A stretch of 41,993 nt of DNA from Planktotalea arctica. Lineage in GTDB: Bacteria > Pseudomonadota > Alphaproteobacteria > Rhodobacterales > Rhodobacteraceae. Below the pieces are notes generated by a model. The model ran no database searches, was not told where the DNA came from, and worked only from the letters and a program-made list of their open reading frames with translations. The translations under genes were made by a program, and so were the position numbers. This document shows positions 1 through 41,993 of this stretch, piece after piece (position 1 is the stretch's first letter; each line of letters opens with the position of its first letter). The stretch lies in the NCBI RefSeq assembly GCF_002105285.1, contig NZ_MUHR01000017.1, forward strand, positions 1 to 41,993. Reading direction: 5' to 3'.

Positions 1-132
1 CAAGCGCTTTTTTCAGGAATTGATCAAAAAGTTCGCTTTTCCTATTTAACGAACGAAAACAACAATTTGAAGGGTGATTTGGGCAAGATGATTGCGCGAA
101 CATGTGAAGCGGCTTGGTTGACGTAAGCCTAA

Positions 133-159
133 TGTGGATAAACCCCCGTGTTATCCACA
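133..159. promoter_or_regulatory. Convergent pair of consensus DnaA-box sequences
   Basis: Two perfect 9-mers face each other: TGTGGATAA at 133-141 and TTATCCACA at 151-159, separated by 9 bases. Each matches the E. coli consensus DnaA box TTATCCACA exactly. They lie just past the stop codon of msrQ, and the DNA to their left (1-60) is AT-rich. The pair could be part of an origin, or a DnaA titration or regulatory site. Too little flanking sequence is present to call oriC. A 9 bp inverted repeat could also fold as RNA, but there is no T-tract. Confidence 0.6.
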
Positions 160-162
160 GAC

Positions 163-777
163 TCAACCCATACGCCATCTTGGAAGGGCGAATTTTTTAC
201 TCGGAATCCGTAGTGCAAGCAGGATCAGAACGATTCCCATATAGATCAGTGGTTCTAACTGAAGCCCTTTGGAGAGCATGATGAAGTGCAGAGCTCCAAG
301 CACGGCTATTCCATAGGTTAGTTTATGAAGCTTGCGCCAACGCACCCCCATTCGACGCACACTGTATGCGTTTGAGGTCACCGCCAGCGGTATCATCAGC
401 GCGAACGCACCCATGCCGACAGTTATATATGGGCGCTTCACAATATCCGCCCAAATCTGACTGGCGATCTGCACATCAAGCACAAGCCACACCAGCAGAT
501 GCAGCGCCACATAGACAAAGGTCATGATACCGATAGCGCGGCGGAACTTCAGAAGGTTCACGCCTAGATATTTGCGCAAAGGCGTGATGCACAGCCCGGC
601 AACCAGCAGCTTCAATGCGAATTCACCTAACTCATGCTCCAATGCTTTGATCGGCTCTGCCCCAAGGCCACCGCTCAAACCAAGAAAGAGAAAGTACCCC
701 GCAGGCAAAATGCCAAGAACATAGACGAGCCACGCAGGAACGCGGCGCGCCGTTTGGTTTACCCTGTCTTTAAGCAT
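163..777 (-). CDS. msrQ: MsrQ, haem-binding membrane subunit of the MsrPQ methionine sulfoxide reductase
   Basis: This inner-membrane protein of 204 residues passes electrons from the respiratory chain to the periplasmic reductase MsrP, which repairs oxidised methionines. The sequence has about six hydrophobic segments of the ferric-reductase-like type, with histidines placed in membrane helices (ALHLLVW near 90, KLHKLTYG near 150, ALHFIML near 162) as expected for haem ligands. The start codon directly overlaps the end of msrP (777), so the two are co-transcribed and probably translationally coupled. Length and order (P then Q) match the known family. No oddities seen. Confidence 0.93.
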   Translation of the reverse strand: MLKDRVNQTARRVPAWLVYVLGILPAGYFLFLGLSGGLGAEPIKALEHELGEFALKLLVAGLCITPLRKYLGVNLLKFRRAIGIMTFVYVALHLLVWLVLDVQIASQIWADIVKRPYITVGMGAFALMIPLAVTSNAYSVRRMGVRWRKLHKLTYGIAVLGALHFIMLSKGLQLEPLIYMGIVLILLALRIPSKKFALPRWRMG

Positions 778-1688
778 CAGAAGTTTTTACTCAGATCCAT
801 ACCAGTATACAGGCTGACCACCTCATCTTCATAACCGTTCATCATCAGCGTCGGAATGCGCTTGGAAAAAAGGCCGCCACCGATTTTGCGCTCGCTCGCC
901 TGGGACCAGCGCGGATGATCCACCTTTGGGTTCACATTAGAGTAAAATCCGTACTCGCGCGCGTTGGCGACATTCCAGCTTGTCGGCGGCTCTTTATCCA
1001 TAAGGGTGATCTTCACCACGGACTTGATCGACTTGAACCCGTATTTCCACGGCACCACCAAACGAAGCGGCGCGCCGTTCTGGTTGGGCATGTCTTTACC
1101 ATAGATGCCGCTTGCCATGATCGTTAGCGGGTGCATCGCCTCGTCAAGGCGCAGACCCTCTACATAAGGCCATTCCAACACGGGGAAGCGTTGACCGACC
1201 ATTTCCTCGGGGCGGTAAAGCGTTTCGAACGCCACATATTTCGCACCCGATTGCACACCCGCAAGCTCCAGCATGTCTTTCAACTCGAAGCCGTTCCAAG
1301 GCACCACCATCGACCAGGCCTCGACACAGCGGAACCGGTATATGCGTTCCTCGATCGTCATCTTCGCCATGATATCGGCGAAATCATATTCACCGGGCCT
1401 GTCCACCAGACCGTCGATCGTGACGGTCCAAGGCGTCGTCGTCAGCTTGCCGGCGTTCTTGACAGGATCGTCCTTGCCCGTGCCAAACTCGTAAAAGTTG
1501 TTATAAGTTGTAATGTCCTCGAAGCTGTTAGGCTCAAGCGCCTCCTTTGCCAGCGCAGCGCGCGGACCACCTATGGCTGCGGCAAGGCCCAGACCCGCTG
1601 CAACCGCCATGATCTGACGGCGGTTCAAGAACACCGATTGCTCCGTTACGTCCGAGTCTTTCAGTGTATTCTTCCAGCGATAGGCCAT
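777..1688 (-). CDS. msrP: MsrP, periplasmic molybdopterin protein-methionine-sulfoxide reductase catalytic subunit
   Basis: A 303-residue oxidoreductase of the sulfite-oxidase fold that reduces methionine sulfoxide in periplasmic proteins. I place the start at ATG 1688, because AGGAG sits 8 bases upstream and a twin-arginine signal then begins the protein (R23-R24-Q-I-M followed by an Ala-rich hydrophobic stretch ending in AALA near 47). The upstream in-frame extension to 1733 lacks a ribosome site. The molybdenum-ligating cysteine is probably C121 in YRFRCVEAW. The Tat signal means it is exported folded with cofactor. It precedes msrQ with no gap. Confidence 0.94.
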
Positions 1689-1742
1689 TGGGGCACTCCT
1701 TTGTTGCGATCGACATAGACGCAGAGCGATCACAGACCAATG

Positions 1743-1765
1743 GCACGGCTTTCACGATGCCGTGC
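1743..1765. promoter_or_regulatory. Inverted repeat in the msrP / GNAT divergent spacer
   Basis: GCACGGC at 1743-1749 and GCCGTGC at 1759-1765 form a 7 bp inverted repeat with a 9-base spacer. It lies 55-77 bases upstream of the msrP start and 70-92 bases upstream of the divergent acetyltransferase. It may be an operator or a leader hairpin for msrP. Nothing identifies the binding protein. Confidence 0.3.
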
Positions 1766-1834
1766 TGAGACTGCAACAAACGCCCTTTCCCTTGGCCAAA
1801 ATCCGATGCACTCTGATCGACGAAGGACAATATT

Positions 1835-2545
1835 ATGAACGACAGACCTTTAGGAGCATTGGTTCCGAACTGGACACCGCCCCCAGCACCTGAGCCAATG
1901 ACACTTGAGGGGCGCTATTGCCGCCTTGAGCCGTTAGATGCAGAAAAGCATGCAGCACTGCTGTTTAATGCGTTCCAAGGGCATGATGCACACTACGACT
2001 ATCTTCCCACAGGGCCATTTCATTCAGCGGCGCAATATCATCGCTGGGTCAAGGATGTGACGTCCGACCCGGGCAACCTGTTTTTCGCGGTCTTCGATCT
2101 GCGCGCTGGCGCTTATCTTGGCGTGCTGAGCTATCTGCGTATTGCGCCCGAAGCCGGCTCGATCGAGGTGGGCAACATCAACTTTTCCAGCGCTATGCAG
2201 CGCAGCCCTGTTTCGACCGAAGCGATCTATCTGACGATCAAGTGGGCGCTCGACGCAGGCTATCGCCGGTTCGAATGGAAATGCAACGCGCTCAACGCAC
2301 CCTCGCGCCGCACGGCGCAGCGACTTGGTTTCAGCTTCGAGGGCGTGTTCCGGCAAGCGCTCGTGGTCAAAGGGCGCAATCGCGATACCGCATGGTTCGC
2401 AATCATCGATGCGGAATGGCCTGCGCTGAAAGAGGCCTATCGCGTCTGGCTTGATCCCGCGAACTTTGATTTGCAAGGACAGCAGCGCGAACGCCTGGGC
2501 GATTTGACCGGCCTCGTGCGCGCTGCGAGCGATCCCACGCTCTAG
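1835..2545 (+). CDS. GNAT-family N-acetyltransferase, RimJ/RimL type
   Basis: A 236-residue protein of the Acetyltransf_3 (RimJ/RimL) type. Visible hallmarks are an N-terminal GRYCRLEPLDAEKH segment, a central FFAVFDLRAGAYLGVLSYLRI strand region, the GSIEVGNINF strand, and the acetyl-CoA region SRRTAQRLGFSFEGVFRQ. Members acetylate protein N-termini, amino acids or antibiotics; the acceptor cannot be told here. AAGGA lies 7 bases before the ATG. The gene is divergent from msrPQ, and its stop codon overlaps that of the convergent response regulator by three bases. Confidence 0.85.
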   Translation: MNDRPLGALVPNWTPPPAPEPMTLEGRYCRLEPLDAEKHAALLFNAFQGHDAHYDYLPTGPFHSAAQYHRWVKDVTSDPGNLFFAVFDLRAGAYLGVLSYLRIAPEAGSIEVGNINFSSAMQRSPVSTEAIYLTIKWALDAGYRRFEWKCNALNAPSRRTAQRLGFSFEGVFRQALVVKGRNRDTAWFAIIDAEWPALKEAYRVWLDPANFDLQGQQRERLGDLTGLVRAASDPTL

Positions 2546-3258
2546 ATCACCATTTGCGCCGTGACCCGTTGGCGTACCAAACCGGCAAGGCGCGCTTGAT
2601 GGCTGTGAATCGTTCTGCCTTCTGCACGCGCACGCGATAGGCGCCGCGCCGCGCGGCTGAGCTGATCGTCTTGCGCACTTTTTGCCACGCCCTGAATGAA
2701 CTGCGCCACATAATCGAGCGTTTTCATATCCGCCTCGGCCGTCAGCATTTCGGCGGCGTGGGCCATATCATCGCGATACGCCATCGGATCAGGCTCGACC
2801 TGCTCGTCAGTGATCGCTCGCAGGCCCACCGGGCGCATTTCTTCGGGAACCGCAGACAAGACCGCAGATTGAAACACCGATAGTGACGATAGCGGCTTGG
2901 CTATGAAGCCGTCCGCCCCCGCCGCCATGGCGATCGCTTCATTCATATCATCGCCACTAATCGCCAGAATTGCGGAAATGCGTGGTTCGACCTGCGAAAG
3001 CTCGTGGATAAGGCCCGCGCCCGATCCATCGGGCAGGCCAAGGTCGATGATCACCACACTAGGGCGATATACCTGTAAATGACGGCGCGCTGAGCGCAGG
3101 GAATCCGCCCGCCGGATGCGCGCACCGCTGCGCAGACACAAAAGGCGCATCGCATCGCATGCAAAACGGCTGTCTTCCACCACAAGTATCGTCAGGCCAA
3201 GCAAAGGGCGCGTCGCCGTCGGCGCAGGTGTCAGCAACGTGTAATCCAACTCATTCAT
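2542..3258 (-). CDS. Stand-alone response regulator with receiver domain and uncharacterised C-terminus
   Basis: Residues about 22-135 form a CheY-like receiver. The acidic pocket is E28-D29, the phospho-acceptor D72 (IDLGLPDGSG), the switch Ser S101 and the conserved lysine K121 in KPLS. The remaining hundred residues are helical and charged but show no DNA-binding or enzymatic motif that I recognise, ending in a stretch rich in Arg and Ala (SRAARRLSRARAEGR). GAGG precedes the ATG. No histidine kinase lies nearby, so the partner is unknown. It could signal by protein-protein contact. Confidence 0.8.
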   Translation of the reverse strand: MNELDYTLLTPAPTATRPLLGLTILVVEDSRFACDAMRLLCLRSGARIRRADSLRSARRHLQVYRPSVVIIDLGLPDGSGAGLIHELSQVEPRISAILAISGDDMNEAIAMAAGADGFIAKPLSSLSVFQSAVLSAVPEEMRPVGLRAITDEQVEPDPMAYRDDMAHAAEMLTAEADMKTLDYVAQFIQGVAKSAQDDQLSRAARRLSRARAEGRTIHSHQARLAGLVRQRVTAQMVI

Positions 3259-3423
3259 GATATCCTCGCAACATTAGCATCTCTGAATGAAGCTAGGGCA
3301 ACGATCCTAACAAGCCGTTAAGCTGCACGCACATGTCTTCCCCCCCCGCGTCTTTGCGCCGCTTGCCCAGATCAATGCACCGCTCCATATAGAACGCAAA
3401 GAAATGTGAACCGGAGATACCCA

Positions 3424-3828
3424 ATGATCGGACGATTGAACCACGTTGCCATTGCTGTGCCTGACCTCGTCGCCGCCGCTGAGCAATATCGCGGTGCCCT
3501 TGGCGCAAACGTCGGTGCACCGCAAGATGAGCCTGACCACGGCGTCACGGTGATTTTCATCGAATTACCCAACACCAAGATCGAATTGCTCTATCCGCTC
3601 GGGACAGACAGCCCGATCAACGGCTTTCTGGAAAAGAACCCCTCGGGCGGAATTCATCATGTCTGCTATGAGGTCGATGACATCATAGCTGCGCGCGATA
3701 GTCTGGTGGCGTCGGGCTTGCGCGTGCTTGGCACTGGCGAACCAAAGATCGGTGCCCACGGCAAACCCGTTATCTTCCTGCACCCCAAAGATATGAATGG
3801 CGTTTTGACAGAGCTGGAGCAAGTCTAA
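3424..3828 (+). CDS. mce: Methylmalonyl-CoA epimerase
   Basis: A 134-residue glyoxalase/VOC-fold enzyme that interconverts the 2R and 2S epimers of methylmalonyl-CoA in propionyl-CoA assimilation. The start is ATG 3424, preceded by GGAG, giving MIGRLNHVAIAV; the in-frame upstream start at 3406 would place residues before the usual family N-terminus. Metal ligands expected in this family are visible as H7 (LNHVAIAV), the GGIHHVCYEVDD histidine near residue 79 and the final LTELEQ glutamate. Its stop overlaps the next start (TAATG), so the pair is coupled. Confidence 0.92.
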   Translation: MIGRLNHVAIAVPDLVAAAEQYRGALGANVGAPQDEPDHGVTVIFIELPNTKIELLYPLGTDSPINGFLEKNPSGGIHHVCYEVDDIIAARDSLVASGLRVLGTGEPKIGAHGKPVIFLHPKDMNGVLTELEQV

Positions 3829-4124
3829 TGGGCATTACATCCGCACTCGTCCTCTTCGCCGTGATCTGGTTCATGACATTCCTAATCGTGATCCCAATCC
3901 GCCTGCAAACCCAAGGCGATGTCGGCGTCGTCGTGCCCGGCACCCATGCCGGATCACCCGAACATCACAATCTCAAGAAAAAGGCGTGGATCACCACAGC
4001 TATCAGCTTCGTTTTGTGGTGCATTATCGCAGGCACCATCACTTCAGGCATGATCAGTGTACGCGATCTGGACTGGTTCGACCGGATGAGCGAGCCGGCT
4101 GTGTCGCGTGAAACAGATGAGTAA
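3828..4124 (+). CDS. DUF1467 family small membrane protein
   Basis: A 98-residue protein with two transmembrane helices (about 5-25 and 52-75) separated by a short loop containing GDVGVVVPGTHAGSPE. This matches the DUF1467 family, which in alphaproteobacteria commonly sits directly after methylmalonyl-CoA epimerase, as here. The function is not known. The last 71 bases overlap the 3' end of the convergent EI24-like gene. Confidence 0.8.
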   Translation: MGITSALVLFAVIWFMTFLIVIPIRLQTQGDVGVVVPGTHAGSPEHHNLKKKAWITTAISFVLWCIIAGTITSGMISVRDLDWFDRMSEPAVSRETDE

Positions 4125-4779
4125 AGGTCGCCGCGCCTAGGATCGGAATAAAAAGGTTCAAAAGGGGCACCGTCAAGGGCACCGCCATGAAGCACCCCGC
4201 GAGCCAGATTTTACCGAAGTTCTCTTTGCGTGCCTGCTTTGCGCCTGCGCGGCCCAAGCGGCGCATGGCGGCGATCTGGAAATATTCGCGTCCAAGCAGG
4301 AAACCGTTGAGCGCCCAGAATATGAAGATCGCCGCAAAGGGCAGCATGATGTAGACCAAGATCGCAAGGATATTGGCGCCGATCAGAATGCCCAGAAAAT
4401 TAAGCGTGTCGCGCAGGGATTCATAAAGCGGGATCGGCGTAGCGCTTGGCAAGGTCGGGTAGTGCTTTGCCTCCACCGCTGACGCGACTTCGTCCAGAAA
4501 AAGCGATGTGATCGCGGAGGCGACAGGCACCATCAAGAAGGTCGACAAGAACAGCATCAGGAACAGCGACCCCCAACTGAGCAAATCGCCGAGCCAGTTG
4601 ACTTCGCCGACAATAGGCAAACTCAGCCCGCCGTCGAGGGATTGATTCATGATCGTCAGGAACAGCGCGTAAAAGCCCGCAAGCAGCGCGATTGTCAGCG
4701 CGACACCCAGAAACAGCACGCGGCGAAAGCGGGGATCACCCATTTGCCCGAGCGCTTTGAAAAACGAAACAAGGATCAT
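4054..4779 (-). CDS. EI24 domain / CysZ-like membrane protein
   Basis: A 241-residue integral membrane protein with about four or five hydrophobic segments. The C-terminal pattern PLLNLFIPILGAATFTHLFH is typical of the EI24/CysZ family; E. coli CysZ is a sulfate transporter, but many relatives are uncharacterised. I choose ATG 4779, which overlaps the stop of the upstream nitroreductase (ATGA); a TTG at 4791 is the alternative. The 3' end overlaps DUF1467 on the other strand by 71 bases. The family pattern runs into the overlap, so the overlap is probably real. Confidence 0.75.
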   Translation of the reverse strand: MILVSFFKALGQMGDPRFRRVLFLGVALTIALLAGFYALFLTIMNQSLDGGLSLPIVGEVNWLGDLLSWGSLFLMLFLSTFLMVPVASAITSLFLDEVASAVEAKHYPTLPSATPIPLYESLRDTLNFLGILIGANILAILVYIMLPFAAIFIFWALNGFLLGREYFQIAAMRRLGRAGAKQARKENFGKIWLAGCFMAVPLTVPLLNLFIPILGAATFTHLFHATQPARSSGRTSPDRVH

Positions 4780-5354
4780 GTGTCGGTCCAATCTGTGATC
4801 GCATCCAGATCAGGGCGCGGACGCTCGGGCGGCACGGCTTTTTCCGTGCCGATGTGAATGATGCCCGCGACGCGCTCTTGCGCACCAAGGCCGAGGCCAG
4901 CCTGCACAAAGCTGCGATCATGCGAGGGCCAGCCAGACAGCCAATTCGCACCCCAGCCGCTTGCCAAGGCTGCGTTCAAAAGTGCAAGGCAAACGCCGCC
5001 CACTGCATAGGTCTGCTCGATCGCAGGCACCTTTTCAGAGGGCTTTTGCACTTCGATCACCGCAACCGCCAATTCGCCCGTAACGAACTGTGCCGCGCCC
5101 TTTTCGATTTTTTCCACGTCATAGCCTAGCTCTGCACCGCGCAAGCGAGCCAGCCCAGCCAAACGATCCATCGCGCCACCTTGTAGCACGATAAAGCGCC
5201 AAGGCTCCAGCTTGCCATGATCCGGCGAACGCGCAGCGGCGCTCAGGATCGGCAAAAGTTCGGCCTTGCGCGGAACGGGCGCTTGCAGGGTCTTCGCAGG
5301 ACGCGAACGACGAGTCAGCAAAAACTCCATCGCGGCTGGATTTGGATCGGGCAC
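4776..5354 (-). CDS. Nitroreductase family protein (YdjA-like)
   Basis: A 192-residue FMN-dependent nitroreductase of the short YdjA/RutE-like subgroup. Visible hallmarks are the N-terminal FLLTRRSRPAKTL with the RRS phosphate-binding arginines, AARSPDHGKLEPWRFIVL, and the C-terminal GIIHIGTEKAVPPERPRP segment. These enzymes reduce nitro groups or enones with NAD(P)H; the natural substrate is unknown. The start is GTG 5354, supported by AAGGAGG five bases upstream. An ATG two bases earlier is out of frame. It probably forms an operon with the EI24-like gene (ATGA overlap). Confidence 0.85.
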   Translation of the reverse strand: MPDPNPAAMEFLLTRRSRPAKTLQAPVPRKAELLPILSAAARSPDHGKLEPWRFIVLQGGAMDRLAGLARLRGAELGYDVEKIEKGAAQFVTGELAVAVIEVQKPSEKVPAIEQTYAVGGVCLALLNAALASGWGANWLSGWPSHDRSFVQAGLGLGAQERVAGIIHIGTEKAVPPERPRPDLDAITDWTDT

Positions 5355-5423
5355 ATGCGCCTCCTTACTGGGTGAGGTCTACATCACCACGAACCGTGCA
5401 AAATTCAACCGCAAACCCGTACA

Positions 5424-6530
5424 TCAAAGCGCAAGCGCGCGGCGCATCTGTGCGATCTCGCCGCTGACGAAGCGCTGATGCGCGGCCCCCGGTTGCCGCT
5501 TTTCATAAAGCGCAGCCATGGGATCCGGGGCATCTATGCGACTGCCGCTCAATTCCTGCATCACCGCGTGACCGCAAAACGGCACATAGGCCTCCGAATA
5601 CCCACCCTCATGCGACATCATCAACCGCCCGTCGCAGATATCATCGGCAAGGTGCATCACCTGCTTGGTCATCTGGCGAAATGTATCAACTGTCGCCATC
5701 ATCCGCCCAAGCGGATCGATGAGTGCGGCGTCGAAACCACAAGCAATGATGATCACATCGGGCGCGTAGGCACGAAGCTGCGGCAGGGCGATATGCTCCA
5801 TCGCCTCGAGGTAACTGTTGTGTCCAGCCCCCGGCGGTAACGGAATGTTGAGGTTGAACCCCTCTCCCGCACCGGACCCGCGATCTTCAAAACTGCCTTT
5901 ATCAATGGGAAAATTATTCTCCTGATGAATGGAAATCGTCATTACGTCCGCGCGCTCGTAGAAGATCGCTTCCGTGCCGTTGCCGTGATGCACGTCCCAA
6001 TCAAGCACGGCGACACGTTTTGCCAAGCCACCCTCAAGCGCCGCTTCAATCGCGATCGCGATATTAGCCATCAGGCAAAACCCCATCGGTTGATCCTGTG
6101 TGCAATGATGCCCAGGCGGGCGCGACAGCGCATAGGCATTGCGCAGCTCGCCGCGCAGTACGGAGGACAAGGCACCCATGCTAAGCCCGACCGATTGCGC
6201 TGCAATCTCGTAGCCACCAGCGCCGAACGGACAGCGTAGCCCGATTTCACCGCCCCCCGCATCCGACATCGCCTTGAAGTGATCAAGCATGACAGCAGGA
6301 TGTACGCGCAGCAAATCCTCGCGGCTAGCAGGCACCGCCCCTTGCATCGCCAACTCGCGGGACAGCCCCGTGATATCAAGCAGGTTCTTGAAACGCCGCT
6401 TGCTTTCGGGACTTTCCGGCAGGCCACCGTTCACCATCGGCTGCACCAGCCCTTGCACAGGCATCATATTGGCGTAATTTCCGCCTCCGTGCCAGAAACA
6501 GCTTTCGTCCCAGAAAAATCCCGTTGTCAT
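5424..6530 (-). CDS. Histone-deacetylase-family (class II type) deacetylase
   Basis: A 368-residue arginase/deacetylase-fold zinc hydrolase, related to acetylpolyamine amidohydrolases and class II HDACs. Residues visible are the paired catalytic histidines H141-H142 in RPPGHH, zinc ligands D179 and H181 in DWDVHHGNG, and D267 in ACGFDAA. ATG 6530 is chosen because AAGGTGG lies just upstream and the family N-terminus (GFFWDESCFWH) follows. The likely substrates are acetylated polyamines, other acetamides or acetyl-lysines; the sequence does not decide. It lies 10 bases after the small hypothetical gene on the same strand. Confidence 0.88.
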   Translation of the reverse strand: MTTGFFWDESCFWHGGGNYANMMPVQGLVQPMVNGGLPESPESKRRFKNLLDITGLSRELAMQGAVPASREDLLRVHPAVMLDHFKAMSDAGGGEIGLRCPFGAGGYEIAAQSVGLSMGALSSVLRGELRNAYALSRPPGHHCTQDQPMGFCLMANIAIAIEAALEGGLAKRVAVLDWDVHHGNGTEAIFYERADVMTISIHQENNFPIDKGSFEDRGSGAGEGFNLNIPLPPGAGHNSYLEAMEHIALPQLRAYAPDVIIIACGFDAALIDPLGRMMATVDTFRQMTKQVMHLADDICDGRLMMSHEGGYSEAYVPFCGHAVMQELSGSRIDAPDPMAALYEKRQPGAAHQRFVSGEIAQMRRALAL

Positions 6531-6540
6531 ATTTTCCACC

Positions 6541-6795
6541 TTACGCTTTTTCGTCACTCTCCCGATCAGGGCGCACACGATACACGCCTTCGGGTAAATC
6601 CAGCGCTGCGGCCAGATCGCGCAATTGCTCCATGCTCAGTGTGATCTTTTCCGCTTGCCCAAGACGCGGATTGAATTGCTCCAGCGTGATACACTCCGCA
6701 TAAGCGTTGATGACCACATCCTCTTGCAGCGCCGCTGCGCCGTCATCGACAAGCGTGATCACCGATGCGTCAAATTCGTGTTCAATGCTAAACAT
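6541..6795 (-). CDS. Conserved-looking hypothetical protein, 84 aa
   Basis: I do not recognise this acidic 84-residue protein. It starts MFSIEHEFDASVITLVDDG and contains a central patch (AYAECITLEQFNPRLGQ) and a C-terminal MEQLRDLAAALDLPEGVYRV segment. There is no signal peptide or membrane helix. Its stop codon overlaps the ribosome site of the deacetylase gene, so the two are almost certainly one transcript. This makes a partner or accessory role possible but unproven. Confidence 0.6.
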   Translation of the reverse strand: MFSIEHEFDASVITLVDDGAAALQEDVVINAYAECITLEQFNPRLGQAEKITLSMEQLRDLAAALDLPEGVYRVRPDRESDEKA

Positions 6796-6920
6796 AAGTC
6801 CAGCTTAGGGCGCACGCCGATCGCGGGCAACGCCAATCCGCGCGATTTCGTGACTGGTATTGACCTTGCCACGCGCTTATCTTGTACCTTGAAAGATCAC
6901 CTGAAGGCAGACCTTTATCT

Positions 6921-7652
6921 ATGAACATCCGTTTTCTGGCTCCGCTGCTCGCCCTCGCCTTGGGCGCGTGTAGCATCGCACCCAGCACACCCTCGGTCCC
7001 CAGCCCTGCGACACAGCCCGCGCCAGCCGCGCAGCGTGACGCCGCCACGACCCTGAGCGCAGAGCGCGCCGCGCGCCAGTTCGTAAGCGTAGTCAAAACT
7101 GTCGAGCCGGTGGCAGAAGCCGAATGCCGCGCTCGCACCAGGGGCATGAACTGCGATTTCAACATCGTCGTAGATGATCGCCCGGGCCAGGCCCCGAACG
7201 CCTTTCAAACGCTGGACAAGGCAGGACGCCCTGTGCTCGCCTTCAACATCCCGCTGATCGCGACGGTCAAAAACGCGGATGAACTCGCCTTCGTCATGGG
7301 CCACGAGGCCGCACATCACATCGAAAGTCACATAGCGCGCCAGCAGCGAAACGCGACTGCGGGCGCCGTGATTTTCGGCAGCATCGCCGCGATTACCGGT
7401 GGCGGAGATCAGATGGTGCAATCCGCGCAAGAGGTCGGTGCTTCGCTCGGCGCGCGCAGTTACTCCAAGGATTTCGAACTGGAGGCAGACCGCCTCGGCA
7501 CGATCATCACCCATAAGGCCGGATATGATCCGGTGCGCGGCGCTGCATTTTTCACCACGATTGCCGATCCCGGCAACAGGTTCCTCGGCACGCACCCGCC
7601 CAACGCCGCACGGATCGAGATCGTGCGCAAGACTGCGGCCACGCTGAAATAG
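6921..7652 (+). CDS. M48-family zinc metalloprotease, lipoprotein
   Basis: A 243-residue M48 peptidase with a lipoprotein signal: MNIRFLAPLLALALGAC, with the lipidated cysteine at C17. The zinc motif is H128-E-A-A-H132 and the third ligand is probably E188 in FELEAD. It resembles BepA/LoiP-type proteases that act in envelope protein quality control. I choose ATG 6921 over the upstream TTG 6882 because the lipobox then has normal spacing; the GAAGG upstream is rather distant. A Pro/Ala-rich linker follows the lipid anchor. The stop overlaps the next gene's GTG. Confidence 0.88.
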   Translation: MNIRFLAPLLALALGACSIAPSTPSVPSPATQPAPAAQRDAATTLSAERAARQFVSVVKTVEPVAEAECRARTRGMNCDFNIVVDDRPGQAPNAFQTLDKAGRPVLAFNIPLIATVKNADELAFVMGHEAAHHIESHIARQQRNATAGAVIFGSIAAITGGGDQMVQSAQEVGASLGARSYSKDFELEADRLGTIITHKAGYDPVRGAAFFTTIADPGNRFLGTHPPNAARIEIVRKTAATLK

Positions 7653-8041
7653 TGTTCCAGATCGCCCATGTGATCACCGATCGCGGCTCGAAATATGCAG
7701 TCAGCGGCGCACCTGCCCGCAGCAAATCGGACGCGCTGGCGCTGCTCAAGGATCTCAAGCGCAACAAGCGTTTCGTCAAAGCAACGCATAATACATGGGC
7801 CCTGCTTGCCACGCACGGCGGGCCGATCAAAAATGACGACGGCGAAAGCGGTGCAGGCGCGATCATCCTGCGCATGCTCGAGCGCGCGGAACTGAGCGAT
7901 CATCTGATCATCGTCACGCGCTGGTACGGCGGCACGCATCTTGGCGGGGATCGCTTTCGCCGCGTTCAAGACTGCGTCAACGCCTATTTCGCCGCCGCGC
8001 CAGACCTGCCAGATCGCACACGCAGCGCAAAACTGATCTAA
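7652..8041 (+). CDS. YigZ/IMPACT-family protein (UPF0029 N-terminal domain)
   Basis: A 129-residue protein with the signature of the UPF0029/IMPACT N-terminal fold: a central NDDGESGAGAIILRMLE strand-helix and VTRWYGGTHLGGDRF. Full-length YigZ proteins are about 200 residues with a second ferredoxin-like domain; here only the first domain is present. IMPACT relatives in eukaryotes modulate Gcn2; the bacterial role is unclear. It begins with GTG overlapping the M48 stop (TAGTG), showing translational coupling. Confidence 0.78.
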   Translation: MFQIAHVITDRGSKYAVSGAPARSKSDALALLKDLKRNKRFVKATHNTWALLATHGGPIKNDDGESGAGAIILRMLERAELSDHLIIVTRWYGGTHLGGDRFRRVQDCVNAYFAAAPDLPDRTRSAKLI

Positions 8042-8101
8042 ATCAAAGCGCGCCTTACTGATCTGACTAGTCTCCTCCTCGAGCTAAGCACAGGGATAGT
8101 T

Positions 8102-8356
8102 ATGACAGATCGCACGTCACTCAAGAAACACGCCGCATTGCTAGACACCATGTCCAGCACACGCGGCATCGATCTTCAAAGCCGCGCGCTTGCCGGCGAT
8201 GTGTCCATCGACGAAATCACGGATGCGGTCTTTGCCTGCACCAACTGCGCCTTTCCCGGGGCATGCGGTAAATGGCTGGCTGCACACAAAGGCGGCACTT
8301 CGCATTCGCCAAGCTATTGTGAAAACACCGATCTCCTTGCGCGCCTGTCGGTTTAG
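8102..8356 (+). CDS. DUF6455-like small cysteine protein
   Basis: An 84-residue cytoplasmic protein with four cysteines, C46-x2-C49-x5-C55 and C73, in the pattern typical of the Rhodobacteraceae DUF6455 family. They could bind a metal or an iron-sulfur cluster, but this is inference. There is no signal peptide. It stands alone between the YigZ-like gene and the acyl-CoA ligase, 60 bases after one and 82 before the other. Confidence 0.65.
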   Translation: MTDRTSLKKHAALLDTMSSTRGIDLQSRALAGDVSIDEITDAVFACTNCAFPGACGKWLAAHKGGTSHSPSYCENTDLLARLSV

Positions 8357-8438
8357 CGCGCTACTTAACGCTGCAAATTGATTGACAAAAGTCGCGTGTC
8401 GCCCCCTCCTGTCAGAAAATCTTTGGGAGGAGATGCCA

Positions 8439-10055
8439 ATGCTAGGGCAAATGATGCAAGGCCGCTTGCTGATCTCGGCGCTGTTGGATCACGCGGGCAC
8501 ATATCACGCGAAAACTGAAATCACCTCGGTCGAAACCGATGGCAGCGTCACCCGCTCCAATTGGGGCGAGGTGCAGCGCAACGCCAAAAATCTGGCCAGC
8601 GCGCTCACAAAAATGGGCCTGAAGCCTTCCGCACGCTGCGCCACGATCGCATGGAACAACCGCCGCCATCTGGAGATCTATTTCGGCGTGTCCGGCGGAC
8701 AGTTCGTCTGCCACACGATCAATCCACGTCTGTTCCCAGAACAACTGGTCTACATCGTGAACCATGCCGAGGATGAAGTGCTCTTTATCGACGCAACCTT
8801 CCTGCCGCTTGCCACTGCGCTGCGCGATAAAATGCCGACGCTTAAGGCGATTGTTCTGATGGGTACTCGCAACGAATCCGCGCTGGAACAAATCCCTGAA
8901 CTGCAATTCTACGACGAGTTGATCGAGACCGGCGATGATGATTACGCTTGGCCCGATTTCGACGAGAACACGGCGTCCAGCCTGTGCTACACTTCAGGCA
9001 CGACGGGCAATCCCAAGGGCGTGCTATACTCCCACCGCTCTACGATGCTGCATAGTTTCGCTTCTGCGCTGCCCGATTGCATCGGCTTTTCTGCGCGCGA
9101 TATCATCTTGCCCGTCGTGCCCATGTTCCACGTCAACGCATGGGGCACACCTTATGCGGCAGCCATGGTCGGCGCACAATTGGTGATGCCGGGGCCGGGG
9201 CTGGACGGCTCCAGCCTGTTGAAACTCATTGATCGGGAAAAGGTCAATGTAGCGCTTGGCGTTCCGACGATTTGGCAAGGCCTGCTGATGGCCGCCAAAG
9301 ATGCGGGCAGCACACTCGATAGCCTTAAGCGCACGGTCGTCGGCGGCTCTGCCTGCCCGCCCGTGATGATCGACACCTTCCGCGACGTTTATAATGTCGA
9401 TCTGGTCCACGCTTGGGGCATGACCGAGATGAGCCCGCTAGGCACCTCTAACCAACCCCTTGCCAAACACGGCGCACTCCCGCTTGAGGCGCAACGCAAA
9501 CTGCGCGAGAATCAGGGGCGACCACCCTTTGGGATGCAATTGAAAATCGTCGATGAGGACGGCAATGACCTGCCCCATGATGGTGCCGCCCAAGGCGATT
9601 TGCTGGTGCGTGGTCCTTGGGTGCTCACGGGTTATTTCCGCCCCGAGAAACCCGAAGCCCTTCGGGATGGCTGGTTCGACACCGGCGACGTCGCGCGCAT
9701 TGACCCCGATGGTTACATGACGATCTGCGATCGCTCCAAGGATATCATCAAATCGGGTGGTGAGTGGATCAGCTCGGTCGAGCTGGAAAATATCGCCGCC
9801 GCCCATCCCGATCTGCTGGAGGCGGCCGTCATCGGCGCAGCGCATCCCAAATGGGACGAGCGCCCCGTGCTGGTCGCGGTAAAGGCCGAAGGGCGCGATC
9901 CCGATCCCGCCGATCTGATCGCCTTCTTCGAGGGTAAGATCGCCAGTTGGCAAAAACCCGATGCTGTCGTGTTCACCAATAGCTTGCCGCGCAATGCCAC
10001 AGGCAAAGTTCTGAAACGGAACTTGCGCGAAGAGTTTGGGCAGGTCCTGATGTAA
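8439..10055 (+). CDS. AMP-forming acyl-CoA ligase, DmdB/AlkK-like (possible 3-methylmercaptopropionate-CoA ligase)
   Basis: A 538-residue ANL-superfamily ligase that activates a carboxylic acid as adenylate and then thioester. Motifs are YTSGTTGNPKG (P-loop, 184-194), the GWFDTGD hinge region near 411-417 and the catalytic lysine K523 in NATGKVLKR. ATG 8439 has GGGAGGAG upstream; an in-frame ATG six bases earlier is too close to it. Residues H231 and W235 (FHVNAW) and K523 fall at positions I recall from the characterised Ruegeria DmdB, which acts in DMSP demethylation. Medium-chain fatty acids are the main alternative substrate. No other dmd gene is nearby. Confidence 0.85.
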   Translation: MLGQMMQGRLLISALLDHAGTYHAKTEITSVETDGSVTRSNWGEVQRNAKNLASALTKMGLKPSARCATIAWNNRRHLEIYFGVSGGQFVCHTINPRLFPEQLVYIVNHAEDEVLFIDATFLPLATALRDKMPTLKAIVLMGTRNESALEQIPELQFYDELIETGDDDYAWPDFDENTASSLCYTSGTTGNPKGVLYSHRSTMLHSFASALPDCIGFSARDIILPVVPMFHVNAWGTPYAAAMVGAQLVMPGPGLDGSSLLKLIDREKVNVALGVPTIWQGLLMAAKDAGSTLDSLKRTVVGGSACPPVMIDTFRDVYNVDLVHAWGMTEMSPLGTSNQPLAKHGALPLEAQRKLRENQGRPPFGMQLKIVDEDGNDLPHDGAAQGDLLVRGPWVLTGYFRPEKPEALRDGWFDTGDVARIDPDGYMTICDRSKDIIKSGGEWISSVELENIAAAHPDLLEAAVIGAAHPKWDERPVLVAVKAEGRDPDPADLIAFFEGKIASWQKPDAVVFTNSLPRNATGKVLKRNLREEFGQVLM

Positions 10056-10093
10056 GCGCTGATCAAGAAGAAATTCTAAATTGGCGACGTTAG

Positions 10094-10531
10094 TCGGATA
10101 AACTGAGCCTGTCGGGTCAACCCACTGAGGATCAATTCGCTCTTCTATTATAGCTACGCGTTAAGCATGTCATTAATCTTGGACCGCATCATAACAAGGG
10201 TGCTTTGCCGGACGAGGCAAGCACCCTTGCCACTTTAGGGATGAGCTACATCTGCATCCCTGTGGAATTCGAAACCCCGACACAGGCAAATTTTGATCTC
10301 TTCGAAACCGCGATTGCGCAGCTAGCTGGCGAACGCGTACATGTTCATTGCATCGACAACGCCCGCATAAGTGCGTTCATGTATAAGTATGCTAAAATCA
10401 AAGGTGCGCGCGAGCAGGACGCCTTTGATCTTATGGATGGCATTTGGCGACCCGGGGAAGTCTGGTCAAAGCTGATCGGGCTAGAAATACCAAGAGAGCC
10501 TACAAACCTGTTTGCAGGCTATGACTATTAG
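10094..10531 (+). pseudogene. Decayed tyrosine-phosphatase-like (DUF442/beta-lactamase-hydrolase-like) gene
   Basis: The open frame from TTG 10205 encodes the C-terminal two thirds of a dual-specificity-phosphatase-like domain (VHVHCIDNARISAF; HC-x4-R instead of the classic HC-x5-R, as in this subfamily). Reading the same frame upstream gives family-like sequence: LSLSGQPTEDQFALLL, then a TAG at 10151-10153, then LRVKHVINLG continuing into the open frame. No ATG, GTG or TTG precedes the first part and another TAG sits at 10091. The gene has therefore lost its start and gained a stop. A short product from TTG 10205 would lack the first strand of the domain. Confidence 0.7.
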
Positions 10532-10731
10532 CCCAAAAAGTTGCCAATATCAGTGCTCTGCAGCGCATCGCTAGCATGTGAAATCGCCTCTGCTTCACTC
10601 TTGAACGTAGGATCGAACGCAAAGGCTGATTTGGCGGCGTTCACGACTTCCACCTGCCAACCATTGCTGGTTTTCTCTGTCACGATGTCAAAGCTATGGC
10701 CCTCTACGGTGATCTGTTTTGGCGTGCTCAT
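10528..10731 (-). CDS. Small hypothetical protein, 67 aa
   Basis: An unrecognised soluble protein starting MSTPKQITVEGHSFDIV. ATG 10731 is supported by AGGAG eight bases upstream; the longer in-frame version has no such site. The sequence alternates short strands and ends in an alanine-rich helix (SEAEAISHASDALQ), suggestive of a small alpha/beta fold that in some families repeats as a DUF2188-like module. Its stop overlaps that of the decayed phosphatase gene on the other strand. Confidence 0.55.
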   Translation of the reverse strand: MSTPKQITVEGHSFDIVTEKTSNGWQVEVVNAAKSAFAFDPTFKSEAEAISHASDALQSTDIGNFLG

Positions 10732-10773
10732 CTGGTTTGCTCCTGTTGCTTGGGGCCCACCTAACCCCAAACC

Positions 10774-11613
10774 CTATCGCGTCGCAAGAAAGCCGCCGAT
10801 TTCGTCAAAAGTGGCACCCGAAGGCGCGCGGTGGGTCACGGCGACGGTGCCGACCACCTCATCGCCCGTAGCACCGCCGATCAGCCCGACAAAACTGCCG
10901 CTCGCTGGGTTCCACAGGATTTGACCGTTCACGATCTGGCCGCCCCCGGTAACGCCCTGAAAACTGCCGTCGCTGCTTAGGCTGGTTTCCTCCAGCACGA
11001 GCGTGCTGAGCGGATTGACCACATCGACGACATTATCAGGGCGCTGGCGAAAGATGCGCTCTGTGATGCGCCCCTCTATCGTTTCGCGCGCAAAATCCAC
11101 GTCCAGCCGTGCCTTGCCATTGATGCGCCGCGTGCTGGTGAAGCCCGCATAATCCCCGTCAAAGCGAGCAGTGCCACTGAGGGGCATTTCGCTTGGACCA
11201 GTGCGCCCGTAGCTGGCGATGTTCAGCACATTGCCAGCCATACCGCCCGAGTAGATCACCAGCCGCGTGCCTTGGCCTTGCCCGAAATTGGCGTTGTGCA
11301 CCCCCGCCGCGTCGCGCATGGCAAGCAAATCGCGATAATCTGCCGTGGGAAACCGGCCCATTTGCGCCGAAAGGCCGGGGGCGGTAATGGTGAACGTGCC
11401 CGAAATTGGATCGTAGTCGGCGCTCGCAAGGCCGCCAGCCAAACCGCCGGACGTAGAGAGCGTGCGCATGGTCTTGGCAATAGCGGCGCCGTCCGCATCA
11501 CTCGCGCAGAGCACTGTGCAAGCCGCGCTCGCATCCTCGCCACTGCCGCTGGAGCAGGCAGCAAGCACGGGAGAGCACAGGGCGATGATCTTGAGGCTTC
11601 GCAGTAACATCAC
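10774..11613 (-). CDS. TbpB-like beta-barrel lipoprotein
   Basis: A 279-residue lipoprotein with signal MMLLRSLKIIALCSPVLAAC and lipidation at C19. The C-terminal part, from about 150, shows an alternating Gly-rich pattern (TARFDGDYAGFTSTRRINGKA followed by DVDFARETIEGRI and the later GGGQIVNGQ/GSFVGLIGGATGDEVVGTV strands). This is typical of the small barrel of transferrin-binding-protein-B-like lipoproteins common in Rhodobacteraceae. The ligand is unknown; haem, iron or surface display are possibilities. A second ATG immediately follows the first, so the start is uncertain by one codon. Confidence 0.65.
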   Translation of the reverse strand: MMLLRSLKIIALCSPVLAACSSGSGEDASAACTVLCASDADGAAIAKTMRTLSTSGGLAGGLASADYDPISGTFTITAPGLSAQMGRFPTADYRDLLAMRDAAGVHNANFGQGQGTRLVIYSGGMAGNVLNIASYGRTGPSEMPLSGTARFDGDYAGFTSTRRINGKARLDVDFARETIEGRITERIFRQRPDNVVDVVNPLSTLVLEETSLSSDGSFQGVTGGGQIVNGQILWNPASGSFVGLIGGATGDEVVGTVAVTHRAPSGATFDEIGGFLATR

Positions 11614-11631
11614 CCATGGCTACGCAAAGAT

Positions 11632-11656
11632 GGTTAGCGAATCCTTAACGCGTTAA
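11632..11656. promoter_or_regulatory. CtrA-like motif and TTAACGCGTTAA palindrome upstream of the lipoprotein gene
   Basis: On the minus strand, TTAA-N7-CTAAC (11648 to 11633) differs by one base from the alphaproteobacterial CtrA box TTAA-N7-TTAAC. It adjoins a perfect palindrome TTAACGCGTTAA at 11645-11656. Both lie 20-43 bases upstream of the lipoprotein start at 11613, where a promoter should be. Short AT motifs can arise by chance, so this is tentative. Confidence 0.3.
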
Positions 11657-13044
11657 CGATCAAGTACGCCCCAAAGATCGTATTCACCCGCCTCATCCAC
11701 CGTGACGCTAACGATATCGCCAACGCTCAGATGCTCGAAACCCTCGTCTATGAACAAGTTACCATCAATTTCCGGCGCATCTGATTTGGTGCGGCAGGTG
11801 GCGGCGTCCTCGTCAATCTCGTCGATGATCACATCCATGCGCGTGCCGACCTTTGCCAAGAGCTTCGCCTCGGAAATGGCCTGCGCCTTTTCCATGAAAC
11901 GGTCCCAGCGATCCTGCTTGACCTCGCCCGGCACATGATCCGCCAAAGCGTTGGAGCGCGCACCGGCGACGTTCTCGTACTGAAAACACCCGACACGGTC
12001 GAGCTGCGCTTCGGCCATCCAGTCCAGCAGGGTCTGGAACTCTGCCTCCGTCTCGCCGGGATAGCCGACAATGAACGTGCTGCGCAGGGTAATGTCAGGG
12101 CATTGCGCACGCCACGCTGCGATCTCGTCCAGCGTTTTGGCGCCAGCGGCAGGGCGCGCCATGCGTTTCAAGACATCGGGATGCGCGTGCTGGAAGGGAA
12201 TATCAAGGTAGGGCAACAGGCCGCTCTCAGGGTCTGCCATCAACGGAATCAATTCTCGCACGGATGGATAGGGGTAAACGTAATGCAGCCGCACCCATGC
12301 ACCCAGCTTGCCCATTTCGCGGGAAAGATCAGTGATGTGGCTGCGCACCTCGCCATCTTTCCACGGGTTCACGTCGTATTTGCGATCAAGCCCGTACGCG
12401 CTGGTATCCTGTGAAATCACCAGCAGTTCCTTGACGCCGCTCTCGAAAAGCCTTTCAGCCTCGCGCAGCACCGCATGGGCAGGGCGCGACACAAGACGTC
12501 CGCGCATATCGGGAATGATGCAGAACTTGCACTTGTGATTACAGCCCTCGGAAATCTTAAGGTAACTATAATGGCGGGGCGTCAACGACACGCCGCTCGC
12601 TGGCAGCAAATCCACGAAAGGATCGGGCGAGGGCGGCACGGCCACGTGCACAGCGTCCAGAACCTGCTCATATTGATGCGGTCCAGTAACGGCCAGAATG
12701 TTGGGATGGTGCTCACGGATGTAGTCAGGTTCCGCGCCAAGGCAGCCCGTCACGATCACTTTGCCATTCTCTTTCAATGCCTCGCCGATCGCATCAAGGC
12801 TTTCGGCCTTAGCGCTGTCAAGGAAGCCACATGTATTTACGATCACCGCATCCGCGCCCGCATAATCGGGCGAAATACCGTAGCCCTCGGCGCGCAGCCG
12901 CGTCAGGATACGCTCACTATCAACCAGCGCCTTGGGGCAACCAAGGCTGACCATGCCGATACGGGGCTGACCGGGGCGCGCAGCGTCAGGCAATCTGACG
13001 ACAGGCGCGAGATCGGGGCGAAGCGAAGGAGGGTTTTGTGTCAT
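11653..13044 (-). CDS. rimO: RimO, ribosomal protein uS12 methylthiotransferase
   Basis: A 463-residue radical-SAM enzyme that methylthiolates the conserved Asp of ribosomal protein S12. The N-terminal UPF0004 domain supplies cluster cysteines C36, C72 and C101. The radical-SAM cluster is C168-x3-C172-x2-C175 ([11 protein letters not shown]), followed by MRGRLVSRP, and the C-terminus is a TRAM-type domain. ATG 13044 has GGGAG upstream, and the longer open frame to 13287 runs into the AsmA gene on the other strand, so it is rejected. The gene is divergent from asmA with a 145 bp spacer. Confidence 0.95.
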
Positions 13045-13189
13045 GACGCGCTCCCTACACCGCGCGGCGCGCCTTGAGAAGAGGCGAGGCGCAGGAACAA
13101 ACCCGCCTGCGGAGCGTTGATCCGTGCGAGCGACGTTGCAGCCACACCGGCCAACGCATAGACTCGCATGTAAAAGGCGGAGCAGATAA

Positions 13190-15973
13190 ATGCGTTTCTT
13201 GATCAGACTTGTCGTGATCGTCCTCGTAGCGGTGGCTTTGGCCGTGATCGGCCTCTTGATGTTGCCGGGCGATCGCATCGCGCGCATCGCAGCGGATCAA
13301 CTGAGCAAACAGACCGGACGCGTCGTCACGATTAGCCCTGACACATCAATCAGCCTTTATCCTACACTTGGCGTCACGACCGGACCCGCCAGTATCAGCA
13401 GTGCCGAGTGGGCTAAAAACGGGCCCTTGCTCACCTCCAACAGCCTCGCGATCGGCATCGACGTGCCTGCGCTTTTGGGCGGCACGATCCGCGTCACAAA
13501 ACTGGAGGCGAAAAGCCCCCGCGTCATTCTTGAACGCGCAGCCGACGGGCGCGCCAATTGGGAGTTCTTCCCGAGCGACGCTACGCCAACCGAAACGCCC
13601 GCAGCCACCACAAGCGAGGATGGGCAAAGTTTCGATCTCTCGTTAGAGCGCGCGCTGATCAGTGATGCGTCCTTGCGCTATATTGATCATGGCACCGGTA
13701 CAGATCAATCTTTCGAGAATGTCGATCTGGATCTCAGCTGGCCCGACATGGGCGGCGCGGCGCAGGTCATGCTGGGCGTCACGCCCTTTACCGAACGCCT
13801 CGTTTTAAATGCGAACGTCGCGGATGTCATGGGCCTGAGCAAGGGCGCGCAAACGGCGCTCAGGGGCACGCTGCAGGGCGCTGGCGCGAACATTGCTTTT
13901 GAGGGAACGGCGTCGATCAAACCCGAAGCGGCGATGCAGATCAACGCAGATATCCCGCGCGCCGGAGCGCTATTGCGCGCGTTGGGACAAGACCCTGCCG
14001 CGCTGGGCCTTTCCGGCGATTTCGATCCAAAGCTGTCCGTCAACAGTCAGGTCAGTTTTGATGGCACGCGCCTTGCCCTGCGCAAAATGGCGCTTGGGCT
14101 TGATGCAAGCACCCTATCGGGCGACGCGGATATCGTGCTGGCACCGGATGCGCCGCAAGTCACGGCCAAGCTGAACGCGGACATAAAGAACGCTGGCCAG
14201 TTGATGCGCATGCTGGGCCAGACGCCCGAAACCTTCGGCCTCGATCCCGCCTTTAATCCCAGCCTTGCCAGCGCGGTGACACTGTCGCTGAACGGCTCCA
14301 ACATCACGGCGGGCCTCACCGGCCTTACCGCGTCGATGGAGGAGGCCCGCATGTCGGGCAAAGCTGATATCGCGCTGCAAGATGGAACGCCGAACATCAC
14401 CGCGGATCTTGCGCTGAGCCTGCCCAACGCCGCGCGCAGCGCCGAACTTTTAGGTCAACCGCTTAGCAATTTCGGTCTTTCGCCCAGCGCGGTCCCCGCA
14501 CTGAAAAGCAATATCACGGCAAACATCAAGGGCGAGAATATCAGCGCCACCTTGCGCGATCTAAGCGCGTCCATGGCAGGTGCGAATGTCTCGGGCGCAA
14601 TGGACTTCGCTATCGCAGGCGGTGCCCCTGCCCTATCGGGCAATGTCACGGCGAACATCCCAAGCACCGCCAACCTGATGCGCGCGCTGGGCCAGACCGC
14701 CCCTGATCTGCCCCAAGGTTTCGGACGTGCGATCAAGGCAAGCACGGCCCTGTCGTTCAAGTCAAACCGGTTGGACCTGAGCGGACTTACCGTCTCGCTC
14801 GATCAGAACACGTTCAGCGGTGGCCTATCCATCGGGCTGGGCGGCGCTACCCCCAATGTCAACGCGACCTTGCAAGCGGGCGACCTTGATTTCAGCGCCC
14901 TGTCCGGCGGCGACAGCAGTGGCGCAAACGAAAGTACATCAAGCGGCGCAGGCTGGCCCACAACCCCGATCGACGCCAGCGCGCTCGGCGCAGTGAACGG
15001 CAACATCAAACTGACGGCAAGGTCGATCAATTTGGGCAACCTCCAACTTGGCGCAGCCGATCTGGGCGTCGCAATCGACAATTCACGCGCAGTCATTTCG
15101 ATAAACGATCTGCGGGCATACCAAGGCAGTTTCGCAGGCAATTTCGTCGCCAATAACCGCAGCGGCCTGTCCGTGGGCGGCGATCTGCGCGCAAGTTCCG
15201 TCGCGCTTGGTCCCTTGCTCACTGCGCTTGCAGGTGTCGACAAGATCGCTGGCAACGGCAATCTCAACGTCTCGTTCCTTGGTTCGGGCGGCTCTGTGGA
15301 TGCGATCATGCGCTCGCTCTCTGGTCAGGTGGCGCTTTCGGTGCCGCAAGGCACGATTTCCGGCATCGATCTTGAGGGGCTCATCCGCCAAGGCAACGCA
15401 AACGCGAGCCTGACCCAATTCACGAACCTTTCCGCCAACGGCGTAATCAGTGGCGGCAGCCTGCAAAACGACGATCTCACCGTCTCTACAGGGCGTGTGG
15501 ATGCCAAGGGCGAGGGCTACATTAATCTGGGTGCGCAAACGTTGGATTATCTGATCACCCCGATCGCAAAGGATGTGGGCAGTCAGGATCGCATCGAAAT
15601 TCCCGTGCGCATCAAAGGGCCTTGGTCCAATCCAACGATTCGCCCCGATCTCGAGGCAGCGCTAAACCTCGAAAACGAACGTAAGAAGCTGGAAGAACAA
15701 GCGCGTCAGGAGATCGAGCGCGAAAAGCAAAAGCTGATCGATCAGGCAGAGGCCGAGAAGGAAAAACTGCGCGCCAAGGCGCAGGCCGAAGCGAAAAAGC
15801 TGGAGGACAGGGCGCGCCAAAAAGTTGAAGACGCTGCCAAAAAGGCAGCTGAAAGAGCAGCACAGCAACTTGGCCTCGACAAAGCAGCGCAGAAAAAGCT
15901 CGAAGATGCGGCAAAGAACACCTTGGAAAAAGAGCTGGGCAAGGGATTGAAAAACCTACTCGGCGGCAACTGA
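13190..15973 (+). CDS. AsmA family protein with internal repeats
   Basis: A 927-residue inner-membrane-anchored periplasmic protein. Residues 4-26 form the N-terminal helix and about 27-125 the AsmA domain ([37 protein letters not shown]). Four units of about 78 residues follow, each marked by LGQ at 265, 342, 421 and 500. An AsmA-like C-terminal region follows (about 590-815), then a highly charged Lys/Glu/Ala coiled coil (about 818-910). Relatives belong to the bridge-like lipid-transfer group that moves phospholipid to the outer membrane; that role is inferred. AAGGCGGAG precedes the ATG. Its last 18 bases overlap the convergent gene. Confidence 0.85.
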
Positions 15974-17449
15974 TCCTTGCGGCGGATACAGCTGGGACAT
16001 AGGCCGCGAGCGCCCGTCGCCTTGCATGATACGCACGTGCTGGCGCCGTAGCAGGCGCGGTTCGGCCACGCCGACGGAATGGGCAATGGTTTCCACCTCT
16101 TTGACGATGCTCTTGGCATAGCGCGCCACACGCTTGTATTTATCCTCGACGACCAGCCCCTTCTGAAAGCGCGGATCATGGGTGGTGATCCCCGTCGGGC
16201 AGGTGTTCTTGTTGCATTTCAGCGCTTGAATGCAGCCCAGAGCAAACATGAAACCACGCGCAGAGGTGACGAAATCAGCTCCCGCCGCCAAGGCCCAGGC
16301 GATGTCACCGGGGTTCACCAGCTTGCCGCTGGCGATGATCCGGATGCGAGGTTTCAAGCCCGCTGCATCGCGCATATCGGCGACAAGCGGCAGAGCTTCG
16401 CGAATGGACATGCCCACCAGATCAATCAGCGGCATGGGCGCAGCCCCTGTGCCGCCCTCCCCACCATCGATAGTGATGAAATCGGGCGCGCTTTGCGGCC
16501 CCCGCGTGCCAATTTGGTCGAACAGGCCTTGCAGGCCGTCTTCGGTGCCCACGACGGTCTTGATGCCCACAGGCTTGCCCGTGACCTCGCGGATATGCTC
16601 AACCAGATCCAGCAGATCACCCCAATCATCCACCCCAAGATGGCGGTTGGGCGACAGGCTGTCCGATCCAGCGGCAATGCCGCGAATTTCGGCAATCTCG
16701 GGCGTCACCTTTTCGCCGGGCAGGATACCGCCCTTGCCGGGTTTTGCCCCTTGGGCCAGCTTGACCTCGAACATGCGCACGCTTTGATGCGCTGCCGCCT
16801 TGCGCAGCTTGTCATCGCTTAGACCGCCGTGTTCATCGCGCACGCCGTATTTCGCCGTGCCTATCTGGAAAATCACGTCGCAGCCCCCCTCTAGGTGGAA
16901 CGGGCTAAGCCCGCCCTCTCCGGTGTTGAGCCAAACGCCTGCTTCCTTGGCACCGCGGCTAAGCGCTTGCACGGCGGGCTTTGAAATCGCGCCGTAACTC
17001 ATGCCGGAAATATTGAAAAAGCTGGTTGCAGTGAACGGCTGGCGCGCCTGCTCACCAATCACCAAAGGTTCGGAACTGGCGAATTGATCATCCAGCGGCG
17101 GAAAGGCGGCATTGGCGAAGATCGGCGTGCCCACGATATTGAGATTGCGGGTCGAACCGAAGGCGACCGTATTGCCATGCCCCTCGCCTGCGCGCTTTAC
17201 CCATTCGCGCTGCGCCCTGTTGAACGGCAATTCCTCGCGGTCCATCGCAAAGAAATACTGGCGAAAGAACTCGCCAAGCGTGGCAAACAAATGCCGGAAC
17301 CGTCCGATCACCGGATAATTGCGCCGAATGGCGTCTTCAGTCTGCACTCGGTCCAGAATGAAAAGGATCAGACCTGTTAAAATTAGCACGCCGATTGTAA
17401 AGGCAAACAATAGCGCCAGACCCTCAAGAACATTCATCGCAAATCCCAT
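15956..17449 (-). CDS. FMN-binding glutamate-synthase-family protein, membrane-anchored
   Basis: A 497-residue protein with one N-terminal transmembrane helix (about 5-30: LEGLALLFAFTIGVLILTGLILFI) followed by a GltB-type FMN/Fe-S barrel (NISGMSYGAISKPAV, DGGEGGTGAAPMPL, and CNKNTCPTGITT with clustered cysteines). It lacks the amidotransferase domain of true glutamate synthase. The reaction is not established. ATG 17449 is preceded by a GGGGGG run; ATG 17437 is possible. The open frame beyond 17449 has no family similarity. It is divergent from the DUF302 gene. Confidence 0.85.
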   Translation of the reverse strand: MGFAMNVLEGLALLFAFTIGVLILTGLILFILDRVQTEDAIRRNYPVIGRFRHLFATLGEFFRQYFFAMDREELPFNRAQREWVKRAGEGHGNTVAFGSTRNLNIVGTPIFANAAFPPLDDQFASSEPLVIGEQARQPFTATSFFNISGMSYGAISKPAVQALSRGAKEAGVWLNTGEGGLSPFHLEGGCDVIFQIGTAKYGVRDEHGGLSDDKLRKAAAHQSVRMFEVKLAQGAKPGKGGILPGEKVTPEIAEIRGIAAGSDSLSPNRHLGVDDWGDLLDLVEHIREVTGKPVGIKTVVGTEDGLQGLFDQIGTRGPQSAPDFITIDGGEGGTGAAPMPLIDLVGMSIREALPLVADMRDAAGLKPRIRIIASGKLVNPGDIAWALAAGADFVTSARGFMFALGCIQALKCNKNTCPTGITTHDPRFQKGLVVEDKYKRVARYAKSIVKEVETIAHSVGVAEPRLLRRQHVRIMQGDGRSRPMSQLYPPQGSVAAE

Positions 17450-17573
17450 GGCGCAATTCCCCCCGGCCCCGGTTTGATCTATAGCAAGGACGCCCCCGCC
17501 CATGCCATGACAGTGTTCAATTCGCGTGCAAGGTACAAGAGCGCGCAGATCAACGTGACCCAAGGAGCATCCC

Positions 17574-18020
17574 ATGACCCGAATTTCCATCGCAGCCGCG
17601 TTTGCACTGACCCTTGCCACTCCGCTACTAGCCCAAGCCACCGTGACCTACACGAGCGCGCAGAGCTTTGACGACGTGGTCTTTGGGTTGGAAAGCGCCA
17701 TTCTGGATCAAGGCCTCGTGATCGACAGCACCAGCCATGTGGGCGATATGCTGGAGCGCACGAAGGCCGACGTCGGCTCTGATCGCACGCTATTCCTGAA
17801 TGCGGACGTCTATAGCTTCTGCTCTGCCAGCCTGTCGCGCAAAGTGATGGAGGCCGATCCGATGAACATCCAGTTCTGTCCCTACGGTATTTTCGTGATG
17901 GTTAGCCCTGATAGGCCAAACGAAACCACGATCGGCTATCGCACCATGCCCGAGGGCGCGATGAAAGAGGTAGAGGCACTTCTGGACAGCATCGCAAAGA
18001 CCGCAATCGGCCATGAATAA
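17574..18020 (+). CDS. DUF302 domain protein, exported
   Basis: A 148-residue protein with a cleavable signal peptide (MTRISIAAAFALTLATPLLAQA, cut near residue 22) and one DUF302 domain: YTSAQSFDDVVFGLESAILDQGL, then RTLFLNADVYSFCSASLS, MNIQFCPYGIFVMV and TIGYRTMP. Two cysteines (C83 and C97 region) could pair or bind metal in the periplasm. DUF302 function is unknown. AAGGAG precedes the ATG. A strong hairpin follows the gene. Confidence 0.85.
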   Translation: MTRISIAAAFALTLATPLLAQATVTYTSAQSFDDVVFGLESAILDQGLVIDSTSHVGDMLERTKADVGSDRTLFLNADVYSFCSASLSRKVMEADPMNIQFCPYGIFVMVSPDRPNETTIGYRTMPEGAMKEVEALLDSIAKTAIGHE

Positions 18021-18074
18021 CGCCGGATCAATCACGCTCTGCTGACGCTGGGTCACAAGAAATTGAGTGGTTCT

Positions 18075-18106
18075 CGCGCGCGGCCTAAGCTTAGGCCGTG
18101 CGCGCG
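18075..18106 (+). terminator. Long GC-rich hairpin after the DUF302 gene
   Basis: A perfect 16 bp palindrome (GGCCTAAG at 18082-18089, CTTAGGCC at 18090-18097) sits inside outer arms CGCGCGC (18075-18081) and GCGCGCG (18100-18106), with a two-base GT bulge. It is followed by TTTCG, a weak T-tract. It lies 55 bases after the DUF302 stop, so it is probably a terminator, although it could also act on DNA. Confidence 0.55.
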
Positions 18107-18171
18107 TTTCGTCAAGCATCATAGGCGGATTTCCCCGCAGATCCAAAGCCTCGCAGCCCCCGTATCCTAGT

Positions 18172-18191
18172 CAATACCACGTCTGGTATTG
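18172..18191. promoter_or_regulatory. Perfect inverted repeat (operator candidate) upstream of the FAS1 gene
   Basis: CAATACCA at 18172-18179 and TGGTATTG at 18184-18191 are perfect 8-base arms around CGTC, ending 26 bases before the FAS1 start. This is the usual place and size for a dimeric repressor site. It could equally form a small 5' UTR hairpin. No regulator is encoded next to it. Confidence 0.5.
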
Positions 18192-18217
18192 GACAAATTT
18201 TTTGAAGGATACACACC

Positions 18218-18700
18218 ATGCTTCGTAGAACATATCTCGCTTTGACTGCCGCCGCTCTTATCTCCGGCCCTGCTTTTGCGGGTGGCCATTCCAAGGACAT
18301 CGTCGATACAGCAGTTGGCGCGGGCACGTTTGGCACGCTCGTCGCTGCCGTTCAAGCCGCCGGCCTTGTCGACACCCTTAAGGGCGAGGGTCCGTTCACC
18401 GTATTCGCCCCTACGGATGATGCCTTTGCCGCTTTGCCCGAAGGCACTGTCGAAACATTGCTTTTGCCTGAGAACAAGGACCAGTTGACGGCGATCCTGA
18501 CCTATCACGTCGTCGCAGGCAAAGTAATGGCTGCTGACCTGAGCGACGGCATGATGGCAACAACCGTGCAAGGCAGCGACGTCAAGATCATGACGGAAGG
18601 CGGCGTCACCGTCGGCGGCGCAAACGTCACGGCAGCTGACATCGAAGCGTCCAACGGCGTCATCCACGTGATCGACGCGGTGATCATGCCGAAAATGTAA
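18218..18700 (+). CDS. Fasciclin (FAS1) domain secreted protein
   Basis: A 160-residue exported protein. The signal peptide runs to about 22 ([21 protein letters not shown]). One FAS1 domain follows with both conserved boxes: H1-like [17 protein letters not shown] and the later [15 protein letters not shown] and [13 protein letters not shown] (H2-like). FAS1 proteins mediate adhesion or matrix interactions; in proteobacteria the ligands are mostly unknown. GAAGG lies before the ATG. It has its own candidate operator upstream and a clear terminator downstream, so it is a single-gene transcript. Confidence 0.92.
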
Positions 18701-18728
18701 AAACAGCCACCACTCACGAAAAGCAATT

Positions 18729-18757
18729 CCCCATCGGCGCAAGCCGGTGGGGTTTTT
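18729..18757 (+). terminator. Rho-independent terminator after the FAS1 gene
   Basis: CCCCATCGGC (18729-18738) pairs with GCCGGTGGGG (18743-18752), with one T-G wobble and a GCAA tetraloop. Five T residues follow at 18753-18757. It starts 28 bases past the FAS1 stop. Confidence 0.9.
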
Positions 18758-18959
18758 CTATTCAGGCGCTTTCTTGAACAAAGCAGCGTACCCGCTGGGC
18801 CTATCTTAGCCGATCCAGCACATTGCAATTTGACCGCGCGGGAGAGCGCCGATCACATCTTGCACAACACGCGGTTTATAGCCGAACTTCGCACCAAAAC
18901 CTCTCAAAGGATGTTTTACGGATCGCAATATCCGACACTGGCAATGCGCACATATTTGG

Positions 18960-19226
18960 ATGCGCAGACTCAAACAGGGACGACACATATTTACCAAAGC
19001 TACAACCACACTCGCGGCGCTCACCCTTGCAACGGCCAGTTTTGCCATGTCGGACGCTGACGCAAACGGGGACAAGATGCTGGATATGGACGAGGTGAAA
19101 GCCGCCTATCCGGAAATCAGCGAAGACCAGTTCACCCTGGCCGATGCCGACGGGGACGGCGTGCTGAGCGAGCAGGAACTCGCAGACGCGGCGCAAGCGG
19201 GCGTTCTGCCGAAACCGGGCGAGTAA
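18960..19226 (+). CDS. EF-hand domain protein, probably exported
   Basis: An 88-residue protein with a hydrophobic export segment (about 12-29, TKATTTLAALTLATASFA) and two EF-hand loops. The first is D34-x-N36-x-D38 to E45 and the second D62-x-D64-x-D66-G-x-L to E73, the latter canonical. It is likely a small periplasmic calcium binder. The only ATG giving a full signal is at 18960, but no ribosome site precedes it. The codon at 18987 (ATA, before FTKATTT) would give a shorter, more normal signal peptide with GGGA just upstream, so the start is uncertain. Confidence 0.7.
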   Translation: MRRLKQGRHIFTKATTTLAALTLATASFAMSDADANGDKMLDMDEVKAAYPEISEDQFTLADADGDGVLSEQELADAAQAGVLPKPGE

Positions 19227-19282
19227 CGACGCCCCGGTAATCTTCCAACCGGTTAACCACTCACGCAGACATCTGGTTTGGA

Positions 19283-19317
19283 AGCGGGGGCGCAGTCTAT
19301 GACCCTGCGCCCCCGCT
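19283..19317. terminator. Strong GC hairpin at the 3' end of the HAD gene
   Basis: AGCGGGGGCGCAG (19283-19295) and CTGCGCCCCCGCT (19305-19317) are perfect 13-base arms with a 9-base loop. The hairpin spans the stop codon of the leftward HAD gene and lies 57 bases after the EF-hand gene. There is no T-tract on either side, so it may block polymerase from both sides or act with Rho. Confidence 0.5.
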
Positions 19318-19974
19318 ATGCGGTTTGAGACCCAGAAGCGTTGGCAACTCGGACATATCCGCGAACAGTGCATCACAGATCGGGGCGAGCCGCTCTTTCG
19401 GCGTTTCCGCGTGAAAGCCGAAAGTGAACATGCCAGCAGCAACCCCTGCCCTCGCTCCACTCGCACTATCCTCGATCACGACGCAGCGGCTTGGCGCGAT
19501 GCCAGCCTCGTTTGCCGCTTTGAGATAGACATCAGGTGCAGGTTTGGGATTTGCCACATCCTCGCGTGAGAATCTGCGGCCCTCAAAGCGCTCTTGCAAA
19601 CCACATTTGGGTAAGGTCACCGCCATTTTCGCGTGCGGCCCGTTCGAGCCGATCGCATAGGGAATCCTAGCCGCATCGAGCGCGTCCAGAACAGCGATCG
19701 CGCCTGCCACAGGCTCGACCTCCTGCGCCAGAACCGCGTGCATTTCGGAATACATCTGATCGAGCCAGTCACCCGGCAGTTTCGCCCCCATATCAAGGGC
19801 AAGGTCCATGACCCCTTGCATCGTGCCGCCCACGAAAAGGTCCATGATGTCGTCAATCTCAAGTGGCAGCCCATGCTGGGAAAGGCTCTTCTGCATCACG
19901 CGATTGGTGATCATTTCACTGTCCACCAGCACACCATCACAATCGAAAATCACCATATCAGGGGGCATTATCAT
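19297..19974 (-). CDS. HAD-superfamily hydrolase (beta-phosphoglucomutase-like phosphatase)
   Basis: A protein of about 225 residues with the HAD motifs: nucleophile FDCDGVLVDSE near the N-terminus, SNGPH (motif II), and KPAPDVYLKAA followed by VVIEDSASGARAGVAAG (motifs III and IV). The helical cap follows motif I, placing it with small-sugar phosphatases and phosphoglucomutase-like enzymes. Three ATGs are possible (19974, 19968, 19956) and none has a clear ribosome site. The first follows directly after the clpB terminator T-run, so the transcript may be leaderless or initiated inside that region. Confidence 0.85.
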   Translation of the reverse strand: MIMPPDMVIFDCDGVLVDSEMITNRVMQKSLSQHGLPLEIDDIMDLFVGGTMQGVMDLALDMGAKLPGDWLDQMYSEMHAVLAQEVEPVAGAIAVLDALDAARIPYAIGSNGPHAKMAVTLPKCGLQERFEGRRFSREDVANPKPAPDVYLKAANEAGIAPSRCVVIEDSASGARAGVAAGMFTFGFHAETPKERLAPICDALFADMSELPTLLGLKPHSGGAGS

Positions 19975-19977
19975 AAA

Positions 19978-20007
19978 AACGGCCACGCTTGTTGTTGCGT
20001 GGCCGTT
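19978..20007 (-). terminator. Rho-independent terminator after clpB
   Basis: AACGGCCACGC (19978-19988) and GCGTGGCCGTT (19997-20007) make an 11 bp stem with an 8-base loop. Reading leftward, the stem ends in TTTTT and runs straight into ATGATAATG, the candidate starts of the HAD gene. It lies 40 bases past the clpB stop. It can also work rightward, as a short T-rich stretch follows on that side. Confidence 0.85.
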
Positions 20008-20046
20008 CTTTCGTTTCATCGTCTAAGTGTCAAAGCACAGGTTGTT

Positions 20047-22665
20047 TCAATGTACGACCGCATCATCCGGACGCGGGCGATTGATACTCGCAACGGTATC
20101 GCCGATGATCAAACCCTCGACACCAGCGCTCACCGACAGCGTTGCGCCGTCGCCTACATCACCCGCAAGCAGCATTTCAGCCAATGGGTTCTGCAGCGCG
20201 CGCTGGATCACACGCTTTAAGGGGCGTGCGCCGAACACGGGGTCATACCCTTCATCCGCGAGCCATTTGCGCGCGGCATCGTCCAGATCGAGCGTGATCT
20301 TGCGGCCCGCCAGACGCTTGGCCAAAAGCCCAAGCTGGATGTCCACGATACCCGCCATATCCTCGCGTGCGAGGCGATCGAAGATGATCGTCTCATCGAG
20401 ACGGTTGAGGAACTCGGGCCGGAAATGCGCGCGCACCGCATCCATCACGTCGCGTTTCGCATCGCTGCTGTCGGACCCTTCAGGCAACATGCTCAGCGCC
20501 TGCGCCCCAAGGTTGGACGTCAGAATGATCAACGTCTGTTTGAAATCCACGGTGCGGCCCTGACCATCAGTCAAAACGCCATCATCGAGCACCTGCAAGA
20601 GCACGTTGAACACATCCGGATGCGCCTTTTCGACCTCGTCGAACAGCACGACCTGATAAGGGCGACGGCGGACTGCTTCGGTCAACACGCCTCCCTCATC
20701 GTAGCCCACATAGCCGGGAGGCGCGCCGATGAGACGCGAGACCGAATGCTTCTCCATGAACTCCGACATATCAATCCGCACCATAGCGCCATCATCGTCA
20801 AACAGGAACTCGGCGACCGCTTTCGTCAGCTCAGTTTTTCCTACGCCCGTTGGCCCAAGGAATAGGAACGATCCAAGCGGACGGTTCTCGTCGTTGAGAC
20901 CGGCGCGCGCACGGCGTACCGCATCCGCGACCGATTTCACTGCCGTATGTTGGCCAATCACGCGGCCATGCAGTGCGTCTTCCATGCGCAGCAGCTTGTC
21001 GCGCTCGCCCTCAAGCATCTTGGACATGGGGATACCTGTCCAACGCTCGACCACGCCTGCGATCTGCTCGGGACGCACGGCCTCTTCGACCATAACGCCG
21101 CCCTCTTCGCGATCTTCTGCTTCGCCCAACGCCTTTTCCAGATCAGGGATCACTCCGTAGGACAACTCGCCCGCTTTGGCGAGATTGCCCTCGCGCTTGG
21201 CGATATCCAGATCGGCGCGCGCACGGTCAAGCTGCTCTTTGAGAGCGCGCGCACCCGCCAGCTTGTCGCGCTCAGCTTGCCACTGCGCCGTCATCTCACT
21301 GGAGCGTTCTTGCAGATCGCCCAGATCCTTTTCGAGCACCTCAAGACGATCCTTGGAGGGTTGGTCATCTTCCAATTTCAACGCTTCCGCTTCGATCTGC
21401 TTCTGCATGATATCACGGTCCAGCGTGTCCAGCTCTTCTGGCTTGGAATCCACTTCCATGCGCAGACGCGATGCAGCCTCGTCCATCAAATCAATCGCTT
21501 TGTCCGGTAGGAAACGATCTGTGATATAGCGGTGCGACAGGGTTGCCGCCGCCACAAGCGCGCTGTCGGAAATGCGCACGCCATGGTGGAGTTCGTACTT
21601 TTCCTTGATACCCCGCAGGATCGAAATCGTATCCTCAACCGTCGGTTCCTCGACCATCACAGGCTGGAAACGCCGCGCAAGGGCTGCATCTTTTTCAACG
21701 TGCTTTCGGTATTCATCCAAAGTGGTCGCACCGACACAGTGAAGTTCACCGCGCGCAAGCGCAGGTTTCAAAAGGTTGGAGGCATCCATCGCGCCATCGG
21801 CCTTGCCCGCACCAACCAGCGTGTGCATTTCGTCGATGAACAGCACGATTTCACCTGCGGCTGCCGTGACTTCGCTCAGGATCGCCTTCAGGCGCTCCTC
21901 GAATTCACCCCGATATTTTGCACCCGCAATCAGCGCGCCCATATCAAGCGACATGAGGCGTTTGTTGCGCAGGCTCTCGGGCACGTCACCATTAACGATG
22001 CGCAGCGCAAGACCCTCGGCAATCGCCGTTTTACCAACACCGGGTTCACCGATCAGCACCGGGTTATTCTTGGTGCGGCGCGAGAGCACCTGCATGGTGC
22101 GGCGAATTTCCTCGTCGCGGCCAATGATCGGGTCGATCTTGCCCTGCTCGGCCAATGCCGTCAGGTCCGTCGCGTATTTCTTGAGCGCGTCATAGCCTTC
22201 TTCGGCGCTCGCACTATCGGCGGTGCGCCCTTTGCGAATGTCGTTAATGGCGCTGTTCAGCGTTTGCGCCGACACTGCGCCCGCTTCCAGCGCTTCGCGC
22301 GCTTTGGACTTCACCAGCGCGAGCGCTTGCAAGATACGCTCTACGGGAACGAAACTGTCTCCGGCTTTCTTGGCCAGCTTTTCCGCCTCGTCCAGAACCT
22401 TCGCCGTTTGGTTGTCCAGGTAGACCTGCCCTGAATCGCCACTCACTTTAGCAATCTTGCCAAGCGACACTTCAAGCGCTTCCACGACGCGCGCGGGGGC
22501 ACCACCGGCACGGGTGATCAGGTTGGATGCAAGCCCTTGGTCATCATCCATCAAGGCTTTTAGAATATGCTCGGGGGTTAAACGCTGGTGATCTTCACGC
22601 TGCGCAATGGTTTGCGCCGCTTGGATAAATCCGCGCGAACGCTCAGTGAACTTGTTAAGGTCCAT
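20047..22665 (-). CDS. clpB: ClpB protein disaggregase
   Basis: An 872-residue Hsp100 ATPase that, with DnaK, extracts proteins from aggregates. The order is the Clp N-domain (about 1-145), AAA+ module 1 with Walker [10 protein letters not shown] at 206-214, the coiled-coil middle domain (about 400-520, rich in Glu, Lys and Leu) that distinguishes ClpB from ClpA, and AAA+ module 2 with GPTGVGKTE near 605. The C-terminal domain ends in a short acidic tail. AAAGGAG precedes the ATG. Length matches the family. A sigma-32-like promoter lies upstream and a terminator downstream, so it is monocistronic. Confidence 0.97.
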
Positions 22666-22687
22666 GGCCGTACTCCTTTATAAAGCA

Positions 22688-22772
22688 CCCGACTGGATTT
22701 TGCGCCTGCTTTGCAGCGCGCTTGGCGTCGGGCCTCGTCATTAATGTGGGGGGCAAAGCAATCTGTATCAAG
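22688..22772 (-). promoter_or_regulatory. Candidate heat-shock (RpoH) promoter and structured leader of clpB
   Basis: On the minus strand CTTGATA (22772-22766) is followed, 12 bases on, by CCCCCCACAT (22753-22744), resembling the sigma-32 consensus. The leader downstream carries CCCGAC (22732-22727 region) that can pair with GTCGGG near 22693-22688, enclosing smaller hairpins just before the AAAGGAG ribosome site. clpB being a heat-shock gene makes the assignment reasonable; a thermosensor role for the leader is speculative. Confidence 0.5.
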
Positions 22773-22891
22773 AGCAGGCTGCCACGATATTAACGCTCAT
22801 TCGGACACATTTCGCCCAGATTGGCAGGTTTATGGTTCATATAGTTAACAAAAGATTACTCCCGAGCAGGAGTGGAAACAGGAGCAAGACA

Positions 22892-23161
22892 ATGATGATC
22901 GTAAAGCGGATCGACGTGACGCCAATAAACGAATTCAGCCCCGAAACAGGTGGCAGCGGCAAGGTGTCGTTTATCACTGACACGGGCGACATGATCTTTG
23001 ATTGCCAGGTAAAACCCGGCCGCGACGCGGAAAAACGCAATCCCATGCTAGCCTTCATTTCCGAAGCAATGCGCCAAGTACAGCGCATGCCGGAATACCG
23101 TATCAGCAAATCCTACGTGAAATTCGCCCCTGGCGTTCTGCCCGAAGGCTTCGCGAGCTAA
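22892..23161 (+). CDS. Hypothetical protein upstream of pyrF, 89 aa
   Basis: I do not recognise a named family. The 89-residue product starts MMIVKRIDVTPINEF, contains a small beta-rich core (GSGKVSFITDTGDMIFDC) and a basic C-terminal half with MRQVQRMPEYR. There is no signal peptide or membrane helix. ATG 22892 is chosen because AGGAG lies seven bases upstream; the longer frame from 22832 lacks one. pyrF follows after 69 bases on the same strand, so they may share a transcript. Confidence 0.65.
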   Translation: MMIVKRIDVTPINEFSPETGGSGKVSFITDTGDMIFDCQVKPGRDAEKRNPMLAFISEAMRQVQRMPEYRISKSYVKFAPGVLPEGFAS

Positions 23162-23230
23162 ATTTCCAGCGGCTTGACCTGCATACACCTTCCACGCAAT
23201 AGGAGGGCGTATTCAGCAGGAGAAGCCAAT

Positions 23231-23926
23231 ATGTCAGATGATCGCCTTATCGTCGCCCTTGATGTGCCAAATGCGCTTGAAGGGCTGAAAATGGCCGAAA
23301 CCTTGGGCGAGACAGTGTCGTTCTACAAGATCGGCCTTGGCATGCTGACAGGCGGCGGATTTGCCTTGGCGAACGAGCTGAAGGCAGAGATGGGCAAGCG
23401 TATCTTTCTGGATATGAAGCTGTTCGACATTGGCGCGACGGTTGAGGCGGCAGTCCGTGGCCTTGCGCAATTCGATCTCGATTTCCTGACGGTCCATGGC
23501 GATCCACATGTCATTCGCGCCGCCAAGGAAGGCGCGTCAGGCACAAATTTGAAAATCTTGGGCGTGACGATTCTAACGTCGTTGGATCGCAGTGATCTTG
23601 ATGATTGCATGCTGCGCGACGGCGCTGTTCCTGATCTGGTGATCGAACGCGCGGGCCGTGCTTTTGACGCTGGCGCAGATGGTATCATCGCCTCGCCGCA
23701 AGAAGCGGCTGCTATTCGTGCTCTGCCCGAATCCAAAGGCCGTTTGATCGTGACGCCCGGTGTGCGCCCCAGCGGAGCCGCACTCGGCGATCAGAAACGT
23801 GTCGCGACCCCCGCAAGTGCAATTGCCGATGGCGCAGATCATATCGTCGTTGGCCGCCCAATCCGCGATGCGCAGGATCGCAAAGGCGCGGCAGAGGCGA
23901 TCATCGCAGAGCTTGCAGCACTCTAG
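23231..23926 (+). CDS. pyrF: Orotidine 5'-phosphate decarboxylase
   Basis: A 231-residue TIM-barrel enzyme that converts OMP to UMP, the last step of pyrimidine synthesis. The catalytic triad region is D61-x-K63-x2-D66 (FLDMKLFDIGATV). The phosphate-gripping loop is VTPGVRPSG, followed by DGADHIVVGRPI. ATG 23231 is used because AGGAG precedes it and MSDDRLIVALDVPN is the family N-terminus; the longer frame to 23174 has none of this. Its stop overlaps that of the convergent NfeD gene by four bases. Confidence 0.95.
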   Translation: MSDDRLIVALDVPNALEGLKMAETLGETVSFYKIGLGMLTGGGFALANELKAEMGKRIFLDMKLFDIGATVEAAVRGLAQFDLDFLTVHGDPHVIRAAKEGASGTNLKILGVTILTSLDRSDLDDCMLRDGAVPDLVIERAGRAFDAGADGIIASPQEAAAIRALPESKGRLIVTPGVRPSGAALGDQKRVATPASAIADGADHIVVGRPIRDAQDRKGAAEAIIAELAAL

Positions 23927-24198
23927 TCGTTGATATCCTTATCCCAGACTTTCACTTGGCCTTTGTGAACGCCGAGTAGCTGGCGTAGCAATATCCATGA
24001 AATCAGGGATACAACCGCAAAGACAAGAAATGTCATGGGAACGCTGAGGCTAACAGCCGTCCCGCCAAACAACAAGATGAGCCCGACAAGCGCTGCGCCT
24101 ATTGCGAACCCTAGGAAGATAAAGCTCGGCAGGAAAACTTCCAGAATGGCCAAGCCGACGGCAGCGATCATCCAGAATACCCAAGAGGTCCACATCAC
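23923..24198 (-). CDS. NfeD-family short membrane protein
   Basis: A 91-residue protein with two or three transmembrane helices (about 5-20, 25-48 and 52-72). It resembles the short, membrane-only NfeD proteins that lack the C-terminal OB domain and pair with SPFH proteins. The start overlaps the SPFH stop (ATGA), so they are co-translated. It probably forms a membrane microdomain complex with its neighbour; this is known for relatives, not shown here. Confidence 0.85.
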   Translation of the reverse strand: MMWTSWVFWMIAAVGLAILEVFLPSFIFLGFAIGAALVGLILLFGGTAVSLSVPMTFLVFAVVSLISWILLRQLLGVHKGQVKVWDKDIND

Positions 24199-25091
24199 TT
24201 GGACCCTCCCTTGAGCATCTTGAAGGCATCGCCGAACGCATCCATCGCGCTTGATGGCACGACAATTGTTTGCGAACCTGCGCTAGTTCCAAGCGCTTTC
24301 AACGCCTCGACCTGTTTCAAAGCAACCTGGTATTGCGCAGCTTCCATGCCGTTGTCTGCAATCGCTTTTGCCACAACACTTGTCGCGTAGGCCTCAGCAT
24401 CCGCAGAAATGCGGCGGGCTTTGGCGATTTGCTCTGCTGCATAAAGTTCCGCGTCAGCAGATAGCTCGACCGCGCGTTTCGATCCTTCGGCCTCTGTCAC
24501 CTGCGCGCGGCGCGCGCGTTCGGCGTTAAGCTGCTGCAACATCGCATCGCGGGTCGCTTGATCGAGGTTCACGTCAAGCAGTTCGGCGCGCGTCACTTCG
24601 ATACCCCAATCATCCACTGCGCTTTCGACCAGTTTCTTGATCTCGGAAATAAGCTGCGTGCGGTTAGATTGCACCTCGTCTAACTCCATCTTGCCGATCT
24701 CAGAGCGCACCATCCCCGCCACCGTCGTCGCAATCGCGCCGTCCACATCGCGGATACGGTAAACTGTCTTTTCAGGCTCTAGAATGCGGTAGAACACCGA
24801 AGTTTCCACCTGCACCAACACGTTGTCCGCCGTGATCGCATCCTGCGAAGCATTGGGAAGCTGGCGTTCCAGAATGGAAATCTTATGCGCCACCTTATCG
24901 AGGAACGGCACGATCAGGTTGATCCCAGGCCCCAGAACCGAGCGCAGACGACCAAAGCGCTCCACCACAAATTTCTCCGATTGCGGTACGATGCGAACGC
25001 CCAGCAGGATACAAATAATGATAAACACGGCGAGCAGCACGATGAACGTGTTCTCGCTCAGGAAATTCAGGGCTATTTGATCAAACGACAT
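24195..25091 (-). CDS. SPFH/band-7 paraslipin-like protein
   Basis: A 298-residue stomatin-like protein: one N-terminal hairpin helix (about 12-30), the SPFH domain from VPQSEKFVVERFGR through VLVQVETSVFYRI to DDWGIEVTRAELLDVNL, then an Ala/Glu-rich coiled coil (ARRAQVTEAEGSKRAVELSADAE) that mediates oligomerisation. It matches the paraslipin group, encoded as an operon with NfeD. Known relatives organise lipid microdomains and modulate membrane proteases such as FtsH. An untypical feature is not seen. Confidence 0.92.
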   Translation of the reverse strand: MSFDQIALNFLSENTFIVLLAVFIIICILLGVRIVPQSEKFVVERFGRLRSVLGPGINLIVPFLDKVAHKISILERQLPNASQDAITADNVLVQVETSVFYRILEPEKTVYRIRDVDGAIATTVAGMVRSEIGKMELDEVQSNRTQLISEIKKLVESAVDDWGIEVTRAELLDVNLDQATRDAMLQQLNAERARRAQVTEAEGSKRAVELSADAELYAAEQIAKARRISADAEAYATSVVAKAIADNGMEAAQYQVALKQVEALKALGTSAGSQTIVVPSSAMDAFGDAFKMLKGGSK

Positions 25092-25218
25092 GGGCGTCTC
25101 CTAAAAGGTAATTCTTACATAAGCGTTGACGTGGCAAAGTACAAAGACTGGATGTTTGAATTCACCTCTCGCGCAGCGTAGGGTTGCTCCCTGATCCAAG
25201 CCCAAACGAGACGGCGAA

Positions 25219-26472
25219 ATGCCCGCACTTTGCAGAGATTGTCTGAGAGACTTCAACAGCGGCGCGCGCTGCCCGTCCTGCCGCTCTGCGCGCGTGGTCT
25301 CGCACCCCGAATTGATGACGCTTTCCATCGCGCATATGGATTGCGATGCTTTCTATGCCAGCGTGGAAAAGCGCGATGATCCAACCCTTGCGGACAAGCC
25401 CGTGATCATAGGCGGGGGGCGGCGCGGCGTCGTGTCTACCGCTTGCTATGTTGCGAGGATCAAGGGCGTGCGCTCGGCAATGCCGATGTTTCAAGCGCTC
25501 AAACTTTGTCCCGATGCGGTGGTAATCCGCCCGCGGATGGAAGCCTATGTAGAAGCGTCCAAAGCGATCAAAGCAATGATGCTGGAACTGACCCCAGCCA
25601 TTGAACCGCTGTCCCTGGACGAGGCGTTCATGGATCTGCGTGGAACAGAGCGTTTGCACGGCGCACCCCCTGCGGCGATGCTCGCGCGGTTGATCAAACG
25701 CATGCGCGATGAATTGGGGCTAAGCGGTTCAATCGGACTTTCGCATAACAAGTTCCTCGCCAAGGTTGCCTCCGATCTGGACAAACCACGCGGCTTTTCG
25801 GTGATAGGCGAAGCGGAAACCAGCGATTTTCTTGCAGGCAAGCCTGTGCGCATGATCTGGGGCGTCGGCCCTTCGGCGCAGGCATCGCTGGAAAAGGTGG
25901 GCATTCGCACCTTCGATGATCTGCTGCGCTGGGAAAAAGCAGATCTGGTTGCGCGTTTCGGCGGCACGGGCGAGCGGCTTTATCATATTGCGCGCGGGGA
26001 AGATTTCCGACGTGTTTCAGCCCATACGCCCGTCAAAAGCATCTCCAAAGAAACGACGTTCAACGATGACACCTCCAGCCTCGATATTCTTGATGGACAT
26101 ATTTGGCGACTGTCCGAGCAGGTCGCGGACCGCGCCAAGGCCAAAGGGCTGGCGGGACGCGTCGTTACACTCAAACTCAAACGTGCAAATTTCTCTGCCA
26201 TCTCCAAGCGGATTTCCTTGCGCGAACCAACGCAACTTGCCGATCGCATCTACCGCGAAGCCCGCGCGCTGTTTGATAGCGTTGGCAACCAAGGGCCCTA
26301 CCGCCTGATCGGAACGGGAATTTCCGATCTGAGCGATGCGGACGGGGCCGAGCCCGGCGGCGATCTGCTCGACCCCAACGCCGAGAAGCGGTTTAAGGCG
26401 GAACGCGCCACGGATGCCATTCGCGCGCGTTTTGGCGCGGATGCGATCAAAAAGGGGCGCGCGCTGCGCTAA
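25219..26472 (+). CDS. dinB: DNA polymerase IV (Y family) with N-terminal zinc ribbon
   Basis: A 417-residue translesion polymerase. The catalytic residues are D41 in HMDCDAFYASVE and D134-E135 in LSLDEAFMD. The finger and little-finger domains follow (SKETTFNDD near 275). The N-terminus carries an extra CxxC-x9-CxxC ribbon (C5, C8, C18, C21), which E. coli DinB lacks but which occurs in Rhodobacteraceae relatives. If translation instead began at the ATG at 25315 (codon 33, MTLSIAHMDCD) the ribbon would be lost; cysteine conservation argues for 25219, where GAGACGG precedes. The convergent neighbour is 15 bases away. Confidence 0.92.
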   Translation: MPALCRDCLRDFNSGARCPSCRSARVVSHPELMTLSIAHMDCDAFYASVEKRDDPTLADKPVIIGGGRRGVVSTACYVARIKGVRSAMPMFQALKLCPDAVVIRPRMEAYVEASKAIKAMMLELTPAIEPLSLDEAFMDLRGTERLHGAPPAAMLARLIKRMRDELGLSGSIGLSHNKFLAKVASDLDKPRGFSVIGEAETSDFLAGKPVRMIWGVGPSAQASLEKVGIRTFDDLLRWEKADLVARFGGTGERLYHIARGEDFRRVSAHTPVKSISKETTFNDDTSSLDILDGHIWRLSEQVADRAKAKGLAGRVVTLKLKRANFSAISKRISLREPTQLADRIYREARALFDSVGNQGPYRLIGTGISDLSDADGAEPGGDLLDPNAEKRFKAERATDAIRARFGADAIKKGRALR

Positions 26473-26487
26473 TTCATAGGCTGGGGT

Positions 26488-27351
26488 TTATTCCGCCGCC
26501 AAAGGTACAATGCGCTCGCGCCCGATATCAGCGATCTCTTTCAACACTCCGTTCAGCGAAGATTTCACCGTCTCGAACGCGCTATTGGGCGTCAAAGAGG
26601 CTTCGTTCATATAAATCGAACGATCAATTTCGATCTGAACCGCATGCTGGCTGCGCGAGGGGCGGCCATAGGTCTGGGTGATATAGGCCCCCGCAAAAGG
26701 CGTGTTGCGCGCGACAGTAAAGCCTGCAGCGGTAAATGCCGCTTCGATCTGATCCACGATGATCCCACTGGCAGATGCACCAAAGCGATCCCCGAGCACC
26801 ACGTCGGGGCGGGTTTGATTGCCACGATTGAATCCATCGAGGGCTTCGCGCGGCATGGAGTGAACATCGACCAGAATCGCATGGCCAAACACCTGATGCG
26901 CCTCATTCAATATGCTTGAAAGCTGCGCATGATAGGGGTGCCAGAAATCATTGAGACGTTTGTTCGCCTCTAGCCGGCTCATCTTGCCACGATAAATCGC
27001 GCGGCCATTGGCCACGACGCGCGGTATGACCCCGAGGCCAGAGGCGATCCGCGGGTTATGGCCGTTTCTGCGCACACCCTCAATCAAAGCCGGATCAAGC
27101 TCTTCTACGCTGCGGTTCAAATCGACGAAAGCGCGCGGCACAGTGGCCGCCAACAGCGGCGCGCCGAATTCGGGCGCTCGGTCGATCAGCAGATCAACAA
27201 AGGCATCCTCGGACGAGCGGATCAGCAAATCGCTCAGAACGGAGCGGCGCATGAAGGACCAGGCATATTCGCGGCCACTGTGCGGGGATGCGAATACCAC
27301 GCTAGAACCAAGCGCTTCGGGCCGAAATAATTTGAAGCCTGATCGTGGCAT
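26488..27351 (-). CDS. N-formylglutamate amidohydrolase family protein
   Basis: A 287-residue member of the N-formylglutamate deformylase family. Visible motifs are ASPHSGREYAW with a likely metal-binding His24, AFVDLNRSVEE, DVHSMP and QTRPDVVLGDRFG. In histidine degradation the enzyme releases formate from N-formylglutamate, but no hut genes are nearby, so another formamide or amidated substrate is possible. AGGAG lies before the ATG at 27351. Confidence 0.88.
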   Translation of the reverse strand: MPRSGFKLFRPEALGSSVVFASPHSGREYAWSFMRRSVLSDLLIRSSEDAFVDLLIDRAPEFGAPLLAATVPRAFVDLNRSVEELDPALIEGVRRNGHNPRIASGLGVIPRVVANGRAIYRGKMSRLEANKRLNDFWHPYHAQLSSILNEAHQVFGHAILVDVHSMPREALDGFNRGNQTRPDVVLGDRFGASASGIIVDQIEAAFTAAGFTVARNTPFAGAYITQTYGRPSRSQHAVQIEIDRSIYMNEASLTPNSAFETVKSSLNGVLKEIADIGRERIVPLAAE

Positions 27352-27409
27352 GAATGCTCCTATCCGATAAAACTGATTATAACGCTATTCATCCAATTAC
27401 CAAAAGCCC

Positions 27410-27438
27410 TTGATCCTTGTTCCGACTCCTTTTATAGC
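27410..27438 (+). promoter_or_regulatory. Sigma-70-type promoter of tRNA-Val / rpmJ
   Basis: TTGATC at 27410-27415 and TATAGC at 27433-27438 are separated by 17 bases, a near-ideal housekeeping promoter. It lies about 65 bases before the mature tRNA 5' end, with small hairpins in the leader that may guide processing. It faces away from the divergent N-formylglutamate amidohydrolase gene. Confidence 0.6.
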
Positions 27439-27502
27439 CCGCTTATCGGCGCGAAATTTTGCGCCCCTTTTATTTGGGGTAATGGTTTTTCGTTGGTTTC
27501 AT

Positions 27503-27577
27503 GGGCGATTAGCTCAGTGGTAGAGCACTTCGTTGACATCGAAGGGGTCACAAGTTCGAACCTTGTATCGCCCACCA
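27503..27577 (+). tRNA. tRNA-Val (GAC)
   Basis: The cloverleaf is complete: acceptor GGGCGAT pairs with ATCGCCC, D arm GCTC...GAGC, anticodon stem CTTCG/CGAAG around TTGACAT with anticodon GAC, and T arm ACAAG-TTCGAAC-CTTGT. Discriminator A and an encoded CCA follow at 27574-27577. It probably shares a transcript with rpmJ, 69 bases downstream. Confidence 0.97.
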
Positions 27578-27646
27578 TGAATTTTTTGCCCAATTTCGGG
27601 CGTAACCACCGAGGCGCACGCAGCGCCGCGTAAGAGGAGAAGACCG

Positions 27647-27772
27647 ATGAAGGTTAAAAACTCGCTCCGCTCGCTGAAGTCGCGTCACCGCGACTGCCGT
27701 ATCGTGCGCCGCAAGGGCCGTGTTTATGTGATCAACAAAACACAGCCACGCTTCAAAGCCCGTCAGGGCTAA
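27647..27772 (+). CDS. rpmJ: Ribosomal protein bL36, zinc-free type
   Basis: A 41-residue basic ribosomal protein. It begins [18 protein letters not shown] and ends [11 protein letters not shown], the pattern of the zinc-independent L36 type: the CxxC...C/H zinc ligands of the other type are absent, with one lone cysteine at C17. GAGGAG precedes the ATG. It follows tRNA-Val on the same strand and is closed by a strong terminator, so tRNA and mRNA are likely processed from one precursor. Confidence 0.95.
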
Positions 27773-27795
27773 GAGCAATTCGCTTTTAGAATTAC

Positions 27796-27825
27796 AAAAG
27801 GCCGCCTCTTTCGAGGCGGCCTTTT
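27796..27825 (+). terminator. Strong Rho-independent terminator after rpmJ
   Basis: AAAAGGCCGCCTC (27796-27808) and GAGGCGGCCTTTT (27813-27825) form a perfect 13 bp stem with a TTTC loop, and the T-run continues. It begins 24 bases after the rpmJ stop. The A/T symmetry lets it act in both directions. Confidence 0.95.
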
Positions 27826-28128
27826 TGTTTGGGCTTTCAGGCTATTACAAAGAATGGTGAAGCCCGCAGCCAAAGGCCGCCATGGGATCAGGCAAAGACA
27901 GTTAAAGCACGAAGCCTTTTACTTGTTGTGGATTCCGCCGCCGCTGATCTTCGACAGTGACAGCTGGATCCTAGCGTTCGGATTGCATTACGTTTATTGA
28001 ACTCGGCAGGCTGCGACATATTCATATCGCACCACGATAAACACGTCTTGCCGAGCAGTTAGGATTAGCGAGACGTGGATTTTTTCGTTTTAGTCGAAAA
28101 ACGGCGCTCGAATGAAAGGCCTGATTGA
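27826..28128. other. Gene-poor spacer at the left edge of the catabolic locus
   Basis: From the rpmJ stop (27772) to the Lrp-like fragment there are 356 bases without a supportable gene. Apart from the rpmJ terminator and a TTTTTCG/CGAAAAA inverted repeat at 28081-28101, I see no structure. A short open stretch (27961-28062) reads QLDPSVRIALRLLNSAGCD and onward, which may be a remnant of a protein gene, but I recognise no family. Confidence 0.4.
28081..28101. promoter_or_regulatory. AT-rich inverted repeat upstream of the Lrp-like fragment
   Basis: TTTTTCG (28081-28087) and CGAAAAA (28095-28101) form perfect 7-base arms with a 7-base spacer, 28 bases before the start of the truncated Lrp/AsnC gene. 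Lrp-family regulators bind AT-rich palindromes and often autoregulate, so this may be the relic of its operator. Confidence 0.35.
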
Positions 28129-28290
28129 ATGAAGAAACTTGCCCTTGATGCAGCAGACATCCGCATTCTCAGCGCGCTTCAGCAGCATGGGCAATTGAGC
28201 AAGGCCAAGCTAGCCGAAATTAGCGGTCTTTCCGCGACACCATGCTGGGCCCGACTATCCAGATTGAAAGCTGGCACTCAAAAGGAATAA
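28129..28290 (+). pseudogene. Truncated Lrp/AsnC-family regulator (helix-turn-helix only)
   Basis: The 53-residue open frame starts MKKLALDAADIRILSALQQ and contains the full Lrp helix-turn-helix ending SATPCWARLSRLKAG, after which a normal protein would continue (AGLI...) into the ligand-binding RAM domain of about 90 residues. Here it reads TQKE and stops. The fragment most resembles the DoeX-type regulators linked to ectoine use. The C-terminus appears to have been removed by a deletion whose junction lies just before an AAGGA ribosome site for the next open frame. Function as a bare HTH is possible but unlikely. Confidence 0.7.
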
Positions 28291-28294
28291 CCCC

Positions 28295-28557
28295 GTGACC
28301 ACATCTGACATCCTGCTGCGCGATTTGGACGTGAAAAATGTATCGCGGCGCAATGCCTGTTCCGAGGCGATGCTGACGGAACTGGATGCCGCCTTTGTAG
28401 ACGCAGGAGTCGACATAAAGGTGCGTATTATTGTTCTGGCAGCCAATGGTCCTTTCTTTTGTGCAGGTCATGACCTTAAGACGTTAACCGCCGCCCATTC
28501 GAACGAGGATGGTGGCAAAGTCTACTTTGCAAATGTGATGGTGATGTGCGCAGCCGC
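28295..28557 (+). pseudogene. Truncated enoyl-CoA hydratase/isomerase gene
   Basis: GTG 28295, with AAGGA upstream, opens a frame with crotonase-family sequence: MTTSDILLRDLD, SEAMLTELDAAFVDAG, VRIIVLAANGPFFCAGHDLK (the oxyanion-hole strand) and GGKVYFANVMVMCAA. Between DLD and SEAM the usual ILTLNRP strand is replaced by a shorter KNVSRRNAC. After about 28557 the similarity ends and the open frame runs on to 28807 through sequence antisense to the FAH gene. About 170 C-terminal residues are absent, so it is a relic. Confidence 0.7.
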
Positions 28558-28614
28558 GACCAAGCCAAAGAGATCGCGCAAAAGGCAAACGCAGATCAAA
28601 TGGCTCCGGCTTAA
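28558..28614 (+). pseudogene. Orphan C-terminal tail of an unidentified gene
   Basis: In a frame different from the hydratase remnant, 28558-28614 reads DQAKEIAQKANADQMAPA and stops at TAA, directly followed by a proper terminator. It looks like the last codons of a lost protein, joined to the hydratase fragment by a deletion. The parent family is not identifiable from 18 residues. Confidence 0.4.
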
Positions 28615-28630
28615 TGCGCCGGAGCTTTTT
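28603..28630 (+). terminator. Rho-independent terminator of the decayed region
   Basis: GCTCCGGC (28603-28610) pairs with GCCGGAGC (28618-28625), with a 7-base loop, followed by TTTTT at 28626-28630. The T-run is on the rightward side, so it served the decayed rightward genes. It lies 9 bases beyond the stop of the convergent FAH hydrolase and may stop that transcript too. Confidence 0.85.
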
Positions 28631-28638
28631 GTGTCCTG

Positions 28639-29493
28639 TCAGGCTGGCAAAACCTTTGATTTCTGCTCGCCCAAACCGGCAATTCCCAAGGTCACAACCT
28701 CGCCGCCATGCAGATATTGCTGCGGTGACTGGCCCATACCCACACCGGGAGGTGTTCCGGTTGAAATCACATCGCCCGCCTGCAGGCTCATGAACTGGCT
28801 GCAATAGGAAACGAGGTGGGGAATCTTGAAGATCAGCGTCGAAGTTGAACCGGTCTGCATCCGCTTGCCATCCACATCCAGCCACATATCCAAGTCATCC
28901 ATGTCTGCGATCTCATCAAGTGTCACAAGCCAAGGTCCAGTTGGCCCAAAGGTGTCGCAGCCTTTGCCCTTATCCCACGTTCCCGCACGGTTAAGCTGAA
29001 AATCACGCTCTGACACATCATTGATCACACAAAAACCAGCGACATGATCCATCGCGTTGGCCTCGTCGATATAGGACCCCGGTTCACCAATAACGACGCC
29101 CAGTTCGACCTCCCAATCCGTTTTGACCGAGCCGCGTGGGACTTGAATATCATCATTCGGGCCGACCACGGCAGAGGTCCATTTGTTAAAGATGATGGGC
29201 TCTTCAGGGATCGGCATGCCCGCCTCTTCGGCGTGATCAGCGTAGTTCAGGCCAATGCAAACGAATTTGCCGATACTCCCGACACAAGCGCCCAGGCGCA
29301 GATCGTCTTGGGGTGTTCCGTCAACCAGTGGCAGCGTTTCCGGATCAAGCGCGTGCAGGGCTTTCAGGCCAGAGGGGCGTAATGTACCGCCAGAAATGTC
29401 CGGCACGACGCCCGACAAATCCCGCACGCGGCCCGATGCGTCCAGAAGTCCGGGTTTTTCTGCGCCTGGTGCGCCATAGCGGAGAAGTTTCAT
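28639..29493 (-). CDS. Fumarylacetoacetate-hydrolase-family protein, probable 2,4-diketo-3-deoxy-acid hydrolase
   Basis: A 284-residue FAH-fold enzyme. Visible are the metal and substrate loop VCIGLNYADHAEEAG, PIIFNKWTSAVVGPND, the KTDWEVELGVVIGE motif with metal-binding Glu residues, and GDVISTGTPPGVG. This subgroup hydrolyses 2,4-diketo-3-deoxy-L-fuconate or -rhamnonate to pyruvate plus L-lactate; ureidoglycolate lyase-like enzymes are the main alternative. AGAGGA precedes the ATG. It is the last gene of the leftward operon, 97 bases after the ATPase gene. The KDF-dehydrogenase-like SDR in the other operon would make its substrate. Confidence 0.82.
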   Translation of the reverse strand: MKLLRYGAPGAEKPGLLDASGRVRDLSGVVPDISGGTLRPSGLKALHALDPETLPLVDGTPQDDLRLGACVGSIGKFVCIGLNYADHAEEAGMPIPEEPIIFNKWTSAVVGPNDDIQVPRGSVKTDWEVELGVVIGEPGSYIDEANAMDHVAGFCVINDVSERDFQLNRAGTWDKGKGCDTFGPTGPWLVTLDEIADMDDLDMWLDVDGKRMQTGSTSTLIFKIPHLVSYCSQFMSLQAGDVISTGTPPGVGMGQSPQQYLHGGEVVTLGIAGLGEQKSKVLPA

Positions 29494-29590
29494 TTCATGT
29501 CCTCTTGTTTAGTAGAAAATTTGGTTTCTTCACGCTGTGCCGCTCACAGGTTAGGGCCATGTCTGCCAGTACAGAAAAGCCAAGTACACC

Positions 29591-31105
29591 TCAGGCGACC
29601 TTATCCGTGGCAGTGATTCCCGAAATAGCCTGAATAAGGCTCTCCTCGGTGACCTCTTGCGAGGCGAACGTTCGCATAACCTTACCTGAGAACATCGCGA
29701 CGATCCGGTCGCTGACGTGCAGTACTTCGGGCATCTCGGAGCTAACCACGATGACAGCATAGCCTTGTGCAGCCAATTCACGGATCAGGTTGTGAATCTC
29801 GGATTTTGATCCCACGTCGATGCCGCGTGTCGGCTCATCCACCATCAGCACTTTGGGATGCATCGACAACCATTTGCCAATAACGATCTTTTGCTGATTG
29901 CCGCCAGACAGATTGCCTACCGTCTGCTTCCAGCCCGGCGTGCGAATATCGAGCTTGTCTTTGTATTTATCAAAAATCTCTGTCTCGGCTCCGGTCGCGA
30001 CAAAGGGGCCGGATGACAAATCACCCACTTGCGGCAGGGTCATGTTATCACGGCAATTCATGCCCAGTACCAAGCCTTGGCCCTTCCTGTCCTCGGGCAC
30101 CAATGAAATACCCTTGCTGATTGCATCGGCGGGGGAAGACACGTGCACTTCTTCACCATCTAACAGAATTGTTCCGGCACTGGGGTTCCGCAATCCAAAC
30201 AATGTCTCAACGATCTCGGTGCGCCCCGCCCCGACTAGACCGTAAAAGCCCAAAACCTCACCACGGCGGACCTCAAAACTAACGTCTTTGAATAAGTCTC
30301 CACAAGAAAGGCCGCGCACTTCTAGGGCTACATTGCCCATCTCGTGATGGCTTGCATTGCGCGACAGATCGAGCGCGCGGCCGATCATCAACTGCGTGAC
30401 CTCTTCTTCGTTGGTGTTGCGGGTCTCAAGGGTGCCACGGTAGGATCCGTCCCGCAGAACGCTAATCCGGTCGGTGATCTTGAAAATCTCTTCCATCCGG
30501 TGAGAAATATAAATGATTCCAACACCCTGGCTTTTTAAGTCGGAGATGACATCAAACAGCACGACTTTCTCGGCGTCGGTCAGGGATGCTGTGGGTTCAT
30601 CAAAAATGACCGCCTTTGCGTCCACGGTAAGCGCACGGGCGATCTCGACCATCTGCTGATTGGCAATCGACAGATCACCAACAATCGTTTTGGCGCTGAA
30701 CCCCACCTTCAGTTTTTCAAGGATCGCATCGGTTTGCGTATAAAGCTTGGCCCAATCCACCCGCCCGAAGGAAAGTTGCGGTAACTCGCCCAGATAGATG
30801 TTCTCTGCGACACTCAGTTCTTCCGCGAGGCTGAGTTCCTGATGAATAAACACAATGCCCTTTGATTTCGCCTGTAAGGGCGAGGTCATGACGGTTGGCA
30901 TTTCCGCTACGATGATCTGGCCTTCTTCGGGCTGATAGATGCCGCCCAAAACTTTCATCAACGTTGATTTTCCAGCGCCGTTTTCCCCCATCAGGGCGTG
31001 GACTTCACCGGGCATCACCGACAAGGAAACACCATCAAGCGCGCGAACGCCGGGGAAGGTTTTGACGATCCCTTCAAGGCGCAAGGCGGGTGGCTGTCCA
31101 GTCAT
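29591..31105 (-). CDS. CUT2-family sugar ABC importer ATPase (RbsA/MglA-like)
   Basis: A 504-residue protein made of two fused nucleotide-binding domains. The first has a full Walker A (GENGAGKST, 40-48) and Walker B (AVIFDEPTASL); the second has the degenerate GLVGAGRTE Walker A normal in CUT2 ATPases and signature LSGGNQQK with VLMVDEPTRGID. It energises import with the two permeases and the binding protein encoded upstream. AGGAG lies before the ATG, which overlaps the permease stop (ATGA). Confidence 0.95.
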   Translation of the reverse strand: MTGQPPALRLEGIVKTFPGVRALDGVSLSVMPGEVHALMGENGAGKSTLMKVLGGIYQPEEGQIIVAEMPTVMTSPLQAKSKGIVFIHQELSLAEELSVAENIYLGELPQLSFGRVDWAKLYTQTDAILEKLKVGFSAKTIVGDLSIANQQMVEIARALTVDAKAVIFDEPTASLTDAEKVVLFDVISDLKSQGVGIIYISHRMEEIFKITDRISVLRDGSYRGTLETRNTNEEEVTQLMIGRALDLSRNASHHEMGNVALEVRGLSCGDLFKDVSFEVRRGEVLGFYGLVGAGRTEIVETLFGLRNPSAGTILLDGEEVHVSSPADAISKGISLVPEDRKGQGLVLGMNCRDNMTLPQVGDLSSGPFVATGAETEIFDKYKDKLDIRTPGWKQTVGNLSGGNQQKIVIGKWLSMHPKVLMVDEPTRGIDVGSKSEIHNLIRELAAQGYAVIVVSSEMPEVLHVSDRIVAMFSGKVMRTFASQEVTEESLIQAISGITATDKVA

Positions 31106-32103
31106 ATCTTCAACTCCTCTTTGCCCTTGGCGTTCAACTGGCGGTCTAGGAACAGAACCGCGATCAGGATCAGGCCAATCACAAGGTTGACGGTCGATGT
31201 ATCAGCACCGATGTGACCCAAGCCCTTGCGCAACAACTGAATTGCCAGAACGCCGCCCAATGTGGATACGATAGACCCTGCCCCACCGGTCAATTTAGTG
31301 CCGCCCAGAACTACGGCCGTAATGACCCAAAGCTCGTAGAGTTGGCCGTCATTGGGATTGACCGACCCGGATTCAGAATAAAATACCACCGCCGACAAGG
31401 CCGCCAGAAAGCCGATGATCATGAAATTGATCAACATGTGCGGACCAACCTTGATGCCTGCATTTACCGCCGCCTCGCGGTTGTTCCCGATGGCATAGGC
31501 GTTGCGCCCGTGCACCGTGCGCGTCATCACGTACCAGATGATCAGTGTCACCACCGCCAGAAACCAAGTCGCTGTGTGAAAACCCAGAAATTGCGCCTCA
31601 GCGAAGTCTACCAAGGTCCAGTTCAGGCTAGAGGTTGGGTTTTCGCCATTGTACATGAACACCAGTCCGCGAAAGCCCAGCATGGACCCTAGCGTTACGA
31701 TGAAAGCGTCAACACCGGTTTTCCAGACGATCAACCCGTTGATCGCACCCAAGACGACACCCGTCAGTAATGCCAGAGCCCAAGACACAGGGATCACCCA
31801 ATCGCCCAAGCCTGCAAAGACAGCCCACGTCATACTGTCGAGCAGTATCACCGCCGACAGCGCAAAAGTGGCACCGACGCTCAGGTCGATATTCCCGTTC
31901 ACCATGATGATCGTCATGCCCATGGCGATAATGCCGATGGGGGCCGATTGCTTGAGCAAAAGTAGCATATTATCGACATCCATGAAGGCCTTGTCTGACA
32001 ACGACATGAATTCACCCGCCACGCTGAAGAAAATCAATTCAAGGACGATAAAGCCCCAGATCGCGCCGTTCTTGAGAAATTTGGACAGTTTTCCAGCTTC
32101 CAT
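31102..32103 (-). CDS. CUT2-family sugar ABC permease
   Basis: A 333-residue RbsC-type permease with about eight to ten helices. The conserved region NIDLSVGATFALSAV (transmembrane loop) and VLGGTKLTGGAGSIVSTLGG mark the BPD_transp_2 family. AGGGAG precedes the start. It is the second of two permease genes, so the transporter channel is probably a heterodimer. The stop overlaps the ATPase start. Confidence 0.93.
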   Translation of the reverse strand: MEAGKLSKFLKNGAIWGFIVLELIFFSVAGEFMSLSDKAFMDVDNMLLLLKQSAPIGIIAMGMTIIMVNGNIDLSVGATFALSAVILLDSMTWAVFAGLGDWVIPVSWALALLTGVVLGAINGLIVWKTGVDAFIVTLGSMLGFRGLVFMYNGENPTSSLNWTLVDFAEAQFLGFHTATWFLAVVTLIIWYVMTRTVHGRNAYAIGNNREAAVNAGIKVGPHMLINFMIIGFLAALSAVVFYSESGSVNPNDGQLYELWVITAVVLGGTKLTGGAGSIVSTLGGVLAIQLLRKGLGHIGADTSTVNLVIGLILIAVLFLDRQLNAKGKEELKI

Positions 32104-32115
32104 TTTTCCGCTCCC

Positions 32116-33090
32116 TTACGCGATATTTGACCAAAGCTTGCCGCGTTTGGCTGCAATATCGAGCCAGACCGCAAGAATAATGATTACCCATGTCACGACG
32201 AACTGGACATAGAACTGAAGACCGACCAGCAGCAAACCGTTCTGGATAAAACCAAGGATCAGCACCCCGATCACAGTTTTGAAGATGGTTCCGGACCCGC
32301 CGAGCAAGGACGCACCGCCCAAGATTACGGCGGCAAGAACATCAAGCTCAAGCCCTTGTCCGACGGTGTTTTGCGATCCCAACGAGCGGCTCGCCTGAAT
32401 AAGCCCGGCTACGGCAACACAGAAGGCGGACATCACATAGCACAAGAAGACTACGCGTGCGCGCTTGATCCCCGAAAAGGTCGCAGCAGTCCCGTTTCCA
32501 CCTACGGCATAAACTGTGCGTCCGAAGGGCGTCTTTGCCAAGATGATGCCCAACAGCGCCGCCAAGAGTACAAAAATCAGAATGGGTACAGGAATTCCCA
32601 GAGCAGATCCTTGGCCAAATACGGCGAACCAAGTACCTTCTTTATCAACGATATCCATGTTCTGACCACCCGAATAGGTCAGGGTCAGGCCATGAATTGC
32701 CGACAACATGCCCAAGGTCACAATCAGAGAATTCAGCTTAAGGTATCCAACCAAAAATCCGATGAACGCACCAAGACACAGGGTCATTGCAAACATCGCA
32801 GGAATAGCAAGCGCCGGACCGATCTTGTCGTGCAGATCAAGCACCACAATGGTAGAGAACGACATCATCGACCCGACAGACAAGTCGAGGTTGCCGCTAA
32901 TGACAACAAAAGTCACGCCAAGCGCCATAACCCCTAGAATGGCCGACGAACGCACCACACCCATAACATTGTCAGGGCTCAAAAAGCGTTCGTTTGCCAA
33001 AGTAAAGCCGATGATGAACACCGCAAAAGCAATCAAAATGCCTTGCCGTGCCAAAAACCGTCCGATGTCTGCTTTCGACATGCTCGCCAT
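32116..33090 (-). CDS. CUT2-family sugar ABC permease
   Basis: A 324-residue RbsC-type permease: NLDLSVGSMMSFSTIV and VILGGASLLGGSGTIFKTVIG match the family. ATG 33090 is chosen because GGGAGGG lies directly upstream; the longer frame to 33132 is unsupported. The 12-base gap to the next permease indicates one operon. Its partner on the 3' side shares the same fold but differs in sequence. Confidence 0.92.
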   Translation of the reverse strand: MASMSKADIGRFLARQGILIAFAVFIIGFTLANERFLSPDNVMGVVRSSAILGVMALGVTFVVISGNLDLSVGSMMSFSTIVVLDLHDKIGPALAIPAMFAMTLCLGAFIGFLVGYLKLNSLIVTLGMLSAIHGLTLTYSGGQNMDIVDKEGTWFAVFGQGSALGIPVPILIFVLLAALLGIILAKTPFGRTVYAVGGNGTAATFSGIKRARVVFLCYVMSAFCVAVAGLIQASRSLGSQNTVGQGLELDVLAAVILGGASLLGGSGTIFKTVIGVLILGFIQNGLLLVGLQFYVQFVVTWVIIILAVWLDIAAKRGKLWSNIA

Positions 33091-33136
33091 ATTTCCCTCC
33101 CATGGGCCAAAGGCCCGGCCATTGTTGGCCATTTCG

Positions 33137-33934
33137 TCAGACCAATGTCATCCCACCATCGATCATGACGATTTGTCCGGTCATGTAATCACTATCTTTG
33201 GACGCCAAATACGTCGTTGTTCCTGTGATATCTTCCGTCTTTGCAACGCGCCCCCGCAGGATTTCCGATGAGAATTCCTCCATCGCCTGTCCTGGCCGGT
33301 CGGCGGCACCAATCTCCATCAAGTCCTGATCAACTTGTTCCCACATCTCGGTGGCCACCACACCGGGCGCAAAGCCTGTGACGGTAATGTTATGCTTTGC
33401 CAAATCGCGTGCACCCGATTGGGTTAACGCCACGACGGCGAATTTACTGGCACAATACGGGGCAACATTGTCAAACCCCTGACGGCTGGCGATGGATGCC
33501 GTGTTGATGATTTTGCCACCAGTGCCCTGGGCAATCATTTGATGGGCCGCTTCTTGCATGCCAATCATGCAGCCCAATCCATTGACCCCCATGATAAAGT
33601 TCCAGTTATCTTCGGTCACTTCAAGAAAGTTCATCGGGCGGTTCACGCCAGCATTGTTGAATTTCACATCAAGCTTACCAAAGACCCGAACCACATGCGC
33701 GATCATCGCTTTGACTGACAAGCGGTCCGTTACATCGACCTGCGCGTAGGTGACCTTGCAGCCATGCTGCGTCGCTCTGTCAATATTTGCATCCGCAACT
33801 TGTGCAACCTTATCGCCATTGATGTCTGCAAAACATACGTCAGCACCTTCAACCAATAGTGCCTCGGCAATTGCGCGCCCGATACCTTGCGCCGCACCTG
33901 TCACAATACATGACCTACCAGTCACACGCCCCAT
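33137..33934 (-). CDS. Short-chain dehydrogenase/reductase, sorbitol-dehydrogenase-like
   Basis: A 265-residue classical SDR. The nucleotide loop is GAAQGIG (13-19), D36 after the second strand suggests NAD preference, the NNAG motif follows, and the catalytic residues are S147, Y160 and K164 (PYCASKFAV). The C-terminal part (WEQVDQDLMEIG...DYMTGQIVMIDGG) closely parallels the rightward SDR at 37057, so the two are paralogues with probably related substrates. It lies between the binding-protein gene and the permeases, an unusual slot for an enzyme. Confidence 0.88.
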   Translation of the reverse strand: MGRVTGRSCIVTGAAQGIGRAIAEALLVEGADVCFADINGDKVAQVADANIDRATQHGCKVTYAQVDVTDRLSVKAMIAHVVRVFGKLDVKFNNAGVNRPMNFLEVTEDNWNFIMGVNGLGCMIGMQEAAHQMIAQGTGGKIINTASIASRQGFDNVAPYCASKFAVVALTQSGARDLAKHNITVTGFAPGVVATEMWEQVDQDLMEIGAADRPGQAMEEFSSEILRGRVAKTEDITGTTTYLASKDSDYMTGQIVMIDGGMTLV

Positions 33935-33976
33935 GACGCGTCCCCCCGTAAAACGTTAATGAGTGTAGAATTGGAA

Positions 33977-33996
33977 CGGGGCGCCGAAACGCCCCG
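33977..33996 (-). terminator. GC hairpin between the binding-protein and SDR genes
   Basis: CGGGGCG (33977-33983) and CGCCCCG (33990-33996) form a 7 bp stem with a 6-base loop, 16-35 bases past the binding-protein stop on the leftward transcript. There is no T-tract. Such hairpins commonly protect the 3' end of the binding-protein message and lower downstream expression, so it may be an attenuating/stabilising element rather than a true terminator. Confidence 0.5.
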
Positions 33997-34011
33997 CAAC
34001 ATGGGGGGTAT

Positions 34012-34980
34012 TTAGAACACAGGCTTTGTGAACTCCGCCTGGTTATCTTGCGTGATCTTTGGTGTGTCGAAGTAGTTGAGGAACGGAAGCTCTTTACCGC
34101 CAATCAGATCAATTGCGGACTGAAGCGCTGCTTCTGCGTCATCAACGGGCGACTGATAGATCGAACCCCAGTATTCGCCGCGCTCCATGGCCTCATAACC
34201 AACTGCGAAGTTGGTTGCGCCGACGAAGGTGATCCCTTCGGCACGGTCTGCCGCAAGTGCAGCGTTCAGGGCGCCAACACCCATGTTATCATCGCCAGCA
34301 TAGACACCGTCGATGTCGTCATACTTCACAAGAAACGCTTCCATAACCTGCTGGGATTTTTCACGGTTCCAGTCGCCGGGCTGTGTCTCAACCAGCGTGA
34401 CGTTCGGGCACACTTGTGGCAAACGATCGTCGAAGCCTTGTTGGCGCTCAATGGCGGTCGTGTAGCCAGGCTGGCCAGAAATCTGCACAACGCGCGCTTC
34501 GTTTTCGATTCCGAGGTCCTTGAACCGATCACACATGATTTCAGCGGAACGCGACCCTTGCGTGACGTTGTCGGGGCCAGAGAAGGTTGCGACGAATTCG
34601 AAACCGGCTTCGGCGATATTGGAGTTCGTTACAACAACCGGAATGCCAGCAGAATGCGCCTTGCGCACAGCTGGGATCACCGCTTCACCGTTTGTCGGCC
34701 AGATAATAATGGCATCAACTTCCTGCTGGATCAGGTCTTCCATCTGAGCGATCTGGCGGGCGACATCGCCACCGGCATCAAGGACGACGACTTCGACACG
34801 CTCATTTGCTTCAGCTGCTGCGATGAACGATTTTTCATATGTTGTCTGGTAGCTATCGACGCCGACGTTGTTCTGGGTGATGCCAATGCGCATTGGGCTG
34901 TGGCTATCCGCGTAAGCTACACCAGCGATAGTCAGTGCTGTCGTTGCAGCAGTTGCAGTCAGGATTGTGCGTAGTTTCAT
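34012..34980 (-). CDS. Periplasmic sugar-binding protein of the CUT2 ABC importer
   Basis: A 322-residue periplasmic-binding-protein-I-fold protein. The signal peptide is about 1-24 (MKLRTILTATAATTALTIAG and onward, AYA). The fold pattern is clear: RIGITQNNVGVDSYQTTYEKSF, DAIIIWPTNGEAVIPAV, GIPVVVTNSNI, and DGVYAGDDNMGVGALNAA. Ligand identity is not readable. ATG 34980 has GGAGGAG upstream; TTG 34995 is rejected. It is the first gene of the leftward operon, separated from the divergent regulator gene by the control region. Confidence 0.93.
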   Translation of the reverse strand: MKLRTILTATAATTALTIAGVAYADSHSPMRIGITQNNVGVDSYQTTYEKSFIAAAEANERVEVVVLDAGGDVARQIAQMEDLIQQEVDAIIIWPTNGEAVIPAVRKAHSAGIPVVVTNSNIAEAGFEFVATFSGPDNVTQGSRSAEIMCDRFKDLGIENEARVVQISGQPGYTTAIERQQGFDDRLPQVCPNVTLVETQPGDWNREKSQQVMEAFLVKYDDIDGVYAGDDNMGVGALNAALAADRAEGITFVGATNFAVGYEAMERGEYWGSIYQSPVDDAEAALQSAIDLIGGKELPFLNYFDTPKITQDNQAEFTKPVF

Positions 34981-35110
34981 CGTTTTCTCCTCCAAGAAAT
35001 TAGTAGACTTTTACGTCTGCTCCCCGCTCTCCCAAGGGGGAATCACCATTCGGAATCCCGATGTGATCTCTTCAACCTTGCCGTGAGCGTCCCACCACAA
35101 CCTCCAAAAT

Positions 35111-35150
35111 AATATCCATTCTGAGGACTAATAAGTCCATTTTGGATATT
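35111..35150. promoter_or_regulatory. Nested inverted repeats, operator candidate of the divergent operons
   Basis: Outer arms AATATCCA (35111-35118) and TGGATATT (35143-35150) enclose inner arms GGACT (35125-35129) and AGTCC (35134-35138). Centred near 35131, the element lies 69 bases before the regulator ATG and 150 bases before the binding-protein ATG, within the only control region for both operons. The symmetric, AT-rich outer site is what a dimeric winged-helix protein might bind. It would also overlap the regulator's own promoter. Confidence 0.55.
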
Positions 35151-35199
35151 TTTGCGATACATTTCGAAGCCATTCCCACACCACAATGAGGCGTAGCTC

Positions 35200-37032
35200 A
35201 TGACGATTCCAAAATCACCCGAAACGGACAAATCACGTGGCCGGGGCCAATCGCGCCATCGCCACACTATCAAGAAGGTAGCGACAGAAGGTATGAATGT
35301 CATGAGGGCGGATAATTTCAATCAGCTCATGCCGCCTCAGGCAAAAGCTGATATGTTGAGCGTTCTGTCCTTCATGCAAGGCCTTGGCGATGAGTTAGAG
35401 AATTCGTCCGAATTGTTTGCGTCCACGCCGAACCTACGCATTACAATGCATCTGATACGAGGGCATCTTGAGGGGCGACTCTCGACGATGACATCCCTGA
35501 TCGGAGCCAGCCGTGCGCCCTACGCAACGGCCAATCGCCGCATAAAAGATATGCAAGAAGCAGGGTTAATTGATCAGCGACCGCGTACTGCAACCGGAAA
35601 GAGCTTTTCATTGCATCCAAGCATTCATCTGCTGGAACAATGGACACAGTTAACGAGCCGCGTGCACCGCCTTGCAAGTGCACAATTCAGCGGCACCGCT
35701 ACAGCAGAAACATCCGACTACTATTTTGGCGGATCATACCTGAGTGCGAAATCGATTCCTCCAATGAAGGTCCTCGCCGAGCCGCTCAAGCTGACGGGGG
35801 GGCTGCGCGTACTGGTACATGGCGATCCGACCTTCATGGTGATGGACAACCTCAAACGCCAGTTTGAACAGACCATCGGCACGCAGATTCATCAACGTGC
35901 CTTTTCCATTGATCGCCTGCACGAAGAAACAGTGCGCAACGCAAGCCGTAAATCGAGCAATTACGACATCATTGCCGTTGATCTGCCTTGGGTCGGCGGC
36001 TTCGCTGAAAAGAACGTGTTGATGCCTCTTGATGAGGTCATGGATATTGCCCGTATCGATCCATCCGATTTCCACACAGCTGGCTGGCAAGCCGCCCACT
36101 GGGGCGGTCGCGCGTACGGTATCCCGGCACAAACGACTCCGGAACTCTTGTTCTACCGCAAAGATCTTTTTGCGCAGGCAGGGCTTGAACCACCCACAAC
36201 CACCCAAGAGTTACTGAACGCCGCAAAGGCGCTGCACGATCCACAACGCGGGCAATATGGCATAGCGTGGAACGCGGCGCGCGGGACGGCATTGGGTCAC
36301 ACGGTCCTGATGACATTGGCAGATTTTGGTCAGCCCATCCTTGACCTGACCCCGAATGCTGGCGGCTTTGATACCCAGCATCTTGCCAACCGTGACTATC
36401 GCTTCACGATTGATACCCCTGCGGCATTGGAAGCGGCAGAGTTTCTCAAAGATCTGCTCAACTATTCGCCCCCCGATATTCTTTCGATGTCATGGTATGA
36501 ACGCATTCGCCCCTATGCCGCGGGGCGGATTGCTATGGCTTACGGTTACACGCTGCTTGCCCCCTATTTTGAACTTGATGAGGCGTCGCCTGCCAAGGAT
36601 CAGACCGGATACCTGCCACACCCTGCGGGACCTAACGGGGCGCCTATCTCACCAGTTGGCGGCTATCTAATGGGAATACCCGCCAACCTGCCAAAAGAAC
36701 GTGTTGCAGCGGCGGTCGAGGCCTTGCTGGTCTTCACCTCACCCTCGGCACAAAAGCTGTATGTCCAGAACGGAAGTCGTACCAATCCACGCTATTCAGT
36801 GGGTTCAGACTCCAGCGTTCGCCGTCTGTCCCCGATATTCGAAGCGATCGACGGGATGTCCTGGCGCGACGAACTTCAGTTCTGGCCGAGGCCACCGATC
36901 CCCGAAATCAACAAAATCATCCAGATTTGTGGAGAAGAATTTCACGACATGCTGCGCGGTATCATCAGCCCCCAAGACGCACTGCACCGCGCTCAGCAAA
37001 GAGCGGACGCAACCCTACAACCACCAATATAA
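35200..37032 (+). CDS. Winged-helix / family-1 solute-binding-protein fusion, probable transcriptional regulator
   Basis: A 610-residue soluble protein with no signal peptide. The first 50 residues are basic and disordered. About 51-145 resembles a MarR-type winged helix: LRITMHLIRGHLEG, then LIGASRAPYATANRRIKDMQEAGLIDQRP with a helix-turn-helix and wing. From about 200 to 600 it matches the extracellular solute-binding family 1 (GLRVLVHGDPT, YDIIAVDLPWVGGFAEKNVLMPLDE, ELLFYRKDLFAQAGLEPPTT, IPANLPKERVAAAVE). Without export this domain must sense a ligand in the cytoplasm. E. coli SgrR is a precedent with a family-5 domain. Start choice between ATG 35200 and ATGs near 35293-35302 is open. Confidence 0.8.
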   Translation: MTIPKSPETDKSRGRGQSRHRHTIKKVATEGMNVMRADNFNQLMPPQAKADMLSVLSFMQGLGDELENSSELFASTPNLRITMHLIRGHLEGRLSTMTSLIGASRAPYATANRRIKDMQEAGLIDQRPRTATGKSFSLHPSIHLLEQWTQLTSRVHRLASAQFSGTATAETSDYYFGGSYLSAKSIPPMKVLAEPLKLTGGLRVLVHGDPTFMVMDNLKRQFEQTIGTQIHQRAFSIDRLHEETVRNASRKSSNYDIIAVDLPWVGGFAEKNVLMPLDEVMDIARIDPSDFHTAGWQAAHWGGRAYGIPAQTTPELLFYRKDLFAQAGLEPPTTTQELLNAAKALHDPQRGQYGIAWNAARGTALGHTVLMTLADFGQPILDLTPNAGGFDTQHLANRDYRFTIDTPAALEAAEFLKDLLNYSPPDILSMSWYERIRPYAAGRIAMAYGYTLLAPYFELDEASPAKDQTGYLPHPAGPNGAPISPVGGYLMGIPANLPKERVAAAVEALLVFTSPSAQKLYVQNGSRTNPRYSVGSDSSVRRLSPIFEAIDGMSWRDELQFWPRPPIPEINKIIQICGEEFHDMLRGIISPQDALHRAQQRADATLQPPI

Positions 37033-37056
37033 TCATGACGTCAGGAGAAGACACCC

Positions 37057-37866
37057 ATGGACCCCAACCGCCTCAAAGGTAAAAACATTCTCATCACAGG
37101 TGCCGCACGCGGCATGGGCGAGGCCAACGCACGTTCCTTTGCTGAACAAGGGGCCAATGTCTGTATCGGTGATCTATACCTCGACATGGCAAAAGCTGTC
37201 GCAGATGAGATCAATGCAGCTGGCAATGGTATGGCGATTGCCGTCAAAATGGATGTCACCAAACGTGAAGATAACGCCACCGCCGTGGCCGCGACTGTCG
37301 CAGCGTTCGGATCAATCAACGTAGGTGTGTTCAACGCTGGCCTGAACAAACCCCGGTTCTTCATGGATATCGATGAAGACAACTGGGACATGATCATGAA
37401 CGTCAACACCAAGGCGATGTGGCTGGGTATGCAGGAAACCGCGCGCCAGATGATCGAACAGGGGCCAATGGACGGTCACCCTTACAAGTTGATCAACGTC
37501 GGCTCCATCGCTTCGCGCAAGCCGCTAATTGATGTCACAGTTTATTGCACATCAAAATATGGCTGTCTGGCGCTGACACATTGTGGTGCCCTTGGTCTTG
37601 CAGAGCACAATATCACTGTAAACGGCTACGCACCGGGCGTCGTTGTGACCCCGCTTTGGGAACAGCTCGACAAGGACCTTGTTGATATCGGCTTCAAGGA
37701 AAAGGAAGGCCAGGCCTACGACGACATCGTGCGCGATGCGTTACAGATCAAGCGCGTATCTTACCCCAAGGACATCGTCGGCACCGCATCCTTCCTTGCG
37801 TCAGACGACAGCGACTACATGACCGGCCAGATGATCCACGTCGATGGCGGCTGGTGCATCCAATAA
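37057..37866 (+). CDS. Short-chain dehydrogenase/reductase, paralogue of the leftward-operon SDR
   Basis: A 269-residue classical SDR with GAARGMG (15-21), D39 for probable NAD preference, and catalytic S150, Y163 and K167 (VYCTSKYGC). It shares with the SDR at 33137-33934 the C-terminal pattern APGVV-x-T...WEQ(L/V)D(K/Q)DL and SDYMTGQ. It starts 24 bases after the regulator stop, opening the enzymatic part of the rightward operon. Polyol or sugar oxidation is likely; the substrate is unknown. Confidence 0.88.
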   Translation: MDPNRLKGKNILITGAARGMGEANARSFAEQGANVCIGDLYLDMAKAVADEINAAGNGMAIAVKMDVTKREDNATAVAATVAAFGSINVGVFNAGLNKPRFFMDIDEDNWDMIMNVNTKAMWLGMQETARQMIEQGPMDGHPYKLINVGSIASRKPLIDVTVYCTSKYGCLALTHCGALGLAEHNITVNGYAPGVVVTPLWEQLDKDLVDIGFKEKEGQAYDDIVRDALQIKRVSYPKDIVGTASFLASDDSDYMTGQMIHVDGGWCIQ

Positions 37867-37926
37867 CGGCCCACCCTTTTCAAATCGCAAATGCAGACGA
37901 GGCCTAGCGCCTCGAAGGAGCCTTCA

Positions 37927-39237
37927 ATGTCAGAACGTCCGAGCAATGCCCTTATGCCAAACCTGCTCACCCCAATGGATCTTGAGCCGAATTGGGAATG
38001 GCGCGACAAGCTGCCGGCCCATGGCCACATGTCCGTGGATTTTGAAAATCGGGTAAACCACGACCGCTTGCGTCGTTACCGTCTTGCACGGACCCGTCAG
38101 TCCCTCCAAAACTCGAACGCGGGCACGCTACTTTTGTTTGATGTGAACAATATCCGCTACGTATCGGCCACCAAGATCGGTGAATGGGAACGCGACAAGA
38201 TGTGCCGCTTCTGTCTTTTGACTGGTGATGACAGCCCATACGTTTGGGATTTTGGATCCGCGGCAGAGCACCACAAACGCCATTCCGATTGGCTGGAACC
38301 CAGCCACTGCCTTGCTGGCGTTGTCGGCATGCGCGGAACCATCCCGCCGGAATTCGGATTGATGCAGAAATATGCCAAGCAGATCGCCGGATTGATCCGC
38401 GATGCAGGCATGGGCGATATGCCCGTTGGTGTGGACTATGCTGAAACGGCGATGTTTCACGCGCTGCAACAAGAAGGTCTCAATGTGGTCGATGGCCAAC
38501 AGATCATGTTGGCAGCGCGCGAAATCAAAAATACGGATGAAATCCAGCTTTTGACCCAAGCCGCTGCTATGGTCGATGGCGTCTATCACATGATCTACGA
38601 AGAGCTGAAGCCGGGCATCCGCGAGAACGACATCGTCGCCCTATCCAACAAGATGCTCTACGAGATGGGCTCCGACGACGTCGAGGCGATCAACGCCATT
38701 TCCGGTGAGCGCTGCAACCCGCATCCGCATAACTTCACCGACCGTCTTATCCGGCCCGGCGATCAGGCGTTCTTTGATATCCTGCAATCCTACCAAGGCT
38801 ATCGCACCTGCTATTACCGCACATTCAACGTTGGCCGCGCAACACCCTCGCAAACCGACGCCTATACCAAGGCCCGCGAGTGGATTGATGCCTCCATCGC
38901 GATGATCAAACCGGGAGTGTCCACGGATAAGGTGGCCGAGGTTTGGCCAACAGCCCAAGAGCTTGGCTTTGCGAATGAAGATCAAGCCTTTGGTCTTCAA
39001 TTCGGTCACGGGCTTGGGCTGGCATTGCACGAACGGCCCATCATTTCACGCGCGGTATCGATGGATCATCCGATGGAGATCAAGACCGGCATGGTCTTCG
39101 CTCTGGAAACTTACTGCCCTGCAACCGACGGCTATTCCGCTGCGCGGATCGAAGAAGAGGTCGTGGTGACGGAAACAGGGTGCGAGGTCATCAGCCTCTT
39201 CCCTGCGGAAACACTGCCGATCGCGAACCGGTACTGA
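37927..39237 (+). CDS. M24-family (aminopeptidase-P/DddP-like) protein with an altered metal site
   Basis: A 436-residue creatinase-N plus pita-bread M24 protein. AAGGAG six bases upstream fixes ATG 37927. The N-domain (about 48-195) has LLLFDVNNIRYVS; the catalytic domain has D284, H361 (FGHGLGL), E394 (FALET) and E409 in RIEEEV. In normal M24 metalloenzymes an Asp lies 11 residues after the first Asp; here that position is C295 (YRTCYYRTF). Length and N-terminal pattern recall the DMSP lyase DddP, but DddP retains its Asp ligands. The reaction is unknown; its place among SDRs suggests hydrolysis or lyase chemistry on a sugar-derived acid. Confidence 0.8.
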   Translation: MSERPSNALMPNLLTPMDLEPNWEWRDKLPAHGHMSVDFENRVNHDRLRRYRLARTRQSLQNSNAGTLLLFDVNNIRYVSATKIGEWERDKMCRFCLLTGDDSPYVWDFGSAAEHHKRHSDWLEPSHCLAGVVGMRGTIPPEFGLMQKYAKQIAGLIRDAGMGDMPVGVDYAETAMFHALQQEGLNVVDGQQIMLAAREIKNTDEIQLLTQAAAMVDGVYHMIYEELKPGIRENDIVALSNKMLYEMGSDDVEAINAISGERCNPHPHNFTDRLIRPGDQAFFDILQSYQGYRTCYYRTFNVGRATPSQTDAYTKAREWIDASIAMIKPGVSTDKVAEVWPTAQELGFANEDQAFGLQFGHGLGLALHERPIISRAVSMDHPMEIKTGMVFALETYCPATDGYSAARIEEEVVVTETGCEVISLFPAETLPIANRY

Positions 39238-39238
39238 T

Positions 39239-40003
39239 ATGGGCAACCCATTTGACCTGACCGGTCGAAAAGCATTGGTCACTGGCGGAGCAACCGGCAT
39301 CGGCGAGGGCATTGCCCTCGGCCTTGCGGCCGCCGGGGCCGATGTAGCACTGACCTATCGCAGCCATCAACCCGACGACACTATGGCAAAGATCAAGGCG
39401 TTGGGTGTCAAAGGTGCCACCATGAAAGCCAACTTCTCCGGCATGGATGAAGCCGCGGCCGAGGATGTGGTACGCTTTGCCGATGACGAATTGGGCGGGC
39501 TTGATATTCTGGTCAATAACGCCGGGATCATCCACCGCGAAGACAGCACTGACATGCTGCTTGAGGATTGGCGGCACGTGCTGTCGGTGAACCTTGATTC
39601 TGTATGGCTGCTGTCTCAGGCGGCGGGCAAGCGCATGGTGGCCCAAGGCTCGGGCAAGATCATCATCGTTTCCTCTGTATTGGCATCGCAAGGCGGTCTG
39701 CGTGTTCCAGCATATGTTTCCAGCAAACACGCTGTAGTCGGTCTAACAAAGGCACTTTGCAATGAGTGGGCACCGCACGGTGTCAACGTCAATAGCATCG
39801 CACCTGGCTACACCGCCACAGACAACACGCAAGCGCTGCGCGACGATCCGGACCGCTCAAAAGCGCTGCTCGAACGCATTCCAGCGGGCCGTTTTGCCGA
39901 CCCTTCAGAAATCGCAGGTGCTGCGGTTTTTCTGGCGTCTGACGCCGCCAATTATTGCCACGGAAGCGTGGTCACAGTCGATGGTGGCTGGCTCGCCCGC
40001 TAG
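39239..40003 (+). CDS. Short-chain dehydrogenase, KduD/gluconate-5-dehydrogenase-like
   Basis: A 254-residue classical SDR. GGATGIG (16-22), NNAG (93-96), S145/S146, Y159 and K163 (AYVSSKHAV) are all present. The overall pattern (FDLTGRKALVTGGATGIGEGIA; KIIIVSSVLASQGGLRVPAY; SIAPGYTATDNTQALRDDP) matches 2-deoxy-D-gluconate 3-dehydrogenase or KduD types, which oxidise sugar acids. It starts one base after the M24 stop, so translation is coupled. Confidence 0.88.
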   Translation: MGNPFDLTGRKALVTGGATGIGEGIALGLAAAGADVALTYRSHQPDDTMAKIKALGVKGATMKANFSGMDEAAAEDVVRFADDELGGLDILVNNAGIIHREDSTDMLLEDWRHVLSVNLDSVWLLSQAAGKRMVAQGSGKIIIVSSVLASQGGLRVPAYVSSKHAVVGLTKALCNEWAPHGVNVNSIAPGYTATDNTQALRDDPDRSKALLERIPAGRFADPSEIAGAAVFLASDAANYCHGSVVTVDGGWLAR

Positions 40004-40013
40004 GAGAGAGACT

Positions 40014-40757
40014 ATGGAACAATCACTTAAAGGGAAAATCGCTCTGATCACTGCAGCCGGAGCAGGAATCGGACGCGCCAGCGCTGAAGCGCTTGCCGCG
40101 CGCGGCGCACAGGTCGTCGCGACGGATCTGAACGGCGATCTGGTTACCGATCTGGCAGATACCTGCCCTCACATCACAGGCCACGCGCTGGACGTGCTGG
40201 ACGCTGAGGCGATTCACACACTTGTCGCTTCTGTCGGACCTGTCGACATACTGCTCAATTGTGCGGGCTGGGTACATGATGGCACGATCCTTGATTGCGA
40301 TGACGACGTCTGGGATCGTGCCTTTGATCTGAATGCAAAGGCGATGTATCGCATCACACGTGCGGTGTTGCCCGGGATGCTCGCCAAAACGTGCGGGTCG
40401 ATCATCAACATCGCCTCTATCGTCTCTAGTGAGAAAGGCGCACCGCGCCGCTTCGCCTATGGTGCGTCAAAGGCGGCAATTATTGGCATGACCAAGTCCA
40501 TCGCTGCTGACTTCGTCAAGGACGGTATTCGCTGTAACGCAATCTGTCCTGGCACCGTGCAAAGCCCGTCTTTGAACGACCGCCTAAACGCGACCGGTGA
40601 TTTCAACAAAGCCCTAGCTGCTTTCAAAGAACGCCAACCTATGGGGCGGCTTGGCCAACCCGAGGAAATCGCCGAAATGGTATGCTATTTGGCAGGTGAC
40701 ATGTCTGCCTTTACCACAGGGCAGGCTTTTGCCATCGATGGTGGATGGTCAATTTGA
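40014..40757 (+). CDS. Short-chain dehydrogenase, 2-keto-3-deoxy-L-fuconate dehydrogenase-like (DHRS6 group)
   Basis: A 247-residue SDR. ATG 40014 follows AGGAGAG; the frame upstream overlaps the previous gene and is rejected. The nucleotide loop is atypical (AAGAGIG) and catalytic residues are S135, Y149 and K153. The arginine-rich run before the tyrosine (KGAPRRFAYGASKAA) and RCNAICPGTVQSPSL are marks of the DHRS6/BDH2 group, which includes the enzyme oxidising 2-keto-3-deoxy-L-fuconate to the 2,4-diketo acid. That product is what the FAH hydrolase would cleave. Substrate stereochemistry is inferred. Confidence 0.85.
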   Translation: MEQSLKGKIALITAAGAGIGRASAEALAARGAQVVATDLNGDLVTDLADTCPHITGHALDVLDAEAIHTLVASVGPVDILLNCAGWVHDGTILDCDDDVWDRAFDLNAKAMYRITRAVLPGMLAKTCGSIINIASIVSSEKGAPRRFAYGASKAAIIGMTKSIAADFVKDGIRCNAICPGTVQSPSLNDRLNATGDFNKALAAFKERQPMGRLGQPEEIAEMVCYLAGDMSAFTTGQAFAIDGGWSI

Positions 40758-41941
40758 TGGGACTGGACCGTGCAGCTTCAATCGATGATCTGCGGCTACG
40801 CGCCAAAAATCGCATCCCGCGCTTTGCGTTTGATCTGGTGGATGGCGGAGCCGAAAGCGAGCGCAATATGCGGCGCAACACAGAAGCGTTCGAGGAAGTT
40901 GAACTTACGCCGCGCTATATGGTCGATGTATCCAACATCGACATAAGCGCGACCGTGTTCGGGCAAACCTTCGACGCTCCCCTTGGCATGGCACCGATCG
41001 GTATGCTTAACGCATTCTGGCCGGGTGCCGACCTGACGCTCGCGCAGCTATGTAAGGCGAAAAACATTCCTTATACCGCCAGTTCTGCCTCTTCGACCAC
41101 GCTGGAGGAACTTGCCGAAGCTGCCGATGGCAACGGTTGGTTCCAGCTGTACGTGTCTCGTGATCCAACTGTGACCGAAGGCTTGATCGCACGAGCAGAA
41201 GCGGCTGGCTACACAACATTGATGGTCACCGCGGATGTCCCAGCCGCAGGTAAGCGTGACCGCGACATCCGTAACCAGCTTGCTGTGCCCTTCCGGTTTA
41301 CGCCCGAAGTGATCTTGCAGTGTGCAATGAACCCGCGTTGGGCCCTGACCAGCCTGAAACATGGAAAGCCAAACGTGGCGAACTATGCCGACCTTTTGCA
41401 AAGCGCGACGTCCTACGCGGATGTGCAAAAAACCTTGATTACACCGGGGTTCACCTGGGAAGACCTCAAACGCCTGCGTACGCGCTGGAAAGGCCGGCTT
41501 CTGGTCAAGGGAATCCTGCATGCCCAAGACGCCCTATCCTGCACAGAATTGGGCTGCGATGGGATAATCGTGTCTAACCATGGCGGCCGTCAGGTGGCCT
41601 TTGGCCCTCCAACGATCGAAGCATTGCCCTCCATTGCCGAGGCTGTCGCAGGCCGCATGACCATTATCCTCGACAGTGGCATCCGGCGCGGCGCAGATAT
41701 CTTGCGCGCAAAGGCCCTTGGGGCCGACTTCGCGCTCGCAGGTCGTGCGTTCGCCTATGGTGTTGGTGCAGGTGGTAACGCAGGCGCGCAACACGCGTTT
41801 GAAATATTACAGTTGGAGCTGATCCGCGCTTTGGGGCAACTTGGCATCCCGTCTTATGAGACTATCGGTGCGTCTGAACTCAGCACATTCAAAGCAACGA
41901 CGTCTTCGGATCAATCGTCTATTCAGCTTGATTACCCCTGA
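40757..41941 (+). CDS. FMN-dependent alpha-hydroxy-acid oxidase/dehydrogenase, LldD-like but altered
   Basis: A 394-residue FMN TIM-barrel enzyme. The catalytic H275 and R278 (SNHGGRQ), K251, Y132 (QLYVS) and T158-x-D160 are present. The N-terminal substrate-binding Tyr of lactate and glycolate oxidases is L27 (FDLVDGG), and the segment after HGGRQ reads VAFGPP instead of the usual LDG-type sequence, so the substrate may not be L-lactate. The start overlaps the SDR stop (TGATG); ATG 40745 is an alternative adding four residues. It closes the visible rightward operon. Confidence 0.85.
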   Translation: MGLDRAASIDDLRLRAKNRIPRFAFDLVDGGAESERNMRRNTEAFEEVELTPRYMVDVSNIDISATVFGQTFDAPLGMAPIGMLNAFWPGADLTLAQLCKAKNIPYTASSASSTTLEELAEAADGNGWFQLYVSRDPTVTEGLIARAEAAGYTTLMVTADVPAAGKRDRDIRNQLAVPFRFTPEVILQCAMNPRWALTSLKHGKPNVANYADLLQSATSYADVQKTLITPGFTWEDLKRLRTRWKGRLLVKGILHAQDALSCTELGCDGIIVSNHGGRQVAFGPPTIEALPSIAEAVAGRMTIILDSGIRRGADILRAKALGADFALAGRAFAYGVGAGGNAGAQHAFEILQLELIRALGQLGIPSYETIGASELSTFKATTSSDQSSIQLDYP

Positions 41942-41993
41942 ATTCAAAATCCAATTTTGGTTTTAGGCGGGCCTTGCGGGTTTCACTAATTCC
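41942..41993. other. Non-coding tail at the window edge
   Basis: The last 52 bases contain no gene start that I can support and no clear hairpin. CCAATTTTGG at 41950-41959 is a perfect palindrome but short. Whether the operon continues cannot be seen. Confidence 0.3.

Follow-up and report, generated by a model that had tools for sequence, protein, structure and literature searches.

The gene at 35200..37032 on the forward strand of the window (the whole stretch of Planktotalea arctica DNA that was analyzed, 41,993 nucleotides) is a single open reading frame of 610 aa with an ATG start, and with a probability of roughly 0.85 we read its product as a cytoplasmic one-component transcription factor: its winged helix would sit on an operator, its solute-binding domain would sense an intracellular ligand, and it would control both divergent operons. 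The architecture, predicted fold, family, conserved neighborhood and conserved tandem palindrome were all established computationally, and from them we infer DNA binding, the nature of the ligand, allostery and the direction of control. We also lean, less firmly, toward a broader reading in which this protein represents an undescribed, widespread family of one-component regulators, mislabelled “extracellular solute-binding protein,” that joins a complete importer-type Venus-flytrap to a MarR-like winged helix and reads the closure of the former via two operators; the principle known from SgrR would then have arisen twice, independently.

The family-1 solute-binding domain (35803..37014, forward strand; residues ~202-605) is recognized by Pfam in the whole regulator, both SBP_bac_1 (residues 253-519, E 2e-29) and SBP_bac_8 (E 1e-22) being above cut-off, and it is homologous along its whole length to family-1 sugar-binding proteins such as 5iai and 1eu8. 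A comparison of the regulator with PDB sequences matched 101 different chains at E <= 1, and every match among the 60 listed fell within residues 200-604, with the same two sugar-binding proteins the best, and Foldseek of the full-length model again returned sugar-binding proteins with 5iai at the top (E 1.6e-22). This domain is more strongly conserved than the DNA-binding domain: positions such as D261, W264, Q311, T313, E315, W357 and R564 are invariant across 70 members, and W264, W357 and R564 are invariant also in 18 diverse members (of the 80 best loci, 69 were in alignment A2 and 68 in alignment A4, each with the window sequence added). Such long runs of invariant positions would fit a binding cleft that has been kept, and they make it unlikely that this is a DNA-binding regulator whose solute-binding domain has lost small-molecule binding and is used for protein contacts or oligomerization only.

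The first ~190 residues are a domain of their own. Within them, the MarR-like winged helix (35335..35688, forward strand; residues ~46-163) is placed by TubR/MarR profile matches, AlphaFold models and Foldseek, and it lies under all Pfam cut-offs. No HTH family was matched at E <= 0.1 when the whole protein was searched with Pfam; the N-terminal domain alone gave a weak match to MarR_2 (E 0.098) that does not reach the curated MarR sequence cut-off (13 vs. 27 bits). The N-terminal domains of 16 of the 18 members matched MarR_2 at E <= 1 (best 4.6e-5), and a profile built from the 18 domains matched TubR in the PDB (E 1.5e-4) and, more weakly, MarR-type proteins (E 0.007 and 0.013). Modeled in isolation by AlphaFold (residues 49-168, mean pLDDT 88), the domain runs helix-helix-helix-helix-strand-strand-helix, and the top 25 PDB structures that Foldseek matched to it are, by title or by known family, all proteins of the MarR family, e.g., HcaR, MexR, HosA and PefR (best E 4e-4, TM about 0.5). 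The full-length AlphaFold model, with medium confidence overall (mean pLDDT 71.8) and low values at 1-48, 65-73, 160-184 and 526-562, shows helices at 77-90, 97-104 and 108-120, strands at 124-128 and 136-140, a long helix at 142-163 and the solute-binding domain from 202. The regulator shares with MarR the winged-helix fold, MarR proteins being the nearest solved folds of the isolated domain, but unlike MarR it carries a 400-residue solute-binding sensor and sits below the Pfam MarR cut-offs. The first-pass annotation had proposed exactly such a fusion of a MarR-like DNA-binding domain with a complete solute-binding protein, and here Pfam SBP_bac_1, the winged-helix profile, AlphaFold and Foldseek agree with it; of the two domains it named, Pfam finds SBP_bac_1 and misses the HTH, which is recovered by the family profile and the predicted fold.

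The regulator family is widespread in Alphaproteobacteria. A species-genome collection scanned with an 18-row alignment yielded 496 pattern stretches, 475 of them encoding a relative, and the best 80 relatives were kept, all labelled Alphaproteobacteria and with 65% identity or more in the best segment. The winged-helix profile, applied at E 1e-15, picked up 54 of the 292 genomes in the sample of the order (ten of the 54 with two or three copies) and 6 of 398 in the phylum sample, one of these outside the class; at E 1e-3 there was a match in 44 of 385 genomes of the class sample. The nine strong places in that class sample (E < 1e-35) lie in frames of 564-641 aa, which leaves room for the solute-binding domain. 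Weaker winged-helix matches (L126-L144) carried Response_reg in 8 of 10 scanned proteins, with the winged helix as the C-terminal output domain, and response regulators with a MarR-like winged helix are the closest wider relatives of the domain in the class sample; they possess a receiver domain and a C-terminal winged helix, whereas the regulator here has a solute-binding domain and the winged helix at its N-terminus. Any match at all was found in 1172 plasmid records and at least 80% query coverage in one place in 34; the 30 listed of these 34 come from Phaeobacter, Tritonibacter, Marinovum, Skermanella, Agrobacterium, Shinella, Rhizobium and others, and 24 of the 30 are annotated “extracellular solute-binding protein.” No second protein combining an HTH with SBP_bac_1 was recognized among the 10 PF01547 places in the window's own genome, where one other long PF01547 frame (592) begins with a signal-like segment and the remaining eight places were judged from frame length only.

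The plasmid annotation and the fact that Pfam detects the solute-binding domain alone speak, along with the hydropathy from Met32 given below, for a conventional view: an ordinary exported binding protein of an ABC importer, with an odd or mis-called N-terminus whose helices do not bind DNA. Location was judged here by hydropathy, a crude measure that alone fails to separate every member. From Met1, the regulator peaks at 0.22 over 12 residues in its first 45, vs. 1.58 for the neighboring binding protein SBP4, and by this measure it has no lipoprotein signal and, as the first-pass annotation had maintained, no signal peptide; the case is less clear from Met32, where the peak of 1.36 (top of 70 members, 1.62) is not far under the exported control. 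The frames of 11 plain solute-binding proteins peak at 1.88-2.52 within their first 120 residues. The real start is perhaps Met32 (35293), and many relatives' alignments begin only at about residue 32. Export is nevertheless unlikely because the winged helix stands in front, and the conventional view as a whole is very improbable: the N-terminal domain is conserved family-wide and models as a MarR winged helix, there is no hydrophobic segment from the Met1 start, and the adjoining importer is of the RbsABC type with its own Peripla_BP_4 protein. No MalF/MalG-type (BPD_transp_1) permease was found in the regulator's neighborhood, the scanned permease being BPD_transp_2.

In a tree of the solute-binding domains, 25 fused rows (two of them the same gene) group together with one unfused protein, in locus L172, at their base, a topology that, because of this basal unfused protein, is compatible with one origin of the HTH-SBP fusion or with several. 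The unfused protein (L172:4746-6092) is 40% identical to the sensor domain; it is encoded in the operon of an ABC importer, close to DAO-type and GcvT-type genes, and could give a clue to the ancestral ligand. It has a signal-like N-terminus, unlike the regulator, which has no signal-like segment and carries a winged helix instead. At another locus (L176, genome G730), a single RbsABC-type importer has a family regulator on each side, the two being paralogs on opposite strands, all within 10 kb.

The divergent intergenic region contains two 15-bp palindromes, TATCCA-N3-TGGATA, 21 bp apart, which the double-site model predicts to be a tandem operator (35108..35153, no strand assigned): core 1 (35113-35127, TATCCATTCTGAGGA) has one poor half-site, and core 2 (35134-35148, AGTCCATTTTGGATA) was found by the pattern too. 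The motif was studied in 79 regions, those of 78 of the 80 loci and of the window, with L106 (without SBP4) and L104 (region length) left out. Exact ATCCA-N3-TGGAT occurs in 42 of the 79, any such repeat reaching at most 2 in ten shuffles, and the half-sites recur at 21-bp spacing in divergent regions. A 46-position double-site model, seeded with the double palindrome, scores 28.8-60 bits in all 79 regions (50.3 in the window) and never above 17.2 bits in five shuffled data sets refitted identically, the regions being related by ancestry and the shuffles testing sequence pattern rather than independent origin. The distance from core 1 to the SBP4 start codon is 122-142 bp in 71 of 78 loci (full range 116-172; 78 of the 79 SBP4-bearing loci were used). 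MarR-family proteins usually have palindromic operators in divergent promoter regions. The conserved tandem palindrome, fitted in 79/79 regions and new here, adds evidence for a regulator role.

From Roseobacteraceae, the predicted operator is conserved in part as far as a relative outside the class and an alphaproteobacterial genome of 1.4 Mb. Among 18 distant members (33-69% identical), a relaxed form of the palindrome, picked after an exploratory look at the same upstream regions, is found exactly upstream of five (shuffle mean 0.018, maximum 1) and in 8 of 861 windows elsewhere in their loci; with one mismatch allowed it is found in 8 of 18 (shuffle mean 0.38; elsewhere 45/861), a tally that alone includes L180, probably the same locus as L062, which was already used for the model. 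It is missing upstream in 10 of the 18 even with one mismatch, in stretches that start at approximate ORF starts and may miss true sites. The 21-bp tandem is kept in L174, the locus outside the class, and in L177.

Another regulator might bind the conserved palindromes, the protein described here acting elsewhere, and L174, which also contains a LacI-type gene, offers some encouragement for that idea. We think it decidedly improbable: there was no other regulator among the 10 scanned proteins of the cluster (all but permease 1 and SDR dehydrogenase D), and palindromes of the same form accompany some members that are just 33-54% identical. When as many as 3 mismatches were allowed, the double site was found at 0 places in the window's own genome (by hand count, the site in the window takes 4), and the single site, searched with at most 2, was near background (67 vs. 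48 for a control pattern), so that no wider regulon is recognizable there by double- or single-site search. The promoter scan found no sigma-70-like promoter. A terminator-like hairpin (35125-35138) lies inside the operator and overlaps both cores; one was found, vs. 0.3 in shuffles.

Regulators that couple an HTH to a binding-protein-like sensor are known, and the regulator belongs to this one-component principle. SgrR of E. coli and DsvR/Vca0578 of Vibrio cholerae combine an HTH at the N-terminus with an SBP_bac_5 domain at the C-terminus, and SgrR regulates itself negatively (PMC13060122, a preprint). The protein here resembles SgrR and DsvR in placing an HTH before a solute-binding domain in one soluble regulator, but differs in that its binding domain is SBP_bac_1, its HTH is MarR-like and its gene adjoins an RbsABC-type importer; the first-pass annotation had cited SgrR as a precedent with a different binding family, and the contrast of SBP_bac_5 with SBP_bac_1 upholds this. 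The shared domain order (PMC13060122) is the one point in favor of counting the regulator as an SgrR family member, which we regard as scarcely credible and rejected on domain content: neither the SgrR-type N-terminal domain nor SBP_bac_5 was matched by Pfam in the regulator up to E 0.1, nor was there any such match for the N-terminal domains of the 18 members up to E 1. LysR joins an HTH to a PBP II sensor, according to PMC5882156, and the LacI-type protein of L174 has a LacI domain with Peripla_BP_3; LacI and LysR share with the regulator an HTH with a periplasmic-binding-protein-like sensor, but both the HTH and the sensor families differ. No described regulator family with the architecture seen here was found in the open-licence literature, in line with what had been supposed from the sequence at the outset, and the architecture, being undescribed in that literature, makes the regulator a good candidate for naming as a family.

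We picture the transcription factor as working in the following way. The MarR-type winged helix would bind the paired TATCCA-N3-TGGATA palindromes, whose 21-bp spacing corresponds to two helical turns; winged helices would dimerize on each palindrome and so place two dimers on one face of the DNA. In the MarR family, the ligand site is in the dimer interface; here, an intracellular ligand would be enclosed by the Venus-flytrap at the C-terminus, a relative of importer binding proteins, and closure could change how the protein is seated on its two sites, the dimers being bridged or moved. The regulator would in this manner control two operons, the divergent one of the transporter and its own with the SDR and M24 genes. 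Autorepression and ligand-dependent control of the importer are suggested by the nearly constant distance of the sites from the transporter start and by their closeness to the regulator's own start; by analogy with SgrR, we would bet on autorepression combined with ligand-dependent activation of the transporter operon.

The genes on either side speak to the ligand. On the reverse strand, the importer comprises SBP4, its RbsB-like periplasmic binding protein (34012..34980; Peripla_BP_4; listed from TTG 34995, with the ATG at 34980 preceded by a GGAGGAG ribosome-binding site), ABC permease 1 (32116..33132, assigned by conserved position), ABC permease 2 (31102..32103, BPD_transp_2) and an RbsA-like double ATPase (29591..31105, domain search); the same strand carries SDR dehydrogenase A (33137..33934, domain search and conserved neighborhood) and an FAA-hydrolase-family enzyme (28639..29493, domain search), for which the nearest NCBIfam model is 2,4-didehydro-3-deoxy-L-rhamnonate hydrolase, below cut-off (402 of 500 bits). 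SBP4 does belong to a different family from the regulator's SBP_bac_1 domain, as had been claimed; it is the importer's own binding protein, and the label “sensor” for it is an interpretation. Downstream of the regulator, on the forward strand, lie SDR dehydrogenase B (37057..37866) and an M24-family hydrolase, distantly DddP-like (37891..39237), both assigned by domain search and found in 57 of 57 fully flanked loci, followed by a KduD-like SDR dehydrogenase C (39239..40003; 317 bits, below the cut-off of 339), SDR dehydrogenase D (40002..40757; ORF list and neighborhood, start approximate) and an FMN-dependent, L-lactate-dehydrogenase-like enzyme (40745..41941, domain search). The DMSP lyase DddP was the best NCBIfam model for the M24 neighbor, an identity rejected at 125 bits vs. 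a cut-off of 600; the neighbor's best PDB match is 4s01 (E 1.1e-23), titled “Peptidase M24,” a DddP structure.

The regulator is divergent from SBP4 in 79 of 80 related loci, the exception being L106, without SBP4. Complete flanks are available for 57 of the 80 loci (those 17,500 bases long or more). All 57 contain the importer, SDR B and M24, and their lower pathway comes in two types: in 25 of the 57 it consists of SDR C, SDR D and LldD, usually accompanied by FAH, as at 39239-41941 of the window; in 31 of the 57 it has the TPP-dependent E1 alpha/beta genes also present on a Phaeobacter plasmid, along with E2 and an aldehyde dehydrogenase, as at L032:18110-25112. No locus of the 57 has both, and L098 fits neither fully. 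The regulator travels with the shared upper part, from which its ligand should stem; because one and the same core is combined with either of two lower pathways, the ligand would most probably be the imported substrate, something like a sugar or cyclitol, or else an early intermediate. Cyclitol-like substrates are hinted at by the IolE, Gfo/Idh/MocA and intradiol dioxygenase genes that lie beside some relatives.

The 1.4-Mb alphaproteobacterial genome (G089, locus L173) is very small, yet it encodes a member of the regulator family along with SDR B, M24, IolE and an importer of the RbsABC type. The regulator is 33% identical there, yet SDR B is 57% and M24 65% identical, near a myo-inosose-2 dehydratase. 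The pathway thus extends to a streamlined alphaproteobacterial lineage.

If the proposed reading is true, many “exported” binding proteins are cytoplasmic transcription factors, and for marine and soil Alphaproteobacteria these loci are miscounted as transporters and misplaced in regulon maps. With its predicted operator the regulator can be tested straight away, and its sensor domain offers a way into an uncharacterized catabolic pathway that keeps its upper part from roseobacters to the 1.4-Mb genome. The protein would further be a natural example of a DNA-binding domain driven by a domain like maltose-binding protein, of use in biosensor design.

Two smaller points concern gene content. A rhamnose operon, which has been associated with Phaeobacter plasmids, found no support in the genes annotated on them. 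In the window, a short ORF (28295-28807), matched in 1 of the 80 related loci, has a start that by eye resembles the N-terminus of an enoyl-CoA hydratase and is possibly a remnant.
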